A DNA stretch of 64,000 nucleotides from Dyella sp. GSA-30 (GTDB lineage: Bacteria > Pseudomonadota > Gammaproteobacteria > Xanthomonadales > Rhodanobacteraceae): contig NZ_AP027042.1 in assembly GCF_027924605.1 (NCBI RefSeq), positions 2,581,524 to 2,645,523 on the forward strand, written 5' to 3'. The notes beneath the pieces were generated by a model that was given only the letters and a program-made list of their open reading frames with translations, did no database searches and had not been told where the DNA came from. Below, piece by piece: positions 1 through 64,000 of this stretch (its first letter is position 1; every line of letters starts with the position of its first letter). The translations under genes were made by a program, and so were the position numbers.

Positions 1-22
1 CTACCAATTCCGCCACCTGGGC
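1..22 (-). tRNA. tRNA-Leu, 5' end only (cut by window start)
   Basis: Read on the minus strand, the first 22 bases begin GCCCAGGTGGCGGAATTGG, the acceptor 5' strand and D-arm entry typical of bacterial tRNA-Leu. The gene runs off the left edge, so the anticodon cannot be read. A strong promoter lies directly upstream (plus coordinates 61-89). Confidence 0.85.
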
Positions 23-60
23 AGGTGGTTCACAAGCCTTTCGGGCTGCGTGAGCCGCGT

Positions 61-89
61 AGATTAGGTAGCGGCCCGGTTCTTGTCAA
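61..89 (-). promoter_or_regulatory. sigma-70 promoter of tRNA-Leu
   Basis: On the minus strand a perfect TTGACA (84-89) is followed after 17 bases by TAATCT (61-66). A GC-rich discriminator (ACGCGGC) follows, as is usual for stringently controlled stable-RNA promoters. Transcription would start near position 54, about 30 bases before the mature tRNA 5' end. Confidence 0.65.
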
Positions 90-159
90 CTATTCTTTCA
101 TTCTTTTTTCATTGCATGCTTCGTTTCCTACCGAAGCGTGCCCTATCCAAGGCGGATTA

Positions 160-2697
160 GTGACCAAGAAAACCAAGGAACCCCAGCCGAGCCGCGCCAA
201 GCCCAAGGCTTCGTCGCGACCGGCGGTGTCGGCGGCGCCCAAAAAAGGCGCCTCTTCCAAGCCGGCACGCGAGCCGGCCGGTGTCGTCAGCGACCCCCAT
301 GCCGAGCGCGAAGCGCAGCGCTACGAGCGCCCCATTCCCAGCCGTGAAGCGATCCTGGCGCTGCTCGAAGAGCGCGGCGAGTTGCTGACCGAGGCGCGCG
401 TGGCCGAGGCGCTGCAGCTGGACGACGAAGACTCCCTCAACGCGCTACGCAAGCGTTTGAACGCCATGGTGCGCGATGGCCAGCTACTGCTCGGACGTCG
501 CGGCGGCTACGCCCCCGTGGTCAAGCTGGACCTGATTCGCGGCGTGGTCTTGGCCAATGCCGAAGGCTATGGCTTTCTGCGCCCCGAAGAGGGCGGTGAG
601 GATCTTTATCTCTCGCCGCAGCAGATGCGTACCGTGCTGCACGGCGACCGCGTGCTTGCCAGCGTGGTCGGCGTGGATCGGCGCGGACGCAAACAGGGCG
701 CCATCGTCGAAGTGCTGCAGCGACGTTCGCCCCGATTGGTCGGCCGCGTGGTGGTCGACAATGGCGTGACCCTGGTGGCGCCGGACGATCGGCGCTTGCA
801 TCAGGACATCATGATTCCACCGGGCAAGGAGCAGGGCGCGCGGTCGGGGCAGATCGTGGTGGTGGAAATCACCGATCCGCCGACGCCTTATCGTGGGCCG
901 CTCGGCACGATTCTTACGGTGCTGGGAGAGCGGCTGCAGCCGTCGTTGCTGGTCGAAATGGCGATCGCCAGCCACGACCTGCCGAATGAATGGCCGGCCG
1001 AGGTCTTACGTGATGCGGCACAGGTGGAACCCCAGGTCACGGCCGCCGAACGCGAAGGCCGCATCGATCTGCGCAAATTGCCGCTGGTGACCATCGACGG
1101 CGCCGACGCGCGTGACTTCGACGATGCGGTCTATGCCGAACCGCGTCGCGGCGGCGGTTTCCGCCTGATCGTGGCCATTGCGGATGTCTCGCACTATGTG
1201 CGCGTCGGCAATGCGCTGGACAAGGAAGCCTACGAGCGCAGTACGTCCACGTACTTCCCGGGCTTCGTCGTGCCGATGTTGCCGGAGACGCTCTCCAACG
1301 GCATCTGCTCGTTGAACCCGAATGTCGAACGCCTGTGCATGGTCTGCGATATGCAGGTCAGCGCGGAAGGCGAAGTGATCAAGTCGAAGTTCTACGACGC
1401 CGTCATGCTTTCGCATGCGCGCCTGACTTACGACAAGGTGTGGCAGGTGGTCGGTCTGCAGGATGCCGACGCGCGCCATGAAGTGGCCGATGTCCTGCCG
1501 CAGCTGGAAAACCTGCACGCGCTCTACAAGGCGATGGCGGCGCAGCGCAAACGCCGTGGGGCGATCGATTTCGAAACGCCGGAAGTGAAGTTCCGCCTCG
1601 ATCAGACCGGCGATGTGGTTTCCGCCGGTGCGACCGAGCGCAACGATGCGCACAAGCTGATCGAGGAATGCATGATCGCCGCCAATGTGCAGGCAGCACT
1701 GTTCCTGGAAAAGAAAAAGATTCCCGCGCTGTTCCGTGCCCACGAACCGCCGCCGGCCGAAAAATACGAAGACCTGCAGCAGTTCCTGCGCGAGTTCAAG
1801 CTGCGCATGCCGCCGGTCGACCAGGTGACGCCGGGCGACTACGCTGCGGTGCTGCGCAAGGTGCATGACCGGCCCGAGCGCGAGTTGATCCAGTCGGTGC
1901 TGTTGCGCTCGCAGAGCATGGCGGCCTATCAGCCGGACAACCGCGGCCACTTCGGCTTGGCGCTGGAAGCCTACGCGCATTTCACTTCGCCGATTCGTCG
2001 CTATCCCGATCTGCTGGTGCACCGCGCGATCCGTTATGCGCTGACCGGCGGCAAACCGGCCAGTTACAGCTACTCGGCCACCGACATGGCGGCGATGGCG
2101 GTGCATTGTTCCCAGCGTGAGCGTCGTGCGGAGGAAGCCGAGCGTGACGTGGACGAGCGCTTCAAATGCGCGTGGATGTCCAAGCATGTCGGCAGCGAAT
2201 TCGATGGCACGGTAACTGGCGTGACCTCGTTCGGTCTGTTCGTCGAGCTGGACGAATCGAAGGTGTCGGGGTTGGTGCATATCAGCCAGCTGTCCAACGA
2301 CTACTACCATTTCGATCCGGTGCGCCATCTGCTAAAGGGCGAACGCAGCGGCGTGCAGTTCCGCCTGGGCGACCATGTGCGCGTGCAGGTGCTGCGCGCT
2401 AGCCTGGAGGATCGCAAGATCGATTTCCGTCTGGTGCCGCCGGGTGCGGCCGCCAAGCCACCCGTAACGACACCCACGCGTGCCTACGACTACGCTGCCG
2501 CAGGCGAGCGCTACTCGCTGCCCAAGCCGCGAGGCGCAGGTGCCACGCCGGCGCCGACACGCGATAATGCCGGCCGTTCCGCCCCCAGGAAGGGCAGCAA
2601 GTCGAACGCGTCGCGAGGCGCCAAGGCCTCGATCAAACCCCAAACGACCAAGCCCAAGGCGGCCAAGCGCCCGGGCAAACCCAAAGGCAAGCGATGA
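160..2697 (+). CDS. rnr: ribonuclease R (3'-5' exoribonuclease)
   Basis: RNase R degrades structured RNA processively from the 3' end and takes part in rRNA quality control and mRNA turnover. The protein is about 845 residues (E. coli: 813). It has a basic, low-complexity N-terminus, a winged-helix region (about 58-110), cold-shock domains, and an RNB nuclease core with the acidic motif TIDGADARDFDDAV from about residue 311. An S1 domain follows at about 678-760, then a Lys/Pro-rich tail. I chose the GTG at 160, just after AAGGCGG. The frame stays open upstream to position 25, but that part overlaps the tRNA-Leu promoter and does not look like RNase R. The stop overlaps the rlmB start (ATGA), so rnr-rlmB-small membrane protein form one coupled operon. 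Confidence 0.95.
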   Translation: MTKKTKEPQPSRAKPKASSRPAVSAAPKKGASSKPAREPAGVVSDPHAEREAQRYERPIPSREAILALLEERGELLTEARVAEALQLDDEDSLNALRKRLNAMVRDGQLLLGRRGGYAPVVKLDLIRGVVLANAEGYGFLRPEEGGEDLYLSPQQMRTVLHGDRVLASVVGVDRRGRKQGAIVEVLQRRSPRLVGRVVVDNGVTLVAPDDRRLHQDIMIPPGKEQGARSGQIVVVEITDPPTPYRGPLGTILTVLGERLQPSLLVEMAIASHDLPNEWPAEVLRDAAQVEPQVTAAEREGRIDLRKLPLVTIDGADARDFDDAVYAEPRRGGGFRLIVAIADVSHYVRVGNALDKEAYERSTSTYFPGFVVPMLPETLSNGICSLNPNVERLCMVCDMQVSAEGEVIKSKFYDAVMLSHARLTYDKVWQVVGLQDADARHEVADVLPQLENLHALYKAMAAQRKRRGAIDFETPEVKFRLDQTGDVVSAGATERNDAHKLIEECMIAANVQAALFLEKKKIPALFRAHEPPPAEKYEDLQQFLREFKLRMPPVDQVTPGDYAAVLRKVHDRPERELIQSVLLRSQSMAAYQPDNRGHFGLALEAYAHFTSPIRRYPDLLVHRAIRYALTGGKPASYSYSATDMAAMAVHCSQRERRAEEAERDVDERFKCAWMSKHVGSEFDGTVTGVTSFGLFVELDESKVSGLVHISQLSNDYYHFDPVRHLLKGERSGVQFRLGDHVRVQVLRASLEDRKIDFRLVPPGAAAKPPVTTPTRAYDYAAAGERYSLPKPRGAGATPAPTRDNAGRSAPRKGSKSNASRGAKASIKPQTTKPKAAKRPGKPKGKR

Positions 2698-3440
2698 GCG
2701 ATAGTTGGATCGCCGGAATCAATCCGGTGGAAGGTGCACTCAATAACGACGCCGAGCGCGTGCGTGAAGTGCTGGTGGAAAACGGCCAGCGCAATCCGCG
2801 CGTGCAGGAGCTGGTCGAGCGTGCGCGTTCGTTGCAGATCGTCGTGCATCATCGTCCACGTGAGCAACTAGACAAGCTGGCCGGCGAAGCGCGCCATCAA
2901 GGTGTGATCGCCCGTTACGAAGCGCCACCGATGGCGGCCGAATCGGATTTGCCGGATCTGCTCGAGCAGGCCGGCAACGAGGCGCTGGTGCTGGTGCTCG
3001 ATGGCGTCACCGATCCGCACAATCTCGGTGCCTGCCTGCGCAGTGCGGCCGCAGCCCGTGTCACTGCGGTGATCGTGCCGAAAGACCGCGCCGTGGGTTT
3101 GACGCCGGTCGTGCGTCGCGCGTCAGCCGGTGGTGCCGATCGCGTGCCGTTGATTGCCGCAACCAATCTTGCACGCACGTTGCGCACCTTGAAGGACGCC
3201 GGCGTGTGGCTTACTGGCCTGGCCGGCGATACGGATACGTCGATCTACAGCATCGACCTGAAAGGGCCCGTGGCTTTGGTGTTGGGCAGCGAAGGCGAGG
3301 GTATGCGTCGTCTGACGCGCGAGACTTGCGATTTCGTCGCCAAGATTCCGATGCCCGGCAGCATGGAAAGCCTCAATGTGTCGGTGGCCACCGGTGTCGT
3401 GCTGTTCGAGGCATTGCGTCAACGCGGAGGACTTCGATGA
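2694..3440 (+). CDS. rlmB: 23S rRNA (guanosine-2'-O)-methyltransferase RlmB
   Basis: This SPOUT-family enzyme methylates the 2'-OH of G2251 in the 23S rRNA peptidyl-transferase loop, using SAM. The 248-residue length matches the family. An N-terminal substrate-binding domain (1-75) precedes the SpoU domain, with motif 1 DPHNLGACLRS (108-117), motif 2 VLGSEGEGM (196-204) and motif 3 SLNVSVATGVVLFEALRQ (226-243), which form the knotted cofactor site. The start overlaps the rnr stop by four bases, an arrangement seen in many proteobacteria. The next small gene overlaps the rlmB stop in the same way. Confidence 0.95.
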   Translation: MSDSWIAGINPVEGALNNDAERVREVLVENGQRNPRVQELVERARSLQIVVHHRPREQLDKLAGEARHQGVIARYEAPPMAAESDLPDLLEQAGNEALVLVLDGVTDPHNLGACLRSAAAARVTAVIVPKDRAVGLTPVVRRASAGGADRVPLIAATNLARTLRTLKDAGVWLTGLAGDTDTSIYSIDLKGPVALVLGSEGEGMRRLTRETCDFVAKIPMPGSMESLNVSVATGVVLFEALRQRGGLR

Positions 3441-3727
3441 GCAATATCATGTGGCACGACTGGTTCGGTTATATCGGTGTCTTGCTGGTGTTGCTGGCGT
3501 ATCTGCTGTTGCAGGCCCACAAGATCCACGGCAACGGACTGATCTATCAGTTGATGAATGCCCTGGGCGCAGGTGGCGTCATCGTTTCGCTGATCTTCGG
3601 CAGCTTCAACACGTCCGCATTCATCATGGAGCTGGCCTGGGTACTGATCAGCGTCTACGGTATCGCGCGCGGCATGCGGATTCGCCGTGAGGCGCGCGCC
3701 GCAGGGCATAACCCGCAAGGCTGGTAA
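3437..3727 (+). CDS. small inner-membrane protein (CBU_0592-like)
   Basis: The 96-residue protein starts at an ATG overlapping the rlmB stop (ATGA) and is preceded by GCGGAGG. It has three hydrophobic segments (about 10-27, 40-57, 60-77) and a short basic C-terminal tail. The pattern W..xGYIGVLLVLLAYLLLQ resembles the CBU_0592-type domain of uncharacterised membrane proteins, some of which are fused to other membrane proteins. Its position suggests co-expression with rnr-rlmB but no link to RNA processing is visible. Function unknown. Confidence 0.8.
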   Translation: MSNIMWHDWFGYIGVLLVLLAYLLLQAHKIHGNGLIYQLMNALGAGGVIVSLIFGSFNTSAFIMELAWVLISVYGIARGMRIRREARAAGHNPQGW

Positions 3728-3770
3728 GGCTGGTGGCGACGTCTTGCCGCACCTGGCGGGGCGTCGCTGC

Positions 3771-3779
3771 TGTTAAAAT
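3771..3779 (+). promoter_or_regulatory. extended -10 promoter of gdx
   Basis: TGTTAAAAT has the TGn extension joined to TAAAAT, an extended -10 element. It lies about 29 bases before the first riboswitch hairpin, so transcription would begin near 3786 and include the whole aptamer. No good -35 stands at the usual distance, as extended -10 promoters allow. Confidence 0.45.
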
Positions 3780-3805
3780 AAGCACTTCGACAGCACTCGC
3801 TGTCT

Positions 3806-3870
3806 GCGCCGGGGACGACCCCGGCAGCTGCACCATTCCACGGGGACGACCCTGTATTCGATACAGAGGT
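3806..3870 (+). ncRNA. guanidine-II (mini-ykkC) riboswitch
   Basis: Two hairpins each carry the diagnostic ACGA loop. P1 is GCCGGGG-ACGA-CCCCGGC (3808-3825). P2 is ACGGGG-ACGA-CCCTGT (3840-3855), with one G-U pair. A short linker separates them, and the ribosome binding site AGAGGT (3865-3870) of a Gdx-type exporter follows. Twin ACGR loops upstream of sugE/gdx define the guanidine-II class, in which guanidinium docks the two loops and raises expression. A competing hairpin, CTGTAT (3852-3857) with ATACAG (3861-3866), shares the 3' strand of P2 and touches the ribosome binding site. It could be the OFF state. Confidence 0.92.
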
Positions 3871-3878
3871 TCTCCATC

Positions 3879-4199
3879 ATGTCGTGGATACTCCTGATTG
3901 CCGCCGCCCTGTTTGAAATCGTCTGGGCGATGGGCCTCAAATACACCGAAGGTTTCACTCGTCTTTGGCCGACCGTGGGAACGGTGGCTGCGATGATCGT
4001 GAGCGTCGTCCTGCTGGCGATGGCGTCGAAGCAGTTGCCTATCGGCACCGCTTATGCGGTATGGACCGGGATCGGCGCAGCCGGTGCGGTGATTTTCGGC
4101 ATCGTGCTGTTCAAGGATCCGGCTACGCCGATGCGTCTGGCGTGTGTGGGGATGATCTTGATGGGTGTGGTGGGGTTGAAGTTGGTGGGGGCTGAGTAA
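3879..4199 (+). CDS. gdx: guanidinium/H+ antiporter of the SMR family (Gdx, formerly SugE)
   Basis: Gdx exports guanidinium in exchange for protons as an antiparallel dimer in the inner membrane. The 106-residue protein has four transmembrane helices and the essential Glu13 in helix 1 ([10 protein letters not shown]). It has the Gdx-type [13 protein letters not shown] segment and the [15 protein letters not shown] motif of helix 3, which separate Gdx from the multidrug SMR group (EmrE/Qac). The guanidine-II riboswitch directly upstream supports guanidinium as substrate. The gene is monocistronic and convergent with phoU; a long inverted repeat lies between them. Confidence 0.93.
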
Positions 4200-4208
4200 T
4201 CGAGAGCG

Positions 4209-4340
4209 CCCCCTCACCCCAGCCCTCTCCCCCCGCAGAGGCAGGCGAGAGGGGGCACAATGAGGCAAGCTTTAAACGGTGCGAGCTTTTAGCTCCCTCT
4301 CCCCTGGCTCTGCCGGGGGAGGGGGTTGGGGTGAGGGGGG
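4209..4340. repeat. long intergenic inverted repeat, copy 1
   Basis: The left arm CCCCCTCACCCCAGCCCTCT is answered by the right arm ending GGGGTTGGGGTGAGGGGGG, with internal sub-arms CTCTCCCC and GGGAGAGGG and a non-conserved centre. The same element recurs at 21959, 38352 and 58679. Here it fills the gap between the convergent gdx and phoU genes. It can form a cruciform or an RNA hairpin on either strand. It looks like a REP/MITE-type extragenic element. Confidence 0.85.
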
Positions 4341-4343
4341 CTT

Positions 4344-5075
4344 TTACTCCCGGTCACCCAGCTTGGTCATTTCCGGATTCGACGTGAAATCCCGCTTGCT
4401 GCGCTGCGCGGTGAGCGGCTCGCCGTGCACCTGGAACCACACGTTCTCGGCGATATTGGTGGCGTGGTCGCCGATGCGCTCGATGTTCTTGGCCATGAAC
4501 AGCAGATGCGTGCACGGCGTGATGTTGCGCGGGTCTTCCATCATGTAGGTGAGCAGCTGGCGGAAGTAGCCGGTATAGGCCTCGTCCAGCAACGCGTCGT
4601 CCTTCCACACCTGGTAGGCGCGCTCGGCATCGCGGTCGCGATAAGACAGCAGCACTTCACGCACTTCGCCAGCAGCCAGTTCGGCCAGATAGCCCAGCCC
4701 GGTGGTCGGCGCGATCGGCGCGACCAGCGACAGCGGGATCGAGCGCTTGGCCACGTTGGCGGCGTAGTCGCCGATGCGCTCGATGTCTGCGGCGATGCGC
4801 AGCGCAGCAAACACGTTGCGCAGGTCGCTGGCGATCGGCGCGCGCAGCGCGAGCAGGCGCACGACGTCGTGACTGATTTCCTGTTCCAGCAGGTCGATCG
4901 CGTCGTCGTTGTTGACCACATGCTGCGCGGCGCGCTCGTCACGGCGCTCGATCACATCGATGGCCGCTTCCAGCTGGCTGACGGCCAGTTCGCCCATGCG
5001 CACGATTTCGCCGGTGAGACGGGTCAGTTCGTCGTCGTAGCTCTTGATGATGTGTTCTTTGCTGCTGCCGCTCAT
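4344..5075 (-). CDS. phoU: phosphate transport system regulator PhoU
   Basis: PhoU couples the PstSCAB transporter to the PhoR kinase and represses the Pho regulon when phosphate is plentiful. The protein has 243 residues and the two repeated three-helix bundles of PhoU. Each repeat carries the metal-binding signature (ADIERIGDYAANVAKR about 92-107 and KNIERIGDHATNIAEN about 195-210). It is the last gene of pstSCAB-phoU, 28 bases after pstB, and its usual place supports the call. Confidence 0.96.
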   Translation of the reverse strand: MSGSSKEHIIKSYDDELTRLTGEIVRMGELAVSQLEAAIDVIERRDERAAQHVVNNDDAIDLLEQEISHDVVRLLALRAPIASDLRNVFAALRIAADIERIGDYAANVAKRSIPLSLVAPIAPTTGLGYLAELAAGEVREVLLSYRDRDAERAYQVWKDDALLDEAYTGYFRQLLTYMMEDPRNITPCTHLLFMAKNIERIGDHATNIAENVWFQVHGEPLTAQRSKRDFTSNPEMTKLGDRE

Positions 5076-5103
5076 GGTGTGGTCTCTTTATGTATGGGGC
5101 GCA

Positions 5104-5919
5104 TCAACCGAAACGGCCGGTAATATAGTCTTCGGTCTGTTTCTTGCTCGGCTTGGTGAAGATCTTTTCCGTACGATCGAACTCGATCAGCTCGCCCAGG
5201 TACATGAAGGCGGTCAGGTCCGAACAACGCGCTGCCTGCTGCATGTTATGCGTGACGATGACGATCGTGTACTCGTTCTTCAGTTCTTCGACCAATTGCT
5301 CGATGCGGCCGGTGGCGATCGGGTCCAGCGCCGAAGTCGGCTCGTCGAGCAGGAGCACTTCGGGCTTGAGCGCGATACCACGCGCGATGCACAGACGCTG
5401 CTGCTGACCGCCGGAGAGGCCCAGCGCGTTCTGCTTGAGCTTGTCCTTGACCTCGTCCCACAACGCCGCACTGCGCAGCGCTTGCTCGACGCGGATATCC
5501 ATGTCGGCACGCGAGAGCTTTTCGTGGTGGCGGATACCGTAGGCGACGTTTTCGAAAATCGTCATCGGGAACGGCACCGGCTTCTGGAACACCATGCCGA
5601 CCTTGCTGCGCAGACGGTTCATCGAATAGCGCGGGTCGAGAATGTTCTCGTTGTCCAGCACGATCTCGCCCTTGGCTTCGAGCTTGGGGTAGATCGCGTA
5701 GATGCGGTTGAAGATGCGCAGCAGGGTCGACTTGCCGCAGCCCGAGGGCCCGATGATCGCGGTGACCTTCTTCTCCGGGATCTCCATGTTGATGCCCTTG
5801 AGCGCATGGAAACCCTGGTAGTAGAAGTGCAGGTCCTTGACGGCGATTTTCGTCGGCGCCAGCGGGGCGGACGCTACCGTGGACTGCGGTTGGATGCCGG
5901 CGGCGGCGGGCTCAGTCAT
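5104..5919 (-). CDS. pstB: phosphate ABC transporter ATP-binding protein PstB
   Basis: PstB is the ATPase of the high-affinity phosphate importer. The 271 residues include Walker [10 protein letters not shown] (about 57-65), the ABC signature [14 protein letters not shown], Walker [14 protein letters not shown] and the switch His in [13 protein letters not shown]. The N-terminal extension of about 25 residues ([10 protein letters not shown]...) is longer than in E. coli PstB (257). The start overlaps the pstA end by eight bases. Confidence 0.97.
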
Positions 5920-6787
5920 GGGACACCTTGTTGCGTGAAAGGACCAGACGGGAAGCGAGGCTCAGCAGCAGCACGAACATGGTGACCACGAACGCGCCGG
6001 CCCAGGCAATGGCGTGCATCGCCTCGCCCGGGTCGTTGGCATACTGGTAGATCACCTGCGGCAGGCTGGACATCTTGTCCATCGGGTTGAAGGTCATGTA
6101 GTTGTTGCCGAACGCGGTAAACAGCAGCGGGGCGGTCTCGCCGCTGATGCGTGCCAGCGCCAACAATACGCCGGTGATGATGCCCGAGCGTGCAGCACGC
6201 ATCAGGATGTTCATCGTCAGTTTCCATTGCGGGACGCCCAACGACAGGGCCGCCTCGCGCAGGGTCGATGGCACCAGGCGCAGCATTTCGTCGGTGGTGC
6301 GCACGATCACCGGCAGGGCGATCAGCGCCAGCGCGACGCCGCCGGCAAAGCCCGAGAAGGTGGTCGAGCCACCGGTGAGCGCGGTGGTCGGCAGCACTAC
6401 GATGGTGTAGACGAACAGACCGAGCACGATCGACGGCGCCGACAACAGGATGTCGTTGAGGAAGCGGATCGATTCGCCCAACTTGGTGCGGTTGGCGTAT
6501 TCGGCCAGCCATGCGCCGGCCAGCACGCCGATCGGCGTGGCAATGGCGATGCCGATGAAGTCGATGATGAGGCTGCCGATCATCGCATTGGCCAGGCCAC
6601 CGTCTTCGCCGTAGGCGGTGATCTTGGTGAACAGCTTGAAGTCGATCGCGCTGATGCCCTGGCGCAGCGTTTCCCAGAGAATCCACGCGAGGAAGAACAG
6701 GCCGATCAGCGTGGCCACCATGCTCAGTGTCAACGCCAGGATGTTCTTGATGCGGCGGCGCAGGTACAGCGATTCGTTGGTAGCCAT
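5912..6787 (-). CDS. pstA: phosphate ABC transporter permease PstA
   Basis: One of the two membrane subunits of the Pst importer. The 291 residues hold six predicted transmembrane segments. The cytoplasmic EAA loop ([20 protein letters not shown], about 178-197) contacts PstB. The start codon shares one base with the pstC stop (TGATG), and the C-terminus overlaps pstB, so translation through pstC-pstA-pstB is probably coupled. Confidence 0.96.
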
Positions 6788-7806
6788 CAGCGACCCTCCT
6801 TGAGCGCCAGGCGGCGCAGCATCAGACGTGCGATGAGCAGCACGATGAAGGTCACCACGAACAACAGGAACGCCAGCGCCATCAGGCTGGATTTCTGCAG
6901 GCCCGCTGCTTCGCTGAACTGGTTGGCGATGGTCGAGGCGATCGATGCGCCCGGATCGAGCAGGGACGCCGACAACTGCATGGCGTTACCCAGCACGAAG
7001 GTCACCGCCATCGTTTCGCCAAGTGCGCGACCGAGGCCGAGGAAGATGCCGCCGATCACTGCCGACCGCGTATAGGGCAGCACGATGTCCCAGGACACTT
7101 CCCAGGTGCTCGAACCCAGGGCGTATGCGGATTCCTTCAGGCGTGTGGGTACCGTCTGGAACACTTCGCGCATGACCGAGGAAATAAACGGGATGATCAT
7201 GATCGCCAGCACGATGCCGGCGGTCAGTACGCTGGCACCGAACGGGTAGTCGCTGCCGAACAGCTTGCCGACGAAGGTGTGCTCGGCGATCCAGGTCGGG
7301 TGGCCGCTCTCCGGCTTGTTGCCCAGATAGTTGGCCAGGAAGGGCTTGATATGGTCGGAGAAGAAGGGCGCGAAAATGAAAAGGCCCCACATGCCGTAGA
7401 TGATCGAGGGGATGCCCGCGAGCAATTCGATCGCCGACCCGACCGGTGTACGCAGCCACGGCGGCGCGACTTCCGACAGGTACAGCGCGATGCCGAAGCT
7501 CACCGGTACGGCGATCAACAAGGCGATAAACGAGGTGGCGATGGTGCCGTAGACCGGCACGAGGGCGCCGTAGCGGTCGTTGCCCGGATCCCAGGTGGCG
7601 TCGCCGAGGAAGTGCCAGCCGAAGGTGCCGAAGGCGTGACGCCCGCCCCATAGCGTGGCACCGGCCGCGCCGAGCAGGGAAGCGAGCACGATCAGCGCGC
7701 AAGCCTTGAGCAGCCAACCGAACAGTCGATCGTTGCGAGCGTCGCGCAGGGCGCGCTCAGTGGGTGGAGCAATCACGGGAGCGACTGCGCTCTGTTCCGC
7801 TTGCAT
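6787..7806 (-). CDS. pstC: phosphate ABC transporter permease PstC
   Basis: Second permease subunit of the Pst importer, 339 residues from the ATG at 7806, which GAGGGA precedes. An upstream in-frame ATG at 7842 has no ribosome binding site. It has a first membrane segment (about 35-58), a long periplasmic stretch typical of PstC, five more helices, and the EAA-type loop LKESAYALGSSTWEVSWDIVL. It lies 173 bases downstream of pstS, with two strong hairpins in the gap, which fits the usual excess of binding protein over permease. Confidence 0.95.
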   Translation of the reverse strand: MQAEQSAVAPVIAPPTERALRDARNDRLFGWLLKACALIVLASLLGAAGATLWGGRHAFGTFGWHFLGDATWDPGNDRYGALVPVYGTIATSFIALLIAVPVSFGIALYLSEVAPPWLRTPVGSAIELLAGIPSIIYGMWGLFIFAPFFSDHIKPFLANYLGNKPESGHPTWIAEHTFVGKLFGSDYPFGASVLTAGIVLAIMIIPFISSVMREVFQTVPTRLKESAYALGSSTWEVSWDIVLPYTRSAVIGGIFLGLGRALGETMAVTFVLGNAMQLSASLLDPGASIASTIANQFSEAAGLQKSSLMALAFLLFVVTFIVLLIARLMLRRLALKEGR

Positions 7807-7906
7807 GAGATAGCCATCCCTCAATGCTTTTGTAGCTTTCAAAGTCCGGACGGCACAGGGCAGCCTGGCGAGTGGGCGGACATCCTCATGTCCTCTTTCA
7901 GCAACA

Positions 7907-7970
7907 AGCCGCCCGGTCCTGATAGGGCGGGCGGCTGCTTTGCCTGCTGCCGGGCATCATGCCCGGCAGC
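7907..7970 (-). terminator. two tandem hairpins between pstS and pstC
   Basis: AGCCGCCCG (7907-7915) pairs with CGGGCGGCT (7928-7936), and GCTGCCGGGC (7946-7955) pairs with GCCCGGCAGC (7961-7970). Both are perfect stems in the pstS-pstC gap. Neither has a long U-run on the minus strand, so partial termination or 3'-end protection of pstS mRNA is more likely than complete termination. Confidence 0.6.
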
Positions 7971-7979
7971 GCGTGTTGA

Positions 7980-9014
7980 TTACTTCTTGAAGTCCGACGC
8001 CCAGTAGGCTTCGATCTGCTTGACCAGGTTGTCCGGCAGCGCGACGTAGTCGAGCGAAGCGGCTTCCTGCTGGCCATTTTCCAGCGACCACTTGAAGAAG
8101 TCGAAGGCCACCTTGGCGTGCTCGGCGTTCTTCGCGGTCTTGTACATGACCACCCAGGTCGTCGCCGTGATCGGCCATGCCTTGGCGCCCGGCGCGTTGG
8201 TCATGATCACGTTGAAGTCCTTGGCCGAGGTCCAGTCCGCGGTGGCGGCGGCAGCGGCAAAGGCGTCGGCGTTCGGCGCAACGAACTGGCCGGCGGCGTT
8301 CTTCAGGTTCACCCAGGTGATCTTGTTCTTCACGGCATAGGCGTATTCGACGTAGCCGATCGAACCCTTGATCTGCTTGACGTACTGCGACACGCCTTCG
8401 TTACCCTTGCCGCCCACGCCAGTCGGCCAATCGACGGCGGTGCCGAACTTCACCTTGGTTGCCCACTCGGTGCTGACCTTGGACAGGTAGTTGGTGAAGT
8501 TGAACGAGGTGCCCGAACCGTCCGAGCGATGCACGACGGTGATCTTGCCTTCCGGCAGCTTCACGCCCGAGTTCAGCGCGGCGATCTTCGGATCGTTCCA
8601 GCTGGTGATCTTGCCGAGGAAGATGTCGGCCAAGGTGGTGCCGTCCAGCTTGATCTGGCCAGCGTCGACACCGGTGATATTGACAACCGGCACGATGCCG
8701 CCGACCACGACCGGGAACTGGCCCAGCTTGAACTGTGCGAGGTCTTCGGCCTTCAGCGGCGCATCGGTCGCACCGAAATCGATCGTGCCTTCCTTGATCT
8801 GCGCCACGCCGGCGCCCGAACCCACCGACTGGTAGTTCAGTTTGTTACCGGTCTTTTCGGCATAAGTGGCGGACCACTTCGACAGCACGGGGTAGACGAA
8901 GCTCGAGCCGGCACCGGTGATATCGGTGGCTTGAGCCGTCATGCCGAACATCGAGGCAGCGGCGATCGCAGCGGCAACGCCGATACGAGTCATGGATGAG
9001 GTAGTGATCAACAC
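7980..9014 (-). CDS. pstS: periplasmic phosphate-binding protein PstS
   Basis: PstS captures inorganic phosphate in the periplasm for PstCAB. The 344-residue precursor has a signal peptide ending near TAQATD. The binding motifs are GAGSSFVYP (about 36-44), SVGSGAGVAQI, DFGATDAPL and HRSDGSGTSFNF, which supply the Ser, Asp and Arg ligands. The start is the GTG at 9014: AGGAG stands five bases before it, whereas the in-frame ATG at 8993 has none. A Pho box lies 85-104 bases upstream. First gene of the operon. Confidence 0.96.
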   Translation of the reverse strand: MLITTSSMTRIGVAAAIAAASMFGMTAQATDITGAGSSFVYPVLSKWSATYAEKTGNKLNYQSVGSGAGVAQIKEGTIDFGATDAPLKAEDLAQFKLGQFPVVVGGIVPVVNITGVDAGQIKLDGTTLADIFLGKITSWNDPKIAALNSGVKLPEGKITVVHRSDGSGTSFNFTNYLSKVSTEWATKVKFGTAVDWPTGVGGKGNEGVSQYVKQIKGSIGYVEYAYAVKNKITWVNLKNAAGQFVAPNADAFAAAAATADWTSAKDFNVIMTNAPGAKAWPITATTWVVMYKTAKNAEHAKVAFDFFKWSLENGQQEAASLDYVALPDNLVKQIEAYWASDFKK

Positions 9015-9098
9015 GGTCGCTCCTGGTATTAGAGGGCCACGGGGGATTCCCGCCCGCCCTCTATTTCATGCGGGGTGTGTTGCAATGAGATGAGTTGA

Positions 9099-9118
9099 AT
9101 GTTTCAGCTTTATGACAA
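9099..9118 (-). promoter_or_regulatory. Pho box upstream of pstS
   Basis: The minus-strand sequence TTGTCATAAAGCTGAAACAT matches 16 of 20 bases of the PhoB consensus CTGTCATAAATCTGTCACAT, with the tandem seven-base half-sites spaced four bases apart. It ends 85 bases before the pstS start codon, where PhoB would recruit RNA polymerase. Confidence 0.75.
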
Positions 9119-9239
9119 CCGGCTATGTGTTGTCATCTTGCGACCGTGAAAGCCTTGTAAAGGAACGAGTTGCGAGAAACGAGAAATAAGTGCCCGCAAG
9201 GTCTTGCGGGGCCTTTTTGACCCACTTCTCACTCCTGTA

Positions 9240-9899
9240 TTACAGGACGCCCAGCCCGATTTGCTCGCGCTCGAAGATTTCGAGCCGGCGCCAGCGATTG
9301 ACGATGGTGCAGAACAGCTCGGCCGTGCGCTCGGCATCGTAGACCGCCGAGTGCGCCTCGCGCGTATCAAATATGTGTCCGGCCGCCTGCACCGATTTGC
9401 TGAGCACCGTCTGCCCGTAAGCCAGGCCGCTCAAGGTCACCGTATCGAAGGTGCTGAAGGGGTGGAACGGGTTGCGCTTGTGGCCGGTGCGGCGCACGGC
9501 TTCATTCAGGAAACCCAGGTCAAACGATGCGTTGTGACCGACCAGGATGGCGCGCTGGCAGTCGTTCTCGCGCATCGATTCGCGCACCGCCTTGAAGATG
9601 TGGTCCAGCGCCGAGCGCTCGTTGAGCGCGCCACGCAGGGGGTTGTCCGGGTCGATGCCGGTGATCTCCAGCGAGCGCGGGTCGATGTTGGCGCCGGGAA
9701 AGGGCTCCACGTGCGCGAACACTGCCGGATGCGGCCGTACGAAGCCGTCCTGGTCCATGCTCAAGGTCACCGCGGCGATCTCCAGCAGCGCATCGCGCTG
9801 CGCGTCGAAGCCGCCGGTTTCCACGTCCACGATGACCGGCAGGAAGCCGCGGAAGCGCTCGGCCATGCGGCCAGACATGCTGTTGCTTTGAATCTCCAT
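9240..9899 (-). CDS. rnt: ribonuclease T (DEDD exonuclease)
   Basis: RNase T trims the 3' ends of tRNAs, 5S and 23S rRNA. The 219 residues carry the DEDDh motifs: [11 protein letters not shown] (about 22-32), [13 protein letters not shown] (about 121-133) and [16 protein letters not shown] (about 180-195, giving the final His and Asp). Length is close to E. coli RNase T (215). The gene is monocistronic on the minus strand, between pstS and the porin. It points away from the porin, so the gap at 9900-10070 is a divergent promoter region. Confidence 0.95.
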
Positions 9900-9932
9900 T
9901 AGATAAGCATATCAGCCGAAAGGGTCGTCACG

Positions 9933-9952
9933 CTGTCTTGGACTTGTCACAT
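9933..9952 (+). promoter_or_regulatory. Pho box upstream of the porin gene
   Basis: CTGTCTTGGACTTGTCACAT matches 15 of 20 bases of the PhoB consensus, including the full CTGTC and the TGTCACAT halves. It ends 118 bases before the porin start codon. With the pstS box it implies that the porin is induced by phosphate starvation. Confidence 0.62.
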
Positions 9953-10070
9953 AAGTTGCATTGAAACGTAAACACATAACTTCATCCTAACGACCGTTCG
10001 AGATCTGGGCGGCCAAGCGATCGTAGGGGGCGGTCCAGCGTAGTTACTTCCTAAATAGTGGAGATATTCC

Positions 10071-11669
10071 ATGCGTTCTAAGTTGCTCGCGGTGGCGATT
10101 GCTGCCGGTTTGGGCGTTGCCAGTTTCCACGTCGCCGCGGATCCGGCGCCGGCGAAGAAGACCCACAGTACGAGCCAGGACTCTCAAGCTGCATCCAAGA
10201 ACGCTGAAATCGAGGCGCTGAAAGCGCAGCTCGAAGCCTTGCAGGCCAAGGTCGCCGAGCTGGAGCAGCGCACCGACGCGCAGTCCGATATCAACGTTTC
10301 CACCGGCCAGAACATCGAAGCGGTGCAGAAGCAGGTAGTCGCGACCGACGCACAGGTCAAGAAGTCCAGCGACAAGCTTTCCTATAAGGGCGTGAACATC
10401 ACGCTGGGCGGCTTCCTCGCCGCCGAAACGATCTATCGCTCGCATTCTGAAGGCGCCGATATCGCATCGAGCTTCAGCGCGATTCCGTACAAGAACTCTT
10501 CGGTCGGCCGCACTGCCGAAACGCGCTTCAGCGCCCGTCAGAGCCGTATCTCGCTGCTCGCCCAGGGTGACGTGAGCCCGGATACGCATGTCGCCGGTTA
10601 TATCGAGGCCGACTTCATCGGTGGCGCGCAGACCGCCAACTCGAACGAGAGCAACTCGTTCAACCCGCGCGAGCGCAACGTCTACATGACGGTGGACTGG
10701 GACAACCCGGGCCTGCACCTGCTGGCCGGTCAGAACTGGTCGCTGCTCACGCTCAACAGCAAGGGCATCACTCCGCGTACCGAGCTGACCCCGCCGCAGA
10801 TCGACGCGCAGTACCTGCCGGGCTTCACCTGGGCTCGCCAGACGCAGATTCGCCTGGTCAAGGATTTCGACAAGACCTGGTGGCTGGGTATCTCGCTGGA
10901 AAACCCGCAGACCACGTTCGGCGTGAGCCCGAACCAGGCCAAGGCGCCGGTGCAGCCGATCTACAACATGCCGGCAGGTTCGGGTTTCGACTCGGCCAAC
11001 ACGCTGTCGCTTAACCACATCCCCGATGTGGTCATCAAGCTGGCTGCCGATCCGGGCTACGGTCACTATGAACTGTTCGCTTTGGGCCGCGCGTTCTACA
11101 ACCGCTACAACACGCCGGGCCAGGGCAACAGCAACCACGATGTCTACGGTGGCGGCTACGGTATCGGCCTCGTCCTGCCGTTGGTCGAGAAGGTCCTGGA
11201 CTTCCAGTTCTCCGGTATGCAGGGCCGCGGTATCGGTCGTTACGGCAGCGCGCAGATGCCTGACGTGACCTTCCGTCCGAATGGCTCGATCGCTCCGATC
11301 AAGGAAAACATGTTGCTGGCGGGTCTGACCTTGCACGCTACTCCGGATTTCGACATCTACGGCTTTGCCGGTCGTGAGCGTCAGACCAAGGAAGCGTTCA
11401 ACTACAACGGCATTGCACTCGGCCTGGGTAACCCGCTGTACAGCAATGCCGGTTGCGACATCGAAGGCGGCAGCTGCGTCGGTCAGAGCAAGCAGATCTG
11501 GCAGGGTACGGCTGGTTTCTGGTGGAAGTTCTACCAGGGCAAGTTCGGCCGCGCCCAGTTCGGTGCGCAGTACTCGCACACCGAGCGCGAAGCGTTCGAA
11601 GGTATCGGTGGCGCGCCGAAGGCCAAGGAAGACATGTTCTTCACCAGCTTCCGCTACTACCCGTTCTAA
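10071..11669 (+). CDS. outer-membrane porin with N-terminal coiled coil (DcaP-like)
   Basis: The 532-residue precursor has a signal peptide (about 1-23, ending VAADPA). A Gln/Ala-rich coiled coil follows (about 42-97, heptads around EIEALKAQLEALQAKVAELE), then a long beta-barrel from about 104 with alternating aromatic/polar strands. It ends in Phe (SFRYYPF), the outer-membrane assembly signal. Coiled coil plus barrel is the DcaP-type trimeric porin plan; DcaP proteins pass carboxylates and other anions. The Pho box at 9933 suggests uptake of phosphate or phosphorylated compounds, which is inference. OprP/OprO-type is the alternative. It ends at a strong terminator. Confidence 0.8.
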   Translation: MRSKLLAVAIAAGLGVASFHVAADPAPAKKTHSTSQDSQAASKNAEIEALKAQLEALQAKVAELEQRTDAQSDINVSTGQNIEAVQKQVVATDAQVKKSSDKLSYKGVNITLGGFLAAETIYRSHSEGADIASSFSAIPYKNSSVGRTAETRFSARQSRISLLAQGDVSPDTHVAGYIEADFIGGAQTANSNESNSFNPRERNVYMTVDWDNPGLHLLAGQNWSLLTLNSKGITPRTELTPPQIDAQYLPGFTWARQTQIRLVKDFDKTWWLGISLENPQTTFGVSPNQAKAPVQPIYNMPAGSGFDSANTLSLNHIPDVVIKLAADPGYGHYELFALGRAFYNRYNTPGQGNSNHDVYGGGYGIGLVLPLVEKVLDFQFSGMQGRGIGRYGSAQMPDVTFRPNGSIAPIKENMLLAGLTLHATPDFDIYGFAGRERQTKEAFNYNGIALGLGNPLYSNAGCDIEGGSCVGQSKQIWQGTAGFWWKFYQGKFGRAQFGAQYSHTEREAFEGIGGAPKAKEDMFFTSFRYYPF

Positions 11670-11709
11670 GCTTTACGGTTATCAGAAGGGAGTTCGACCC
11701 ATGGATGGA

Positions 11710-11742
11710 AAACGGCGGGCTTTGCCCGCCGTTTGCTTTTTT
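11710..11742 (+). terminator. Rho-independent terminator (bidirectional)
   Basis: AAACGGCGGGC (11710-11720) pairs with GCCCGCCGTTT (11724-11734) and is followed by a T-rich tract (TGCTTTTTT). On the minus strand the same stem is followed by TTTTCC, so it can also end the crotonase operon, whose last gene stops at 11756. Confidence 0.85.
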
Positions 11743-11755
11743 GCGGGAGCGCCGC

Positions 11756-12559
11756 TCAGGCGGCCAGGATGCTGGCCGCGTCTGACGGGGCGTTGCCGAA
11801 GCGCGGCTCGCGTTTTTCCAGAAATGCGGACATGCCTTCGCGTTGCGCCGGATGTCCGTAGAGCGCGTAATACATCTGCCGCTCGAAGCGCATGCCTGGC
11901 TCGAGGCCGACCTGCTCGGCCATGTTTACGCTGGTCCTGGCCATCTGCACGATGTCTCGCGGGTATCCGGCCACCTGGTGCGCGACGGCCTGGGCGGCCT
12001 TGGCCAGATCGCCGGCCGGCATGACGCGACTGACCAAGCCGATGCGCAAGGCTTCCTGCGCATCGATCAGGCGGCCGGTCAGTATCATGTCCATTGCCTG
12101 TGCACGACCGACCAGACGGGTGAGGCGCTGCGAGCCGCCGATTCCGGGGATGCAGCCAATCTTGACTTCCGGTTGCCCGAAGCGCGCGGTGTCGGCGGCA
12201 AGAATCAGGTCGCACATCATGGCCAGCTCGCAACCGCCGCCTAGCGCATCGCCGGATACAGCAGCCACCTTGGGTAATCGAAGCGCGGCGAACCGGTCCC
12301 AGTCGCCGAAAAAATCGGCAGCCTGCATCGAGATGTAGGATTGATCGGCCAGCTCGCCGATATCCGCTCCAGCGGAGAAGATCCGTTCGTTACCCGTGAT
12401 GATCAGGCAGCCGATGCGCGGATCGGCATCGAACGCGGTTGCTGCGGCCAGCAAATCCTTCATCAACTGCGTGTTCAGCGCATTGAGCCGACGAGGGCGG
12501 TTGAGGACGATGGTGGCAACGCCGGCATTTACTTCAGTCTCTATGGTTTCGTATCGCAT
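11756..12559 (-). CDS. enoyl-CoA hydratase/isomerase (crotonase) of the adenylation operon
   Basis: The 267-residue protein has the crotonase fold. The oxyanion-hole segments are FSAGADIGEL (61-70) and GDALGGGCELAMMCD (103-117). Both catalytic glutamates are present (Glu111, and Glu131 in FGQPEVKIG), so hydratase activity is expected; PaaF/EchA is the closest family type. Its start shares one base with the upstream stop (TAATG), making it the third coupled gene of the operon with the membrane flavoprotein and the adenylation enzyme. No other fatty-acid oxidation genes are nearby. It may therefore act on the thioester or acyl product of this pathway rather than in general beta-oxidation. Confidence 0.9.
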   Translation of the reverse strand: MRYETIETEVNAGVATIVLNRPRRLNALNTQLMKDLLAAATAFDADPRIGCLIITGNERIFSAGADIGELADQSYISMQAADFFGDWDRFAALRLPKVAAVSGDALGGGCELAMMCDLILAADTARFGQPEVKIGCIPGIGGSQRLTRLVGRAQAMDMILTGRLIDAQEALRIGLVSRVMPAGDLAKAAQAVAHQVAGYPRDIVQMARTSVNMAEQVGLEPGMRFERQMYYALYGHPAQREGMSAFLEKREPRFGNAPSDAASILAA

Positions 12560-13872
12560 TAGCTGTCCCAGATGGCCCCGAACGCGGGGATGCCGAGGCT
12601 TTCGAGATCGTGCACGACCCGGCGTGTCAGTTTCTGATTGGAGATCACGATGACGGCTTCGGCCGATGTTTCGCGTACTGCCTGCAAAGCCAGCATCGTG
12701 AGATCCGGTTTGCCTCTCTCGTTGGTGTCCCAGATCAGCGAGCTGTCCGTGTGTGCGAGGATTTCATCAACCAACGCATCGCCATATGTGTTGCGCGGTG
12801 AGCGCGTTGACCAGATCAAGCGGCACGGCACACGACCCTCGAACAGATGAGGAAGGATGGGGCCGATGCCGGAGCCTGTTCCAACGTAAACCACGCGACG
12901 AAACAGTACTTCGATCCTGGCTACGCCCGATGTGGTGATGCCCTTGACCCAGACCTTGTCGGGCGGGTTGTCGATGAACCGGCCGGTCCAGTCGCCGGCT
13001 CGACTGATCACCAGTCGATAACCGGCCTGGCCGGGGGTCGGGACATTGGCAAATGCGTGATATTGGCCAAAGGGCGTCAGGCTGATGGCGTTGGAGCTTC
13101 CGGAAAATGGGGTGTCGCCGTAGTCGAAGCGGGTCAACGCCACATGCTGCGATGGCCTGACGATGTTCACATCGACTTTTTTCAGGGTGAGCCATGGCGA
13201 TGCAATGGACAGCGTGAGCAGGCACAGCATCCAGAACGCGGGACTATGCAGCAGATCGCCATGGAAGTCGCTCACTATGGAGACGGTTTGGATCCAGAAC
13301 AGGATGAGCACGGACCAGCCCGCGATGCGATGCACCTGTTCAAATACATCGTGAAAACGTTGGCGCATCGGCGCCATGGCCGAAACAATCATGGCCACCA
13401 TCAGGCCCAGCATCAATGCACTCGACGCCAAAGTCAGATTCGATGGCGCGCTGGCGCCATTGAGCCGATTGGCGACCATGGCCCAAAGCAGGAACCCGAA
13501 CCAGGCGCTTCCTGCTACGGCGGAAGCCGAGTGCAGACCGCCAAAATGGAAGACCTTGCCTGCGCCCCAACGGATCCATAGAGGCCAGGTCGTAGGGATG
13601 CGTGTGGCAAGCCAGAACAATGCGTTGATGACGCGTTGCTGACGAATCAATATGGCGATGCTTAGATTGATCAGCGCCATGTCCGCAATGGATTGCAAGG
13701 CATAGCCTTGTTCTGCAGCCGAAGCCTGATTGAGCCAGCCGTTCGCGAATACGGCGATATTGACGATGGCGACCAGAAAGTTCAGTCGGCGATATTCCAT
13801 CAATGCGGGATGTCGCGTGACGCGTCGCCAATGTCTGGCGCCCATGGAAAGCTCGGATGCCTGCACGTTCAT
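12559..13872 (-). CDS. membrane flavoprotein, ferric-reductase-like (TmpA-like)
   Basis: The 437-residue protein has an N-terminal half with about six to seven membrane helices (roughly 31-50, 62-90, 107-132, 147-166, 183-200, 213-230). Paired histidines (His109/His114 and His174/His181) could bind haem, as in ferric reductases; VHRIAGW is reminiscent of them. The soluble C-terminal half has a flavin-like segment (YRLVISRAGDWTGRFI) and a nucleotide-binding motif, VVYVGTGSGIGPILPHLF (328-345). From memory, this resembles TmpA of Aspergillus and the C-terminal half of the adenylation-fused fungal protein TmpB. Coupled by ATGA to the adenylation gene and TAATG to the crotonase. Likely a membrane oxidoreductase; substrate unknown. 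Confidence 0.7.
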   Translation of the reverse strand: MNVQASELSMGARHWRRVTRHPALMEYRRLNFLVAIVNIAVFANGWLNQASAAEQGYALQSIADMALINLSIAILIRQQRVINALFWLATRIPTTWPLWIRWGAGKVFHFGGLHSASAVAGSAWFGFLLWAMVANRLNGASAPSNLTLASSALMLGLMVAMIVSAMAPMRQRFHDVFEQVHRIAGWSVLILFWIQTVSIVSDFHGDLLHSPAFWMLCLLTLSIASPWLTLKKVDVNIVRPSQHVALTRFDYGDTPFSGSSNAISLTPFGQYHAFANVPTPGQAGYRLVISRAGDWTGRFIDNPPDKVWVKGITTSGVARIEVLFRRVVYVGTGSGIGPILPHLFEGRVPCRLIWSTRSPRNTYGDALVDEILAHTDSSLIWDTNERGKPDLTMLALQAVRETSAEAVIVISNQKLTRRVVHDLESLGIPAFGAIWDS

Positions 13873-15566
13873 CCGGCGACTCTCGCATCGTTGGCTTGCA
13901 GATGCTTGTTCGCCATGGCCAGCAGCAGGCGCTTGTCCAGCTTGCCGCGCGAGGTGTGCGGCAAGGCATCGAGCGGAAGCAGCATGACGGGTACGTAATA
14001 GTAAGGCAGCGCGGTAGCGACGCTGTGCAGCGCTCCGTTGACGTCGATCGAAGCGGGTGTGGCGAAGCTGACCAAGTGACGATCGTTGAGCTTGAGCGTG
14101 ACGGCCTGTTTGCAGCCGGCGCTTTCGAGCACGGAGGTGACGGCCTGCAATTCGACACGGAAGCCCCGGATTTTCACGACGTCGTCGGTTCTGCCCAAAT
14201 GCTCCAGTTCGCCGTCAATCGTCCAGCGCCCCAGATCACGTGTGCGAAACATCATGTGGCCGGGCCGGAAGGGGTCGGGGCGATAGCGCTCTGTAGTCAG
14301 CGATGAGTTGTCCAGGTAACCGGCGGTAACGCAATCGCCACCCGCCCACATTTCGCCCGTTGCGCCCATGGGCAGCGCATTGAGATCGTCATCCAGTATG
14401 TAAACGGTATTGTTTGGCGTCGGACGGCCAATGGACAGAACCGGCTTGGCTGGATGATGTTTCTCCATGGTATTGACGATGGTGGTCTCGGTCGGGCCGC
14501 AGGAGTTGTAGAAATGGCAGAACGACGACCACGCATCCGCCAGCGGGCGAGGGCACGGCTCTCCTGCAACGGCGACGCTCTCGATGTGGCGGCATCGTTC
14601 GATATCCAGCGATGCGAGAATGGACGGTGTCGCAATGAGTATGTCGACTTTTTCCGCGGTGTCCTGAATGGACTTGTCGCGGATCACCAGCGACGCTCCA
14701 TTGGACAAGGCTCCCAACGTCTCCCACGCCGCCATATCGAAGGCGATGGACAGGACCTGGCCGACTTTCACGCCAGGACGCATGCCAAGATCGCCGGGTG
14801 ACGTCTGCAGGATATTGCACAGATTCCGATGGGTCACTCGCACCCCATTGGGGACGCCGGTGGTTCCTGAGGTAAAGAGAATGATCGCCACATCATCAGG
14901 ATGCGCGACGTCTTTCCTATCGTCCGGCAACGGCGTGGAGCTTGCCTCGGCCATGACATCTTCGATGCAGATGATCTGTCGCTGGGCATCGGCCGGAAGG
15001 TTCGCGCTCAGCTCGCGCATGGTCAGAATAACCTTTGCATTTACGGTCGCGGAGATGTGCTTGAGCATGTCCGGGGGCGCGACGCCGACGTGCTGCGGCA
15101 CATAGGCGGCGCCAAGACGCAGTGTCGCGACGATACCGACCAGCATGGGCAACGAGCGCTTCAAAAAAAGGCAAACCGCGTCGCCTCTCCGCACGCCGCT
15201 GTCGTACAGACGTGTTGCCAGTCTGTCCGCGGCAGCGTCGAGCTGCGCGTATGTCAGACTTTTTCCAAGATATGTCGCCGCGATGGCGTGCGGCTGGGTT
15301 CTGGCTTGATAAGCAATGGCCTCGGAAATCGTGGAGAAGCGCGGCTGCACGCTTGCACCCAAGCCGAAGGCGTGGAATTGCTCGCGATCCCACGGAGAAA
15401 GTTCGCGGAAGGGATCTGCTGATCGGTCTAATGGGAAGAAAGCGACATTGGGATGGCCGACATGGTCAGCTCGTCGGTCGCCGGCCGTTTCGACGGTGGT
15501 GGCCGCATGAACATGCTTGTCGGATAGGCGCAAAGGCTGCGCGAGTTGCGCACGTCGAGTGCTCAT
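13869..15566 (-). CDS. stand-alone NRPS-like adenylation enzyme
   Basis: The 565-residue ANL-superfamily protein would activate a carboxylate as its acyl-AMP. Core motifs: A3 FTSGTTGVPNG (231-241, with Asn where Lys is usual), A4 FDMAAWE (276-282), A5 YNSCGPTETT (353-362), A7 RTRDLGR (441-447), A8 GRTDDVVKIRGFRVEL (458-473) and A10 HTSRGKLDK (537-545, catalytic Lys542 present). An N-terminal extension of about 75 residues precedes the fold. No carrier, condensation or thioesterase domain is present, and no carrier protein lies nearby. The start follows ACAGGAG. First gene of a coupled operon with the membrane flavoprotein and crotonase. The substrate cannot be read by eye. Confidence 0.85.
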   Translation of the reverse strand: MSTRRAQLAQPLRLSDKHVHAATTVETAGDRRADHVGHPNVAFFPLDRSADPFRELSPWDREQFHAFGLGASVQPRFSTISEAIAYQARTQPHAIAATYLGKSLTYAQLDAAADRLATRLYDSGVRRGDAVCLFLKRSLPMLVGIVATLRLGAAYVPQHVGVAPPDMLKHISATVNAKVILTMRELSANLPADAQRQIICIEDVMAEASSTPLPDDRKDVAHPDDVAIILFTSGTTGVPNGVRVTHRNLCNILQTSPGDLGMRPGVKVGQVLSIAFDMAAWETLGALSNGASLVIRDKSIQDTAEKVDILIATPSILASLDIERCRHIESVAVAGEPCPRPLADAWSSFCHFYNSCGPTETTIVNTMEKHHPAKPVLSIGRPTPNNTVYILDDDLNALPMGATGEMWAGGDCVTAGYLDNSSLTTERYRPDPFRPGHMMFRTRDLGRWTIDGELEHLGRTDDVVKIRGFRVELQAVTSVLESAGCKQAVTLKLNDRHLVSFATPASIDVNGALHSVATALPYYYVPVMLLPLDALPHTSRGKLDKRLLLAMANKHLQANDARVAG

Positions 15567-15873
15567 TTTGTGGACTCCTGTCTCGTTGATGGACTGCTTG
15601 ACAGGTTTTCGGTCCGGCCGCCGAGTCGGTTACGCTTATGGCATGTAGGCGCTGGCGAAGCGTCTTTGTAAGAAAGCGACTACTTCTCGCGGAGACGTGC
15701 ATAGGCTCCGGCGGTTTCGCTTATGTTGGAGCGTGGCCTCTCGAGATCGAGGCCGCGGTGAAGGAAAAGACCGCGTTTTTCAGCCTGAAAGACAAGTCTT
15801 CATCGGTATTTTTCCGCCGGGCAACCACGGCTTTGCGACGCTTTTTCACTGGGCACCGCACGCATGCGAAGCG
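15567..15873. other. 307-base gap upstream of the adenylation operon
   Basis: The gap separates the outer-membrane factor (stop 15874) from the adenylation gene (start 15566); both are on the minus strand. It should hold the operon promoter, but I see no confident -35/-10 pair. It contains GGCCTC (15735-15740)/GAGGCC (15749-15754). It also has a plus-oriented terminator-like hairpin, CGCGGT (15754-15759)/ACCGCG (15770-15775) followed by TTTTT. An open frame on the plus strand here has no recognisable protein character. Confidence 0.5.
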
Positions 15874-17346
15874 TCAAGGCGCGGGCGCCGGTCCTTCCGC
15901 AAGCGCTGTGACGTTCCATCCACCGCCCAATGCCCGGATCAGGTCCACGCTTGCCTGCAGTCTCCGTGTGCGTACCAACTCTGCCGTGCGTTCCGCCTGC
16001 AATGCGCTGGTTTGAGCGCTGGTCACGTCGAGATAACTCACCACGCCTTCCTTGTAGCGGTTGGTGGCAAGTGTCTGCGATTCCTTGGCGGCGGCGGCGG
16101 CGGTGTCTTCCTGCATCGCTTCGCGGCCGAGCTCCTGCAATAGCGACAGGTCGTCTTCGACCTGCTGGAATGCATGCAGTACGACAGCGCGATACTGGCC
16201 CGACGATGCGTCGAGCTCTGCCCGCGCCTGGGCCAGACGTGCGCGCCGTAGACCACCGTCGAAAAGATTCAGCGAAGCGATGGGCCCCAACGCCCAGAAG
16301 CGGTTACCCACGCTCAACAGGTTGCCATGGCCGGTATCCTGCCAGCCGAATGCCGCGCTGAGGCTGAGTGTGGGGAAGAAAGCCGCTCGCGCTACGCCGA
16401 TATTGGCGTTGGCCGCGAACGTTCGTCGTTCCGCCGAGGCGATATCGGGGCGTCGCTGCAGCAGCGTCGAAGGAACGCCAAGAGGGATAGCGGGAATGGC
16501 GAGGGATTCGGCTTGCTCGGGGAGCGAAAAATTCGACGCCGGTTCGCCGATCAACGCCGCGATCGCGTGCACGGTGAGCGCGCGCTGTGCGCGCAGCTCG
16601 GAGGTTTGCGCCTGCGCGTCGGCGTATTGCGCATTCGCGCGCGCAACATCCAGGCCCGATGACACGCCGCCCTCCATGCGCTGCTCTGTCATATCCTGGC
16701 TTTGCCGGTAGGCATCGAGCGAGTCGCGCAGGATTCGCGCCTGCATGTCGTAGCCGCGCAGCTTGATGTACAGGTCGGCCAGTTGCGCCTGCAGACTGAG
16801 CTGTGCCGATGCAAGGTCCGCCGCTGCAGCATCGCTCTGCGCGTGTCCTGCGGCGATTTCGTTGCGGATGCGTCCCCACAGATCCAGTTCGTAGTCGGCG
16901 GAAAACTGCAGCGTATCGCCGTCGTATTCGTTGGGCTGGTTGGCACCGCGTGTCGGGCGGTTATCGGACTGGCGGTTGTTGGTCGGGCTGGCCGATACGC
17001 CGGCATGCGGTACGGCGCTGGCATGTAATTGCTGCTCGAAGGCACGCGAGGCTTCGTAGCGGGCCAGCGCGACGGCGATGTTCGGATTGTTCTTGTTGAG
17101 CCGGTCCTCCAGTGTGTTCAGGCCCGGATCGCCATAGACCGTCCACCAGTCGCCACGCGAGGCGGTATCGCCCGGCGCTGCGATAGCCCAGCCATCGGGC
17201 GTGGCCGCACCCTGGTACGCATCAGGCAGCTTGCCCATGTCCGGACGCTGATAGGTCGGGGCGAGCGAGCAGCCGCCCAGCGTCAACAGCGTGGCTAGCG
17301 ACAAGGCGCGCCATGGCAAGCCTGCCGATTCAGTTCGCCTTGGCAT
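15874..17346 (-). CDS. RND efflux outer-membrane factor (NodT/OprM family lipoprotein)
   Basis: This is the outer-membrane channel of a tripartite efflux pump. The 490 residues begin with a lipoprotein signal (TLLTLGGCS, acylated Cys26). The two repeated OEP domains follow, with long Ala/Gln-rich helices (for example QDMTEQRMEGGVSSGLDVAR and the equivalent NRYKEGVVSYLDVTSAQ) that form the periplasmic tunnel. The start overlaps the adaptor gene end by 17 bases. It is the last gene of a permease-adaptor-channel operon. Confidence 0.92.
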   Translation of the reverse strand: MPRRTESAGLPWRALSLATLLTLGGCSLAPTYQRPDMGKLPDAYQGAATPDGWAIAAPGDTASRGDWWTVYGDPGLNTLEDRLNKNNPNIAVALARYEASRAFEQQLHASAVPHAGVSASPTNNRQSDNRPTRGANQPNEYDGDTLQFSADYELDLWGRIRNEIAAGHAQSDAAAADLASAQLSLQAQLADLYIKLRGYDMQARILRDSLDAYRQSQDMTEQRMEGGVSSGLDVARANAQYADAQAQTSELRAQRALTVHAIAALIGEPASNFSLPEQAESLAIPAIPLGVPSTLLQRRPDIASAERRTFAANANIGVARAAFFPTLSLSAAFGWQDTGHGNLLSVGNRFWALGPIASLNLFDGGLRRARLAQARAELDASSGQYRAVVLHAFQQVEDDLSLLQELGREAMQEDTAAAAAKESQTLATNRYKEGVVSYLDVTSAQTSALQAERTAELVRTRRLQASVDLIRALGGGWNVTALAEGPAPAP

Positions 17347-18514
17347 GACCTTGCTCCTGGGGCTGGGATGCTTCCTGCACTTGATCGCCCTGCATCAGCG
17401 AATCGGAGGGGTGGTCGATGATGCGATCGCCGCGCACAAGACCGTGATCGATCTGCAGGCGATCGCCCAAATCCATGGCAATGTGCACATCGCGAAGCTC
17501 TACGCGATGGTTTTTGCCGATAACCGCGATCTGTGGGCCTGCGGCGCGGAACAGCAAGGTGGTGGCCGGCACGGTAACGGTGCGCGGGTCGCTGCTGAGC
17601 GGCAGATGCACTTCGGCGAAATCGCCGGGGAGGAGATCGTTGCGCGGATTGTCTACGCGAAACTGCGCCAGCAGTGTGCCGGAAGATTGATTGATCGCGC
17701 TGGAGTTGCCTATCAGTGTGCCGGTGACGGTTTCGCCGCCGTGGCCCAGGACGGTGAGCTCCACTTGCATGCCCGGTTTGATCGATGACGCGTAGCCCTG
17801 TGGCACTTCCGCATACAGGCGCATCTTGCTGGTATCGGCCACGGTGAAAAGCGGCTGTCCGTTTTCGTTGTTTGCGGAGATCAGGTCGCCGATATCCGTA
17901 TGCCGGGTAGTCACCGTGCCGTCGAACGGCGCGGTAATTCGCTTGAACGATTCCAGCGCCGCGATGCGATCGACATCCGCCTTGGCGGCGAGCACGTTGG
18001 CGCGTGCGCTCTCGGCCTCACTGGCTTTTTCGTCGGACTCCTGTTTGGACACCGAGCGCGATTGCAGCAAGTTTTGCCAGCGCGTTGCAGTGGTCTCGGC
18101 AAGACGCACGTTCGCCTGCGCGCGAACGAGCCCGGCCTTGGCCTGTTCATATTGCTGATCCAGTTCGGGCGTATCGATCACGCCCAGCACATCGCCGGCC
18201 TTGACCTTGTCGCCGATATCGGCGTTCCAGCTTTTCAGGTAGCCGCCGACACGCGCATGGATCGGTGCGCTGATCCATGCGTCGAGATGGCCGGGCAGGG
18301 TCATGCTTTGCGCGCCGCCGCTGGTGGCCGCCTCGATCGTCTGCACGGTCGGCACCAGTTGCGCGTCGGTCCATTTGACCAGGTTGCGCGATTCGACGCT
18401 GCGCAGGGAAAGCCCGATTACCACCGCGGCAACGGCCAGGCCCAACCCGATGGTGATGGCCAGGCGAAGGCGTGGCGGGCGCGTGGGTGTCGCGGCGATG
18501 GCGTCATGCGACAT
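17330..18514 (-). CDS. RND efflux periplasmic adaptor (HlyD/MFP family)
   Basis: The membrane-fusion subunit joins the permease to the outer-membrane channel. From the ATG at 18514 it has 394 residues: an uncleaved N-terminal membrane segment (about 17-37), a lipoyl/barrel-sandwich half (GGYLKSWNADIGDKVKAG), an alpha-hairpin (residues about 115-185) and beta-barrel and membrane-proximal domains. I prefer this start to an in-frame Met 18 codons upstream because the extension (MAAPRRRLPHLVY...) overlaps the permease and is atypical. The gene overlaps the permease end by 11 bases. Confidence 0.92.
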   Translation of the reverse strand: MSHDAIAATPTRPPRLRLAITIGLGLAVAAVVIGLSLRSVESRNLVKWTDAQLVPTVQTIEAATSGGAQSMTLPGHLDAWISAPIHARVGGYLKSWNADIGDKVKAGDVLGVIDTPELDQQYEQAKAGLVRAQANVRLAETTATRWQNLLQSRSVSKQESDEKASEAESARANVLAAKADVDRIAALESFKRITAPFDGTVTTRHTDIGDLISANNENGQPLFTVADTSKMRLYAEVPQGYASSIKPGMQVELTVLGHGGETVTGTLIGNSSAINQSSGTLLAQFRVDNPRNDLLPGDFAEVHLPLSSDPRTVTVPATTLLFRAAGPQIAVIGKNHRVELRDVHIAMDLGDRLQIDHGLVRGDRIIDHPSDSLMQGDQVQEASQPQEQGHAKAN

Positions 18515-21500
18515 GGGGAGTATCTCCGAGTAGACGAGGTGTGGCAGGCGCCGGCGCGGTGCGGCCATGCACGATCGAGAAGATCACCGGTACGAACAGC
18601 AGCGTGGCAAACGTGGCGAACAGCAGGCCGCCGATGACCGCTCGTCCCAGAGGCGAGTTCTGTTCCTGGCTGAGCGCCATCGGCAACATGCCGATGACCA
18701 TCGCCAGCGCCGTCATGCATACCGGACGGAATCGCGTGAAGCCGGCTTCCAATGCGGCCTTGAGCGGATCGCCGTGTTCGGCAAGCCGTTCGCGGCAGAA
18801 GCTCACTACGAGAATCGAGTTGGCGGTAGCGACACCCATGCACATGATCGCCCCGGTCAATGCTGGCACCGACAGGCTGGTATGGCTGAGGAACAACATC
18901 CATACGATGCCGGCGAGCGCCGCGGGCAATGCGGTAATGATGACGAACGGGTCGAGCCACGATTGGAAATTGACCACAATCAGCAGATAGATCAGCACGA
19001 TTGCGCCGACGAGGCCGAAGATAAGGCCGCCGAAGGCTTCGTTCATGGTGCCGACCTGGCCGTGCAGGCTCACCAGCGTACCTTTGGGCCGGGTCTGGGC
19101 GAAATCGTTCAGCACCTTCTGCACGTCGTGCGCGACGCCGCCGAGATCGCGCCCCTGAATCGCTGCGTAGATGTCGTAGGAAGGCATGATGTTGTAGTGC
19201 GAGACCACCGCTTCGCTGGGGCCGCGCGTGAACGACGCCAGGCCGCCGAGAATCTGTGTCGCGTGATCATTGGCCGAGGTCACCGGCAAGCCGGTCAGAT
19301 CGGCCATCGAGTCCATCAGGTATTGCGGCGTCGCCGCGACGATCGCGTACGACACGCCATTCTTGGGGTTCAGCCAGAACGCCGGCGCCACCTGCGAACT
19401 GCCGGCCAACGAAGCGACCATGCTGTTGGTGACATCGCGTTCGGTAATGCCCAGACTGTCGGCACGGATACGATCTACTTTCACGTTCAACTGTGGGTAG
19501 CTCGAACTCTGTTGCAGGCGCACGTCGGCGATGCCGGGAATCGCGCGCATCTTCTTCATGATCTCCATCGCGTAGTCTTCGTTGGCGATCCGATCGCGGC
19601 CGGCAATGGACACGTCCAGCGGGGCGGGCGCGCCAAAGTTGAGAATCTGGCTGGTCATGTCCGCGGGAAGGAACGCAAATTGCGTACCCGGGAACTGGCG
19701 CGGCAGTTTCTCGCGCAGCGTCTTGACGAAATCGGCGCTGGGCTGGTGATCGCTCTTGAGGACGATCTGAATGTCGCCATCCTGCGGTCCGATGGTGCCA
19801 CTGCTGTTGTAAACCAGGTTGGTGCCGCTCAACGGCAGGCCGATGTTGTCGATCACGGTGTCGAGCTGATCGGGCGGAATCACCTGCCGCACGGCGCGCT
19901 CGATGCGATCGAACTCCGCCGCGGTCTCTTCGACGCGTGTGCCCATTGGTGCGCGCACGTGCATCGCAATCGAGTCCGAATCGATTGCAGGGAAGAAATC
20001 GCGCCCCAGTGTGGGTACCAGTGCGAACGACACCAGCACGAAAGCCAGGAAGCCCATGATGAAGCGTTTGCGGTTATCCAATGCCACCGTCAGCGTGGCG
20101 TAGTAGACGTCGCGTATGCGCGTGAAGCGTTGTTCGAAGCCGTGTTGAAAGCGCACCAGGGCATGCACGAATGCATTGCGCTTGCGCGGTGGGTGTTGAT
20201 CGCCCTCGTGGTGGTTGATGTAAGGATCTTCCGGATGGTCGCCTGGGCCGTTTTCGGTGCGATGCGGCTTGAGCAGGAACATCGCCAGCGTCGGTACCAG
20301 GGTGCGCGACAGCACGAACGAGGAGGCCATGGCGAAGATCACCGCCAGCGCCATCGGCCGGAACAGGAAGCCGGCGATGCCGTTTAGCATGAACATCGGC
20401 ACGAAGACGATGCAGATACACAGCAGCGAAACGAAGGCGGGCGTCACGATCTGCTTGGCGCCATCCATGATGGCCGTCATCACGTCCTTGCCCTGTTCGA
20501 GATGCCAGTTGATGTTCTCGATCGTCACCGTAGCGTCGTCGACGAGAATACCCACCGCCAAGGCCAGGCCGCCGAGCGTCATCACATTGAGGGTCTGGCC
20601 GAAGGTGGCGAGCAGGGCGATGGCCGACAGGATCGATAATGGAATTGACAGCGCGATGATGACGGTCGAACGCCAGCTGCCCAGGAACAACAGGATCATC
20701 ACCGACGTCAGCAAGGCCGCGATGATGCCTTCGCGAGCCACCGAGCTGATCGCCGCCTTGACGAACAGCGACTGGTCGGCAAGCAGGTTCATCTTCAGTG
20801 ATTTCGGTTGCGTCTCCTGGATCAATGGCAACAGCTTCTTGATGCCGGCTACCACGTCGAGCGTCGATGCATTGCCATTCTTCAACGCCGGCATCAGTAC
20901 GGCGCGTTTGCCGTCCACGCGCACGATGTTGTTCTGCGGCGGCGCGCCGTCACGAACATGGGCCACATCGCCAATGGTGATGGTCGCGCCGTTGACGGTC
21001 TTGATCGGCAGGCGATTGAGTTCGTCGATCAACGTAGGGCTATTGTTGAGCTGAACGTGATATTCGTAGGTGCCGATCTTGGCGGTGCCGACCGGAATGA
21101 TCTGGTTCTGCGCGTTGAGCGCATTGCCGACGTCCTGTGCGGAAAGGCCTTTGGCCGCCAGTGCTTGCGGGTTGAGATCCAGCGTGACCTGCTTCTGCTT
21201 GCCGCCGTAAGGCGTGGGAATCGCCACGCCGGGCACGGAGATCAGCGTGGGGCGCATGAAGTTCTGCGCGATGTCGCGGATAGTGGCTTCGGACAGTTCA
21301 GAGCTGGACAGCGCCATTTGCAGAACAGGTACGGTCGAAGCGTTGTAGTTGAGGATCTGCGGTGGCGTGATACCTGGCGGCATCTGCTTGACCACCGTCT
21401 GCGAGATCGAGGTGACCTGCGCGGTGGCGGTGCGAATGTCCACACCCGGTTGGAAAAAGATCTTCACGATACCCACGCCGGGCAGCGACTGCGATTCGAT

Positions 21501-21743
21501 ATGCTCGATATCGTTAACCGCCGTGGTCAGCTGGCGCTCGTAGTAATAGATCACACGGCCGGACATCTGGTCTGGCGGCAGGCCGTTATAGCTCCACACC
21601 ACGCTGATAACCGGAATGCCGATGTTTGGAAAAATGTCGGTCGGCGTGCGTAACGCTGCCAACGGGCCGGCGATCAGGATGACCAGGGCCAGCACGATGA
21701 AGGTGTACGGCTTGGAAAGGGCGATGCGGACGAGCGCTAGCAT
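18504..21743 (-). CDS. RND efflux permease (AcrB/MdtB/CusA superfamily)
   Basis: The proton-driven inner-membrane pump has 1079 residues and twelve membrane helices in two homologous halves with two large periplasmic loops each. The proton-relay Asp pair is present in helix 4 (VGILVDDATVTIENIN, near residue 400). The motif VVNFQSWLDPFVIITALPAALAGI marks the second half. An insertion rich in His, Glu and Asp (HRTENGPGDHPEDPYINHHE, about 490-515) lies in the central cytoplasmic loop. The drug specificity is not obvious, and the branch looks like the HAE-1/HAE-3 borderline rather than classical AcrB. First gene of the pump operon, with a possible response-regulator box just upstream. Confidence 0.93.
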   Translation of the reverse strand: MLALVRIALSKPYTFIVLALVILIAGPLAALRTPTDIFPNIGIPVISVVWSYNGLPPDQMSGRVIYYYERQLTTAVNDIEHIESQSLPGVGIVKIFFQPGVDIRTATAQVTSISQTVVKQMPPGITPPQILNYNASTVPVLQMALSSSELSEATIRDIAQNFMRPTLISVPGVAIPTPYGGKQKQVTLDLNPQALAAKGLSAQDVGNALNAQNQIIPVGTAKIGTYEYHVQLNNSPTLIDELNRLPIKTVNGATITIGDVAHVRDGAPPQNNIVRVDGKRAVLMPALKNGNASTLDVVAGIKKLLPLIQETQPKSLKMNLLADQSLFVKAAISSVAREGIIAALLTSVMILLFLGSWRSTVIIALSIPLSILSAIALLATFGQTLNVMTLGGLALAVGILVDDATVTIENINWHLEQGKDVMTAIMDGAKQIVTPAFVSLLCICIVFVPMFMLNGIAGFLFRPMALAVIFAMASSFVLSRTLVPTLAMFLLKPHRTENGPGDHPEDPYINHHEGDQHPPRKRNAFVHALVRFQHGFEQRFTRIRDVYYATLTVALDNRKRFIMGFLAFVLVSFALVPTLGRDFFPAIDSDSIAMHVRAPMGTRVEETAAEFDRIERAVRQVIPPDQLDTVIDNIGLPLSGTNLVYNSSGTIGPQDGDIQIVLKSDHQPSADFVKTLREKLPRQFPGTQFAFLPADMTSQILNFGAPAPLDVSIAGRDRIANEDYAMEIMKKMRAIPGIADVRLQQSSSYPQLNVKVDRIRADSLGITERDVTNSMVASLAGSSQVAPAFWLNPKNGVSYAIVAATPQYLMDSMADLTGLPVTSANDHATQILGGLASFTRGPSEAVVSHYNIMPSYDIYAAIQGRDLGGVAHDVQKVLNDFAQTRPKGTLVSLHGQVGTMNEAFGGLIFGLVGAIVLIYLLIVVNFQSWLDPFVIITALPAALAGIVWMLFLSHTSLSVPALTGAIMCMGVATANSILVVSFCRERLAEHGDPLKAALEAGFTRFRPVCMTALAMVIGMLPMALSQEQNSPLGRAVIGGLLFATFATLLFVPVIFSIVHGRTAPAPATPRLLGDTPHVA

Positions 21744-21768
21744 GTGCGGCGCTTCGATACGAGCTTGT

Positions 21769-21784
21769 GTGACGCGAACGTGAC
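21769..21784 (-). promoter_or_regulatory. direct repeat, candidate response-regulator box
   Basis: GTGAC occurs twice (21769-21773 and 21780-21784) with an 11-base period. On the minus strand it reads GTCACGTTCGCGTCAC, 26 bases before the permease start codon. OmpR-family regulators often bind direct repeats with this period, and such a regulator is encoded about 1.8 kb upstream. The link is inference. Confidence 0.35.
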
Positions 21785-21958
21785 AACCGATGGGTTATCC
21801 GTGCGGGTGAACCATGAGCGGGTCATCGGCTTTATGTCTGGCGTGCTTCGGGCGGAAGTACCCAGGGCCATGATGGGTTTCGATGCTTGTGGAAACCTTT
21901 TGGGTTGCGGGTGCGTGGTTCTTGTTTTTTTTGTTGTTGCTTGGCTGTCGAGCAAGAG

Positions 21959-22095
21959 CCCCCCTCACCCCGACCCTCTCCCCCGGCAGAGCCAGGGGAG
22001 AGGGAGCCGGACTGAAGTAGCCTCAATGCTTCGCACTTGCGCAATTTCGCTCCCTCTCCCTGGCTCTGCCGGGGGAGAGGGCTGGGGTGAGGGGG
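21959..22095. repeat. long intergenic inverted repeat, copy 2
   Basis: Same arms as copy 1 (CCCCCTCACCCCGACCCTCT ... GGGCTGGGGTGAGGGGG). Its centre (GCTTCGCACTTGCGCAATTT) is the reverse complement of the centre of copies 3 and 4, so this copy lies in the opposite orientation. The right flank continues GCAAGGAGCGATGCGAAGCG, which recurs beside copy 3. Confidence 0.85.
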
Positions 22096-22147
22096 CGCAA
22101 GGAGCGATGCGAAGCGAGCCTACAGTGACGATCTCGCGTCTCGCCGT

Positions 22148-23542
22148 TCAACCAGGCAAGGCCTGCATCCGAATCCGCACCAACAACCCATGCCCGGCAG
22201 GAGATTCGAGCAATTCGATCTGCGCATCATGCAATTGCACCGCACGCTGCACGATGCTGAGGCCCAGGCCAAATCCCTGTGATGCGCTCTCCGTCTCCCG
22301 ATGAAACGGCTGAAACACCGCTTGCCGCCGTTCGGCTGGAATACCCGGACCGTCGTCGCAGATATCGATTACCGCCAGCGTATCGACGCGCATCACGGCG
22401 ATATCGACCTGGCCGCCCTGCGGCGCATAGCGCAGGGCGTTCTCGATCAGATTGCGGAACATGGCCGTCAGCGCCACCTCGTGGCCGGATACTCGCAGTT
22501 CGCCTTCGTCGTGATTCAGGCTGAGGGCGATGTCTTTCTCGGCAATCGTCGGGGCGAGTTCCTCGACTGCCTCGGTAGCAATCGTAATCAGGTCCAATGG
22601 CATGCGGCGTTGCGACGCAGCGCCGGCTTCCAGGCGAGCGATGGCCAGAATCTGTTCGATGCGCCGGCCGAGCCTGGCCAGGCTGCGCTGCGCATTCTTC
22701 AAAGTGAACTCGACTTCGCTGGCATTGTCCGCGATGAGTGCGCTTTCCAGATGGATCATGGTCGCCGCCAGCGGCGTGCGTAGCTCATGCGCTACATCGC
22801 TGGCAAAGCGATGCTCACGTTCGATCGTGTCTTCCAGTCGTTCCAGTTGCTGGTTGAGCGTCAGGATCAGCGGCTTGATCTCTTGCGGCGTACGTTCGAG
22901 CGAGATCGGTTGACGACTGCCTGGCGTTCGCCTGGCCAGCAGGCGTGTCAACAGATCGAGCGGACGCAGGCCGCGCTTCACCGCCAGGCTCACCAGGATC
23001 GCGAGCAACGGTAGCCCGATCAGCAGGGGCAGGCTGTGCTCAAGGATCAGACCGCGGGTGATATCGCGCCGGTTGTCGTAACGCTCGCCGATGCGGATCA
23101 CCAGCCCGAAGCGGTTCTTGAGCGTAAAAATGCGCCAGCGATGATCGCCATGGTAAAGGTCGCTAAAGCCGCGCTCAGCCTCGGACGGCGGAGCCAGGTC
23201 GGCCAGGTTCGCCGTGGCGGCAATCAGTTTGCCGCGCGGGTCGTAGGCCTGGAAACCGACCTCGGGTTCGTAGTTGCGTGGATGCACCGAAACAACCACG
23301 CTGCCGCGTTGCACATCGCTAGGCAGGGTGAAGCCGGACGACGAAGGCGCGGGAAAGGAGGTCTGGCTGCTTGCGATCAGACTGCCCAGCGTGCGACCTG
23401 CCTGTGCCAGGCGACCATCGAGCAGCTGATTCATCTCGCGCTGTTCGCGCCGGTAGCTGATGGTCCCCAGCGGAATCAGCACGACGACCAGGACGGCGAT
23501 GATCAGCCAGGTCAGGCGCGTGCGCAGGCTGGCCGTTTTCAT
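22148..23542 (-). CDS. sensor histidine kinase (QseC/PmrB type)
   Basis: The 464-residue inner-membrane kinase has helix 1 at about 10-30, a periplasmic sensor domain (31-167) and helix 2 at about 168-188, then a HAMP-like linker. The H-box is FASDVAHELRTPL (phospho-acceptor His252), the N-box NLIENALRYAP, and the G-boxes DDGPGIP and GFGLGLSIV. All catalytic motifs are intact. It starts 10 bases after the response-regulator gene. Signal unknown; QseC- and PmrB-like kinases sense metals, cationic peptides or small molecules. The RND operon downstream on the same strand is a likely target. Confidence 0.92.
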   Translation of the reverse strand: MKTASLRTRLTWLIIAVLVVVLIPLGTISYRREQREMNQLLDGRLAQAGRTLGSLIASSQTSFPAPSSSGFTLPSDVQRGSVVVSVHPRNYEPEVGFQAYDPRGKLIAATANLADLAPPSEAERGFSDLYHGDHRWRIFTLKNRFGLVIRIGERYDNRRDITRGLILEHSLPLLIGLPLLAILVSLAVKRGLRPLDLLTRLLARRTPGSRQPISLERTPQEIKPLILTLNQQLERLEDTIEREHRFASDVAHELRTPLAATMIHLESALIADNASEVEFTLKNAQRSLARLGRRIEQILAIARLEAGAASQRRMPLDLITIATEAVEELAPTIAEKDIALSLNHDEGELRVSGHEVALTAMFRNLIENALRYAPQGGQVDIAVMRVDTLAVIDICDDGPGIPAERRQAVFQPFHRETESASQGFGLGLSIVQRAVQLHDAQIELLESPAGHGLLVRIRMQALPG

Positions 23543-23552
23543 GGCGTGTCGT

Positions 23553-24218
23553 TCATTTGGGGTCTCGCGGGATCATATAGCCGATACCTCGGACCGTATG
23601 GATCACATCGGCGCTCAGCTTGCGTCGCAGCCAGTGCACCTGCACTTCGATGGCGTTGCGATCGACCACGGTATCGAAGCCGTAGACGGAATTCTCCAGC
23701 GCTTCGCGGCGCACGATGCGGCCTGCACGCTCCATCAGGATACGCAGCACCGCAAACTCGCGGCGAGTGAGGGTGACACTTTTGCCACGGAAGGCGACTT
23801 CCATGGTCGCCAGATCCAGTCGCAGGCCGCCAACTTCCACGAGGTTGTCAGCAAGGCCTTGTGCGCGCCGTGTCAGCGAGCGGATGCGCGCCGCCAGTTC
23901 GCCAAGATGGAACGGCTTGACCAGATAGTCGTCCGCACCCAGATCGAGTCCACGGATGCGCGTTTCCAACGCGTCGCGCGCGGTCATGACAAGGATGGGG
24001 GTCTTTACGCCGTCTCTCCGTGCTTCGGCCAATACATCCAGGCCATCCTTGCCGGGCAGGCCAAGATCCAGCAGCACCAGGTCGATCGAGCCGTCGCTCA
24101 TCGCTGCCATCGCCTGTCGGCCGTCTTTGAGCCAGGTCACCGCATACGACTGATGCTCAAGCGCGTGCTTGATCGCTTCTCCCAGTTCGATGTCGTCTTC
24201 CACCAAAAGTATGTGCAT
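23553..24218 (-). CDS. OmpR-family response regulator (QseB/PmrA type)
   Basis: The 221 residues form a receiver domain with the acidic pocket LVEDD (5-9), phospho-acceptor Asp51 (LVLLDLGLPG) and Lys in DDYLVKPFHLGELAAR, then an OmpR-type winged helix (LTRREFAVLRILMER ... VDRNAIEVQVHWLRRKL). It heads the two-gene operon with the kinase and acts on DNA in the cytoplasm. Genes for its probable regulon (RND pump) follow on the same strand. Confidence 0.94.
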   Translation of the reverse strand: MHILLVEDDIELGEAIKHALEHQSYAVTWLKDGRQAMAAMSDGSIDLVLLDLGLPGKDGLDVLAEARRDGVKTPILVMTARDALETRIRGLDLGADDYLVKPFHLGELAARIRSLTRRAQGLADNLVEVGGLRLDLATMEVAFRGKSVTLTRREFAVLRILMERAGRIVRREALENSVYGFDTVVDRNAIEVQVHWLRRKLSADVIHTVRGIGYMIPRDPK

Positions 24219-24418
24219 GCCTGGCTGTGCCGTGGTGTCGGGACGGTTGAGGGAATGGCTGGCGATGTTTTATACCGTGGGCATCATCGCCGTGTTTGCT
24301 TTTGCGTAGCTTATGTATTTTCCGAAAGCCAGCGGCCATGCGGATTTTGCGACTTTCGTTCCGGAACTTTTCAGGTAGGGGGTTGCCTAACTCCCGCCCT
24401 TTAGATAGCTTTCTTGCT

Positions 24419-24763
24419 ATGCAGCATATCCGTCGCCACACATTCTTTTGCCTCACATGCCTTCTGGGCATGCTTTTGGCTGTGGCGTCGTCCATGTTTG
24501 CGTCATCGAGTCAGTTTGAGCGAATGTTCGATCAAGTGGCGTCATCGGTACATGTCGACCAGGTCGACAGCCGAGATCAGGATCACAGCGATCTCAGCAA
24601 GTTTGGCGTTGTCTACGACAATAGCGACGTCGACGAGAGTGTCATTGTTCCCGATATGTTTGTCGTGGTGTTACTGCCCCGTGCGGCGGATGCGCCACAC
24701 CCTGCCCATTGCGCAGGCTTCAGTCATTGCGGAGCCCTGACTCCGCGCCCTCCATCGGTCTAA
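24419..24763 (+). CDS. small putative exported protein of unknown function
   Basis: The 114-residue frame starts at ATG 24419 with a good signal-peptide-like N-terminus (HTFFCLTCLLGMLLAVASS, then MFASSSQ). An acidic Asp/Ser/Val-rich middle follows, then a Pro-rich C-terminus with two cysteines and nearby histidines (HPAHCAGFSHC). No family recognised. The ribosome binding site is weak. It lies 208 bases before the carbonic anhydrase gene on the same strand and divergent from the response regulator. The export signal argues for a real gene; the lack of a good ribosome binding site argues against. Confidence 0.42.
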   Translation: MQHIRRHTFFCLTCLLGMLLAVASSMFASSSQFERMFDQVASSVHVDQVDSRDQDHSDLSKFGVVYDNSDVDESVIVPDMFVVVLLPRAADAPHPAHCAGFSHCGALTPRPPSV

Positions 24764-24971
24764 TCCCCAGCCAGGGTTTGGTGCGCCCGTCCGGCGTACC
24801 ACGTTTGCGAGCAAGTCCCTAGACGCCTTTCAGGCGTAGTGCCAGCTTGTCTTGCCCTCGGCCTTTATCTCGATCCCCCACGTTCCTCTTTCGCTGTCGC
24901 CGAATGATCGGCGCGTCGCGTCGTGGACCGTGTTCGACATCCCACTGCCGTACCCCAACGAGATCATGACC

Positions 24972-25661
24972 ATGAAACGATTGATTGAAGGTTTCGACCT
25001 TTTCCGCCGCGAAGTCTTTCCCGAGCAGCGTGAGCTGTTCAAGCGCCTGGCCGACAAGCAGAGCCCGCACACCTTGTTCATTACGTGTGCCGATTCGCGC
25101 GTCATGCCCGAGATGATTTTCTCGGCCCAGCCGGGCGAGCTGTTCGTCTACCGCAACATCGGCAATATTGTTCCGCCCTATGCCCAGCATGTGAGCGGTG
25201 TCGTCGCGGCGATCGAATACGCCGTGAAGGTGCTGGAGGTGCAGCACATCGTCATTTGCGGCCATTCCGATTGTGGCGCGATGAAGGCATTGATGAACCC
25301 GGCTTCGCTGCACAACAAGCCTTCCGTGCAGGCCTGGCTCAAGCATGCCGACGTAGCTCGGTATGTCGTTGCCGAGTTCGGCGCGACCATGACCGATGCC
25401 GAGACGTTGCGTCGCCTTACCGAGGAAAACGTGGTCGGTCAGCTGGAGCATCTGCGCACCCTGCCTGCCGTCGCTGCCGCTATCGCCACGGGGAGCCTGA
25501 GCATCCACGGCTGGATCTACGACATCGAGCATGCGGAGATCACGGCATTCGATGCGCAGGGCGGTCGCTTCGTCAGGCTCGACCCGACCTCGGGCGAGGT
25601 GCCGGAGGCGACGCCGCATGCGCGTTTTCTGACGCCTGTCTCGACGGCAAACGCTGCCTAA
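24972..25661 (+). CDS. beta-class carbonic anhydrase
   Basis: It interconverts CO2 and bicarbonate at a zinc site. From the ATG at 24972 the protein has 229 residues with zinc ligands Cys39, His98 and Cys101 and the catalytic dyad Asp41-Arg43 (CADSR and HSDCGAM). The open frame extends 40 codons upstream, but that part is unlike carbonic anhydrase; ATG 24966 is an equally possible start. The SulP transporter begins 10 bases after the stop, so the pair is an operon. Carbonic anhydrase next to SulP usually means bicarbonate transport or CO2 homeostasis. Confidence 0.94.
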   Translation: MKRLIEGFDLFRREVFPEQRELFKRLADKQSPHTLFITCADSRVMPEMIFSAQPGELFVYRNIGNIVPPYAQHVSGVVAAIEYAVKVLEVQHIVICGHSDCGAMKALMNPASLHNKPSVQAWLKHADVARYVVAEFGATMTDAETLRRLTEENVVGQLEHLRTLPAVAAAIATGSLSIHGWIYDIEHAEITAFDAQGGRFVRLDPTSGEVPEATPHARFLTPVSTANAA

Positions 25662-25670
25662 GGAATTCTC

Positions 25671-27188
25671 ATGCGTGCTTATTTTTCAAATGGATTTTTT
25701 GGACGCGACCTGTTGGGATCGGTCGTCGTCTTTTTGGTGGCGCTGCCTTTGTGCATGGGTATCGCCATCGCTTCGGGCATGCCGCCGGCAACCGGGCTGA
25801 TTACCGGCATTATCGGTGGCGTAGTGGTTGGCATCTTTGCCGGCTCGCCGATGCAGGTCAGCGGCCCAGCGGCCGGTCTGGCGGTTTTGGTGTTCGAGCT
25901 GGTGCGTGAGCATGGCATGGCTGCGCTCGGCCCGGTTGTCCTATTGGCCGGCGTCATTCAGATCGTCGCGGGCCTGTGCCGCGCCGGCGTATGGTTCCGC
26001 ATGACGTCGCCGGCGGTGATCGCCGGCATGTTGTCGGGCATCGGCATTCTGATCGTCGCATCGCAGTTGCACGTGTTGATCGATGCCATGCCCAAGGCGC
26101 GCGGCCTTGAAAACTTTGCCGCATGGCCACCCGCCATGATGAACGCGATTCGTGGCCTCGAAGGCGGTGGCAATCTGGCGGCGCTCGGCGTGGGTGTCGG
26201 CACGATCGCGATCATGCTGGCCTGGGAAAAACTGCGTCCGGCCAAGTTGCGCTTCGTACCGGGTGCCTTGCTGGCAGTAGTTGCGTTGACGGCGATCGTG
26301 CAGTTCTTCGCGGTCGACGTGAACAAGGTCGACGTGCCGTCGAATCTGTTCGCCGCCATCAGCCTGCCGGGGTTGAGCGATTTCGCTAACGTGTTGCAGC
26401 CGTCGATGCTGATTGCAGCGGCCACGTTCGCCTTCATCGCCAGTGCGGAGACGCTGTTGTCTGCCGCGGCCGTGGATCGCATGCATGACGGCCCACGTAC
26501 CAAGTACGACCGTGAGTTGACCGCGCAAGGCGTAGGCAATGTGCTTTGCGGTTTCCTGGGTGCGTTGCCGATGACCGGCGTGATCGTTCGCAGTGCTGCC
26601 AACGTACAGGCCGGTTCGGCGACGCGCATGGCGACCATCCTGCACGGTGCGTGGATGCTGGTGTTTGCGTTGTTGTTGCCGTGGCTGCTGCGTATGACCC
26701 CGGTGGCCTGTCTGGCCGGCATCCTGGTCTTCACCGGTATGAAGATGATCAACCTGAAGCAGATGAAGTCGCTCGCGGCTTACGGTAAAGGCACGGCCGT
26801 GGTTTATCTGGCGACCACGCTGGCGATCGTCGCCACCGATCTGCTGACTGGCGTGATCATCGGTTTTGCAGCGTCGCTGTTCCGCCTGGCGTTGCTGTCG
26901 TCCAAGCTCAAGATCGGTCTGGATCATCACGACGAACCGGGCAATGCCTCGTTGCATCTGGAAGGTTCGGCTACGTTCCTGAAGGTGCCGAGCATGGCGC
27001 GTACGCTGGAGCAGGTGCCGCCCAACACCAGCCTGAAACTGGTGCTCGATCGTCTGCATCACGTGGATCAGGCCTGTCTCGAGCTACTGCGCGATTGGAG
27101 TCGCAGCGCGTCGTCGCGCGGCTGCGAACTGGTGGTCGATTGGGATGAGCTCAATCGCAAGGTCGAAGGGCAGAAGAAAGCTGCCTGA
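25671..27188 (+). CDS. SulP-family anion transporter (probable bicarbonate transporter)
   Basis: The 505-residue inner-membrane protein has the SulP core of about ten to fourteen helices (residues 10-405), with the signature segments GLITGIIGGVVVGIFAGSP and QVSGPAAG near the N-terminus. A C-terminal STAS domain follows (about 420-500), with the typical 'L.LDRLHHVDQACLELL' strand-helix. AGGAATTCTC precedes the ATG. Its tight linkage to a beta-carbonic anhydrase favours bicarbonate over sulfate; no sulfur genes are near. It ends at a strong terminator. Confidence 0.9.
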   Translation: MRAYFSNGFFGRDLLGSVVVFLVALPLCMGIAIASGMPPATGLITGIIGGVVVGIFAGSPMQVSGPAAGLAVLVFELVREHGMAALGPVVLLAGVIQIVAGLCRAGVWFRMTSPAVIAGMLSGIGILIVASQLHVLIDAMPKARGLENFAAWPPAMMNAIRGLEGGGNLAALGVGVGTIAIMLAWEKLRPAKLRFVPGALLAVVALTAIVQFFAVDVNKVDVPSNLFAAISLPGLSDFANVLQPSMLIAAATFAFIASAETLLSAAAVDRMHDGPRTKYDRELTAQGVGNVLCGFLGALPMTGVIVRSAANVQAGSATRMATILHGAWMLVFALLLPWLLRMTPVACLAGILVFTGMKMINLKQMKSLAAYGKGTAVVYLATTLAIVATDLLTGVIIGFAASLFRLALLSSKLKIGLDHHDEPGNASLHLEGSATFLKVPSMARTLEQVPPNTSLKLVLDRLHHVDQACLELLRDWSRSASSRGCELVVDWDELNRKVEGQKKAA

Positions 27189-27192
27189 CGAG

Positions 27193-27247
27193 TGCCCGCT
27201 CCGGCCACCGCCTCCCTCTCGTATTGGCCGGAGCGGGCATGTTTTTT
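27193..27247 (+). terminator. Rho-independent terminator of the carbonic anhydrase-SulP operon
   Basis: TGCCCGCTCCGGCCA (27193-27207) pairs perfectly over 15 bases with TGGCCGGAGCGGGCA (27225-27239), with a 17-base loop, and is followed by TGTTTTTT. Confidence 0.88.
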
Positions 27248-27261
27248 CTACAAGACGGGTG

Positions 27262-27897
27262 CTACTCGACCGTCTTCTGTTTGTAAGCGCACAAGTCACG
27301 AATAACGCAACGCGGACATTCCGGCTTGCGCGCCTTGCACACGTACCGGCCATGCAGAATCAACCAGTGATGAGCGTCCTGTTTGAATTCGGCCGGTACG
27401 TTTTTTTCGAGCTTGTCTTCAACCGCGCGGACGTCCTTGCCGGGTGCGAGCCCGGTCCGGTTGGAGACGCGGAAGATATGCGTGTCCACCGCAATGGTGG
27501 GATGGCCGAATGCGGTATTGAGCACCACGTTGGCGGTCTTGCGGCCCACGCCGGGTAATGCTTCCAGCGCTTCGCGCGTATCGGGGACTTCGCCGTCGTA
27601 TTGCTCGACCAGGATGCGCGACAGCGCAATCACGTTCTTGGCCTTGCCGTTGAACAGCCCGATCGTGCTGATGTATTTCTTCAGCTTTTCTTCGCCGAGC
27701 TTGAGGATAGCTTGCGGCGTATTGGCGACCGGGTAGAGCTTCTTGGTGGCCTTGTTGACGCCGACGTCCGTCGCCTGCGCCGACAGCACGACGGCGACCA
27801 GCAATTCGAACGGCGTGGTGTAGGTCAGCTCGGTGGTCGGATGCGGATCGAGTTCGCGCAGGCGCGAGAACATGTCGACGATATCAGCGCGCTTCAC
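27262..27897 (-). CDS. nth: endonuclease III (DNA glycosylase/AP lyase)
   Basis: Nth removes oxidised pyrimidines and cuts at the abasic site. The 211 residues align at identical numbering with E. coli: helix-hairpin-helix [12 protein letters not shown] with catalytic Lys120, Asp138 in AVDTHIFR, and the [4Fe-4S] cysteines 187, 194, 197 and 203. The start overlaps the rsxB stop by four bases (ATGA). It is the last gene of a coupled set with a periplasmic protein gene and rsxB. Confidence 0.97.
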
Positions 27898-28502
27898 GAT
27901 TTGGGATCCTGCTGTTTGGCCTTGGCGCGAGCCAGCGCGGCCAGGACGGGATTGACTGGGCCGGCCTGCGCGCCGACTTCGACCTTGCGTGCCGCAAGTT
28001 CCGCTTCACGGTGCTCGCGTTGTTGCGCCAGGCGCGCCTCGCGGCGCTGGAAATGCTGGCGCGCTTGATCGGCATGTGCCTGATCGATCTGCGCCAACGG
28101 CATCGGCTCCAGCACGATGCAGTCGACCGGGCAGGCCGGGACGCAGAGTTCGCAGCCGGTGCAGTCGTCGGCCACTACCGTGTGCATCCATTTTGCCGCG
28201 CCCACGATCGCATCGACCGGACAAACCTGGATGCATTTGGTACAGCCGATGCAGTCGGTTTCGACGATGCGTGCCAAGGTTCGCGGCTTTTCGATCCCGT
28301 GCTCGGGATCCAATGGCAGCACGGGTTTATCCAACAAGGCCGCGAGCTTGGCGATACCGGCTTCGCCGCCTGGCGGGCAATAGTTGATCGGCGCATCGCC
28401 ATGCGCGATCGCCTCTGCATAGGGCCGGCAGCCGTGATACCCGCATTGCTCGCATTGCGTCTGCGGTAGCAAGGCATCGATGCGGTCGACCAGTTCGCTC
28501 AT
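27894..28502 (-). CDS. rsxB: RsxB/RnfB-type ferredoxin, soluble short form
   Basis: RnfB is the electron-entry iron-sulfur subunit of the Rnf/Rsx complex. This 202-residue version has the Fe-S domain Cys17-Cys20-Cys25-Cys42 (CEQCGYHGC) and two [4Fe-4S] ferredoxin motifs (Cys84/87/90/94 and Cys114/117/120/124), then a Glu/Arg/Ala helical tail. It lacks the N-terminal membrane anchor of canonical RnfB. I chose ATG 28502, which overlaps the upstream stop; further upstream the frame reads as antisense. No other rsx/rnf subunits are present. The partners are nth and a periplasmic protein, so it may serve as a free electron carrier, possibly for an Fe-S enzyme. Confidence 0.9.
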
Positions 28503-29323
28503 CCCAGCGGCCTCAGTGCCTTGGGTACCAGGTAGCTCTTTCCGTCGTAACTGAGGCGATAGGTTTGTTTGTCGTTGTCTGTCTTGCTGTCGCACTGGCC
28601 ATCTTTGCCGGCGACCGAGACGTCCGATGAGGATTTTTCCGTAACCCGAATGTCGGCATAGCCGTTGTGGGTGGCCGAATCCATCGCCAGTGTACGGTCG
28701 GCGCCCTCGAAGGTTCCGGCGCAATTGGTGTCCCATTCGCCGCCGTTCCTATGGGTGACGATGCCGTCCAGCACCGGGCGAAGCTGGTCACGATCGATCA
28801 CGTACAACCACAGGTTCGCTTCCTCGAAAGGATTCGCGCGCGAATTGTTTGCCTGAGTAAGACGTAAGCCAAAGGCGATGGTGCCGGGGGCCAATTGGTA
28901 GCGGGCGGTATCCAGCTCGACACTGTGAATCTGGATCGCATCATCGGACATGCGGCCGGCCAGCTTCAGTCTTTGCTGCACTTTCAAGGTAGCTTTGTCG
29001 AGCACCAACAATTCGAGGTCACCTTCATTTTCATCGCCACCCGTTTTGGTTATCAAGGGGACAGCGACCAGCAGCGACTGAGGCTGTGCCGGCCAGGTCT
29101 TGCAGACCAGCGCATGGGGATCGGAGCCGATGCTGTCTGACGACGGCAGGGTGATGACCGCGCCGTCCACGGTAAAGCTGTCCTTCGCTGTCGACTTCGC
29201 CTTGGGATAGGCCTGCTGAACGATAGCTGCAGCGCGCTCGATGCAGTCGTCGGTGGCGGCATAGGCCAGATGCGCGACAAACAGCAGGCTCATGGCGAAC
29301 AAAAGGCGATGTGTCAGCGGCAT
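28499..29323 (-). CDS. periplasmic protein of unknown function
   Basis: The 274-residue precursor has a clear signal peptide ([16 protein letters not shown], cut near residue 22). The mature part is rich in beta-strand-like stretches, with four cysteines (DDC..., LVCKTW, NCAGTF, GQCDSK) that could form disulfides. No family recognised. Its stop overlaps the rsxB start (ATGA), so its expression is tied to rsxB and nth; the reason is not evident. Confidence 0.8.
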
Positions 29324-29413
29324 GCGAAAAGAAATCCCTGTGCAGTAATGAAAACGACGCGCAGATCACTCGGCGCGTCGCGGTGTCCCTGCTGGCAAAC
29401 GACAGCGCCGTGT

Positions 29414-31507
29414 CTAGCGTACCGTCGCGCCCGGCTGCGCGCCCTGATCCGCATCGAGCAGGAACAGGTCGCTACCGCCGTCGCCGGCCGACAGAATCAT
29501 GCCTTCGGACACGCCAAAGCGCATCTTGCGCACAGCCAGGTTGGCGATAAATACCACGTTGCGGCCGATCAGCTTCTCCGGCTCGCCGTAGGCTGCCCGG
29601 ATGCCCGAAAAAATCTGGCGTGTGCCCAGCGAGCCGGCGTCGAGCTCGAAACGGAGCAGCTTGTCCGAACCGTCGACAAATTCGCAGGCCACGACCTTGC
29701 CGATGCGCAGGTCGAGCTTGGCGAAATCGTCGATGCCGATGGTGGTGGTTGCTACGGGCTCGGAGACAGTGTTGGTGCTCATGCTCTTGCTTGAATCCTT
29801 CGGTTTCTTTTTGACCGGTTCGGCCGGTGCCTCGGCGCCAAGCGATTCCTTGGATGCCTCGACCATCGCCTCGACCTGTTTCGGGTCGATGCGGCCGAGC
29901 AGCGGCTCGAACGGGTTGACGGTGTGGTTATGCAGCTCGGCGCGCGCATCGTCGAACGTGACGATCGGTGCGTCGAGGAATTGCTCGGCGGCGGCGACTG
30001 TTGCCGGCAGTATCGGTTTGAGCAGGCCGGCCAGCATGCGGAAAGCGGCCAACGCGAACGAACACACGTGGTGCAGTTCTTCGCGACGGCTTTCGTCCTT
30101 GGCCAGCACCCAGGGCGCCTTGGCCGCGATATGGCCGTTGACGAGGTCGGCCATGGTGACAAAGCGACGCGTGACTTCGGCGAATTCGCCACTGCGATAA
30201 AGCGCGTCGATGTCGCCGTAGTGCATCAGCAGCGTCTGCCACAGCTCGGCCTCTTCGGGGCCGAAGTCGGCGGCCAGGCGGCCGTCGAAAAACTTCTGCA
30301 CGAAGCCGGCAGTGCGGCTGGCGATGTTGACCCACTTGCCGACCAGGTGCGAATTGACGCGCTCCTCGAAGGCTTTCAGATCGAGGTCGGCATCGACCGG
30401 GGTGTCGCCCAGCACGCTGGCGAAGTAGTAGCGCAGGAAGTCGGCGTTGAGCCCGGACTCGAGATAAGTGCGCGCCTTGATGAAGGTGCCGCGCGACTTG
30501 GACATCTTCGCGCCATTGACCGACAGGTAGCCGTTGACGTGCAGTGCTGTCGGCGTACGGAAACCCGCGCCATGCAACATGGCCGGCCAGAACAGGCCAT
30601 GGAAATTGATGATGTCCTTGCCGAGAAAATGATGCAGCTCGGTGTCGCTGTCGGGTGACAGGAAATCGTCGAAACGCAGGCCGGTGCGATTGCACAGGTT
30701 CTTGAAACTGGCGAGATAACCGACCGGCGCGTCCAGCCATACGTAGAAGAACTTGCCCGGTGCATCGGGAATCGGGAACCCGAAGTAGGGTGCGTCGCGC
30801 GAAATGTCCCAGTCTTTCAGGCCGCCGTCGAGCCACTCGCTCAGCTTGGCGGCTACGCCGCTGTTCATGACCGGCGAGCCTCCGGTGAACTTGCCGGCGA
30901 ACCAGTCGCGCAGCAGCGTTTCAAACTTGCTCAGCTCGAAGAAGTAGTGCTCCGAATCGCGCAGGACCGGCGTGGCGCCGGACATGACCGAATAGGGATT
31001 GATCAGGTCGGTGGGCGCGTAGGTTGCGCCGCAGTTCTCGCAGTTGTCGCCATATTGATCGGGCGTGCCGCAATTGGGACAGGTGCCCTTGATGTAGCGG
31101 TCCGGCAGAAACATTTCTTTCTGCGGATCGTACAACTGCTGGATCATGCGGCGCGCGATGTAACCGCCATCGCGCAGACGGGTATAGATCAACGACGCCA
31201 GCTCGCCGTTTTCCGGCGAGTGCGTGGTGTAGTAGTTGTCGTAGCTGAAATGAAAATCGGCGAAATCCGCTTCGTGGCTGGTGCGGATTTCGGCGATAAA
31301 ATCCTCGGCTGTTTTCCCGGCCTTTTCGGCGGCCAGCATGATCGGCGTGCCGTGTGCATCGTCCGCGGCGACAAAGATCACCTCGTTACCCATCATTCGC
31401 TGCGCGCGGACCCAGATATCGGTCTGGATATAGCCAAGCATGTGGCCCAGATGCAGCGGGCCGTTGGCATAGGGCAGGGCATGGGTGACGAGGAGTCGGC
31501 GGGACAT
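29414..31507 (-). CDS. metG: methionyl-tRNA synthetase
   Basis: It charges tRNA-Met and initiator tRNA. The 697-residue class I enzyme has the HIGH-type motif PYANGPLHLGHM (12-23) and zinc knuckles CPNCGTPDQYGDNCENC (about 142-160). KMSKS (near 333) is followed by an anticodon-binding helical domain and a Lys/Pro linker. The C-terminal EMAP/Trbp111-like tRNA-binding domain (about 597-697, KLDLRIGKVVACEFVDGSDK) dimerises the enzyme. Length and layout match E. coli MetG (677). Monocistronic. Confidence 0.97.
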   Translation of the reverse strand: MSRRLLVTHALPYANGPLHLGHMLGYIQTDIWVRAQRMMGNEVIFVAADDAHGTPIMLAAEKAGKTAEDFIAEIRTSHEADFADFHFSYDNYYTTHSPENGELASLIYTRLRDGGYIARRMIQQLYDPQKEMFLPDRYIKGTCPNCGTPDQYGDNCENCGATYAPTDLINPYSVMSGATPVLRDSEHYFFELSKFETLLRDWFAGKFTGGSPVMNSGVAAKLSEWLDGGLKDWDISRDAPYFGFPIPDAPGKFFYVWLDAPVGYLASFKNLCNRTGLRFDDFLSPDSDTELHHFLGKDIINFHGLFWPAMLHGAGFRTPTALHVNGYLSVNGAKMSKSRGTFIKARTYLESGLNADFLRYYFASVLGDTPVDADLDLKAFEERVNSHLVGKWVNIASRTAGFVQKFFDGRLAADFGPEEAELWQTLLMHYGDIDALYRSGEFAEVTRRFVTMADLVNGHIAAKAPWVLAKDESRREELHHVCSFALAAFRMLAGLLKPILPATVAAAEQFLDAPIVTFDDARAELHNHTVNPFEPLLGRIDPKQVEAMVEASKESLGAEAPAEPVKKKPKDSSKSMSTNTVSEPVATTTIGIDDFAKLDLRIGKVVACEFVDGSDKLLRFELDAGSLGTRQIFSGIRAAYGEPEKLIGRNVVFIANLAVRKMRFGVSEGMILSAGDGGSDLFLLDADQGAQPGATVR

Positions 31508-31535
31508 ATCGAGTCGCTGTGTGGCTAGTTTTTTA

Positions 31536-32093
31536 TTATGGCATGTGGCGCTGCGGCATTTCCCGGCGTCCGTCGCATCGGCGCCGCCATGCCCACAGTG
31601 CCACGGCCAGAATGGCGGTTGGCAGCACCACCCAGAACAACTCCGAGCCGATCACGGCCAGGCCGCGCGCGCTGAAAAAACCGGCGCCGATAGGCGAGAC
31701 TTCGATCGGCCGCCAGGGAAAGAAAAAGCGCTTGTCTTCGAACGGCCAAGCCAGTGCGACACCCAACCCGCCATCGGTCAAGGCGTCGAGCAAGGAATGC
31801 GAAAGCGTCGCCAGGCCGACAAAGCCAAAGGCACGCCAGGGCGATGTGCGCAGCCATCGCGATGAAGCGGCGGCGACAAGCGCCATGGCCAGGGCGAAGA
31901 CCGCCGAGTGCGTGGCACCGCGATGACCAAAGTCACTGCTGTAGGCGATGCCGAGCCCGAAGCCCACGGTGTCGGCATCGGGCAGCATCGCCGCGATGGC
32001 GCCGGCGCCCAGGAGGCGTCGGCTGATCCGACGCGGGCCGGCTGCCGCGCCCAGCAAGAGTGGCACGGCGGCGTGGGTAAAGATGGTTGGCAT
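31536..32093 (-). CDS. YdjM/YbcI-like membrane-bound metal-dependent hydrolase (DUF457)
   Basis: The 185-residue protein has four to five membrane helices and the conserved metal-ligand pattern of the family: the N-terminal His in MPTIFTHAAVPLLLG, Asp in MLPDADTVGF, and HRGATHS. I start it at ATG 32093, where the family's N-terminus begins; the upstream extension reads across the promoter of the divergent MFS gene. The biochemical substrate of this family is not known to me. Divergent from the MFS operon. Confidence 0.85.
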   Translation of the reverse strand: MPTIFTHAAVPLLLGAAAGPRRISRRLLGAGAIAAMLPDADTVGFGLGIAYSSDFGHRGATHSAVFALAMALVAAASSRWLRTSPWRAFGFVGLATLSHSLLDALTDGGLGVALAWPFEDKRFFFPWRPIEVSPIGAGFFSARGLAVIGSELFWVVLPTAILAVALWAWRRRCDGRREMPQRHMP

Positions 32094-32151
32094 GCGTACG
32101 TTCCTTCGTCGTGAGGTAACGAGCATGCCCATGGCAGGCAAATCGGCAAAG

Positions 32152-32189
32152 CATTTGCACGTTTGTGCATGTTTGTGTACATTTTCACC
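32152..32189 (+). promoter_or_regulatory. phased TTTGTG repeats, candidate DeoR-type operator
   Basis: TTTG/TTTT elements recur with a ten-base step: TTTGTGCA from 32162, TTTGTGTA from 32172, TTTTCACC from 32182, preceded by TTTGCAC near 32154. The segment also contains the inverted repeat TGCAC-GTTT-GTGCA (32156-32169). It lies 29-66 bases before the MFS gene, in the gap shared with the hydrolase gene. The DeoR-family regulator encoded two genes downstream is the obvious candidate ligand. Confidence 0.42.
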
Positions 32190-32217
32190 TATTCGAGCTG
32201 AGGAATACGGAGTCAGC

Positions 32218-33378
32218 GTGCGAGCCCCCATCGAAGTGGCCCTGGCCGGCCGCGTCCCCCTCAGTGCCGCTCGTCGTGCGACGCGGCTGATCTTTCTGCT
32301 TTCCGGTATCGCCATGTCGAGCTGGGCGCCGATGGTCCCGTACGCCAAATCGCGTCTGGGGCTGGACGATGCGCAACTGGGATTGATCCTGCTCGCCTTC
32401 GGTGGCGGCTCGATGATCTCGATGCCTTTCATGGGGTGGCTGACCCATCGGCTCGGCAATCGCAAGGTCATCATTGCGTCGGGTCTGGCGCTTTGCGTCG
32501 TGCTGCCCGTCCTTGCCTGGGCACCGAGCGCCATGGCGCTGACGGCCGGGCTGCTCTACTTCGGCGTGACGCTCGGCGCGGTGAATGTGGCGATGAATGC
32601 GCACGCGGTCGAAGTCGAGCGCCATGACGGCCGCGTTCTCATGTCGGGCTTCCACGGCCTGTTCAGTCTGGGTGGCTTGACGGGTGCTGCCGTGGTCAGT
32701 GGCTTGCTCGCGCTCGGCGTGTCCTTGCTGGCGTGCGGTTTCATCATGTCCGCTTTGCTTGCGGCGATCGTATTGACCCAGCGCAACAGTCTGCTCGACG
32801 AAGTGCACGAAGAAGGTACGCGTCCGCCGCTGCGCATGCCCGGCGTCATGGCCTTGCTGCTCGGCCTGCTGTGTTTTGCCAGCTTTATGGCCGAAGGTTC
32901 GATGCTCGACTGGAGCGCTGTGTTCCTGCGAGATTTCCGCGGCGTCAGCGCCACCGCGGCCGGCATCGGCTATGCGTGCTTTTCGATTGCGATGGCATCG
33001 GGTCGTCTCACTGGCGATCGCATGATCCAGACACTGGGTCCGGTCTGGGCGGTACGTGCGGGAGCGGGCCTGGCGGCGCTCGGGTTTGCGCTGGTTGCGA
33101 CGCTACCCTGGCCCGCGGTCTCGATGCTGGGCTTTGTGTTGATCGGACTGGGGGCGTCCAACATCGTGCCGGTGATGTTCAGTGCCGCAGGGCGCTTGCC
33201 CGGAACGCCACCGGCGATCTCCATCGCGGCCGTGACTGTGCTCGGTTATGCCGGCCTGCTTACCGGCCCTGCCTTGATCGGTTTTATTTCTCATGCGAGC
33301 AACCTGGCCTGGGCGATGGCGTTCCTCGCCGGCGTGCTGGTGGTTGTCGCAGCTTCCGCGAGGATTGTGCGTCGATGA
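32218..33378 (+). CDS. MFS transporter (YbjJ/FucP-like)
   Basis: The 386-residue major-facilitator protein has twelve predicted helices. The motif-A-like loop GWLTHRLGNRKVIIASG lies between helices 2 and 3. I use the GTG at 32218 after GGAG; the N-terminus then reads RAPIEVALAG before helix 1. It resembles the E. coli YbjJ branch, whose neighbour ybjI also encodes a HAD phosphatase. The stop overlaps the HAD gene start (ATGA), and a DeoR regulator follows. Sugar or sugar-phosphate export or import is likely; the substrate is unknown. Confidence 0.88.
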   Translation: MRAPIEVALAGRVPLSAARRATRLIFLLSGIAMSSWAPMVPYAKSRLGLDDAQLGLILLAFGGGSMISMPFMGWLTHRLGNRKVIIASGLALCVVLPVLAWAPSAMALTAGLLYFGVTLGAVNVAMNAHAVEVERHDGRVLMSGFHGLFSLGGLTGAAVVSGLLALGVSLLACGFIMSALLAAIVLTQRNSLLDEVHEEGTRPPLRMPGVMALLLGLLCFASFMAEGSMLDWSAVFLRDFRGVSATAAGIGYACFSIAMASGRLTGDRMIQTLGPVWAVRAGAGLAALGFALVATLPWPAVSMLGFVLIGLGASNIVPVMFSAAGRLPGTPPAISIAAVTVLGYAGLLTGPALIGFISHASNLAWAMAFLAGVLVVVAASARIVRR

Positions 33379-34013
33379 ATGCATCTGCTGTTGATACCGT
33401 AGTGTTCGATCTGGGCGGCGTGCTGATCGATTGGAATCCGCGCCATCTCTATCGTCAGTTGTTCGACGACGAGGCGGCGATGGAACATTTCCTGACTCAC
33501 GTCTGCAGCGGTCCTTGGAACGAACAGCAGGATGCGGGACGGCCCTGGCACGAAGCCGTGGCGACATTGAGCCGCGAGCATCCGCAGCACGCGCCATTGA
33601 TCGAAGCCTATTGGCATCGCTGGGAAGAAACGCTGGGTGACGCGCTTCACGACACGGTCGCATTGCTGGCCGCCTTGAAACACCGTGGTGTTCGCTTGTA
33701 TGCGTTGACCAACTGGTCGGGCGAAACCTTCCATGTGGCTCGGCGACGTTTCGATTTTCTCAAGTGGTTCGAAGGGATTGTGGTATCGGGCGACGAACGT
33801 CTGATCAAGCCGGATCCGGCGATTTTCCAGCGCTTGCTTGAGCGGTACGCGATCGATCCGACACGTACGCTATATATCGACGATGCCAAGCGCAATGTCG
33901 ACGCCGCGGAAAATCTGGGCATGCACGCGTTCTGGTTTCGCGACGCAGACGCCTTGCGCGAGCATCTGATAAGCCTGCATTTGATCGACCGCGACGAGGT
34001 GTCGCATGGCTAA
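33375..34013 (+). CDS. HAD-family hydrolase (YihX-like sugar phosphatase type)
   Basis: The 212-residue protein has HAD motif I VVFDLGGVLIDW (nucleophile Asp12; the second Asp of DxD is replaced by Gly, as in the YihX and epoxide-hydrolase-N-terminal branch). Motif II is ALTNWS, motif III Lys is in RLIKPDP, and motif IV is YIDDAKRNVDAA. A helical cap occupies about 20-85. It would hydrolyse a phosphomonoester, plausibly a sugar phosphate, which fits the flanking MFS transporter and DeoR regulator. Coupled to both neighbours by overlaps. Confidence 0.9.
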   Translation: MNASAVDTVVFDLGGVLIDWNPRHLYRQLFDDEAAMEHFLTHVCSGPWNEQQDAGRPWHEAVATLSREHPQHAPLIEAYWHRWEETLGDALHDTVALLAALKHRGVRLYALTNWSGETFHVARRRFDFLKWFEGIVVSGDERLIKPDPAIFQRLLERYAIDPTRTLYIDDAKRNVDAAENLGMHAFWFRDADALREHLISLHLIDRDEVSHG

Positions 34014-34812
34014 GTCACGCACTGCCGATGGCATGGTCGCCGGCGGGGAAGCGCTGCCGCAGGAGCGCCAACAGTGGATCATGCAGCGCCTGCGCAGCCA
34101 TGGCCGTGTCGTTGCCGCCGAACTCGCCGCGGAGTTTGAGGTATCGGAAGATTCGATTCGCCGCGATCTGCGTGAACTGGCTGCGCAGGGCTTGTGCAAG
34201 CGCGTCTACGGTGGTGCCTTGCCGTTGCCGGCAGGTGGCACGACGCTGAAGCAGCGCCGCAACGAAGATACCGGGCGCAAGCAGGCATTGGCGCGCAAGG
34301 CGGTGACGCTGGTGCGAAAAGGACAGATCCTGTTGATCGACGCCGGCAGCACCAATACCGCGATCGCGGCAGCATTACCCGAACGTTTCGGTCTGACGGT
34401 GGTTACCAACGCGCCGGATATCGCTCAGGTATTGATGGAACGCGAGGGCTTTGAAATTCTTCTGATCGGCGGCCGTGTCGATCCACACACGGGCGCCACC
34501 ATGGGCGCGCAAGTAGTACTGGAAATTCAGCGCGTACGTGCGGACCTGTGTTTTCCTGGCGCCTGCGCGATCGATCCGGAAAGCGGCCTGTGGGCCTTCG
34601 ATAGTGAAGAGGTGCAGCTCAAGCGCGCGATGATCGAATCCAGCGGGGAAACCGTGGTCGTGGTCACCGACGGCAAACTCGGCACGGTGGCGACGCATCG
34701 CGCGGCCGGCGTGAACGATGTGCAACACCTGGTGGTGGAGCACGATGCCGACGACACGATGGTCGCGGCATTCGCGACGCACGGCGTAACCGTGCATCGC
34801 GCGGACGCTTAG
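34006..34812 (+). CDS. DeoR-family transcriptional regulator
   Basis: The 268-residue regulator has an N-terminal DeoR helix-turn-helix (about 20-75: RVVAAELAAEFEVSEDSIRRDLREL). The C-terminal sugar-phosphate sensor has the DeoR-C motifs IDAGSTNTAIAAAL, VVTNAPDIAQVL and LIGGRVDPHTGATMG. Members usually repress sugar-uptake operons and are released by phosphorylated sugars. It overlaps the HAD gene by eight bases and probably autoregulates the operon through the repeats upstream of the MFS gene. Confidence 0.92.
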   Translation: MAKSRTADGMVAGGEALPQERQQWIMQRLRSHGRVVAAELAAEFEVSEDSIRRDLRELAAQGLCKRVYGGALPLPAGGTTLKQRRNEDTGRKQALARKAVTLVRKGQILLIDAGSTNTAIAAALPERFGLTVVTNAPDIAQVLMEREGFEILLIGGRVDPHTGATMGAQVVLEIQRVRADLCFPGACAIDPESGLWAFDSEEVQLKRAMIESSGETVVVVTDGKLGTVATHRAAGVNDVQHLVVEHDADDTMVAAFATHGVTVHRADA

Positions 34813-34839
34813 ATAAAAGCGGCAGTTATTCCTGCCGCT
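34813..34839 (-). terminator. terminator between deoR-like gene and DUF2147 gene
   Basis: AGCGGCAG (34818-34825) pairs with CTGCCGCT (34832-34839). Read on the minus strand the stem is followed by TTTTATCT, so it terminates the DUF2147 gene, whose stop codon lies in the loop. Confidence 0.7.
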
Positions 34840-35272
34840 CCCAGATCTGGCTGCGCCCGATCAGCGAGAAACCGATGTAGCCGTGCACGTCGAGCTTGCT
34901 GCCGCCATCGGTGGTCTGCAGCTTCACCTTGTAGACCTTGCCGTTCTTCGGGTCGAGGATCTTGCCGCCGTCCCACACGTCGCCATCCTGTTTGACGCCC
35001 CACAGGATCACCATGCCTTCGACGGGTTTGTCCTTGCGGTCGCCGTCGCACTCCTTGCAGACCGGATGCGGACCCTCGTCGGACTGCAGCACTTGCAGCA
35101 CCTTGCCCTGCAACTCGCCATTGACCTCCGAGATCTGCACGATCGACTTGGGCTGATGGGTCTTGTCGTCGATGGTCTTCCAGGTGCCCACGGGGGTGTT
35201 GTTGGCGGCGTAGCTGGCACCGGCGGCGAGCAGCAGTCCGGCGGCAATGGCAAAGCGAAGCGGTGCTTTCAT
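34826..35272 (-). CDS. DUF2147 family exported protein
   Basis: The 148-residue precursor has a signal peptide ending at ASYAAN and one compact domain with the DUF2147 pattern: GTWKTIDDKT near the N-terminus, VQISEVNGELQGKV, a Cys pair (CKECDGDRK), VEGMVILWG, ILDPKNGKVYKVKL and C-terminal GRSQIWERQE. I start at ATG 35272; the frame's longer N-terminus lies in the divergent mrp promoter region. DUF2147 proteins are periplasmic, of unknown function, and often linked to envelope stress. Confidence 0.9.
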   Translation of the reverse strand: MKAPLRFAIAAGLLLAAGASYAANNTPVGTWKTIDDKTHQPKSIVQISEVNGELQGKVLQVLQSDEGPHPVCKECDGDRKDKPVEGMVILWGVKQDGDVWDGGKILDPKNGKVYKVKLQTTDGGSKLDVHGYIGFSLIGRSQIWERQE

Positions 35273-35402
35273 GAATGTCCTTTTGAATCCCGTACCAAGG
35301 CGTACGGTCCGAGCCTGCCCAGGGCCGCCGGGAGGGTCAAGCTGCAATGCGCCATGCGCGGCACTGGCATAATGGGTGACCCACCTTTTGATATCGCGAC
35401 TC

Positions 35403-36497
35403 ATGACTCAGGCCAGTGAAGCCCTGGTCCGCCGCCTGCTTGGCGAGCTGATCGATCCCCATACCGGTAGCCCCGTCGGCGAGGATGTCCGCGCGGTCGG
35501 CATCGATGGTGGCCGCGTGTCGGTGGACATCCAGCTCGGTTACCCCGCCATCGGCTCGGCCAAGGCATTGACCGAGCTCGTCAAAACGCATCTGGAGGCC
35601 GACCCGGGTATCGAGTCGGCGGCCATTTCGATCGGCAGCCGGATCTACTCGCACAAGGTGCAGGGCACGCTGGCGCCGCTGCCGAACGTGAAGAACATCA
35701 TCGTGGTCGCCTCGGGCAAGGGCGGCGTGGGCAAGTCCACCGTCTCGGCCAACCTGGCGCTGGCGCTGGTCGCCGAAGGCGCCAAGGTCGGCATTCTCGA
35801 CGCCGATATCTACGGCCCCAGCCAGCCGCGCATGCTGGGCATCAGCGGCAAGCCCGAATCGCCCGATGGCAAGACGATCATTCCTATGAGCGCGCATGGG
35901 GTGCAGGCGATGTCGGTCGGTTTCCTGGTCGACGAGGAAACGCCGATGATCTGGCGCGGCCCGATGGTCACCCAGGCGATGATGCAGTTGCTGAACGACT
36001 CGCGCTGGGAGCAGCTCGACTACCTGATCGTCGACTTGCCGCCGGGTACGGGCGACATCCAGCTGACGCTGTCGCAGAAGGTGCCGGTCGCCGGCGCGGT
36101 CATTGTCACCACGCCGCAGGACATCGCCCTGCTGGACGCGCGCAAGGCACTGAAGATGTTCGAGAAGGTCGAGGTGCCGGTATTGGGCGTGGTGGAGAAC
36201 ATGGCCACGCACATCTGCACGAACTGCGGCCATGAGGAACATATTTTCGGTACCGGCGGCGGTGAGCGCATGGCTGAGCAGTACGCGGTGGCCTATCTCG
36301 GATCGTTGCCGCTGGACATCCGGATCCGCGAACAGGCCGACGGCGGCACGCCGACCGTGGCGGCGATTCCCGATTCGGACCTGGCGGCGCGCTATCGCGA
36401 GATTGCCCGCAATGCCGCAGGCCGTCTGTCGCGTCAGCCGCGCAACAAATCCCTGGGACTGGGCAAGATCGTGGTGCAGGGCGCGCCGTCGCCGTGA
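35403..36497 (+). CDS. apbC: iron-sulfur cluster carrier ATPase Mrp/ApbC
   Basis: Mrp/ApbC binds and hands on [4Fe-4S] clusters. The 364 residues have an N-terminal MIP18/DUF59-like domain (1-90) and a deviant Walker A P-loop, VASGKGGVGKSTVSANLA. Switch segments are DADIYGPSQPRM and DYLIVDLPPGTGD, and the conserved Cys pair HICTNCGHEE can hold a bridging cluster. Start ATG 35403; an in-frame GTG nine codons upstream is the alternative, and neither has a strong ribosome binding site. Ends in GTGA overlap with the FMN reductase gene. Confidence 0.93.
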   Translation: MTQASEALVRRLLGELIDPHTGSPVGEDVRAVGIDGGRVSVDIQLGYPAIGSAKALTELVKTHLEADPGIESAAISIGSRIYSHKVQGTLAPLPNVKNIIVVASGKGGVGKSTVSANLALALVAEGAKVGILDADIYGPSQPRMLGISGKPESPDGKTIIPMSAHGVQAMSVGFLVDEETPMIWRGPMVTQAMMQLLNDSRWEQLDYLIVDLPPGTGDIQLTLSQKVPVAGAVIVTTPQDIALLDARKALKMFEKVEVPVLGVVENMATHICTNCGHEEHIFGTGGGERMAEQYAVAYLGSLPLDIRIREQADGGTPTVAAIPDSDLAARYREIARNAAGRLSRQPRNKSLGLGKIVVQGAPSP

Positions 36498-37051
36498 CGG
36501 GTGGCAGACCGTACCGGGTGCTCTGTCTTTGCGGCAGCCTGCGTGGAGTATCGTCCAACCGTGCGCTGCTGGAGGCAGCTCGCCAGTTGGCGCCGGTCGA
36601 CATGCTGCTTGACCTGTACGACGGCCTGGCGCAGTTGCCGTTGTTCAACCCGGATGCCGAGATCGAGCCGCTGCCGCCGCCCGTACAGGCGTTGCGGACA
36701 GCGGTTGGCACCAGCGATGCCTTGCTGATCGCCTGCCCGGAGTATGCCCACGGCATCCCCGGCGCGTTCAAGAACCTGCTGGACTGGCTGGTCGGGAGTC
36801 TCGAATTTCCCGATAAGCCGGTGCTGCAGGTCAATGCCTCCGGTCGGGACTCCCATCACGCACAGGCCGCCTTGCGCGAAGTGCTGGTGACCATGTCGGC
36901 ACGGATGTTGACCGACGAGCCGCTGGGCGTGCCCTTGCCGGGGGCGGGTTGCGAGGTTGATTTCATCCTGGATGAGCCCGTCCGACGGGGCGCCGTCCAG
37001 GCGATGCTTGCGGTTCTTTCGACCCGGTTGGCCGCCGTAGCTGGCGGATGA
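36494..37051 (+). CDS. NADPH-dependent FMN reductase-like flavoprotein
   Basis: The 185-residue flavodoxin-fold protein starts at a GTG overlapping the mrp stop. The phosphate-binding loop [17 protein letters not shown] (residues 13-29) and the family's [18 protein letters not shown] (about 81-98) are the FMN_red signature, as in ArsH/ChrR/SsuE-type quinone or FMN reductases. Substrate unknown; a quinone or chromate reductase is the usual annotation. Coupling to mrp may be incidental or may reflect redox supply for Fe-S work. Confidence 0.88.
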
Positions 37052-37122
37052 TCGGCTGTTTCCGCTATTTTTGTTCCTTTGCGCCGGCTTCTCGCGGCGT
37101 CATGCCCATTGATGGAGTGCGT

Positions 37123-37689
37123 GTGAGCATCAAATCCGACAAGTGGATCCGGCGTATGGCCGAGCAACAGGGCATGATCGAGCCGTTCGAGCCCGGCCAG
37201 GTCAAGGTTCGCGACAATCAGCGCCTGGTGTCCTACGGCACGTCGAGCTACGGCTACGACGTACGTTGCGCGCGCGAGTTCAAGATCTTCACCAATATCA
37301 ATTCCACGATCGTGGACCCGAAGTCGTTCGATCCGACCAGTTTTGTCGATATCGAGGCGGACGTCTGCATTATCCCGCCCAACTCGTTTGCCCTGGCTCG
37401 TACGGTGGAATATTTCCGCATTCCGCGCAAAGTGCTGACGATCTGCCTGGGCAAGAGCACGTATGCGCGTTGCGGCATCATCGTCAACGTGACGCCGCTC
37501 GAGCCCGAATGGGAAGGGCACGTCACGCTGGAGTTCTCCAACACCACGCCGTTGCCCGCAAAAATTTACGCCAACGAGGGCGTCGCGCAGATGCTGTTTC
37601 TGGAATCGGACGAAGAGTGCGAAACCAGCTACAAGGATCGCGGCGGAAAATATCAGGGGCAGCAGGGCGTTACGCTACCGCGCACCTGA
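37123..37689 (+). CDS. dcd: dCTP deaminase
   Basis: Converts dCTP to dUTP on the way to dTTP. From the GTG at 37123 (GGAG five bases upstream) the protein has 188 residues, close to E. coli Dcd (193), with the catalytic cluster Ser112 and Arg116 ([10 protein letters not shown]) and Glu137 (VTLEFSN). Deamination and not dUTPase activity is inferred from this layout. The frame extends 25 codons further, but homologues start with the equivalent of [11 protein letters not shown]. Confidence 0.95.
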
Positions 37690-37789
37690 GCTGAACGCGG
37701 CCCGTCCGACCCAACGGCGCCGCCGCGCAGCGGCGCTACACTTCTCACGTTCGTTCCAACGCTTACCGCATTGAATGCAGGAGATCCGC

Positions 37790-38272
37790 ATGACTCGTTT
37801 TTCCACGCTGCTGACCCGCGCCGCCGGTGCGATCCTGCTGGCCAGCATGCTGGTCCTGGCCGGTTGCCATCGCGGCGACACCAAGGTTTCCACCGATCAG
37901 ATGAAGGGTCAGTTCGACATGACCATCCAGGCATACAAGAGCGGCCAGTTCCTGGTCGACGGTGCCGCGCTGTCGGCGCTCGATACCGGTAGCCACTTCG
38001 CCTACCTCAAAGACCAGGGCCGCTTGCCCAAGACCGTGCTGCTGACCCGCAGCGACGACTCGAAGATTCGCAAGCAGCATCTGGAATTCATGGCCCGCAT
38101 GCAGCTCGACTACGGCTTCACGGTGTACTACGACGACAAGGGCACCTTGAAGCGTATGAATGCCGTGGAGACCAAGGCCCGCGATCTCGAGGACTACCAT
38201 GCACCGGTGCAGTCCAACGATGAAATGAAGGGCAAGGAAGCGAGCAGCCCGGCGACGGGACGTGGTTACTGA
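37790..38272 (+). CDS. putative lipoprotein of unknown function
   Basis: The 160-residue precursor has a lipoprotein signal (AILLASMLVLAGC, acylated Cys near residue 25) and CAGGAG before the ATG. The mature part is charged, with a segment KTVLLTRSDDSKIRKQHLEF followed by MARMQLDYGFTVYYDDKGTL, which suggests a small alpha/beta domain. No named family recognised. It sits alone between dcd and a terminator. Confidence 0.82.
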   Translation: MTRFSTLLTRAAGAILLASMLVLAGCHRGDTKVSTDQMKGQFDMTIQAYKSGQFLVDGAALSALDTGSHFAYLKDQGRLPKTVLLTRSDDSKIRKQHLEFMARMQLDYGFTVYYDDKGTLKRMNAVETKARDLEDYHAPVQSNDEMKGKEASSPATGRGY

Positions 38273-38294
38273 TTGACGTTGAGTTGCGTACTGC

Positions 38295-38327
38295 AAAAAA
38301 CCCGCGGAGAGATCCGCGGGTTTTTTT
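38295..38327 (+). terminator. Rho-independent terminator after the lipoprotein gene
   Basis: CCCGCGGA (38301-38308) pairs with TCCGCGGG (38313-38320), flanked by A6 and followed by T7, so it can work in both directions. Confidence 0.92.
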
Positions 38328-38351
38328 ATGTCATGACGAACCGAGTACGAG

Positions 38352-38486
38352 CCCCCCTCACCCCAGCCCTCTCCCCCGGCAGAGCCAGGGGAGAGGGAGC
38401 AAGTTGCGCGAGTTCGAAACAATGACGTTTCCTCATTCGCCCCCTCTCCCCTGGCTCTGCCGGGGGAGAGGGTTGGGGTGAGGGGG
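38352..38486. repeat. long intergenic inverted repeat, copy 3
   Basis: Arms CCCCCCTCACCCCAGCCCTC and GGGTTGGGGTGAGGGGG with inner arms CTCTCCCCC/GGGGGAGAG. The centre contains AAGTTGCGCGAGTTCGAAA. The right flank GCAAGAGGCGATGCGAAGCG matches the flank of copy 2 and, inverted, the left flank of copy 4. Lies between convergent genes. Confidence 0.85.
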
Positions 38487-38513
38487 CGCAAGAGGCGATG
38501 CGAAGCGAGCCTG

Positions 38514-38930
38514 CTAACGCGACATCCGTATCCGCAGCCGCTCAATCAAATCGCGAGACGCCGTATCGGCATAAGGCTCGGCCTTGCCGCTGCCCCACAC
38601 CGGTCCAGGCCAAGCTGCATCGCCTTCGCGGCGCGCAACGACATGCACATGCAACTGGCGCACGATATTCCCCAATGCGCCGATATTGAGTTTGTCGCAA
38701 GGCGTGACCGCCTGTAATGCCTGCGACGCGATATGCACTTCACGCCACAACATGGCCTGCGCGTCCAGCGACAGGTCGGCGATCTCGCTGAGCTGCGCAC
38801 GCCGTGGTACCAGCACCAGCCAGGCGAAACGCGCGTCGTTCATCAGCAACACATCGCAAAGGCTCAGCGACTGCACGTGTTGCGTGTCGTTTTTCAATCG
38901 GGAGTCCAGCTCGAAAGCACGCATGCTCAT
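38514..38930 (-). CDS. HIT-domain protein
   Basis: The 138-residue protein has the histidine-triad fold. The active-site strand reads RQLHVHVVAR, where Gln replaces the first His of the HxHxHxx motif. This variant is common in one proteobacterial HIT branch, which may act as nucleotide hydrolase or transferase with altered chemistry. The preceding LNIGALGNIV segment binds the nucleotide phosphate in the family. Its start overlaps the end of the dienelactone hydrolase gene by four bases. Confidence 0.88.
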   Translation of the reverse strand: MSMRAFELDSRLKNDTQHVQSLSLCDVLLMNDARFAWLVLVPRRAQLSEIADLSLDAQAMLWREVHIASQALQAVTPCDKLNIGALGNIVRQLHVHVVARREGDAAWPGPVWGSGKAEPYADTASRDLIERLRIRMSR

Positions 38931-39592
38931 GCGGCGAGATTCTTGTCGAAGAAAGCCATCGTGCGTTGCAGTGCCAGCTTGGCGCTGGCTTCGTCGTAGT
39001 GGTCACCGACATCGCGATTGAAAGCATGGTCGGCGGGGTAGGTGAACAAGGCCATCTGCGGTTGCATCTGGCGATGCTTTTCCACCATCTCCGGCGGAAT
39101 GCTCTGGTCCTTCTCGCCGAAGTGGAACATCACCGGCGCTTTGGCTGTTTCTCCCAGGAACGGCACATTGCGCGCGCCGTAATAGCTCACCGACGGCAGC
39201 CCCAAACGTAGTGCGGCAAGGAAAGCCACCGTGCCGCCCCAGCAATAACCGACCGTACCGATCTTGCCTGCCGACGCGATCGCCTCGGCTGCGCTGGCGA
39301 CATCTTCCAATGCGCGCTCGAGGCCGAGTTCGGCCACCAGTTTCTTGCCTTCGGCCATGCCGGCCTGGTCGTAGCCCAGCTCCAGCCCGGTCTCGAGGTG
39401 GTCGAAGAACGCCGGCGCGATGGCGGTATACCCCAGCGCCGCAAAATGGTCGGCCACGCTGCGGATATGTGCGTTCACGCCAAAGATTTCCTGGATCACC
39501 ACCAGGCCGCCCCTGGGCTTGCCGGCCGGTTCGGCCAGATAGGCGCCGATGCATTGGGTACGGGTGGTATTGAGGCTGATCTGCTTGCCCAT
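38927..39592 (-). CDS. dienelactone hydrolase family protein
   Basis: The 221-residue alpha/beta-hydrolase has the nucleophile Cys in VGYCWGG (about 119-125), the Glu of IQEIFGVN and the catalytic His in YPADHAFNRD, with Asp in HFGEKDQSIPP. Dienelactone hydrolases open lactone rings, but most chromosomal homologues are carboxymethylenebutenolidase-like esterases of unknown role. I start at ATG 39592; the longer frame crosses the rimO promoter. Overlaps the HIT gene. Confidence 0.92.
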   Translation of the reverse strand: MGKQISLNTTRTQCIGAYLAEPAGKPRGGLVVIQEIFGVNAHIRSVADHFAALGYTAIAPAFFDHLETGLELGYDQAGMAEGKKLVAELGLERALEDVASAAEAIASAGKIGTVGYCWGGTVAFLAALRLGLPSVSYYGARNVPFLGETAKAPVMFHFGEKDQSIPPEMVEKHRQMQPQMALFTYPADHAFNRDVGDHYDEASAKLALQRTMAFFDKNLAA

Positions 39593-39710
39593 GCGCTGTT
39601 CTCCGGGAAGGCTGAGACGGCAAATTCTAGTGGCACAGGGGTGAAGTAGGGATGGATGCACGCGATCCCGTATAATCGCCTGTTCTCCAACGCCTACCCA
39701 GCCAGCGGCC

Positions 39711-41030
39711 ATGTCCCAGCCATCGCAGAAAATCGGTTTCGTCAGCCTCGGCTGCCCCAAGGCCTTGGTCGATTCCGAGCGCATCCTCACCCAGCTGAAG
39801 GTCGAGGGCTATGAGATCGTGCCTAGTTATGGCGCGGCCGATGCGGTGGTGGTCAATACCTGCGGTTTTATCGATGCCGCGGTGCAGGAATCGCTCGATG
39901 CGATCGGCGAAGCGCTGCATGAAAACGGCAAGGTGATCGTTACCGGTTGCCTGGGCAAGCGTTCGGAGCTGATTCGCGAAGCCTATCCCGACGTGTTGGC
40001 GATCACCGGTCCGCAGGACTACGCCAGCGTGATGAGCGCGGTGCATGCGGCGTTGCCGCCTAAGCGCAATCCGCTGCTCGACATCATCCCGGACACGGGC
40101 GTCAAGCTGACGCCGAAACACTATGCGTATCTGAAGATTTCCGAAGGCTGCAATCATCGCTGCAGTTTCTGCATCATCCCCTCGATGCGCGGCGACCTGG
40201 TGTCGCGGCCGGTCGACGAAGTACTGCTCGAAGCCGAACGCCTGGTCAAGGGCGGCGTCAAGGAACTGCTGGTGATTTCGCAGGACACCAGCGCCTATGG
40301 TGTGGACGTCAAGTATGCCGAGCGCACGTGGCGCGAAAAGCAGTACCGCACGCGCATGACCGAACTGTGCGAAGGCTTGTCGGAGCTGGGTGTGTGGACG
40401 CGTCTGCACTACGTCTACCCGTATCCGCACGTCGACGAGGTGATGCCGTTGATGGCCGAGGGCAAGATTCTTCCGTATCTGGATATCCCGTTCCAGCACG
40501 CCAGCCCGCGCATCCTCAAGCTGATGAAGCGCCCGGGCAATATCGACAAGACGCTGGAACGCATTCGCAACTGGCGCAAGGCGGTGCCGGATCTGACGAT
40601 TCGCAGCACCTTTATTGTCGGGTTCCCTGGCGAGACGGATGCCGAGTTCGAAGAGCTGCTCGACTTTCTGCGTGAAGCGGAGCTTGACCGCGTCGGTGCG
40701 TTTGCCTATTCGCCGGTCGACGGTGCCAAGGCCAACGAGTTGCCGAACCCGGTGTCCGAAGAATTGAAAGAAGATCGCCTGGAACAGTTCATGGCGGTGC
40801 AGGCGGAGATCTCCGCAGCCAAGCTGCAGCGGAAAATCGGTCGCACCATCAAGGTGCTGGTCGACGAGGCTGGGGCGAACGGCGCGGTTGCCCGCTCGGC
40901 GGCCGATGCCCCGGAAATCGACGGTGTCGTGCATATCGCCGACGGTCAGTCGCTGAAGGCCGGTCAGTTTGTCGATGTGGTCGTGCACGATGCCGACGAC
41001 CACGATCTGCACGCGCGTCTCGCCAGCTGA
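39711..41030 (+). CDS. rimO: ribosomal protein S12 methylthiotransferase RimO
   Basis: This radical-SAM enzyme adds a methylthio group to Asp89 of ribosomal protein S12. The 439 residues have the N-terminal UPF0004 domain with cluster ligands Cys15, Cys51 and Cys80, the radical-SAM motif Cys147-Cys151-Cys154 (CNHRCSFC) and a C-terminal TRAM domain (about 370-439). Length matches E. coli RimO (441). GEGC-type MiaB features are absent, so RimO is preferred over MiaB. Confidence 0.96.
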
Positions 41031-41043
41031 GTACCCGCGCGTC

Positions 41044-41862
41044 ATGCGCTATCGTGCACCCGCGCGCGATGCAGTCGACACGGCAGTATTCGCGCAACCG
41101 CCATTGTCGTTCTGGCAGACCTATCTGCCTTGGCTGAAAGACGCTGCGTGGCCATCGGTCGAGCAGCTCAATAGCGCGTGGCCTGAAGCGGCGCCGGAAC
41201 GTTTCGCCGCGCAGACACGCGAATTGCTTGACGATGATCTGCATTACGAGCAGCGCATTGCCGAGCGCGGCCTGATAGCCACGCGCGAGGCCAACTGGCA
41301 CGATCTCTTCAATGCGCTTATCTGGCTGCGTTATCCGGCGATCAAGCGCGCACTCAATGCGCAACAGGTGACCGAGATCGCCGTGATGGGTGCCAAGCAG
41401 CGCTCTCGACCCCAGTGCGCGTTGACGCATTTCGATGAAGCGGGCGTTGTTGTGATGGTTCGCGACCCTGAGTTGCTGGCCGACTGGGATGCGCACGACT
41501 GGCACGGCCTGTTCTGGCGACAGCGCAATGCGTGGAAGGATGGCCGGATCGAGGCCATCGTGTTCGGGCATGCGTTGCTGGAGCACGCGCTTACACCGGA
41601 CAAGCTGCTGGTGGGTAAAGCCCTGGTGTTCACCGCTGCATCAGGTCACACGCTGAAGGACGTGGTGGCCGCCTGCGCTGAAGGCATCGCGTCAGGAGAA
41701 CTGTTGCGCGACCCTCTGGAACTGCGCCCGTTGCCGCTTTCCGGCATCCCCGGCTGGCACTCCGATAACGCAAATGAGGTGTTCCATCGCACGGCCGATT
41801 GTTACCAGCCGAAGCGGGAAGGGCGGCGCTATCCCCAGCCCGTGCGCGTAAACCTGTCCTAG
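41044..41862 (+). CDS. DUF3025 family protein
   Basis: The 272-residue soluble protein begins at ATG 41044, 13 bases after rimO. The pattern NWHDLFNALIWLRYPAIKRALN (about 84-105) is the DUF3025 signature, followed by RSRPQCALTHFDEAGVVV and FGHALLEHAL. Conserved His residues (HDLFN, THFDE, GHALLEH) hint at a metal or catalytic site. Function not known to me. Probably co-transcribed with rimO. Confidence 0.88.
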   Translation: MRYRAPARDAVDTAVFAQPPLSFWQTYLPWLKDAAWPSVEQLNSAWPEAAPERFAAQTRELLDDDLHYEQRIAERGLIATREANWHDLFNALIWLRYPAIKRALNAQQVTEIAVMGAKQRSRPQCALTHFDEAGVVVMVRDPELLADWDAHDWHGLFWRQRNAWKDGRIEAIVFGHALLEHALTPDKLLVGKALVFTAASGHTLKDVVAACAEGIASGELLRDPLELRPLPLSGIPGWHSDNANEVFHRTADCYQPKREGRRYPQPVRVNLS

Positions 41863-41937
41863 GACATTGCCACGCCCCGTTCGATAGGGCTATATAGCAG
41901 TTACCGAGGCGGGGGCCGTCGGGGGAAACGGGGATTC

Positions 41938-42981
41938 ATGAGCAAGGCGATGTCGTGGCTGCGTCGATCGCGCGTGCTTGTCGGCGCGTATGGTGTGATT
42001 TATGCCTGCGTTCTTGCGCTCATGCCATGCCCTGGATTTGCTTTCGATGCGCAGCGCTCGCAAGCCGACCAGGTTGTTCACTTTGGCATTCTGCCGATCG
42101 GTAGCGCCGCCGAGTCGCGCAAGCAGTGGCAGCCGCTCCTGGATGACCTGGCGACGCAGCTGGGCCATCCCGTCAGTGCCATTTCAGTCAGCAGCTATGC
42201 TGGGCTTTCTTCGGCCATAGGCGATCAACGCGTCGATATCGCGTTCCTTTCCGGACGTCTGGCGATCGAGGCCGTACTGAAACAACGCATGGGTGTGGTG
42301 GCGCAATTCGTGCGTACCGATGGCGCTCTCGGGAATGTCGGCATGCTGGTCGTGCGCGGCGATGGACCGATTCGAAGCGTGGCCGATCTGCTTGCATCAC
42401 CTGGACGCTGGCGTTACGCACGTGGCGAACCGTTGTCGGTTACCGGTTATGTCGCGCCAGAGGCGGAGGTCTTCGCGCCGCGTGGACTCAACTCCGATAC
42501 GTTTTTTGCGAGCGTGCATATCGGCAACCATCAAAACAACATGCTCGCCGTGGTCAACAAGGAAGTGGACATCGCGACCAGCAACAATCCCGATCTCGAT
42601 TTGTTCACGCGCAACTTTCCGCGCGAGGCCTCGCAACTGAAAGTCATCTGGCGATCCACCACCATTCCCTGCGGCGTGCTGGTCATTCGCGAAGGCATGC
42701 CCGAACCCCTGCGTTCGCAGCTGATTACTTTCATGCGCGAGTACGGCAAAGGCAGCGACGCCGCCGCGGCAAGCGAGCGAGCCAAACTTGCCCTGGTTCC
42801 GGACCTGGCCGGGTTCGACGCGGCAGACAGCCGCGTGCTCAAACCCTTCGTCGACATGGAATACACCTTGTTGCGCCTGCAGGCGAAAAACGGACGCTGG
42901 GTCAGCGAGCAGGCGCGCGATACGCGCCTGCATCAGATAGAAAGCCAGTACCTGCAGACGCTCGCCGCCTTGCAGCCGTGA
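41938..42981 (+). CDS. PhnD-like phosphate/phosphonate-type substrate-binding protein
   Basis: The 347-residue precursor has a signal or anchor helix (about 13-36) followed by a PhnD/TauT-type periplasmic binding domain. VVHFGILPIGSAAESRKQWQ is the family entry strand, with SSYAGLSSAI, VDIAFLSGRLAIEA and NNMLAVVNKEVDIATSNN. No ABC permease or ATPase genes are near, so it is an orphan binding protein. It may serve a distant transporter or act as a sensor. Preceded by GGGGATTC. Confidence 0.85.
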   Translation: MSKAMSWLRRSRVLVGAYGVIYACVLALMPCPGFAFDAQRSQADQVVHFGILPIGSAAESRKQWQPLLDDLATQLGHPVSAISVSSYAGLSSAIGDQRVDIAFLSGRLAIEAVLKQRMGVVAQFVRTDGALGNVGMLVVRGDGPIRSVADLLASPGRWRYARGEPLSVTGYVAPEAEVFAPRGLNSDTFFASVHIGNHQNNMLAVVNKEVDIATSNNPDLDLFTRNFPREASQLKVIWRSTTIPCGVLVIREGMPEPLRSQLITFMREYGKGSDAAAASERAKLALVPDLAGFDAADSRVLKPFVDMEYTLLRLQAKNGRWVSEQARDTRLHQIESQYLQTLAALQP

Positions 42982-42985
42982 ACCC

Positions 42986-43852
42986 TCAGGACGCCTGCTG
43001 GGTACTGCGGGCATAGGGCCGCGGAAGGATCGGACATCCCCGTTCTTCGGCAACCGCCTGGGTCAGCTCCGCGCCGAGCAGCAGAATCAGCGCGGAGTAG
43101 TACACCCAGACCAGCAGCACCACGACACTGCCTGCGGGACCGTACGGGCCGCCGACATTCGAGTGGGCCAGGTAAACGCCGATGCCGAACTTGCCGATGG
43201 CGAACAGTACGGCCGTAAGGGCGGCACCCAATAGCGCGTCGCGCCACGCAATGATCGCATCCGGCAACACTTTGAAGATCGCGGCGAACACAAAAGTGAA
43301 AATCAGCAGCGAAATGAGCAGGTCCACGCCTTGCCAGGCGACGGTGCCACTATGCACGAAGGCTGCGATCATGGCGCTGGCGCTGAAGGAGATCACCAGC
43401 AGAAACGCCAGCGATAGCAGCAGGCCGACCGCGTGCAGGCGGGAGCGCAGATATCCCATCACGGCCTTGCCTGGATGGGGGCGCAGGTTCCATACGTGAT
43501 TGATGGCGCCTTGCAACTGCGCGAACACCGCCGAGGCGCCGACCATTGTGACGGCCAGTCCGACCAGTCCCGCCCAGCTGCCCACGCCCGGCTTTTGCTT
43601 GGCATTTTCGATCACCAGGCTCACCGCATCGGCAGCGCGTGGCCCCACCATGCCGGTCATGTTGTTGATGAGCGAGGTCTGCCATTCGGGTCGTAGCGAG
43701 GCGAGTATCCATAGCAACAGCACCAGCAAGGGCGCGAAAGAAAGTGCGGAATAAAACGCCAGCGCAGCGGCGCGCGTCATCAGTTCGTCGTCACTGAACC
43801 CCGAGGCGGTACGGCGAACCACTTTCAGGCCCATCGACCAGGCGGCATGCAT
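42986..43852 (-). CDS. YihY/BrkB (virulence factor BrkB family) membrane protein
   Basis: The 288-residue protein has six predicted membrane helices. The family signature is ALAFYSALSFAPLLVLLLWI near residue 30 and the C-terminal GGPYGPAGSVVVLLVWVYYSALILLLGAEL. The family was once called RNase BN by mistake and is of uncertain function. Its stop lies only four bases from the stop of the convergent PhnD gene. Confidence 0.93.
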   Translation of the reverse strand: MHAAWSMGLKVVRRTASGFSDDELMTRAAALAFYSALSFAPLLVLLLWILASLRPEWQTSLINNMTGMVGPRAADAVSLVIENAKQKPGVGSWAGLVGLAVTMVGASAVFAQLQGAINHVWNLRPHPGKAVMGYLRSRLHAVGLLLSLAFLLVISFSASAMIAAFVHSGTVAWQGVDLLISLLIFTFVFAAIFKVLPDAIIAWRDALLGAALTAVLFAIGKFGIGVYLAHSNVGGPYGPAGSVVVLLVWVYYSALILLLGAELTQAVAEERGCPILPRPYARSTQQAS

Positions 43853-44069
43853 GGCAGGCTCCCAGGAACGTTCAACTTACAAAAAATAAACGTACGTCGC
43901 GCACCATGCTTGGCGCGGTGCCATGATTTTGTGAAATCCGTGCCACAGAGGCCCGGAAAGCGCCCCATGTCGACGGTTCGCAGCATGGTTGCTGTTCAAA
44001 CTTCGGATGCTACGGTACGTTGCCACCAAGGGCGGAATAACGCATCCGCCAATTTCGGGAGATGACACG

Positions 44070-44585
44070 ATGAAGTTTTTTGCAAACGGAGCGCGTTCGC
44101 TCCGCTACGGTTTTTCGGCACTGTTGATGGCCGCTGCCATGTTGGCCTCCACCGGTGCATTCGCACAGCAGGGGCCTGCCAATTCCCTGCCGGATGCGGA
44201 CAAGCAGGCGATCAAGAATTACAACCTCAACGACGACGTCTTCAATCGTCTGCTCGCCGCGACCAAGGAAGCGAAGGCCGAGGGCATTCATCCTCAGTCT
44301 GCTCCGAACCCGGCGCAGATTCATAATCTGGACGATCTGACCCAGCAGGCGATGAAGGCCGACAACCGCATCGAGCCGCTGGTCAAGAAATACGGCTTCA
44401 CGCCGCGCGAATTCATGCTGGCGAATCTTGCCTTGATGAATGCGGCGATTGCCTCGCAGGCCAAGACCGATCCGGAAGCGGCCAAGTACGTCGACCAGAA
44501 CAAGGTCAACCAGGCCAATGTGGCGTTCTACGAATCGCATCAGGCGCAGCTCAATGCGTTGATGTCGCCCCCGCAGGGTCAGTAA
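44070..44585 (+). CDS. exported alpha-helical protein of unknown function
   Basis: The 171-residue precursor has a signal peptide (LLMAAAMLASTGAFAQQ) and CGGGAGATG before the ATG. The mature part is helical, Ala/Gln/Asn-rich, with NYNLNDDVFNRLLAATKEAK and KYGFTPREFMLANLALMNAA. It resembles small periplasmic proteins of xanthomonads without an assigned role. It stands alone, ending at a long perfect hairpin. Confidence 0.82.
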   Translation: MKFFANGARSLRYGFSALLMAAAMLASTGAFAQQGPANSLPDADKQAIKNYNLNDDVFNRLLAATKEAKAEGIHPQSAPNPAQIHNLDDLTQQAMKADNRIEPLVKKYGFTPREFMLANLALMNAAIASQAKTDPEAAKYVDQNKVNQANVAFYESHQAQLNALMSPPQGQ

Positions 44586-44601
44586 CCACTCAGGCGTTAC
44601 G

Positions 44602-44635
44602 GCACGCCATCCCGATCGAGATCGGGATGGCGTGC
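44602..44635. terminator. long hairpin between convergent genes
   Basis: GCACGCCATCCCGATC (44602-44617) pairs over 16 bases with GATCGGGATGGCGTGC (44620-44635). There is no long U-run, but its place just after both stop codons suggests a bidirectional terminator or mRNA 3'-end stabiliser. Confidence 0.7.
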
Positions 44636-44636
44636 T

Positions 44637-45134
44637 TCAATATTCCACGCCGATCACGACGAATCGCGTACGCCCGCCGGGCAATTCCGCCTCGAACTCG
44701 TCGTCGAGCCTTTTCTTCATCACGGCACGTGCCATCGGCGAATCCACGCTGATCCAGCCAAGCTTGGCATCGGTCTCGTCCGGCCCGACGATGCGGTAGC
44801 GCAGCGTTTCGCCGCTGATGGCGTTTTCCAGTTCGATCACCGCGCCGAAGAATACCGCTTCGCGATCGGATGGCGCGCCCTCGGCCACCTTGAGTATCGG
44901 GATGCGCTTGCTCAGATAGCGCACGCGCCGGTCGATCTCGCCCAGCTGTTTCTTGCGATAGGTGTACTCGGCATTCTCCGAACGATCGCCTTCGGCCGCG
45001 GCCGCGGCCAATGCCTTGACCACCTCCGGGCGCAGCGTATGCCATAGGTGATCGAGCTCGCTCTTGAGCTTCTCGAAGCCATCGCGGGTGATGATCGCGG
45101 TGGAGCTGGGGGAGGGCGGACGCCAACGGCTCAT
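44637..45134 (-). CDS. greB: transcription elongation factor GreB
   Basis: GreB rescues backtracked RNA polymerase by stimulating transcript cleavage. The 165 residues have an N-terminal coiled coil with the acidic tip ([24 protein letters not shown]) and a C-terminal FKBP-like domain ([35 protein letters not shown]). Loop length and spacing favour GreB over GreA. Start ATG 45134 (SRWRPPSPS); 17 extra codons upstream would overlap the DUF998 gene end. Confidence 0.93.
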
Positions 45135-45156
45135 GGGAAGTACTGCGGTGCTTTCA

Positions 45157-45777
45157 TCAACGGGAATGCATGCTATCGGGACCACGGCGCAAGCGATAGG
45201 CGGCCAGCATCAGCCATGCCGCGATCAGCACGATCAGTAGCTTCTGGCTGGCACCCCGCGGGAGCTCGCGCCAGAACGCCTGTACCCACATCGACACGAA
45301 GCAGACGGCGGCATAGAGGAAAGCCGGCTTGAACCATCGCCGCCAACGTGCATCGCCGCGCAAACGCCATGCCTGCAGGAGCATCGCGACCGTGGTGCAC
45401 AAGAACGCGGTCTGCGCCACGACGCCATGAACATAGCCTTCGAATGCGGGTGGGTGTCCCGGTACGTCGGTATGCATGGCCGCCGTGGCGGTCAGTGCGA
45501 TACCGCCGACAACGAACAGTAACGCCGGCGCCGCGCTACGTGCCGGCACGGATAGCGCGACATAGCTACCGACGGCGAGCAGGATCAGCGAGACTGACAT
45601 CGCGACATAGCCGGCCTGCACCAGCCAGCCGTATGGGCCGATCAGATAGAAGCTATTGGGCACCCGCACCCAGTCCAGGTCCGGGCGCAGAAACTGCGCG
45701 AGCAAGGACGTAAGCACGAACGTGGTGATACCTGTCAACGCGACCGTTCCCAGGCGCGACACCCTGCCTGCATGCAT
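45157..45777 (-). CDS. DUF998 family membrane protein
   Basis: The 206-residue protein has six predicted membrane helices. The DUF998 pattern is present: a conserved helix 3 to 4 region with [26 protein letters not shown], including the Asp and His residues typical of the family. Function unknown. It follows the HerA-like gene by 10 bases on the same strand, suggesting co-transcription. Confidence 0.85.
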
Positions 45778-45787
45778 CGTGGCCCCT

Positions 45788-47287
45788 TTAGCGCTTGCCG
45801 CCGAAAATGCTACCCAGCACGCCGCGAACGATCTGCTGACCGATCCGCGTGCCGACAGTACGGCTGGCGGATTTGGCCATCGCTTCGATCATGCCCTGAC
45901 GGCGACCGTTGCCGAGCAGGGCGTCGCGAATTGCGCCGCCCCAGCCGGCATTTTCGTCGGCACCGGCTGGCGCTTTCTTGACGGCGACCTGCGCTTCATC
46001 GGCTTTTTCGCTGGCGCGCTTGGCGAGCATTTCTGCCGCCGACTCGCGATTGATCGGCGTGTCGTATTTGCCGCCGACAGGTGAGCGTTGCCGGATGGTG
46101 CTGCGCTCGGCCTCGGTAATGGCGCCGATGCGTGCGGTTGGCGAGGTCACCAGTACTTGTTCGACCGGCGTCGGCACACCGCCTTCGCGCAAGGTCGATG
46201 CCAGGGCTTCGCCCACGGCAAGCTGGGTGATCGCCTTGGTGACGTCGATCTTCGGATTGGCGACAAAGGTTTCCGCGGCCGCTTTTACCGCTTTTTGATC
46301 GCGCGGCGTAAAGGCGCGCAGCGCGTGCTGCACGCGGTTGCCCAACTGGCCGAGGATGTTGCCGGGCACGTCATCGGGATTCTGCGAGCAGAAATACACG
46401 CCCACACCCTTGGAGCGGATCAGCCGCACGACCTGCTCCACGCGCTGCATCAGCGCGGGCGGCGCGTCGTCGAACAGCAGGTGCGCCTCGTCGAAGAAGA
46501 ACACCATCTTGGGCTGGTCGAGGTCGCCCACTTCCGGGAGCTGCTCGAACAGTTCCGACAGCAGCCACAGCAGGAAGGTGGAGTACAGGCGTGGCTTGAG
46601 AATCAGTTGATCGGCCGCGAGCACATTGATCACGCCGCGGCCGCTCATGTCCTGGCGCATCAGGTCGGCGAGCTCGAGTGCGGGCTCGCCAAAGAATTGA
46701 TCGGCGCCATCCTGTTCCAGCTTCAGTACGGAACGCTGGATGGCCGCGATGCTTTGCGTGCTGATCAGGCCGTAGTTGGTGGAAATGTCCTTGGCGTTCT
46801 CCGCGGCGAAGCCGAGCAGGGCGCGCAGGTCGGACAGATCGAGCAGGAGCCAGCCCTGATCATCGGCGACCTTGAAGATCACCTCGAGCACGCCTTCCTG
46901 GGTGTCGTTCAATTCCAGCACGCGGCCCAGCAGCGTGGGGCCCATCTCGCTGATGGTCGCGCGTACGGGGTGGCCAAGCTTGCCGTAGATATCCCAGAAG
47001 ATCACCGGATTGGCCTGCGGATGCCAGTCGGTGATGCCGAGCTTGTCGAGCCGGGCCTTGAGCTTGTCGCCGGCAGGGCCGGCCGGCATCGACAGGCCGG
47101 CCAGATCGCCCTTCGCGTCGGCCAGAAAACAGGGCACGCCAAGTTTGGAAAAGCCCTCGGCCAGCACCATCAGCGACACCGACTTACCGGTTCCGGTAGC
47201 GCCTGCAATCATGCCGTGGCGGTTGCCGTAGCGCGCATCCAGATTGACGCTGGCTTGGTCGTTACGGCCGATCAAAATATCAGTCAT
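45788..47287 (-). CDS. HerA-like ATPase (YjgR/DUF853 family)
   Basis: The 499-residue P-loop ATPase of the FtsK/HerA superfamily has Walker A GATGTGKS (29-36), Walker B MVFFFDEAHLLFDD (about 261-274) and a sensor region YFCSQNPDDVPGNILGQLGNR. The C-terminal 100 residues are a basic/Ala-rich tail ending in a short amphipathic helix (GVLGSIFGGKR). The family is widespread, called YjgR in E. coli; its function is not established. Confidence 0.93.
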   Translation of the reverse strand: MTDILIGRNDQASVNLDARYGNRHGMIAGATGTGKSVSLMVLAEGFSKLGVPCFLADAKGDLAGLSMPAGPAGDKLKARLDKLGITDWHPQANPVIFWDIYGKLGHPVRATISEMGPTLLGRVLELNDTQEGVLEVIFKVADDQGWLLLDLSDLRALLGFAAENAKDISTNYGLISTQSIAAIQRSVLKLEQDGADQFFGEPALELADLMRQDMSGRGVINVLAADQLILKPRLYSTFLLWLLSELFEQLPEVGDLDQPKMVFFFDEAHLLFDDAPPALMQRVEQVVRLIRSKGVGVYFCSQNPDDVPGNILGQLGNRVQHALRAFTPRDQKAVKAAAETFVANPKIDVTKAITQLAVGEALASTLREGGVPTPVEQVLVTSPTARIGAITEAERSTIRQRSPVGGKYDTPINRESAAEMLAKRASEKADEAQVAVKKAPAGADENAGWGGAIRDALLGNGRRQGMIEAMAKSASRTVGTRIGQQIVRGVLGSIFGGKR

Positions 47288-47429
47288 GGCATTCCATCCT
47301 TACGAAGGCCGCACGATTGTAGTCGTACTGACGAATCGCCGCGTGCGCGAGCGACGACGTCTACGGTTCGTTGAGTCCTGACGAAGCGGCGGGTATGGTG
47401 AGCGCTTTGATCGCCTGAAGAAGTCTCCG

Positions 47430-48929
47430 ATGCCGGCAGCCACCGCCCCCCGTTTCTTTCGCATGATGCCGCTCGCCGCGGCGATCACCCTGTTGGCGGC
47501 CTGCGCCAGCGGCGGTACGCCCAAGCCCGTACAGGCGCCTGAGCTCAACACGCTTTATGCCCACCTCGATCAGGCCAGCAAGGGCTACGAGACTGCCTTG
47601 CAGCAGGCGCGCGAGGGCAATACCGAGGCGTCGGAGAAATCGCTGAACGACGCACTCGACCAGATGAAGGACGTCTCGGCGCATTGCGGCGGCACGTCCG
47701 GCTGCGATACGCAGCGCGTGTTTTCGGTGTACGACCGCCTGTTGCGTCTGAAGGACGGCAGCTTCTTCGCCGGTGACGACAACGACACTCTTGGCGACCA
47801 GGCACCGGAAGGCGGCATCGACGGCAAGACTGGCGCGGCCAGCTTGCCCGAAGCGCAGCGCAGCGTGACCTTGCTGCGTGGCCAGAAGCTTTCCGAATTG
47901 ATTGCGATCAACGGCCCGGTCAAGGCAGCGATGGAGATGTGGCTGACCCAATGGCGTCCGCAGTTGATGGATGCTTACGTCAATTACCAGTTCATGCGCT
48001 ATCGCATGTGGCCGCAATATGAGCGGGCCGATCTGCCCGAGGCGTTGCTGTTCGGCATCATGGCCAAGGAATCGGGCGGCAAGGTGCACGCGGTTTCGCG
48101 CTCGGGCGCGGCCGGCCCGCTGCAGTTCATGTATGCCACGGGCATGCGCTTCGGCCTGGGCAATCAGGACGGTTTCGATACCCGCTTCGATCCGGCCGAG
48201 GCGGCGCGCGCGAACGCCGAGTACATGGACGAGCAGCTCAAGCAGTTCAACAACAATCTGGAAATGACCCTGGCGGCCTACAACGGCGGTGAAGGGCGCA
48301 TGCGCCGCATGGTTGGCGACGACCCGTCGGTCAGCTTCTACGATCCCAAGATCTACAACCAGCTGTCACAGGAAACCCGCGAGTACGTGCCGGCTGTGCT
48401 GGCTGCCGCATGGCTGTTCCTGCATCCGGAAAGCTACAACCTGCGTTTCCCGAAGGTGGACGGTGCCGCGGGCAGCATCGTGCTGAAGCGGCCCGCTTCG
48501 CTGACCGAACTCACCGTTTGCCTGGGGTCGGCCGGCGGCATGAACGACGGCTGGTTCCGCACCTTGCGCAACTTGAACCCGCGCCTGGATCCGCAGGTGT
48601 CGCAGCCGAGCGGCGTGCGTCTGGAGGTGCCCAAAGTGCTGGAAAAGGCGTATACGGCCCGCTGCGCCGATGGCCCCTGGCCGATCCTGGCCAACGACCT
48701 GCACACTGCGGTGATTCCGGTGGTTACGCCGGTTGCATCTTCGCCCAGCGCCTCTCGTCCGTCGACCTCGTCCCGGACGCGTAGCTACACGGTGAAGCGG
48801 GGCGACACCTTGTCGAGCATCGCACGCAAGTTCGACTGCGCGGACGTGGAAGACATCGCGCGCGGCAATGACCTGAAGCACCACCATTTGAAGGTGGGGC
48901 AGACGCTCAAAGTACCGATGTGTAAGTAA
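47430..48929 (+). CDS. mltD: membrane-bound lytic transglycosylase with LysM domain (MltD-like)
   Basis: It cleaves peptidoglycan glycan strands to 1,6-anhydro products. The 499-residue lipoprotein (LLAAC lipobox near residue 26) has an N-terminal region with a coiled-coil-like stretch. The SLT domain has the catalytic Glu near residue 214 (FGIMAKESGGKVH), then SGAAGPLQFM and AAYNGGEGRM. One C-terminal LysM domain follows (about 450-498, YTVKRGDTLSSIARKF). MltD proteins commonly carry LysM repeats. Divergent from the HerA-like gene. Confidence 0.92.
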   Translation: MPAATAPRFFRMMPLAAAITLLAACASGGTPKPVQAPELNTLYAHLDQASKGYETALQQAREGNTEASEKSLNDALDQMKDVSAHCGGTSGCDTQRVFSVYDRLLRLKDGSFFAGDDNDTLGDQAPEGGIDGKTGAASLPEAQRSVTLLRGQKLSELIAINGPVKAAMEMWLTQWRPQLMDAYVNYQFMRYRMWPQYERADLPEALLFGIMAKESGGKVHAVSRSGAAGPLQFMYATGMRFGLGNQDGFDTRFDPAEAARANAEYMDEQLKQFNNNLEMTLAAYNGGEGRMRRMVGDDPSVSFYDPKIYNQLSQETREYVPAVLAAAWLFLHPESYNLRFPKVDGAAGSIVLKRPASLTELTVCLGSAGGMNDGWFRTLRNLNPRLDPQVSQPSGVRLEVPKVLEKAYTARCADGPWPILANDLHTAVIPVVTPVASSPSASRPSTSSRTRSYTVKRGDTLSSIARKFDCADVEDIARGNDLKHHHLKVGQTLKVPMCK

Positions 48930-48938
48930 AACAGGAAA

Positions 48939-48960
48939 GGGCCGGCGCGGCCGCCGGCCC
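48939..48960. terminator. hairpin between convergent genes
   Basis: GGGCCGGCG (48939-48947) pairs with CGCCGGCCC (48952-48960), with loop CGGC. No U-run follows; it lies between the stop codons of mltD and the small gene at 48971 and may act on either side. Confidence 0.55.
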
Positions 48961-48970
48961 TGTGGCCTTA

Positions 48971-49408
48971 TCAGGCGACAGCCGTCGACGTCATCCACTC
49001 TTCGGTGGCATCGGTGCGGCTATGGGCTTCCTTGAGCTCACGCAAGACCCGCATCAGCTGACGGTGCTGGGCCTGCAGGTTTGCATGGGGCGAATCCTTG
49101 GTCTCGTGGTAAGCCACCGCGAGCCAGAGGGCGACGCCGCGCATCGAGACTTCGGCGTTGTCCGAGCGCGCGCGCGAATAACCGATATCGGTGCCTTGGC
49201 CCCAGGGCAGGTAACGCTCTTCGGGTGCGGTGCCATACAGATGGGGAAAGTCGTTTCGCGATGCCTGTCCGATCTCACGCAACGCCATGGTGCCCAGGCG
49301 GCCACGACTGCGGGCCGGGAGCGCACGAATGCTGCGCTCGATATCTCGAAACTGTCGTCCAAGCTGACGCGCGCGACTCATCGCAATGAAGCGGGTAACG
49401 ATACGCAT
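48971..49408 (-). CDS. small protein of unknown function
   Basis: The 145-residue protein is basic in its first half (SRARQLGRQFRDIERSIRALPARSRGR) and has an aromatic middle (HLYGTAPEERYLPWGQGTDIGYSRARSDN). A helix follows with VALWLAVAYHETKDSPH. There is no signal peptide and no known motif. The organised amino-acid pattern, with TAPEERYLPWG spacing, suggests a conserved lineage-specific protein. Function unknown. Confidence 0.72.
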   Translation of the reverse strand: MRIVTRFIAMSRARQLGRQFRDIERSIRALPARSRGRLGTMALREIGQASRNDFPHLYGTAPEERYLPWGQGTDIGYSRARSDNAEVSMRGVALWLAVAYHETKDSPHANLQAQHRQLMRVLRELKEAHSRTDATEEWMTSTAVA

Positions 49409-49569
49409 GAAGTGTCCTCGCAGTGACCTGTGCGTGAGACCCTCGATCCCCTGTGTCCCCCGGGGCCTCCGAGGGCGGAGCTTAACGGGCTTTGCGGTCC
49501 CGGTGCGCCAAAAAGGTCACAAAACGACGAAACACGTCACTTTTCCGTGAAGGACACGGCAAGAGGACA

Positions 49570-50412
49570 TCAAGAGCTCAGCTGGCCCAGCCGCTGGCCG
49601 ACGCGCAGGGCTTGCTGTGACGCCCAGGCGTCCAGTCGTACCGCCCCTTCCGGAAACAGCACGATCACCGTCGAACCCATATTAAAGCGCGCCATCTCGG
49701 CGAAGCGTTCTAGCGTAATGTTTTGACCTTCAAAGGATTTGCGCCGGATATGCGAGGCGTAGGGCGGGATCACCAGGCCGTCCCACACAGTGGCCACGCT
49801 GGACACCAGGATCGCGCCGACCATCACCACCACGAACGGGCCATGCTCGCCCTCGAAATGGCAGACCAGGCGTTCGTTGCGGGCGAACAGGCGCGGGATG
49901 GCCTCGACCGCGAAGGGGGCGACGCTGAAGATGCGCCCCGGCACATGCACGGTTTCCTTCAGTCGGCCGGCCAGCGGCATGTGCACGCGGTGGTAGTCGC
50001 GCGGCGACAGGTAGATGGTGGCGAAGCTGCCATTGCGATACGGCGTTGCCGCGTTCTCGTCGCCAAGCAGTTCGGCGGCGGTGTACTCCTGCCCTTTGGC
50101 CTGGAAGATCCGTCCGTCGACGATGGCGCCGGACTGGCTGATCTTGCCGTCTGCAGGGGAGAGCACGCTGTGGGCCGAATCGTCGGCCTTGCGTGCGTCC
50201 GGGCGCAGCTTGCGGGTGAAGAACGCATTGAAGTGCTGGTAGGCCAGCGGGTCGGGCTGCGCCGCTTCGGCCATGTCGACGTTGTAGCTGCTCACGATCT
50301 TGGTGATCAGGAAATTCTTCCAGGGCTTGAATGTCCAGCGGGTCGCCCAGTAGACGATGCGTGACAGGAAGCGGTGGGGGAGGATGTATTGCAGGAGTAC
50401 GTTGAAGGTCAT
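49570..50412 (-). CDS. psd: phosphatidylserine decarboxylase
   Basis: It makes phosphatidylethanolamine from phosphatidylserine at the inner membrane. The 280-residue proenzyme self-cleaves between Gly246 and Ser247 (NMGST; most enzymes read LGST), giving a pyruvoyl alpha-chain. The catalytic Asp88 (SPADG) and His144 (DYHRVHMP) for self-cleavage are present. Length is near E. coli Psd (322) but shorter at both ends. Monocistronic. Confidence 0.95.
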   Translation of the reverse strand: MTFNVLLQYILPHRFLSRIVYWATRWTFKPWKNFLITKIVSSYNVDMAEAAQPDPLAYQHFNAFFTRKLRPDARKADDSAHSVLSPADGKISQSGAIVDGRIFQAKGQEYTAAELLGDENAATPYRNGSFATIYLSPRDYHRVHMPLAGRLKETVHVPGRIFSVAPFAVEAIPRLFARNERLVCHFEGEHGPFVVVMVGAILVSSVATVWDGLVIPPYASHIRRKSFEGQNITLERFAEMARFNMGSTVIVLFPEGAVRLDAWASQQALRVGQRLGQLSS

Positions 50413-50641
50413 CCGGCCAGTATAAGGAAGTGGGGTGTTGTTGCGCTCGCCTGCGCCGCCTTTGGATTACTAGCTTCCCCATTCTCGTCATCCCCGCGAA
50501 GGCGGGAGGCGCTTTACAACAGCGAAGCTGGTCATCCAGTGACTTCGGTGTCGGGTTGTCGCGAGAGCGTGCATCGCTCTGGCCTGGCGTTCGTGCGAGG
50601 AAGTCGCCTACGGCGTGTTTCACCGACCTGCCGGTCGCCGA

Positions 50642-50684
50642 GTTACTTTCTTTGCTTGTCCAAAGAAAGATAACCAAAGAAAGG
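50642..50684. repeat. CTTTCTTTG inverted repeat (widespread extragenic motif)
   Basis: GTTA-CTTTCTTTG (50642-50654) pairs with CAAAGAAAG-A-TAAC (50661-50674) with one bulged base; the loop is CTTGTC. A further direct half-repeat CCAAAGAAAGG follows (50674-50684). Motifs of this kind recur in proteobacterial intergenic DNA; their role is not known to me. Confidence 0.7.
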
Positions 50685-50700
50685 ACACCCCGCGTCCGCC

Positions 50701-50839
50701 GTCCTTCGGACCGTGAGGTTTGGCCGGGCTTTTCGACAGAGCCTGTCCCGGACTTGATCCGGGAACGTCCCTGTCCTGTCGAAAAGGACTCGGCGTCCAT
50801 GCCGAGCCCCCCTTCGGGGCCTTATCGTCCAAACCTCAC
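50701..50839. repeat. nested inverted repeats forming a branched structure
   Basis: The outer stem GTGAGGTTTGG (50713-50723) pairs with CCAAACCTCAC (50829-50839). Inside it CTTTTCGACAG (50729-50739) pairs with CTGTCGAAAAG (50776-50786), enclosing CCCGGA/TCCGGG (50747-50763). A third arm CTCGGC/GCCGAG (50789-50806) and a fourth GCCCC/GGGGC (50806-50820) follow. Just before lies GTCC-TTC-GGAC (50701-50711). As RNA this gives a multi-armed fold. Confidence 0.65.
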
Positions 50840-50983
50840 TCGGCTCCCGAGGGGCCCCGAGAGCTGACTGCTCGCTTCGCATCGCTTGCGAAAGGCAGAG
50901 AGCAAGGCGGAGTCTTCCCCGTTCCCCGTTCCCCGTTCCCCCACCCGCTATACTTGCCCACCCTCCATCAACTCCAAGCCCCC

Positions 50984-51907
50984 GTGACCGCCGAACTCGC
51001 CTCCATCATCGACTTCATCCGCTATGGCGCGAGCCGTTTTTCCGCGGCCGGGCTGACCTTTGGGCACAGTCACGACAATCCGATCGACGAGGCGACGCAT
51101 CTGGTGCTGGCCAGTCTGCATCTGCCGCCGGATATTCCGCCGGCGTATGGCGCGGGCAAGCTCACCGCCGAGGAACGCAAGCGTGTGCTCGATCTGATCG
51201 AGCGGCGTGTCAGCGAGCGTCTGCCGGTGGCGTATCTGGTGGGGGAAACCTGGTTTGCGGGGTTGAAGTTCAAGAGCGATCGCCGGGCGCTGGTGCCGCG
51301 TTCGCCGATCGCCGAGCTGATCGAGTCGGGCTTTCAGCCGTGGCTGGATCATCGCCATGTCGAGCGCGCGCTGGACCTGTGCACGGGGTCGGGCTGCATC
51401 GGTATCGCGATGGCCGAATACAACCCGGATTGGCAGGTCGATATCGTCGATATCAGCGACGACGCGTTGTCGCTGGCGCGCGAGAACATCGTGTTTCAGC
51501 ATGTGGAAAAACGCGTCGAGGCGGTCAAGTCGGATCTGTTCGACGGCCTCAAGGGGCGTCGCTACGATCTGATCGTCTCCAATCCGCCTTACGTCACCGA
51601 GGACGAATACGCTGCACTGCCGGGCGAGTACAGCCATGAGCCCAAGCTTGGCTTGACCTCGGGCCAGGACGGCCTGGATATCTGCGTGCGCATGCTCGAC
51701 CAGGCGGCGGACTATCTCAGCGACGACGGCCTGCTGATCGTCGAAGTGGGCGAGAGCGAGCATGCTCTGGCGGCGCTGTTGCCCGAGGTCCCGTTCGTGT
51801 GGATCGAGTTCAAGGTCGGCGCGATGGGCGTGTTTGCGCTGGAACGCCGTGATCTGATCGAGCACGCCGACGCGATTCGCGCGGCCGCACAAGCCAGGGG
51901 CGTCTGA
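50984..51907 (+). CDS. prmB: ribosomal protein L3 (uL3) N5-glutamine methyltransferase PrmB
   Basis: It methylates a Gln side chain of ribosomal protein L3 with SAM. The 307 residues begin at GTG 50984, about 30 bases after a TATACT -10 box. Features are an N-terminal helical substrate domain, the SAM motif DLCTGSGCIGIAMAEYNP (about 128-145) and the catalytic SNPPYVTEDEY (about 199-209). HemK/PrmC shares NPPY, but the N-terminus and genomic place next to aroC favour PrmB. Confidence 0.93.
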   Translation: MTAELASIIDFIRYGASRFSAAGLTFGHSHDNPIDEATHLVLASLHLPPDIPPAYGAGKLTAEERKRVLDLIERRVSERLPVAYLVGETWFAGLKFKSDRRALVPRSPIAELIESGFQPWLDHRHVERALDLCTGSGCIGIAMAEYNPDWQVDIVDISDDALSLARENIVFQHVEKRVEAVKSDLFDGLKGRRYDLIVSNPPYVTEDEYAALPGEYSHEPKLGLTSGQDGLDICVRMLDQAADYLSDDGLLIVEVGESEHALAALLPEVPFVWIEFKVGAMGVFALERRDLIEHADAIRAAAQARGV

Positions 51908-51910
51908 GGG

Positions 51911-52459
51911 ATGCAGTTCGATACTTCTCGACTGCGCATCGACGCGCTGCGCGCCGACGATGCCGAGGCTTTTTTTGCCTATCGTGCCGATCCGGTAGTG
52001 ATGCGTTATCAAGGCTGGTATCCGGCGACGCTGGACGCCGCACGGACGTTTATCGATACGCAGGCGCAGTTGACGCCGGGTACGCCGGGCTGGACGCAGC
52101 GGGCGATACGTCTGCAGGACGGCACCCTGATCGGCGATCTGGGCGTCCATTTGCCGGAAGATCCGGATGCCACGGCGGAGTTCGGCATCAGCCTGGCACC
52201 CGCCCGGCAGGGTCAGGGCTTTGCCATCGAAGCCATGCGGACGCTGTTCGACTGGCTGTTTGGCGAGCGGGACATGCGGCGCATCGTCGCTTCGGTCGAT
52301 CCGCGCAATGAAGGCAGCATGGCCTTGCTGGGCAGGCTCGGGATGCGTCAGGAAGCGCATTTCCGCGAGGCCTACCTGCTGCGCGGCGAGTGGGTCGACG
52401 ATGTGGTTTTTGCGATGCTGGCCCGCGAATGGGCGGCGGCGAGTGGCGATTCGCGCTAA
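51911..52459 (+). CDS. GNAT-family N-acetyltransferase (RimJ/RimL type)
   Basis: The 182-residue protein has the RimJ-like layout: an N-terminal strand '[22 protein letters not shown]', then [24 protein letters not shown] with the acetyl-CoA pyrophosphate loop QGQGFA, and [17 protein letters not shown] near the C-terminus. The acceptor is unknown (protein N-terminus, antibiotic or small molecule). It starts four bases after prmB and lies between prmB and aroC. Confidence 0.9.
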
Positions 52460-52494
52460 GCTCGGACAGGTTTTTCTTTGGCCGTCCAGCTCTC

Positions 52495-53580
52495 GTGTCC
52501 AGCAACTCTTTCGGCAAGCTCTTTACCGTTACCACCTTCGGCGAAAGTCACGGCCCGGCGATCGGCTGTGTGATCGACGGTTGCCCGCCTGGTCTGGCGC
52601 TCGCCCCCGAGATGTTTCGCGGCGATCTCGATCGCCGCGCCACGGGGCGTAGCCGGCATACCTCGCAGCGGCGCGAGGCCGACGATATCGAAATCCTTTC
52701 CGGGGTCTACGAGGGACGCACCACCGGTACGCCGATCGGCCTGCTGATCCGCAATACCGACCAGCGCAGCAAGGACTATGGCGACATCGCCCAGACCTTC
52801 CGTCCCGGCCACGCCGATTACACCTACTGGCACAAATACGGCATCCGCGATCCGCGGGGCGGCGGGCGTTCGTCCGCGCGCGAAACCACCATGCGCGTGG
52901 CGGCGGGCGTAGTGGCCAAGGCCTGGTTGGCCGAGCGGGGCATCGTGGTGCGTGGCTACCTGGCGCAGCTGGGCGAGATCGTGCCGGCTGCGTTCGACTG
53001 GGCCGCGGTCGAGGACAACCCGTTCTTCTGGCCCGACGCACAACAGGTGCCGGCGCTCGAAAAATACATGGATGCCCTGCGCAAGTCCGGCGATTCGGTC
53101 GGCGCACGCGTCAACGTGGTGGCCGAAGGCGTGCCGCCGGGTTGGGGCGAACCGATCTATGGCAAGCTCGATGGCGATCTCGCCTCCGCCCTGATGTCGA
53201 TCAACGCGGTCAAGGGCGTCGAAATCGGCGATGGTTTTGCCGCGGTCACCCAGCACGGTAGCGAGCATCGCGATGAAATGACCCCCGACGGTTTCGCTTC
53301 CAACCATGCCGGCGGGATTCTCGGCGGTATCAGCACGGGGCAGGCCGTGACCGCGTCGATGGTGCTCAAGCCGACCTCGAGCATCCTGGTGCCGGGTCGC
53401 AGCGTGAACCTGGCTGGCGAGCCTGTCGAAGTCGTGACCAAGGGGCGCCACGATCCTTGCGTGGGCATTCGCGCCACGCCGATCGCCGAGGCGATGATGG
53501 CGCTGGTGCTGATCGATCACGCCTTGCGCCATCGGGCACAGTGCGGCGACGTGGGCGATATGTCGCCCCGCTTGAGCTGA
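52495..53580 (+). CDS. aroC: chorismate synthase
   Basis: Last step of the shikimate pathway: EPSP to chorismate, needing reduced FMN. From GTG 52495 the protein has 361 residues, the same as E. coli, with the three signatures [18 protein letters not shown] (13-30), [20 protein letters not shown] (about 123-142) and the C-terminal [17 protein letters not shown]. The frame extends 35 codons upstream into the GNAT gene; those residues are not AroC-like. Supplies the trp genes further right. Confidence 0.97.
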
Positions 53581-53611
53581 GCAACACCTCATACAAAAGA
53601 AAGCCGGAACG

Positions 53612-54622
53612 ATGAGTACAAAACGCAAGGTCTGGGTGTCGCGCCCGCTGTTTCCCGATGTGTTGGCGCACTTGGCCGAATATGTTGACCTCGAAGCGGA
53701 AACCGTCGAAGGCACACGCACCCCGGCACAGCTGAAAGCAAAACTCGCCGATGTCGATGGGGCCATATTGGGCCTGTCCGAGCGCGTCGATGCTGGCGTG
53801 CTCGAAGGCAATACGCGCCTGAAGGTGATCGCCAACCTCGGCGTGGGCTTCAATAATTTCGATGTCGAGGCGATGACCGCGGCCGGTGTGCTCGCCAGCA
53901 ACACGCCCGATGTGCTGAACGAAAGCGTGGCCGACTACGCCTGGGCGCTGATGCTTGCAGCCGCACGCCGGGTCAGTGCGAGCGAGCGTTGGCTGCGAGC
54001 GGGACATTGGCCCGGCAGCGCCACGCGCTTCGATGACTGGCTGGGCGTCGACGTGCACGGCAAGACGCTGGGTATCCTGGGCATGGGGCGGATCGGGCAG
54101 GCGATCGCGCGGCGCGCGTCCGGCTTCGATATGCGCGTGCTCTACCACAACCGCTCCCATCTGCCCGAACAGACCGAGCGCGAATGCCGCGCCAGCTGGG
54201 TCGAGAAAGCCCAACTGCTGCGCGAGTCGGATCACCTGATCCTGGTGCTGCCGTTCACCCCGGCCAACCGACACGCCATCGGTGCGCCCGAGCTGGCCCA
54301 GATGAAGCCCTCGGCGGTGCTGGTCAATATCGCGCGTGGCGGTATCGTCGACGATGCGGCGCTCGCCGTGGCCTTGCGCGAGAAGCGGCTGGCTGCCGCT
54401 GGCCTGGATGTCTTCGAGGGCGAGCCCTCGGTGCATCCGACGCTGCTGGATTTGGACAATGTCGTGCTGAGCCCGCATATTGCCAGCGCCAGCGAAGATA
54501 CGCGCCACGCCATGGCCCGGCTGGCGGCGGACAATGTGCTGGCCGCGCTGGGTCTGGGCGAGTCGGCCAGGCATCCGCCGACCGCGCTTAATCCAGAGGT
54601 CATGGCGAACTGGTCAGATTAA
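53612..54622 (+). CDS. D-2-hydroxyacid dehydrogenase (glyoxylate/hydroxypyruvate reductase type)
   Basis: The 336-residue enzyme has the NAD(P) Rossmann motif LGILGMGRIGQAIARR (about 152-167). Catalytic residues are Arg in VNIARGGIVDD, Glu in DVFEGEPSVHP and His in LSPHIASASEDTR. It resembles GhrB-type glyoxylate reductase; the exact 2-keto acid cannot be read. Located between aroC and asd, 31 bases after aroC, as in several xanthomonads. Confidence 0.92.
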   Translation: MSTKRKVWVSRPLFPDVLAHLAEYVDLEAETVEGTRTPAQLKAKLADVDGAILGLSERVDAGVLEGNTRLKVIANLGVGFNNFDVEAMTAAGVLASNTPDVLNESVADYAWALMLAAARRVSASERWLRAGHWPGSATRFDDWLGVDVHGKTLGILGMGRIGQAIARRASGFDMRVLYHNRSHLPEQTERECRASWVEKAQLLRESDHLILVLPFTPANRHAIGAPELAQMKPSAVLVNIARGGIVDDAALAVALREKRLAAAGLDVFEGEPSVHPTLLDLDNVVLSPHIASASEDTRHAMARLAADNVLAALGLGESARHPPTALNPEVMANWSD

Positions 54623-54765
54623 CGACCCGGAATAGTTGCAAAGCGTGACGACATTCACGCGCAGGCGTGTTGTCGGTTGTTTTACCCGCTATCCCAGCTA
54701 GATTTCCGCAGTTGCGGACGTCGGCGTCGTGATGGCGGCCTCCGAACCCCTATCGATAACGGAAC

Positions 54766-55794
54766 ATGAGCAAGAAGAGCAGCTACAAGGTGGCGATGGT
54801 CGGCGCGACAGGCGCCGTGGGCGAGACGTTGCTGGCGATTCTCGCCGAGCGCGACTTTCCGATCAGCGAACTGGTGCCGCTGGCGAGCGAGCGCTCGGCC
54901 GGCGAACGAATCACCTTTGGCGGCAAATCGATCGTGGTGAAAAACCTGGCCGATTACGATTTCGACGGCGTCGATATCGCCTTCTTCTCGGCCGGCGGCT
55001 CGGTCAGCCGCGAGCATGCGCCACGCGCCGCCGCGGCTGGCGCGGTAGTGATCGACAACACCTCCGAGTTCCGCTATCAGGACGATATCCCGCTGGTGGT
55101 CAGTGAGGTGAACCCTCATGCGATCGCGCAGTACACCACGCGCGGCATCATCGCCAACCCCAATTGCTCGACCATGCAGATGCTGGTCGCGCTGGCGCCG
55201 ATCCATCGCAGCGTCGGCATCGAGCGCATCAATGTGGCGACCTACCAGTCCGTGTCCGGCGCGGGCCGTTCGGGCATGGAAGAACTCGGCAAGCAAACCG
55301 CTGCCTTGCTGGCCTTCCAGGAAGTGGAGACGAGCAAGTTTCCCAAGCAGATCGCCTTCAACGTGATCCCGCAGATCGACGACTTCCAGGACAACGGCTA
55401 CACCAAGGAAGAAATGAAGATGGTGTGGGAGACGCGCAAGATCCTCGAAGACGAGTCGATCCAGGTGAACCCGACGGCGGTGCGCGTGCCGGTGTTCTAT
55501 GGACATGCCGAGGCCGTGCATATCGAGACGCGCGACAAGATCACCGCCGAGCAGGCGCGTGCGCTGCTGGAGCAGGCCGAAGGCGTGGTCGTGCAGGACG
55601 AGCGCAAGCCCGGCGGCTATCCGACACCGGTCGGCGACGCGGCCGGGCAGGACCCGGTTTTCGTCGGGCGCATCCGCGAGGACATTTCGCATGAGCACGG
55701 CCTCAACCTGTGGGTCGTTGCCGACAATGTCCGCAAAGGCGCGGCGCTCAATGCCGTGCAGGTCGCCGAAATTCTGATCCAGGACTACCTGTAA
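54766..55794 (+). CDS. asd: aspartate-semialdehyde dehydrogenase
   Basis: Makes aspartate semialdehyde for lysine, threonine, methionine and diaminopimelate. The 342 residues have the NADP motif VGATGAVGETLL (12-23), the nucleophile Cys134 (NPNCSTMQ), the substrate-binding region SVSGAGRSGMEEL and the catalytic His in FYGHAEAVHIE. This is the shorter 'USG-1-like' type found next to fimV. The stop shares one base with the start of a small coiled-coil protein (TAATG). Confidence 0.96.
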   Translation: MSKKSSYKVAMVGATGAVGETLLAILAERDFPISELVPLASERSAGERITFGGKSIVVKNLADYDFDGVDIAFFSAGGSVSREHAPRAAAAGAVVIDNTSEFRYQDDIPLVVSEVNPHAIAQYTTRGIIANPNCSTMQMLVALAPIHRSVGIERINVATYQSVSGAGRSGMEELGKQTAALLAFQEVETSKFPKQIAFNVIPQIDDFQDNGYTKEEMKMVWETRKILEDESIQVNPTAVRVPVFYGHAEAVHIETRDKITAEQARALLEQAEGVVVQDERKPGGYPTPVGDAAGQDPVFVGRIREDISHEHGLNLWVVADNVRKGAALNAVQVAEILIQDYL

Positions 55795-56075
55795 TGATCG
55801 TTCGCCGTGCCATCGCCCTCTCTATCGGCTGCCTGATCGCCGCTGCGGCGATGGCCGGTGACAACCCGCCGGCCCAGGCGGGCAAGCAAAAAGCCAAGCT
55901 CGACCGCCAGCTCGACCAGCAAAGCGCCCAGGTCCAGCAGCTGCAGCAGGACGTGGCCCAGCAAGAGGCCAAAAGCCGTGCCGCAGCCCAGCGCGGGCAG
56001 CAGCAGGACCAGGCGATCGAGGACCTGCGGCGGCAGTTGAAAGAGGTCCAGGCGACCAAGGGGCAGGGGCACTAA
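55794..56075 (+). CDS. small exported coiled-coil protein
   Basis: The 93-residue precursor has a signal peptide (AIALSIGCLIAAAAMAGD). The mature part is almost entirely Gln/Lys/Ala coiled coil (about 30-85; KLDRQLDQQSAQVQQLQQDV). The start codon overlaps the asd stop, so it is translationally coupled to asd and lies just before fimV. No family name recognised. Its coiled coil and periplasmic location suggest a partner protein in the envelope, possibly FimV; this is inference. Confidence 0.75.
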   Translation: MIVRRAIALSIGCLIAAAAMAGDNPPAQAGKQKAKLDRQLDQQSAQVQQLQQDVAQQEAKSRAAAQRGQQQDQAIEDLRRQLKEVQATKGQGH

Positions 56076-56240
56076 AGTCCCCCGGCAGTGAGAACCGACC
56101 GCAGCAATGCGTTGTAAACATTGGCCACAGCTATTGTTGATTGGCTTATATCTAACTAAAGTGGCGCCACATTCGTCATGCCACCGTCTTGGGTGGTTGG
56201 CTATAAAAAAGGTCACGGGGCCGTTCGGGGGAACCAAACG

Positions 56241-58586
56241 ATGAATCGTTCGTTGAAGCTGTCGATGTTGCTGGCGCTGGCACTTGGCAGCAGCCAGGCG
56301 GCAGCGCTGGAACTGGGACAGATCCAGATCAAGTCTGCACTTGGCCAGCCCCTGGTGGCGGACATTCCGATCAAGCCGGACCATGCCGGTGAGCTCGATC
56401 ACCTGACCGCCCAATTGGCCTCCGCCGAGGACTTTTCTCGTGCTGGCGTGGTAGCGCCGCAGGTGCTGCTGCAATTTGCCGTCGTGGACGGTAGCGGTGG
56501 TCAGAAGCTGATCCGCGTGACCAGCAGCGCGCCGGTCAATGACCCCTACCTGGACATTCTGGTCGAGTTGAATACGGGCAGCAGCAAGAGCGTGCGTGAG
56601 TTCGCCGTGCTGCTGGACCCGCCGGCCGGCGCCGTCACCCAGGCTCCGGCGGCCAGTGCGCCTAGCTCTCGCCATGCCGCCGCGCCCACGCGCAGCACGC
56701 GTGCCGCGGCTGCCCCGGCCGCAGCTCCCGCACCTGCACCCGCCCAGCCCAAGCATGCAGCCGCCAGCGCCGCCAGTACGGCCGCCGACGGCGGCAAGGT
56801 CACGGTCGAGCGTGGCCAGACCTTGTCCGGTATCGCCAAGCAGTCGCTGACGGGCGGTGTGGATATCAACCAGTTGCTGATGGCCTACAAGCAGGCCAAC
56901 CCGGATGCGTTCTATCGCGACAATATCAACGCGCTCAAGACCGGCGCGGTGTTGCGCGTGCCGACCAAGGACGAAGCCAATGCCGTAGCCGCTGCCGCTG
57001 CCCTGGCCGAGGTTCAGCGCCAGAACAGCGATTGGCGCTCCGGTGCCGCTCGTAACCCGACCAGCGTGGCCGATGCCGGCACGCGCGCGAATGCGACGAC
57101 CTCGCCGACCAAGAGCACGAGCGGCGATCACCTGGCCCTGGTCCCGGCCAAGGACGGCGGTCAAGGCGGCAAGACCAGCAAGGCCGACGTCAGCGCATTG
57201 CATCAGGACTTGCAGCGTAGCCAGGAGCAGCTCACTTCCCTCGCACAGCAGGGCAACGAGCTCAAGTCGCGCCTGAAAGACCTCGAAGACATCAACAGCA
57301 AGAACGAGCGTCTGCTCGCGCTGAAGGACAACCAGATCGCCGAGCTGCAGCAAAAGCTCGCCGATGCGCGCAAGGCGGCCGGCATGCCCGCGGCCGCGCC
57401 GGTCAAGGCGCCGGTCGAGGAAAACAAGACCATCGTGACGGCCGCTTCGCAGCAGCCTGCCAAGCCGGCCACGACGCCCGCGGCCATCACGCCGCCGGTA
57501 CCGGCCGCCGCCGCCACGACGCACACGGCGGCCGTGACGCCGGCAGTAAACACGCCGGCCCATGCAGCCACCACGCAACCGGTGGCCAGTCAGCCGGCCG
57601 CGCCGGTCAAGCCCGCCGTCAAGCCGACGCCGAAGCCGGTAACGCCGCCTCCGGTCGAAGAAGAGCCCTGGTTCATGCAGACCTGGGCGTGGGCAGCAGG
57701 CGCGGGCCTGGTCGTGCTGCTCGCCTTGCTCGCGCTGTTGCGCCGTCGCAAGGCTGCGCCTGCGGTCGCTGCCGTCGGCGGCGGTTCGTCGCTGGCCGAT
57801 CGCTTCGGCGCGGCGCCGCCGTTTGGCGAAGAAGATATCGATCAGGAAGAACTGCTCGACCAGTTGGCCGAGCACCCGGACGACATTGGCCTGCACCTGG
57901 AGCTGGTGAGCCTGTACTACAGCCGCCGCGACGTGGAGCATTTCGAGGCCGCCGCCGAAGCGATGCACGCGCACATCACCGACTCGCAGCAGCCGGAGTG
58001 GCAGGATGTCGTGCACATGGGCGAAGACCTGGTGCCGAACCACCCGCTGTTCGCCAACGGCCACGCCGGCCAGGTGCTGGGCGATGACGAGCGCGCCGCG
58101 CTGCATCACTTCGATCTGGACAAGTACGCCTCGGGCAACACGCCGGCCGCACCGGTGATGCCGCCGCCGATTCCGAGCCAGAAGGTGAGCGAGTACCACT
58201 TCGATTTCAACCTGACGCCGCACCCGATCGCGCCGCCTGTTGCGCACGAACCGCGTGATATTCCACAGCACGAAACGGCACCGTTGGTCGATACGGCGCA
58301 GTCGCATTCGAGCTGGGAATTTGCCGAGGACGATGCCTTGCAGGCGGAGCCGGCGAGCACGGGCCACCATGCGCACGAGAACGACGAGCTTTCGCACGAC
58401 AGTTATCCGTCGCACGAGATCGGCAGCTTCAGCGACGACCCGATCGACACCAAGCTCGATCTGGCGCGTGCCTACCTCGACATGGGCGATCCCGATGGCG
58501 CCCGTGCGATGCTCGAAGAAGTGCTGCACGAAGGTACGCAGATGCAGAAGGATACGGCCCAGCGGTTGCTTGACGATCTGCATTGA
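56241..58586 (+). CDS. fimV: FimV-type polar hub protein
   Basis: FimV anchors at the pole or septum and organises type IV pili and motility proteins. The 781 residues have a signal peptide, the FimV N-terminal domain (LGQIQIKSALGQPLVADIPI, about 26-45) and a LysM-type peptidoglycan domain (about 187-240, VTVERGQTLSGIAKQSL). A coiled coil (about 319-378) precedes a Pro/Ala/Thr-rich linker and one membrane helix (about 481-503). A long acidic cytoplasmic part follows, with a TPR-like start (QLAEHPDDIGLHLELVSLYY), ending in the conserved FimV C-terminal motif (KLDLARAYLDMGDPDGARAML, about 734-754). Start ATG 56241 after GGGGGAACC. Confidence 0.93.
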   Translation: MNRSLKLSMLLALALGSSQAAALELGQIQIKSALGQPLVADIPIKPDHAGELDHLTAQLASAEDFSRAGVVAPQVLLQFAVVDGSGGQKLIRVTSSAPVNDPYLDILVELNTGSSKSVREFAVLLDPPAGAVTQAPAASAPSSRHAAAPTRSTRAAAAPAAAPAPAPAQPKHAAASAASTAADGGKVTVERGQTLSGIAKQSLTGGVDINQLLMAYKQANPDAFYRDNINALKTGAVLRVPTKDEANAVAAAAALAEVQRQNSDWRSGAARNPTSVADAGTRANATTSPTKSTSGDHLALVPAKDGGQGGKTSKADVSALHQDLQRSQEQLTSLAQQGNELKSRLKDLEDINSKNERLLALKDNQIAELQQKLADARKAAGMPAAAPVKAPVEENKTIVTAASQQPAKPATTPAAITPPVPAAAATTHTAAVTPAVNTPAHAATTQPVASQPAAPVKPAVKPTPKPVTPPPVEEEPWFMQTWAWAAGAGLVVLLALLALLRRRKAAPAVAAVGGGSSLADRFGAAPPFGEEDIDQEELLDQLAEHPDDIGLHLELVSLYYSRRDVEHFEAAAEAMHAHITDSQQPEWQDVVHMGEDLVPNHPLFANGHAGQVLGDDERAALHHFDLDKYASGNTPAAPVMPPPIPSQKVSEYHFDFNLTPHPIAPPVAHEPRDIPQHETAPLVDTAQSHSSWEFAEDDALQAEPASTGHHAHENDELSHDSYPSHEIGSFSDDPIDTKLDLARAYLDMGDPDGARAMLEEVLHEGTQMQKDTAQRLLDDLH

Positions 58587-58603
58587 TCTGATGCGTTGAA
58601 TGT

Positions 58604-58633
58604 AAAAAAGCCGGCTCTAAGCCGGCTTTTTTT
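58604..58633 (+). terminator. Rho-independent terminator of fimV
   Basis: AGCCGGCT (58609-58616) pairs with AGCCGGCT (58620-58627), preceded by A6 and followed by T7. Confidence 0.93.
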
Positions 58634-58678
58634 ATGTGTGAGATCGAGCGGCAGGCTCGCTTCGCGTCGCCTCTTGCG

Positions 58679-58816
58679 CCCCCTCACCCCAGCCCTCTCC
58701 CCCGGCAAAGCCAGGGGAGAGGGAGTCAAGTTGCGCAAGTGCGAAATACTAAGGTTTGACTCAGTCAGCTCCCTCTCCCCTGGCTTTGCCGGGGGAGAGG
58801 GCTGGGGTGAGGGGGG
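58679..58816. repeat. long intergenic inverted repeat, copy 4
   Basis: Same arms as the other copies (CCCCTCACCCCAGCCCTCTC ... GGGCTGGGGTGAGGGGGG). The centre has AAGTTGCGCAAGTGCGAAAT, nearly the reverse complement of the centre of copy 2. Its left flank GCAGGCTCGCTTCGC (58651-58665) is the inverse of the right flanks of copies 2 and 3. Confidence 0.85.
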
Positions 58817-58836
58817 CTTCTAAAATCTCGCCCCAG

Positions 58837-58882
58837 TTTTCCACAGCCACTGTGGATGCCACCTTGGTAAGCCTGTGGAAAA
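58837..58882. promoter_or_regulatory. overlapping inverted repeats upstream of truA
   Basis: TTTTCCACAG (58837-58846) can pair with CTGTGGAAAA (58873-58882), or its inner part TCCACAG with CTGTGGA (58850-58856). The two pairings exclude each other. TTTTCCACA is also one base from a DnaA box (TTATCCACA), present here in inverted orientation twice. Role not established. Confidence 0.4.
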
Positions 58883-59010
58883 GCCACATTCGATGCTTTA
58901 CCGACAAGTACTTAGTACGGCTTGATCATGATCTGCTCATGGATACCCGTCCGGCTGCACATACCGGCCTGTTAACCTAGTCACCCCTCATGTACTCAAG
59001 CGTAGTTCCC

Positions 59011-59781
59011 ATGCGTATCGCCCTGGGCGTCGAATACGACGGCACCGACTTCTCCGGCTGGCAGCGCCTGAGCCATGGCGCGACCGTGCAGGGAGCGCTG
59101 GAGCGGGCGCTGAGCTTCGTTGCCGCGCATCCGGTCGAAGTCACTTGCGCCGGTCGTACCGACGCAGGCGTGCACGGCCGTTGCCAGGTAGTGCATTTCG
59201 ACACCGAGGTGACGCGCGATCCGCGTGGCTGGGTGCTTGGTGCGTGTTCGAACCTGCCGTCCACCGTCGCGGTGCTGTGGGCGCAGGTCGTGCCGGACGA
59301 TTTTCATGCACGCTTTTCCGCACGCAGCCGTCGCTATCGTTATCGCATCCTCAATCGCCCGGTGCGTGCCGCACTCGACGCGCGCTATGTCACCTGGGAG
59401 CGGCACCCGCTCGATGCGCTGCGGATGCATCAGGCGGCGCAGGCGTTGATTGGCGAGCACGACTTCACGGCTTTTCGCGCGGTGTCCTGTCAGGCTGCAC
59501 ATGCGCGTCGCGAATTGATCGCTGTCAGTCTGCATAGGGAGGGCGAACAGGTGATCATGGATATCGAGGCCAACGCGTTCCTGCATCACATGGTGCGCAA
59601 TATCGTCGGTTCGTTGTTACCGATCGGACGTGGCGAGCAGCCGGTCGAATGGATGGCCGAGCTGCTGGCTGGGCGCGATCGCGAAGTGGCCGGTCCCACG
59701 GCGCCATCGTCGGGATTGACCTTTTTAGGCCCGCGCTACGAAGCGCACTGGGCATTGCCCAAGGAGGTAAGTCAGTCATGA
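59011..59781 (+). CDS. truA: tRNA pseudouridine(38-40) synthase TruA
   Basis: Makes pseudouridine at positions 38-40 of tRNA anticodon stems. From ATG 59011 it has 256 residues, with the catalytic Asp51 in [11 protein letters not shown], the RNA-binding [12 protein letters not shown] and the C-terminal [17 protein letters not shown]. An ATG seven codons upstream is a possible alternative. Its stop overlaps the trpF start (ATGA). The fimV-truA-trpF order is common in gammaproteobacteria. Confidence 0.95.
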
Positions 59782-60401
59782 GGACTCGAATCAAATGCTG
59801 TGGCATGACCCGGCCTGAAGACGCCTTGCTCGCGGCCAGGCTTGGAGCCGATGCGATCGGCGTGGTCTTTACCGCGCGCAGCAAGCGTCGGGTTACGCTC
59901 GGGCAGGCGCAGGCGATTCGCGAAGTGCTGCCGCCGTTCGTGCACGTGGTGGCGCTGTTCATGGACGATGACGCCGCGGACGTCGACGCCGTCAACGACA
60001 GTCTGCGGCCGGACTACCTGCAGTTTCACGGCAGCGAATCGGAGGCCTGGTGTGCCCAGTTCGGACGGCCCTATCTCAAGGCGATCGCCATGGGCGGCGC
60101 CACTGGCGTACCCGAAAGCCTCGGTGACTATCCGCGCGCGGCAGCCTTGCTGCTCGACGGGCATGGCCTGGGCGAGGCCGGCGGTAGTGGCAAGACCTTC
60201 GACTGGTCGTCGATGCCGCGCAATCTCACGCAGCCCCTGATACTCGCCGGCGGCCTGACACCGGGCAATGTCGCCGAGGCCGTGCGTATTGCGCGGCCGT
60301 GGGCGGTGGATGTGTCCAGCGGCGTCGAGTCGGCGCCCGGGATCAAGGACGCGCATAAGCTTGAAAGCTTTATCCGGGCCGTACGCAACGCGGATGGCTG
60401 A
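59778..60401 (+). CDS. trpF: phosphoribosylanthranilate isomerase
   Basis: Third step of tryptophan synthesis from chorismate, an Amadori rearrangement. The 207-residue TIM barrel begins TRIKCCGMT, with the general base Cys in CCGM, and has the general acid Asp in LLLDGHG and the phosphate loops [11 protein letters not shown] and VDVSSGVE. It follows AAGGAGG and overlaps truA by four bases. In E. coli it is fused to TrpC; here it stands alone. Confidence 0.96.
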
Positions 60402-60457
60402 GCCATCGCGGGCACGCTAGCATGCGTGCTCGTGCCGCTGCGTAGCCCAGGTAGCCC

Positions 60458-61459
60458 ATGCCCTCAGCGATGGAAGAGTTCCGCTTCACCGGCCAGGACG
60501 ATGCGCTGGAACGTATCGTCGCGCGCGAACGTCCGCTGGTCATTCGTGGCCTGGTGAAGGATTGGCCGATTGTCGCGGCGGCTGCGCAGTCGGACGTCGC
60601 CTTTGCCAGGATGCTGGCCGGTTTCGACAACGGCACGCCGGTCGATGCCCTGGTCATGCCGGCCAGTGAAGAGGGTGCCATCGGTTACAGCGCCGACGGT
60701 GCCGGCTTCAATTTCGAGCACCATCGCGCTTCCGTATCGCAGGGCTTGAACAAGCTGCTGACATTGGACGACCACGATGCGCCCGGTGTGGCGATGCAGA
60801 GCGCCCCCATTGCCGGCTGCCTGCCGGGGTTTCTCGATCAGCACGCCGTGCCTTTCCTGGGTGAGCAGATCAAGCCTCGCATCTGGATCGGCAATCGCGT
60901 GACCACGCCGGCGCATTTCGACGAGTATCACAACATTGCCTGCGTCGTATGCGGCGTACGGCGTTTCACGCTGTTCGCGCCGGAGCAGATCGGCAATCTC
61001 TACATCGGCCCGCTCGACTACGCGCCCACCGGTGCGGCCATCAGCATGGCGCGACTGGATCGTCCCGACGATCCGCGTTATCCGCGACTCAAGCTGGCGC
61101 TTCAGAACGCTGTCGTCGCCGATCTCGAGCCGGGTGACGCGATCTATATCCCGCCGATGTGGTGGCACCACGTGGCGTCGCTGAAAAAGCTCAACGCGCT
61201 GGTCAATTACTGGTGGAAGCGCGAGAGTGGCAACGGGCTGGTTCCGCAGACGCGTCTGGGCGGCCTGCTGCATGCGATCCTGTTGTACAAGTCGCTGCCA
61301 CCGAGCGAGCGCGAAGCATGGCGCGTGCTGTTCGATCACTATGTCTTCGGCGACGAAGATCCTGCCGGGCATATCCCGCAAGCGCGCCGTGGCGCGCTGG
61401 GTGACCTGGATGCCGATCAGTCGGCCAAGTTGCTCGAAACCATTCGCCGTTATTTGTGA
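60458..61459 (+). CDS. JmjC/cupin-like dioxygenase (cupin_8 family)
   Basis: The 333-residue protein has the Fe(II)/2-oxoglutarate double-stranded beta-helix pattern. It opens with [13 protein letters not shown] (26-38). The metal ligands are His153-x-Asp155 ([10 protein letters not shown]) and His237 or His238 ([11 protein letters not shown]). YWWKR after the second His is typical of the cupin_8/FIH-like group. Such proteins hydroxylate proteins or small molecules. It lies inside the trp region between trpF and trpBA but has no known role in tryptophan synthesis. The stop overlaps the convergent LysR gene end. Confidence 0.85.
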
Positions 61460-62343
61460 GTTTCCAGCTCGCGCCGCAACCAGGCGACAAGCGCCGCGCT
61501 GCGCGCATCGCTCGCGCGTTGCGGTAACGCCAGGATCCAACGGGCGGATGTTTGCGCGAATCCCCACGGAGCAACGAGGCGGCCGGCGGCAAGATCGTCG
61601 GCGACCAGCGGCTCGGGCGCGATCGCCACGCCCAGCCCGGCAATCGCCGCTTCAAGCAGGTAGTAAAGGTGCTCGAAGCCCGCGCCAAAATGCAGCCACT
61701 CTACCGCCAGCCCGGCGTTGCCTGCCCATTCGGGCCAGGCTTGCGGTCGCGAAGCGGTATACAGCAAGGGTTCGTCCTGCAGACATGCGGCCGGCTGATC
61801 TTTCAGCGCGGCATAGCCGGCATAGCGCGGACTGAGCACCGGGCCAATACGCTCGGGCGCCAGCCCATGGATGCGCCAGCCGGGAGGGAACGGTGCGCCG
61901 GCAAGCATCAATGCAGCATCGAGGCCGGCGAGGGTCGGCGAAAACGGCTCTTCCTGAGCGGACAGGTGCAGCGTGAAACCAGGCAGGTCCCGGCCCAGGC
62001 GATCCAGCCGTGGGATCACCCAGCGCGCCAGCAGGCTGCTTGGGCAACCGAGTACAAAGGGCCGTGCATCGTCCTGCCGCAATGCGGCCCAATCCTCGCG
62101 CAGTTGCCCGAATACGGCGACAGCACTGTCGCGCAATTGCTGACCCGCCGCGGTCAAGGCGATACCACGCCCTTGGCGCACCAGCAAAGGCCTGCCGAGC
62201 GCTTCTTCCAGTGCGTGCAACTGCCGGCTGACCGCGCCATGGGTCACATGCAGTTCCTGCGCGGCCCGGCTTACGCTTTCCAGCCGGGCGGTCGCCTCGA
62301 AGGCGCGCAACGCATTCAGCGGGGGCAGGTCGCGATCGGCCAT
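61450..62343 (-). CDS. LysR-type regulator divergent from trpBA (TrpI-like)
   Basis: The 297 residues start at ATG 62343 with the LysR helix-turn-helix (about 6-65: [40 protein letters not shown]), then the periplasmic-binding-like effector domain. The sequence belongs to the GcvA/TrpI branch. Being divergent from trpBA with a 114-base gap is the arrangement of Pseudomonas TrpI, which activates trpBA on binding indoleglycerol phosphate. TrpI function is inferred. The longer frame into trpB is antisense and rejected. Confidence 0.88.
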
Positions 62344-62373
62344 TGGTGAGTTTTTCTGACAGATTGCAGAGAT

Positions 62374-62402
62374 CTTATCGCTTTTCATCGAGCTGGGATA
62401 AG
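62374..62402. promoter_or_regulatory. inverted repeat in the lysR-trpB gap
   Basis: CTTATC (62374-62379) and GATAAG (62397-62402) form a 6-base dyad with a 17-base spacer in the gap between the divergent LysR gene and trpB. It is a candidate LysR-type operator, since this family binds interrupted dyads near divergent promoters. Confidence 0.45.
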
Positions 62403-62457
62403 CATCTAATATGCAGATCGATGTAGTTAACGACAGTTTTTTGCACAGGAAAGGCCG

Positions 62458-63669
62458 ATGCCCAAGATCGAAGATTTCCATCACTGGCCCGACGAACACG
62501 GCCGTTTCGGCGATTTTGGCGGGCAGTACGTCGCCGAGACGCTGATGGCGCCGCTGGCCGAGTTGACCGAGGCCTATCTGCGCTTGCGCGACGACCCGGA
62601 ATTCATTGCCGAGCTCGACCGCGACCTAAAGCACTACGTTGGCCGACCCAGCCCGATCTATCACGCCGAGCGTTTGTCCAGTCACGTCGGCGGCGCGCGC
62701 ATCCTGCTCAAGCGCGAAGACCTCAATCACACCGGCGCGCACAAGATCAACAACACCGTCGGCCAGGCCCTGGTCGCCAAGCGCATGGGCAAGCCGCGCA
62801 TCATCGCCGAGACCGGTGCGGGGCAGCATGGCGTGGCCAGCGCGACGGTGGCGGCGCGGCTCGGTTTGAAGTGCGTGGTCTACATGGGCGCCGTGGATAT
62901 CGAACGGCAGAAGATCAATGTCTATCGCATGAAGCTGCTGGGTGCCGAAGTGGTGCCAGTGACGTCCGGTTCGAAAACGCTCAAGGATGCGCTCAACGAA
63001 GCCATGCGCGACTGGGTGACGAATGTTGCCGATACCTTCTACATCATCGGCACGGTGGCGGGGCCGCATCCGTATCCGCTGATGGTGCGTGATTTCAACG
63101 CCATCGTCGGACGTGAAGCGCGTGCGCAGATGCTCGAACAATACGGCCGCTTGCCTGATGTACTCACTGCCTGCGTCGGCGGCGGCTCGAATGCGATCGG
63201 TCTGTTCCACGCGTTCTTGAACGACAAGGACGTGCGTATCGTCGGTGCCGAAGCGGCGGGCGAGGGCATTGCCAGCGGTCACCACGCCGCATCGCTGGCC
63301 GCGGGCCGTCCCGGTGTGCTGCACGGCAATCGCACCTATGTGCTGTGCGACGACGACGGTCAGATCATCGAGACGCATTCGGTGTCCGCCGGCCTGGATT
63401 ATCCGGGCGTCGGGCCCGAGCATGCCTTTCTGAAAGATGCCGGCCGTGCGGAGTATGTCGGCGTCACCGACGACGAAGCACTGGAAGCATTCCATCTGCT
63501 GGCGCGCACCGAAGGCATTCTGGCTGCGCTCGAATCCAGTCATGCCGTAGCGCAGGCGATCAAGCTGGCGCGCGGCATGAGCAAGGACCAGATCGTGCTG
63601 TGCAATTTGTCCGGCCGTGGCGACAAGGACGTGCACACGATTGCTGCGCGTGAAGGAGTTGAGGTATGA
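62458..63669 (+). CDS. trpB: tryptophan synthase beta subunit
   Basis: Joins indole and serine to tryptophan with PLP. The 403 residues have the PLP Schiff-base Lys96 ([10 protein letters not shown]), the catalytic [10 protein letters not shown], the phosphate loop GGGSNAIG (about 241-248) and the C-terminal ESSHA and GRGDKD motifs. Ribosome binding site AGGAAAGG. Overlaps trpA by four bases (ATGA), the usual trpBA coupling. Confidence 0.97.
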
Positions 63670-64000
63670 GCCGTATCGATCGCCGCTTTGCCGCGCTCAA
63701 GCAAGCCGGCCGCACCGGGCTGATTCCCTTCGTCACGGCGGGCGATCCGTCGCCCGAACACGCCGTCGTGCTGATGCATGCGCTGGTCGAAGCCGGTGCC
63801 GACGTGATCGAGCTGGGCGTGCCGTTTTCCGACCCGATGGCCGATGGCCCGGTGATCCAGCACGCCAGCGAGCGTGCCATCGCCAAGGGCGTGGGTCTGG
63901 CGCAGGTGCTCGGCTGGGTCAGCGAGTTCCGCCAGCGCGATGCCGATACGCCGATCGTGTTGATGGGGTATCTGAACCCGGTCGAGATTCACGGCTACGG
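63666..64000 (+). CDS. trpA: tryptophan synthase alpha subunit (3' end beyond window)
   Basis: The first 111 residues of the TIM-barrel alpha subunit, which cleaves indole-3-glycerol phosphate and channels indole to Trp[11 protein letters not shown], the catalytic Glu in [16 protein letters not shown] and Asp in the same motif, and [13 protein letters not shown] are all present. The start overlaps the trpB stop. The gene runs off the right edge. Confidence 0.96.

Follow-up and report, generated by a model that had tools for sequence, protein, structure and literature searches.

The question raised by this locus of Dyella sp. GSA-30 is whether three overlapping genes, coding for a stand-alone adenylation enzyme (gene A), a membrane reductase (gene T) and a crotonase (gene C), constitute a single functional unit, and which reaction such a unit could catalyse. 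The genes are located in the window (the whole stretch of 64,000 nucleotides that was analysed), and all three are intact open reading frames on the minus strand. The features considered here are the following:

13869 to 15566, minus strand: gene A, stand-alone NRPS-type enzyme of 565 aa for amino-acid adenylation, with the pocket code DMWIAASIVK.
12559 to 13872, minus strand: gene T, TmpA-like FAD/NAD(P) membrane reductase of 437 aa with six transmembrane (TM) helices and the NOX/ferric-reductase fold; invariant H114, H174, E178 and H181, motif GSGIGP and a C-terminal WDS.
11756 to 12559, minus strand: gene C, crotonase (enoyl-CoA hydratase type) of 267 aa, with E111 and E131 intact, belonging to a trio-specific clade.
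13869 to 13872, minus strand: A/T overlap of 4 bases (ATGA).
12559 to 12559, minus strand: T/C overlap of 1 base (TAATG).
11710 to 11734, plus strand: hairpin of 11 pairs, the terminator of a convergent porin gene, its T-run being on the plus strand.

Both overlaps are of the length given in the preliminary description of this DNA, which had also given the three genes a shared terminator. This point had to be revised: because the T-run of this strong hairpin is on the plus strand, the hairpin mainly serves the neighbouring porin gene, whereas on the strand of the trio the stem is followed by TTTT only. It is possibly weakly bidirectional, acting for the trio as well. An efflux operon is located upstream of the trio.

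The proposal of a single unit is borne out by the comparison of 52 distinct T loci. Gene A adjoins T on the same strand in 47 of them and gene C is adjacent, also on the same strand, in 40 (no adjacent A was found at 5 loci and no adjacent C at 12), so that the adjacency of A and C to T is far beyond chance. A and T form the conserved core, which C usually accompanies. The trio is present in Alpha- and Gammaproteobacteria; in families of the latter it still occurs at about 50% identity, and all three sampled genomes of one gammaproteobacterial genus carry it. It is consequently not private to Dyella sp. GSA-30. A and T are separate overlapping genes both in the window and in its relatives, and no fused A-T protein was detected among the open frames of the T matches (446 to 551 aa). 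In most Rhodobacterales a DUF6502/DUF5666 pair is found divergent from the trio; it was considered as part of the core and rejected, since the genome to which the window belongs contains no DUF6502 match.

Related to the origin of the trio, only one of 147 Rhodanobacteraceae genomes contains T. Gene C of the window pairs strongly, and gene A weakly, with proteins from Rhodobacterales, and T is placed inside this order with weak support. The porin gene beside the trio, sought for an empty-site comparison, was without a close counterpart in 15 related genomes. Arrival of the trio in this genome by horizontal transfer forms part of the best explanation, which as a whole is held with slightly better than even confidence.

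Gene A encodes an NRPS-type adenylation protein (PF00501, 1.4e-66; TIGR01733, 317.5 bits with a cut-off of 317.4). Its profile matches are restricted to AMP-binding, and carrier, condensation and release domains were not found among them, in agreement with the lone NRPS-like enzyme described previously. The CGPTET and RGK motifs are present, the pocket code DMWIAASI(I/V)K hardly changes among the relatives, and the pocket Asp, typical of enzymes acting on alpha-amino acids, is invariant. Besides, A carries equivalents of Asp235, Trp239, Gly324, Ile330 and Lys517 (PheA numbering), the residues reported for TmpB, so these positions are conserved in both proteins. The pocket for amino-acid adenylation is intact.

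T shows a weak match to Ferric_reduct (E 0.0025, below the cut-off) and a match to the NOX2 profile (E 6.5e-4), and a PDB sequence search with T as the sole query gave no match. The AF2 model consists of six TM helices followed by a FAD/NAD domain, and its full-length fold is that of the bacterial NADPH oxidase SpNOX (8qt6; Z 23.6 over 365 residues with 13% identity; Foldseek 6.5e-13). The flavohaemoglobin and FNR proteins also matched by Foldseek were set aside, as the FAD/NAD module alone is responsible for these matches, and no chain named TmpA is present among the PDB matches of T. With a six-TM haem domain, an FNR-like FAD/NAD(P) module and a homologous fold, T belongs to the ferric reductase domain (FRD) superfamily, taken broadly. 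However, it lacks the four haem-ligating histidines of TM3 and TM5 that characterise NOX: at haem-ligand positions His is found only as H114 and H181, the outer positions 127/128 and 194 not being His. H181 aligns with the inner-haem His209 of NOX2, and the outer-haem His222 lands on A/I194. The FAD and NADPH signatures that define NOX are likewise absent from T, which has HAFAN/HSFAN and GSGIGP; the FAD motif of NOX occurs in just 3 cyanobacterial relatives, and GSGIGP is present in 49 of 53 T proteins. SpNOX has two haems and the NOX signatures, whereas T has the inner-haem ligands only and neither of the two motifs. The STEAP/YedZ proteins resemble T in having at most one classically bound haem, but they retain only the surface-proximal pair (NOX2 115/222), and T the cytoplasm-proximal one, which is the reverse arrangement. 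The ligand positions of T indicate no more than one classically bound haem, and T is a distinct family within the NOX/ferric-reductase fold. The multi-helix protein with a flavin/NAD C-terminus proposed in the preliminary description is therefore retained, but its candidate haem histidines are reduced to those of a single inner haem. That description had set its proposal against an ordinary ferric reductase in a trio confined to one strain; what was found is a widespread trio and a distinct family.

Gene C encodes a full crotonase (PF00378, 5.2e-69), as previously claimed, and the catalytic Glu residues, E111 and E131, are kept in every relative readable at these positions (38 E, 1 gap). The C proteins of the trios form one clade (99/95), separate from the other crotonases of the same genomes, and the crotonase is thus dedicated to the trio. 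Among profiles, C comes closest to PRK05862, that of a generic short-chain enoyl-CoA hydratase (342 bits against a cut-off of 396), and CoA ligase activity is frequent among ANL enzymes. Both facts would fit a catabolic operon for a particular carboxylic acid, in which A would join CoA to an acyl or aminoacyl group, T would be the partner in electron transfer and C would serve as the hydratase of beta-oxidation. Nevertheless, none of the genes for an acyl-CoA dehydrogenase, a thiolase or a transporter recurs as part of the unit at the loci compared, the invariant pocket Asp is of the alpha-amino-acid type and the reductase module T is of the NAD(P)H type, so that catabolism is regarded as improbable.

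It is just as improbable that T is a common reductase of ferric iron or ferric siderophores, with A providing or altering a building block for a siderophore in the manner of stand-alone A enzymes such as VibE. This possibility draws on the NOX/FRE fold and the weak Ferric_reduct similarity of T, on a T-only homologue located on a Pantoea plasmid a few kb from genes for IucA/IucC and a siderophore-interacting protein, and on the TonB receptors that adjoin two gammaproteobacterial loci. However, T is devoid of the surface-proximal haem His used by the FRD superfamily for export to an outside metal, the conserved unit contains no carrier or condensation gene, the genes flanking the trio differ from locus to locus, most of them being unrelated to siderophores, and the crotonase is dedicated to the unit.

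Among the closest known systems are fungal ones. TmpB from Aspergillus nidulans, TmpL from Alternaria and A. fumigatus and NPS12 from Cochliobolus (ChNPS12) share with the trio an NRPS-type A domain without NRPS T or C domain, and a six-TM ferric-reductase-like FAD/NAD(P) protein with GSGIGP, which is the published NAD motif of TmpL (PMC2766074). The fungal proteins are encoded by one fused gene, whereas A and T are separate bacterial genes. The published FAD-site motif of TmpL, RLHFD, is not present as such in T, the nearest stretch being RLVIS. TmpA from A. nidulans is, like T, encoded by a stand-alone membrane oxidoreductase gene beside that of an adenylate-forming enzyme; nevertheless, its partner AfeA is acyl-CoA-ligase-like (4CL-like) and A is NRPS-like, and tmpA and afeA are inversely oriented whereas T and A are on the same strand. 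Lone bacterial A domains from Hahella chejuensis and Salinispora nest in the fungal NPS12 (TmpB-like) clade in published trees (PMC2823734); these are stand-alone NRPS A enzymes like that of the trio. Literature searches on bacterial TmpA, on a stand-alone A with a ferric reductase and, in full texts, on the GSGIGP peptide yielded no bacterial report. The link with TmpB/TmpL is supported by the architecture, GSGIGP, the A-domain residues and the published A-domain phylogeny. This agrees with the split bacterial TmpB counterpart suggested earlier, but not with the idea that its crotonase is an addition: since tmpB of Aspergilli adjoins an enoyl-CoA hydratase/isomerase gene (PMC4804170), this neighbour is a shared feature.

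That T produces reactive oxygen for redox signalling in the manner of a NOX, tuned or fed by A and C, is very unlikely: it would explain the TmpL phenotype (oxidative stress and altered redox balance, with altered oxygen-radical levels in the mutants; PMC2766074) and it agrees with a bacterial NADPH oxidase being the best fold match, but T fails the histidine, FAD and NADPH signatures of bacterial NOX, and the conserved A pocket and crotonase catalytic residues point to a metabolite.

The best explanation, held with slightly better than even confidence as a whole, is that the trio is a horizontally acquired, split bacterial counterpart of TmpB/TmpL/NPS12 that redox-modifies an activated hydrophobic amino acid at the membrane. 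Its assignment as a TmpB-type unit is in itself likely, whereas the chemical steps are tentative and may well be different, both in their order and in their nature. In this scheme, A would adenylate a single alpha-amino acid of hydrophobic and perhaps aromatic character, and the activated acyl group would be transferred to CoA or another small thiol, or to a carrier supplied in trans. T would draw electrons from NAD(P)H via FAD and one inner haem and deliver them, on the cytoplasmic side, to the amino acid once activated or to a derivative of it, and not to outside iron or oxygen. Afterwards C would hydrate or isomerise an alpha,beta-unsaturated thioester, the end product being a small amino-acid-derived metabolite; it may be a signal or a lipid-like compound, as the preliminary description had supposed.

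TmpA and TmpB control asexual development in Aspergillus and the fitness of fungal pathogens, and their product is so far unknown. The bacterial trio is found in many marine bacteria, among them culturable Ruegeria, Leisingera, Pseudovibrio and Roseibium, in which the substrate and the product of a TmpB-type unit could be sought. The TmpL authors considered the family restricted to filamentous fungi, a statement that would be contradicted if T is homologous to fungal TmpA. Besides, T points to a NOX-fold enzyme that has lost the outer half of the electron path and would put this fold to a new use. More speculatively, and on balance doubtfully, the TmpA-like protein may represent a functional class new to the NOX/ferric-reductase fold: a membrane reductase with one inner haem that acts, at the cytoplasmic face, on an amino acid activated by an enzyme, as part of a carrier-free NRPS-like chemistry common to bacteria and fungi through old gene exchange.

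The trio is a gene unit in the window, formed by an adenylation enzyme (A, 565 aa), a membrane reductase (T, 437 aa) and a crotonase (C, 267 aa), whose genes are joined by an ATGA overlap (A/T) and a TAATG overlap (T/C):

13869-15566, minus strand, gene A, intact open reading frame
12559-13872, minus strand, gene T, intact open reading frame
11756-12559, minus strand, gene C, intact open reading frame
11710-11734, 11-pair hairpin with its T-run on the plus strand, terminator mainly of a convergent porin gene

This agrees with the preliminary description, which had seen three overlapping genes in one unit. Domain searches also bore out its reading of A as an adenylation protein without other NRPS domains (NRPS-type adenylation protein, nothing else) and of C as a complete crotonase. 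The shared terminator stood only in part: the hairpin is present, but its T-run lies on the plus strand, so it mainly serves the porin gene. The stretch 11600-15900 yielded no sigma-70-like promoter. Positions 15874-24218 of the window, immediately upstream of the trio, hold a two-component system and an RND efflux operon (RND pump, fusion protein, outer-membrane factor); the operon runs on the trio's strand and places an exporter beside it, an arrangement that is not kept in relatives.

The trio is real and conserved. Scanning one genome per species turned up T at 64-75% identity in 36 loci; Rhodobacterales and allied alphaproteobacteria account for nearly all of them, and Halomonas and Rhizobium contribute one case each. 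Whole-genome profile searches added gammaproteobacterial T loci at about 45-56% identity. Adjacency across bacteria, which had been proposed as a check, was found in most of the 52 distinct T loci: A adjoins T in 47 and C does so in 40, without exception on one strand. The A-T pair is thus the core, and C its nearly constant partner. At L027, one of the loci lacking C, the contig stops right behind T. The gap of about 220 bases computed for three of the 47 A-T loci stems solely from the long N-terminal extension of T there; the genes actually touch. The five T loci without a neighbouring A (three cyanobacterial plasmids, one Pantoea plasmid and one gammaproteobacterium) resemble stand-alone TmpA, a fungal membrane flavoprotein.

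Several loci show particular features. The trio is present in all three sampled matching genomes (6.7-6.9 Mb) of the gammaproteobacterial genus g717 (L135:6842-8989, L137, L138), where A has about 150 extra N-terminal residues with no Pfam match, T likewise carries a long N-terminal extension and a solute-binding-protein-like gene follows C. In most alphaproteobacterial loci (e.g. L003:4562-6279), DUF6502 and DUF5666 genes lie divergently upstream of A; these neighbour clusters, X2 and X3, occur in 29 and 27 loci, respectively. The N-terminus of the DUF6502 protein reads like a helix-turn-helix, and the two genes are a possible regulator pair; the window's genome contains no DUF6502 match. On Nostocales plasmids (L040, L041, L042), T-only homologues (about 30%) stand without A or crotonase nearby; behind each comes a conserved gene, which proved HlyD-like in the single case tested. 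The gammaproteobacterial T-only homologue at L056:8664-11636 precedes genes for a DUF4331 protein and a cytochrome c'; here the T fold has another set of partners. Two genes are interrupted in single copies: T by an internal stop in an alphaproteobacterial genome (L034), and A, which is split, in Halomonas sp. SpR8 (L037); either decay or assembly error would account for them.

The trio C proteins are not random housekeeping hydratases: a tree that included 16 further crotonases, drawn from the same and related genomes, unites them in a single clade (99/95, 98% of bootstrap trees). The trio A proteins are likewise a clade (100/100), far from the adenylation domains that the NRPSs of these genomes carry. 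T occurs in one of 147 genomes of the window's family, the window's own. The window C is sister to Palleronia C (99/94), the window A also pairs weakly with Palleronia, and the window T falls, with weak support, inside the alphaproteobacterial group; A and T have slightly lower GC and GC3 than most neighbours. The simplest reading is horizontal gain of the trio from a Rhodobacterales-like source. The window's genome is itself NRPS-rich, with 27 adenylation-domain matches, some of them within open frames 13392 and 8277 aa long; its NRPS regions (contig C1, about 3.45-3.49, 3.83-3.87 and 3.97-3.98 Mb) are apart from the trio's lone A.

Among solved structures, A is closest to two adenylation domains, those of linear gramicidin synthetase and gramicidin synthetase 1. 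Alignment to PheA gave the pocket code DMWIAASIVK, and DMWIAASI(I/V)K is found in nearly all A relatives, down to 48% identity. The code recovered from the PheA reference segment, DAWTIAAICK, agrees with the textbook one. Both the Asp that contacts an alpha-amino group and the carboxylate-binding Lys are retained, so A is expected to use an alpha-amino acid, probably the same one in all relatives; the Phe code has D, W, A, I and K in common with it, and the substrate may be hydrophobic, perhaps aromatic. The stretch before the A domain resembles a condensation-adenylation linker, and A may thus descend from a complete NRPS module.

T gave only a sub-threshold Ferric_reduct match and no NCBIfam match. 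Its AlphaFold2 model, built from 35 relatives (pLDDT 82, pTM 0.75), has six transmembrane helices and a FAD/NAD domain, and the best full-length solved match is the bacterial NADPH oxidase SpNOX (Foldseek 6.5e-13; Z 23.6, rmsd 4.8 over 365 residues, 13% identity). W435, near the end of the model, appears to align at the site of the SpNOX C-terminal aromatic. NOX2 came first in a PDB profile search (E 6.5e-4), in an alignment that pairs H181 of T with the inner-haem His209 and A/I194 with the outer-haem His222. H114, H174, E178 and H181 are invariant in 53/53 T sequences, in which residues 127 and 128 are never His; the usual NOX topology places H114 at the cytoplasmic start of TM3. Whereas the single-haem members STEAP and YedZ of the ferric reductase domain superfamily retain the surface-side pair (PMC3591440), T shows the reverse ligand pattern, and it fails the defining FAD and NADPH signatures of bacterial NOX (PMC5676040). 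On these grounds T most likely does not export electrons and reduces something on the cytoplasmic side.

The fungal proteins TmpL and TmpB join in one piece an A domain that lacks both T and C domains, six transmembrane helices and a FAD/NAD(P) module with the NAD motif GSGIGP (PMC2766074, PMC4804170). In Aspergilli, tmpB also has an enoyl-CoA hydratase/isomerase gene as its neighbour (PMC4804170). The exact GSGIGP is found in 49/53 T sequences, and the TmpB pocket residues named in PMC4804170 are also kept in A. Bushley and Turgeon (PMC2823734), who examined A domains only, found lone A domains of Hahella chejuensis and Salinispora nested in the fungal NPS12 clade. The likeness of the trio to TmpB/TmpL rests on architecture, GSGIGP, pocket residues and this published phylogeny. 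If T is homologous to the fungal proteins, the statement of the TmpL authors that the family is confined to filamentous fungi (PMC2766074) no longer holds.

The gene unit, the intact catalytic residues of A and C, and the fold and ligand pattern of T are the observed basis of a proposed pathway. A would form an aminoacyl adenylate, the acyl group would pass to a thiol supplied in trans, T would reduce the activated amino acid or a product thereof by means of NAD(P)H, FAD and a single haem, and C would act on an unsaturated thioester. The order may be another, with an oxidised thioester hydrated first; iron reduction, oxygen-radical signalling and catabolism are rival functions for the trio. 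TmpB-type enzymes are already known but poorly understood, and the trio would make the question of what they produce testable in bacteria.
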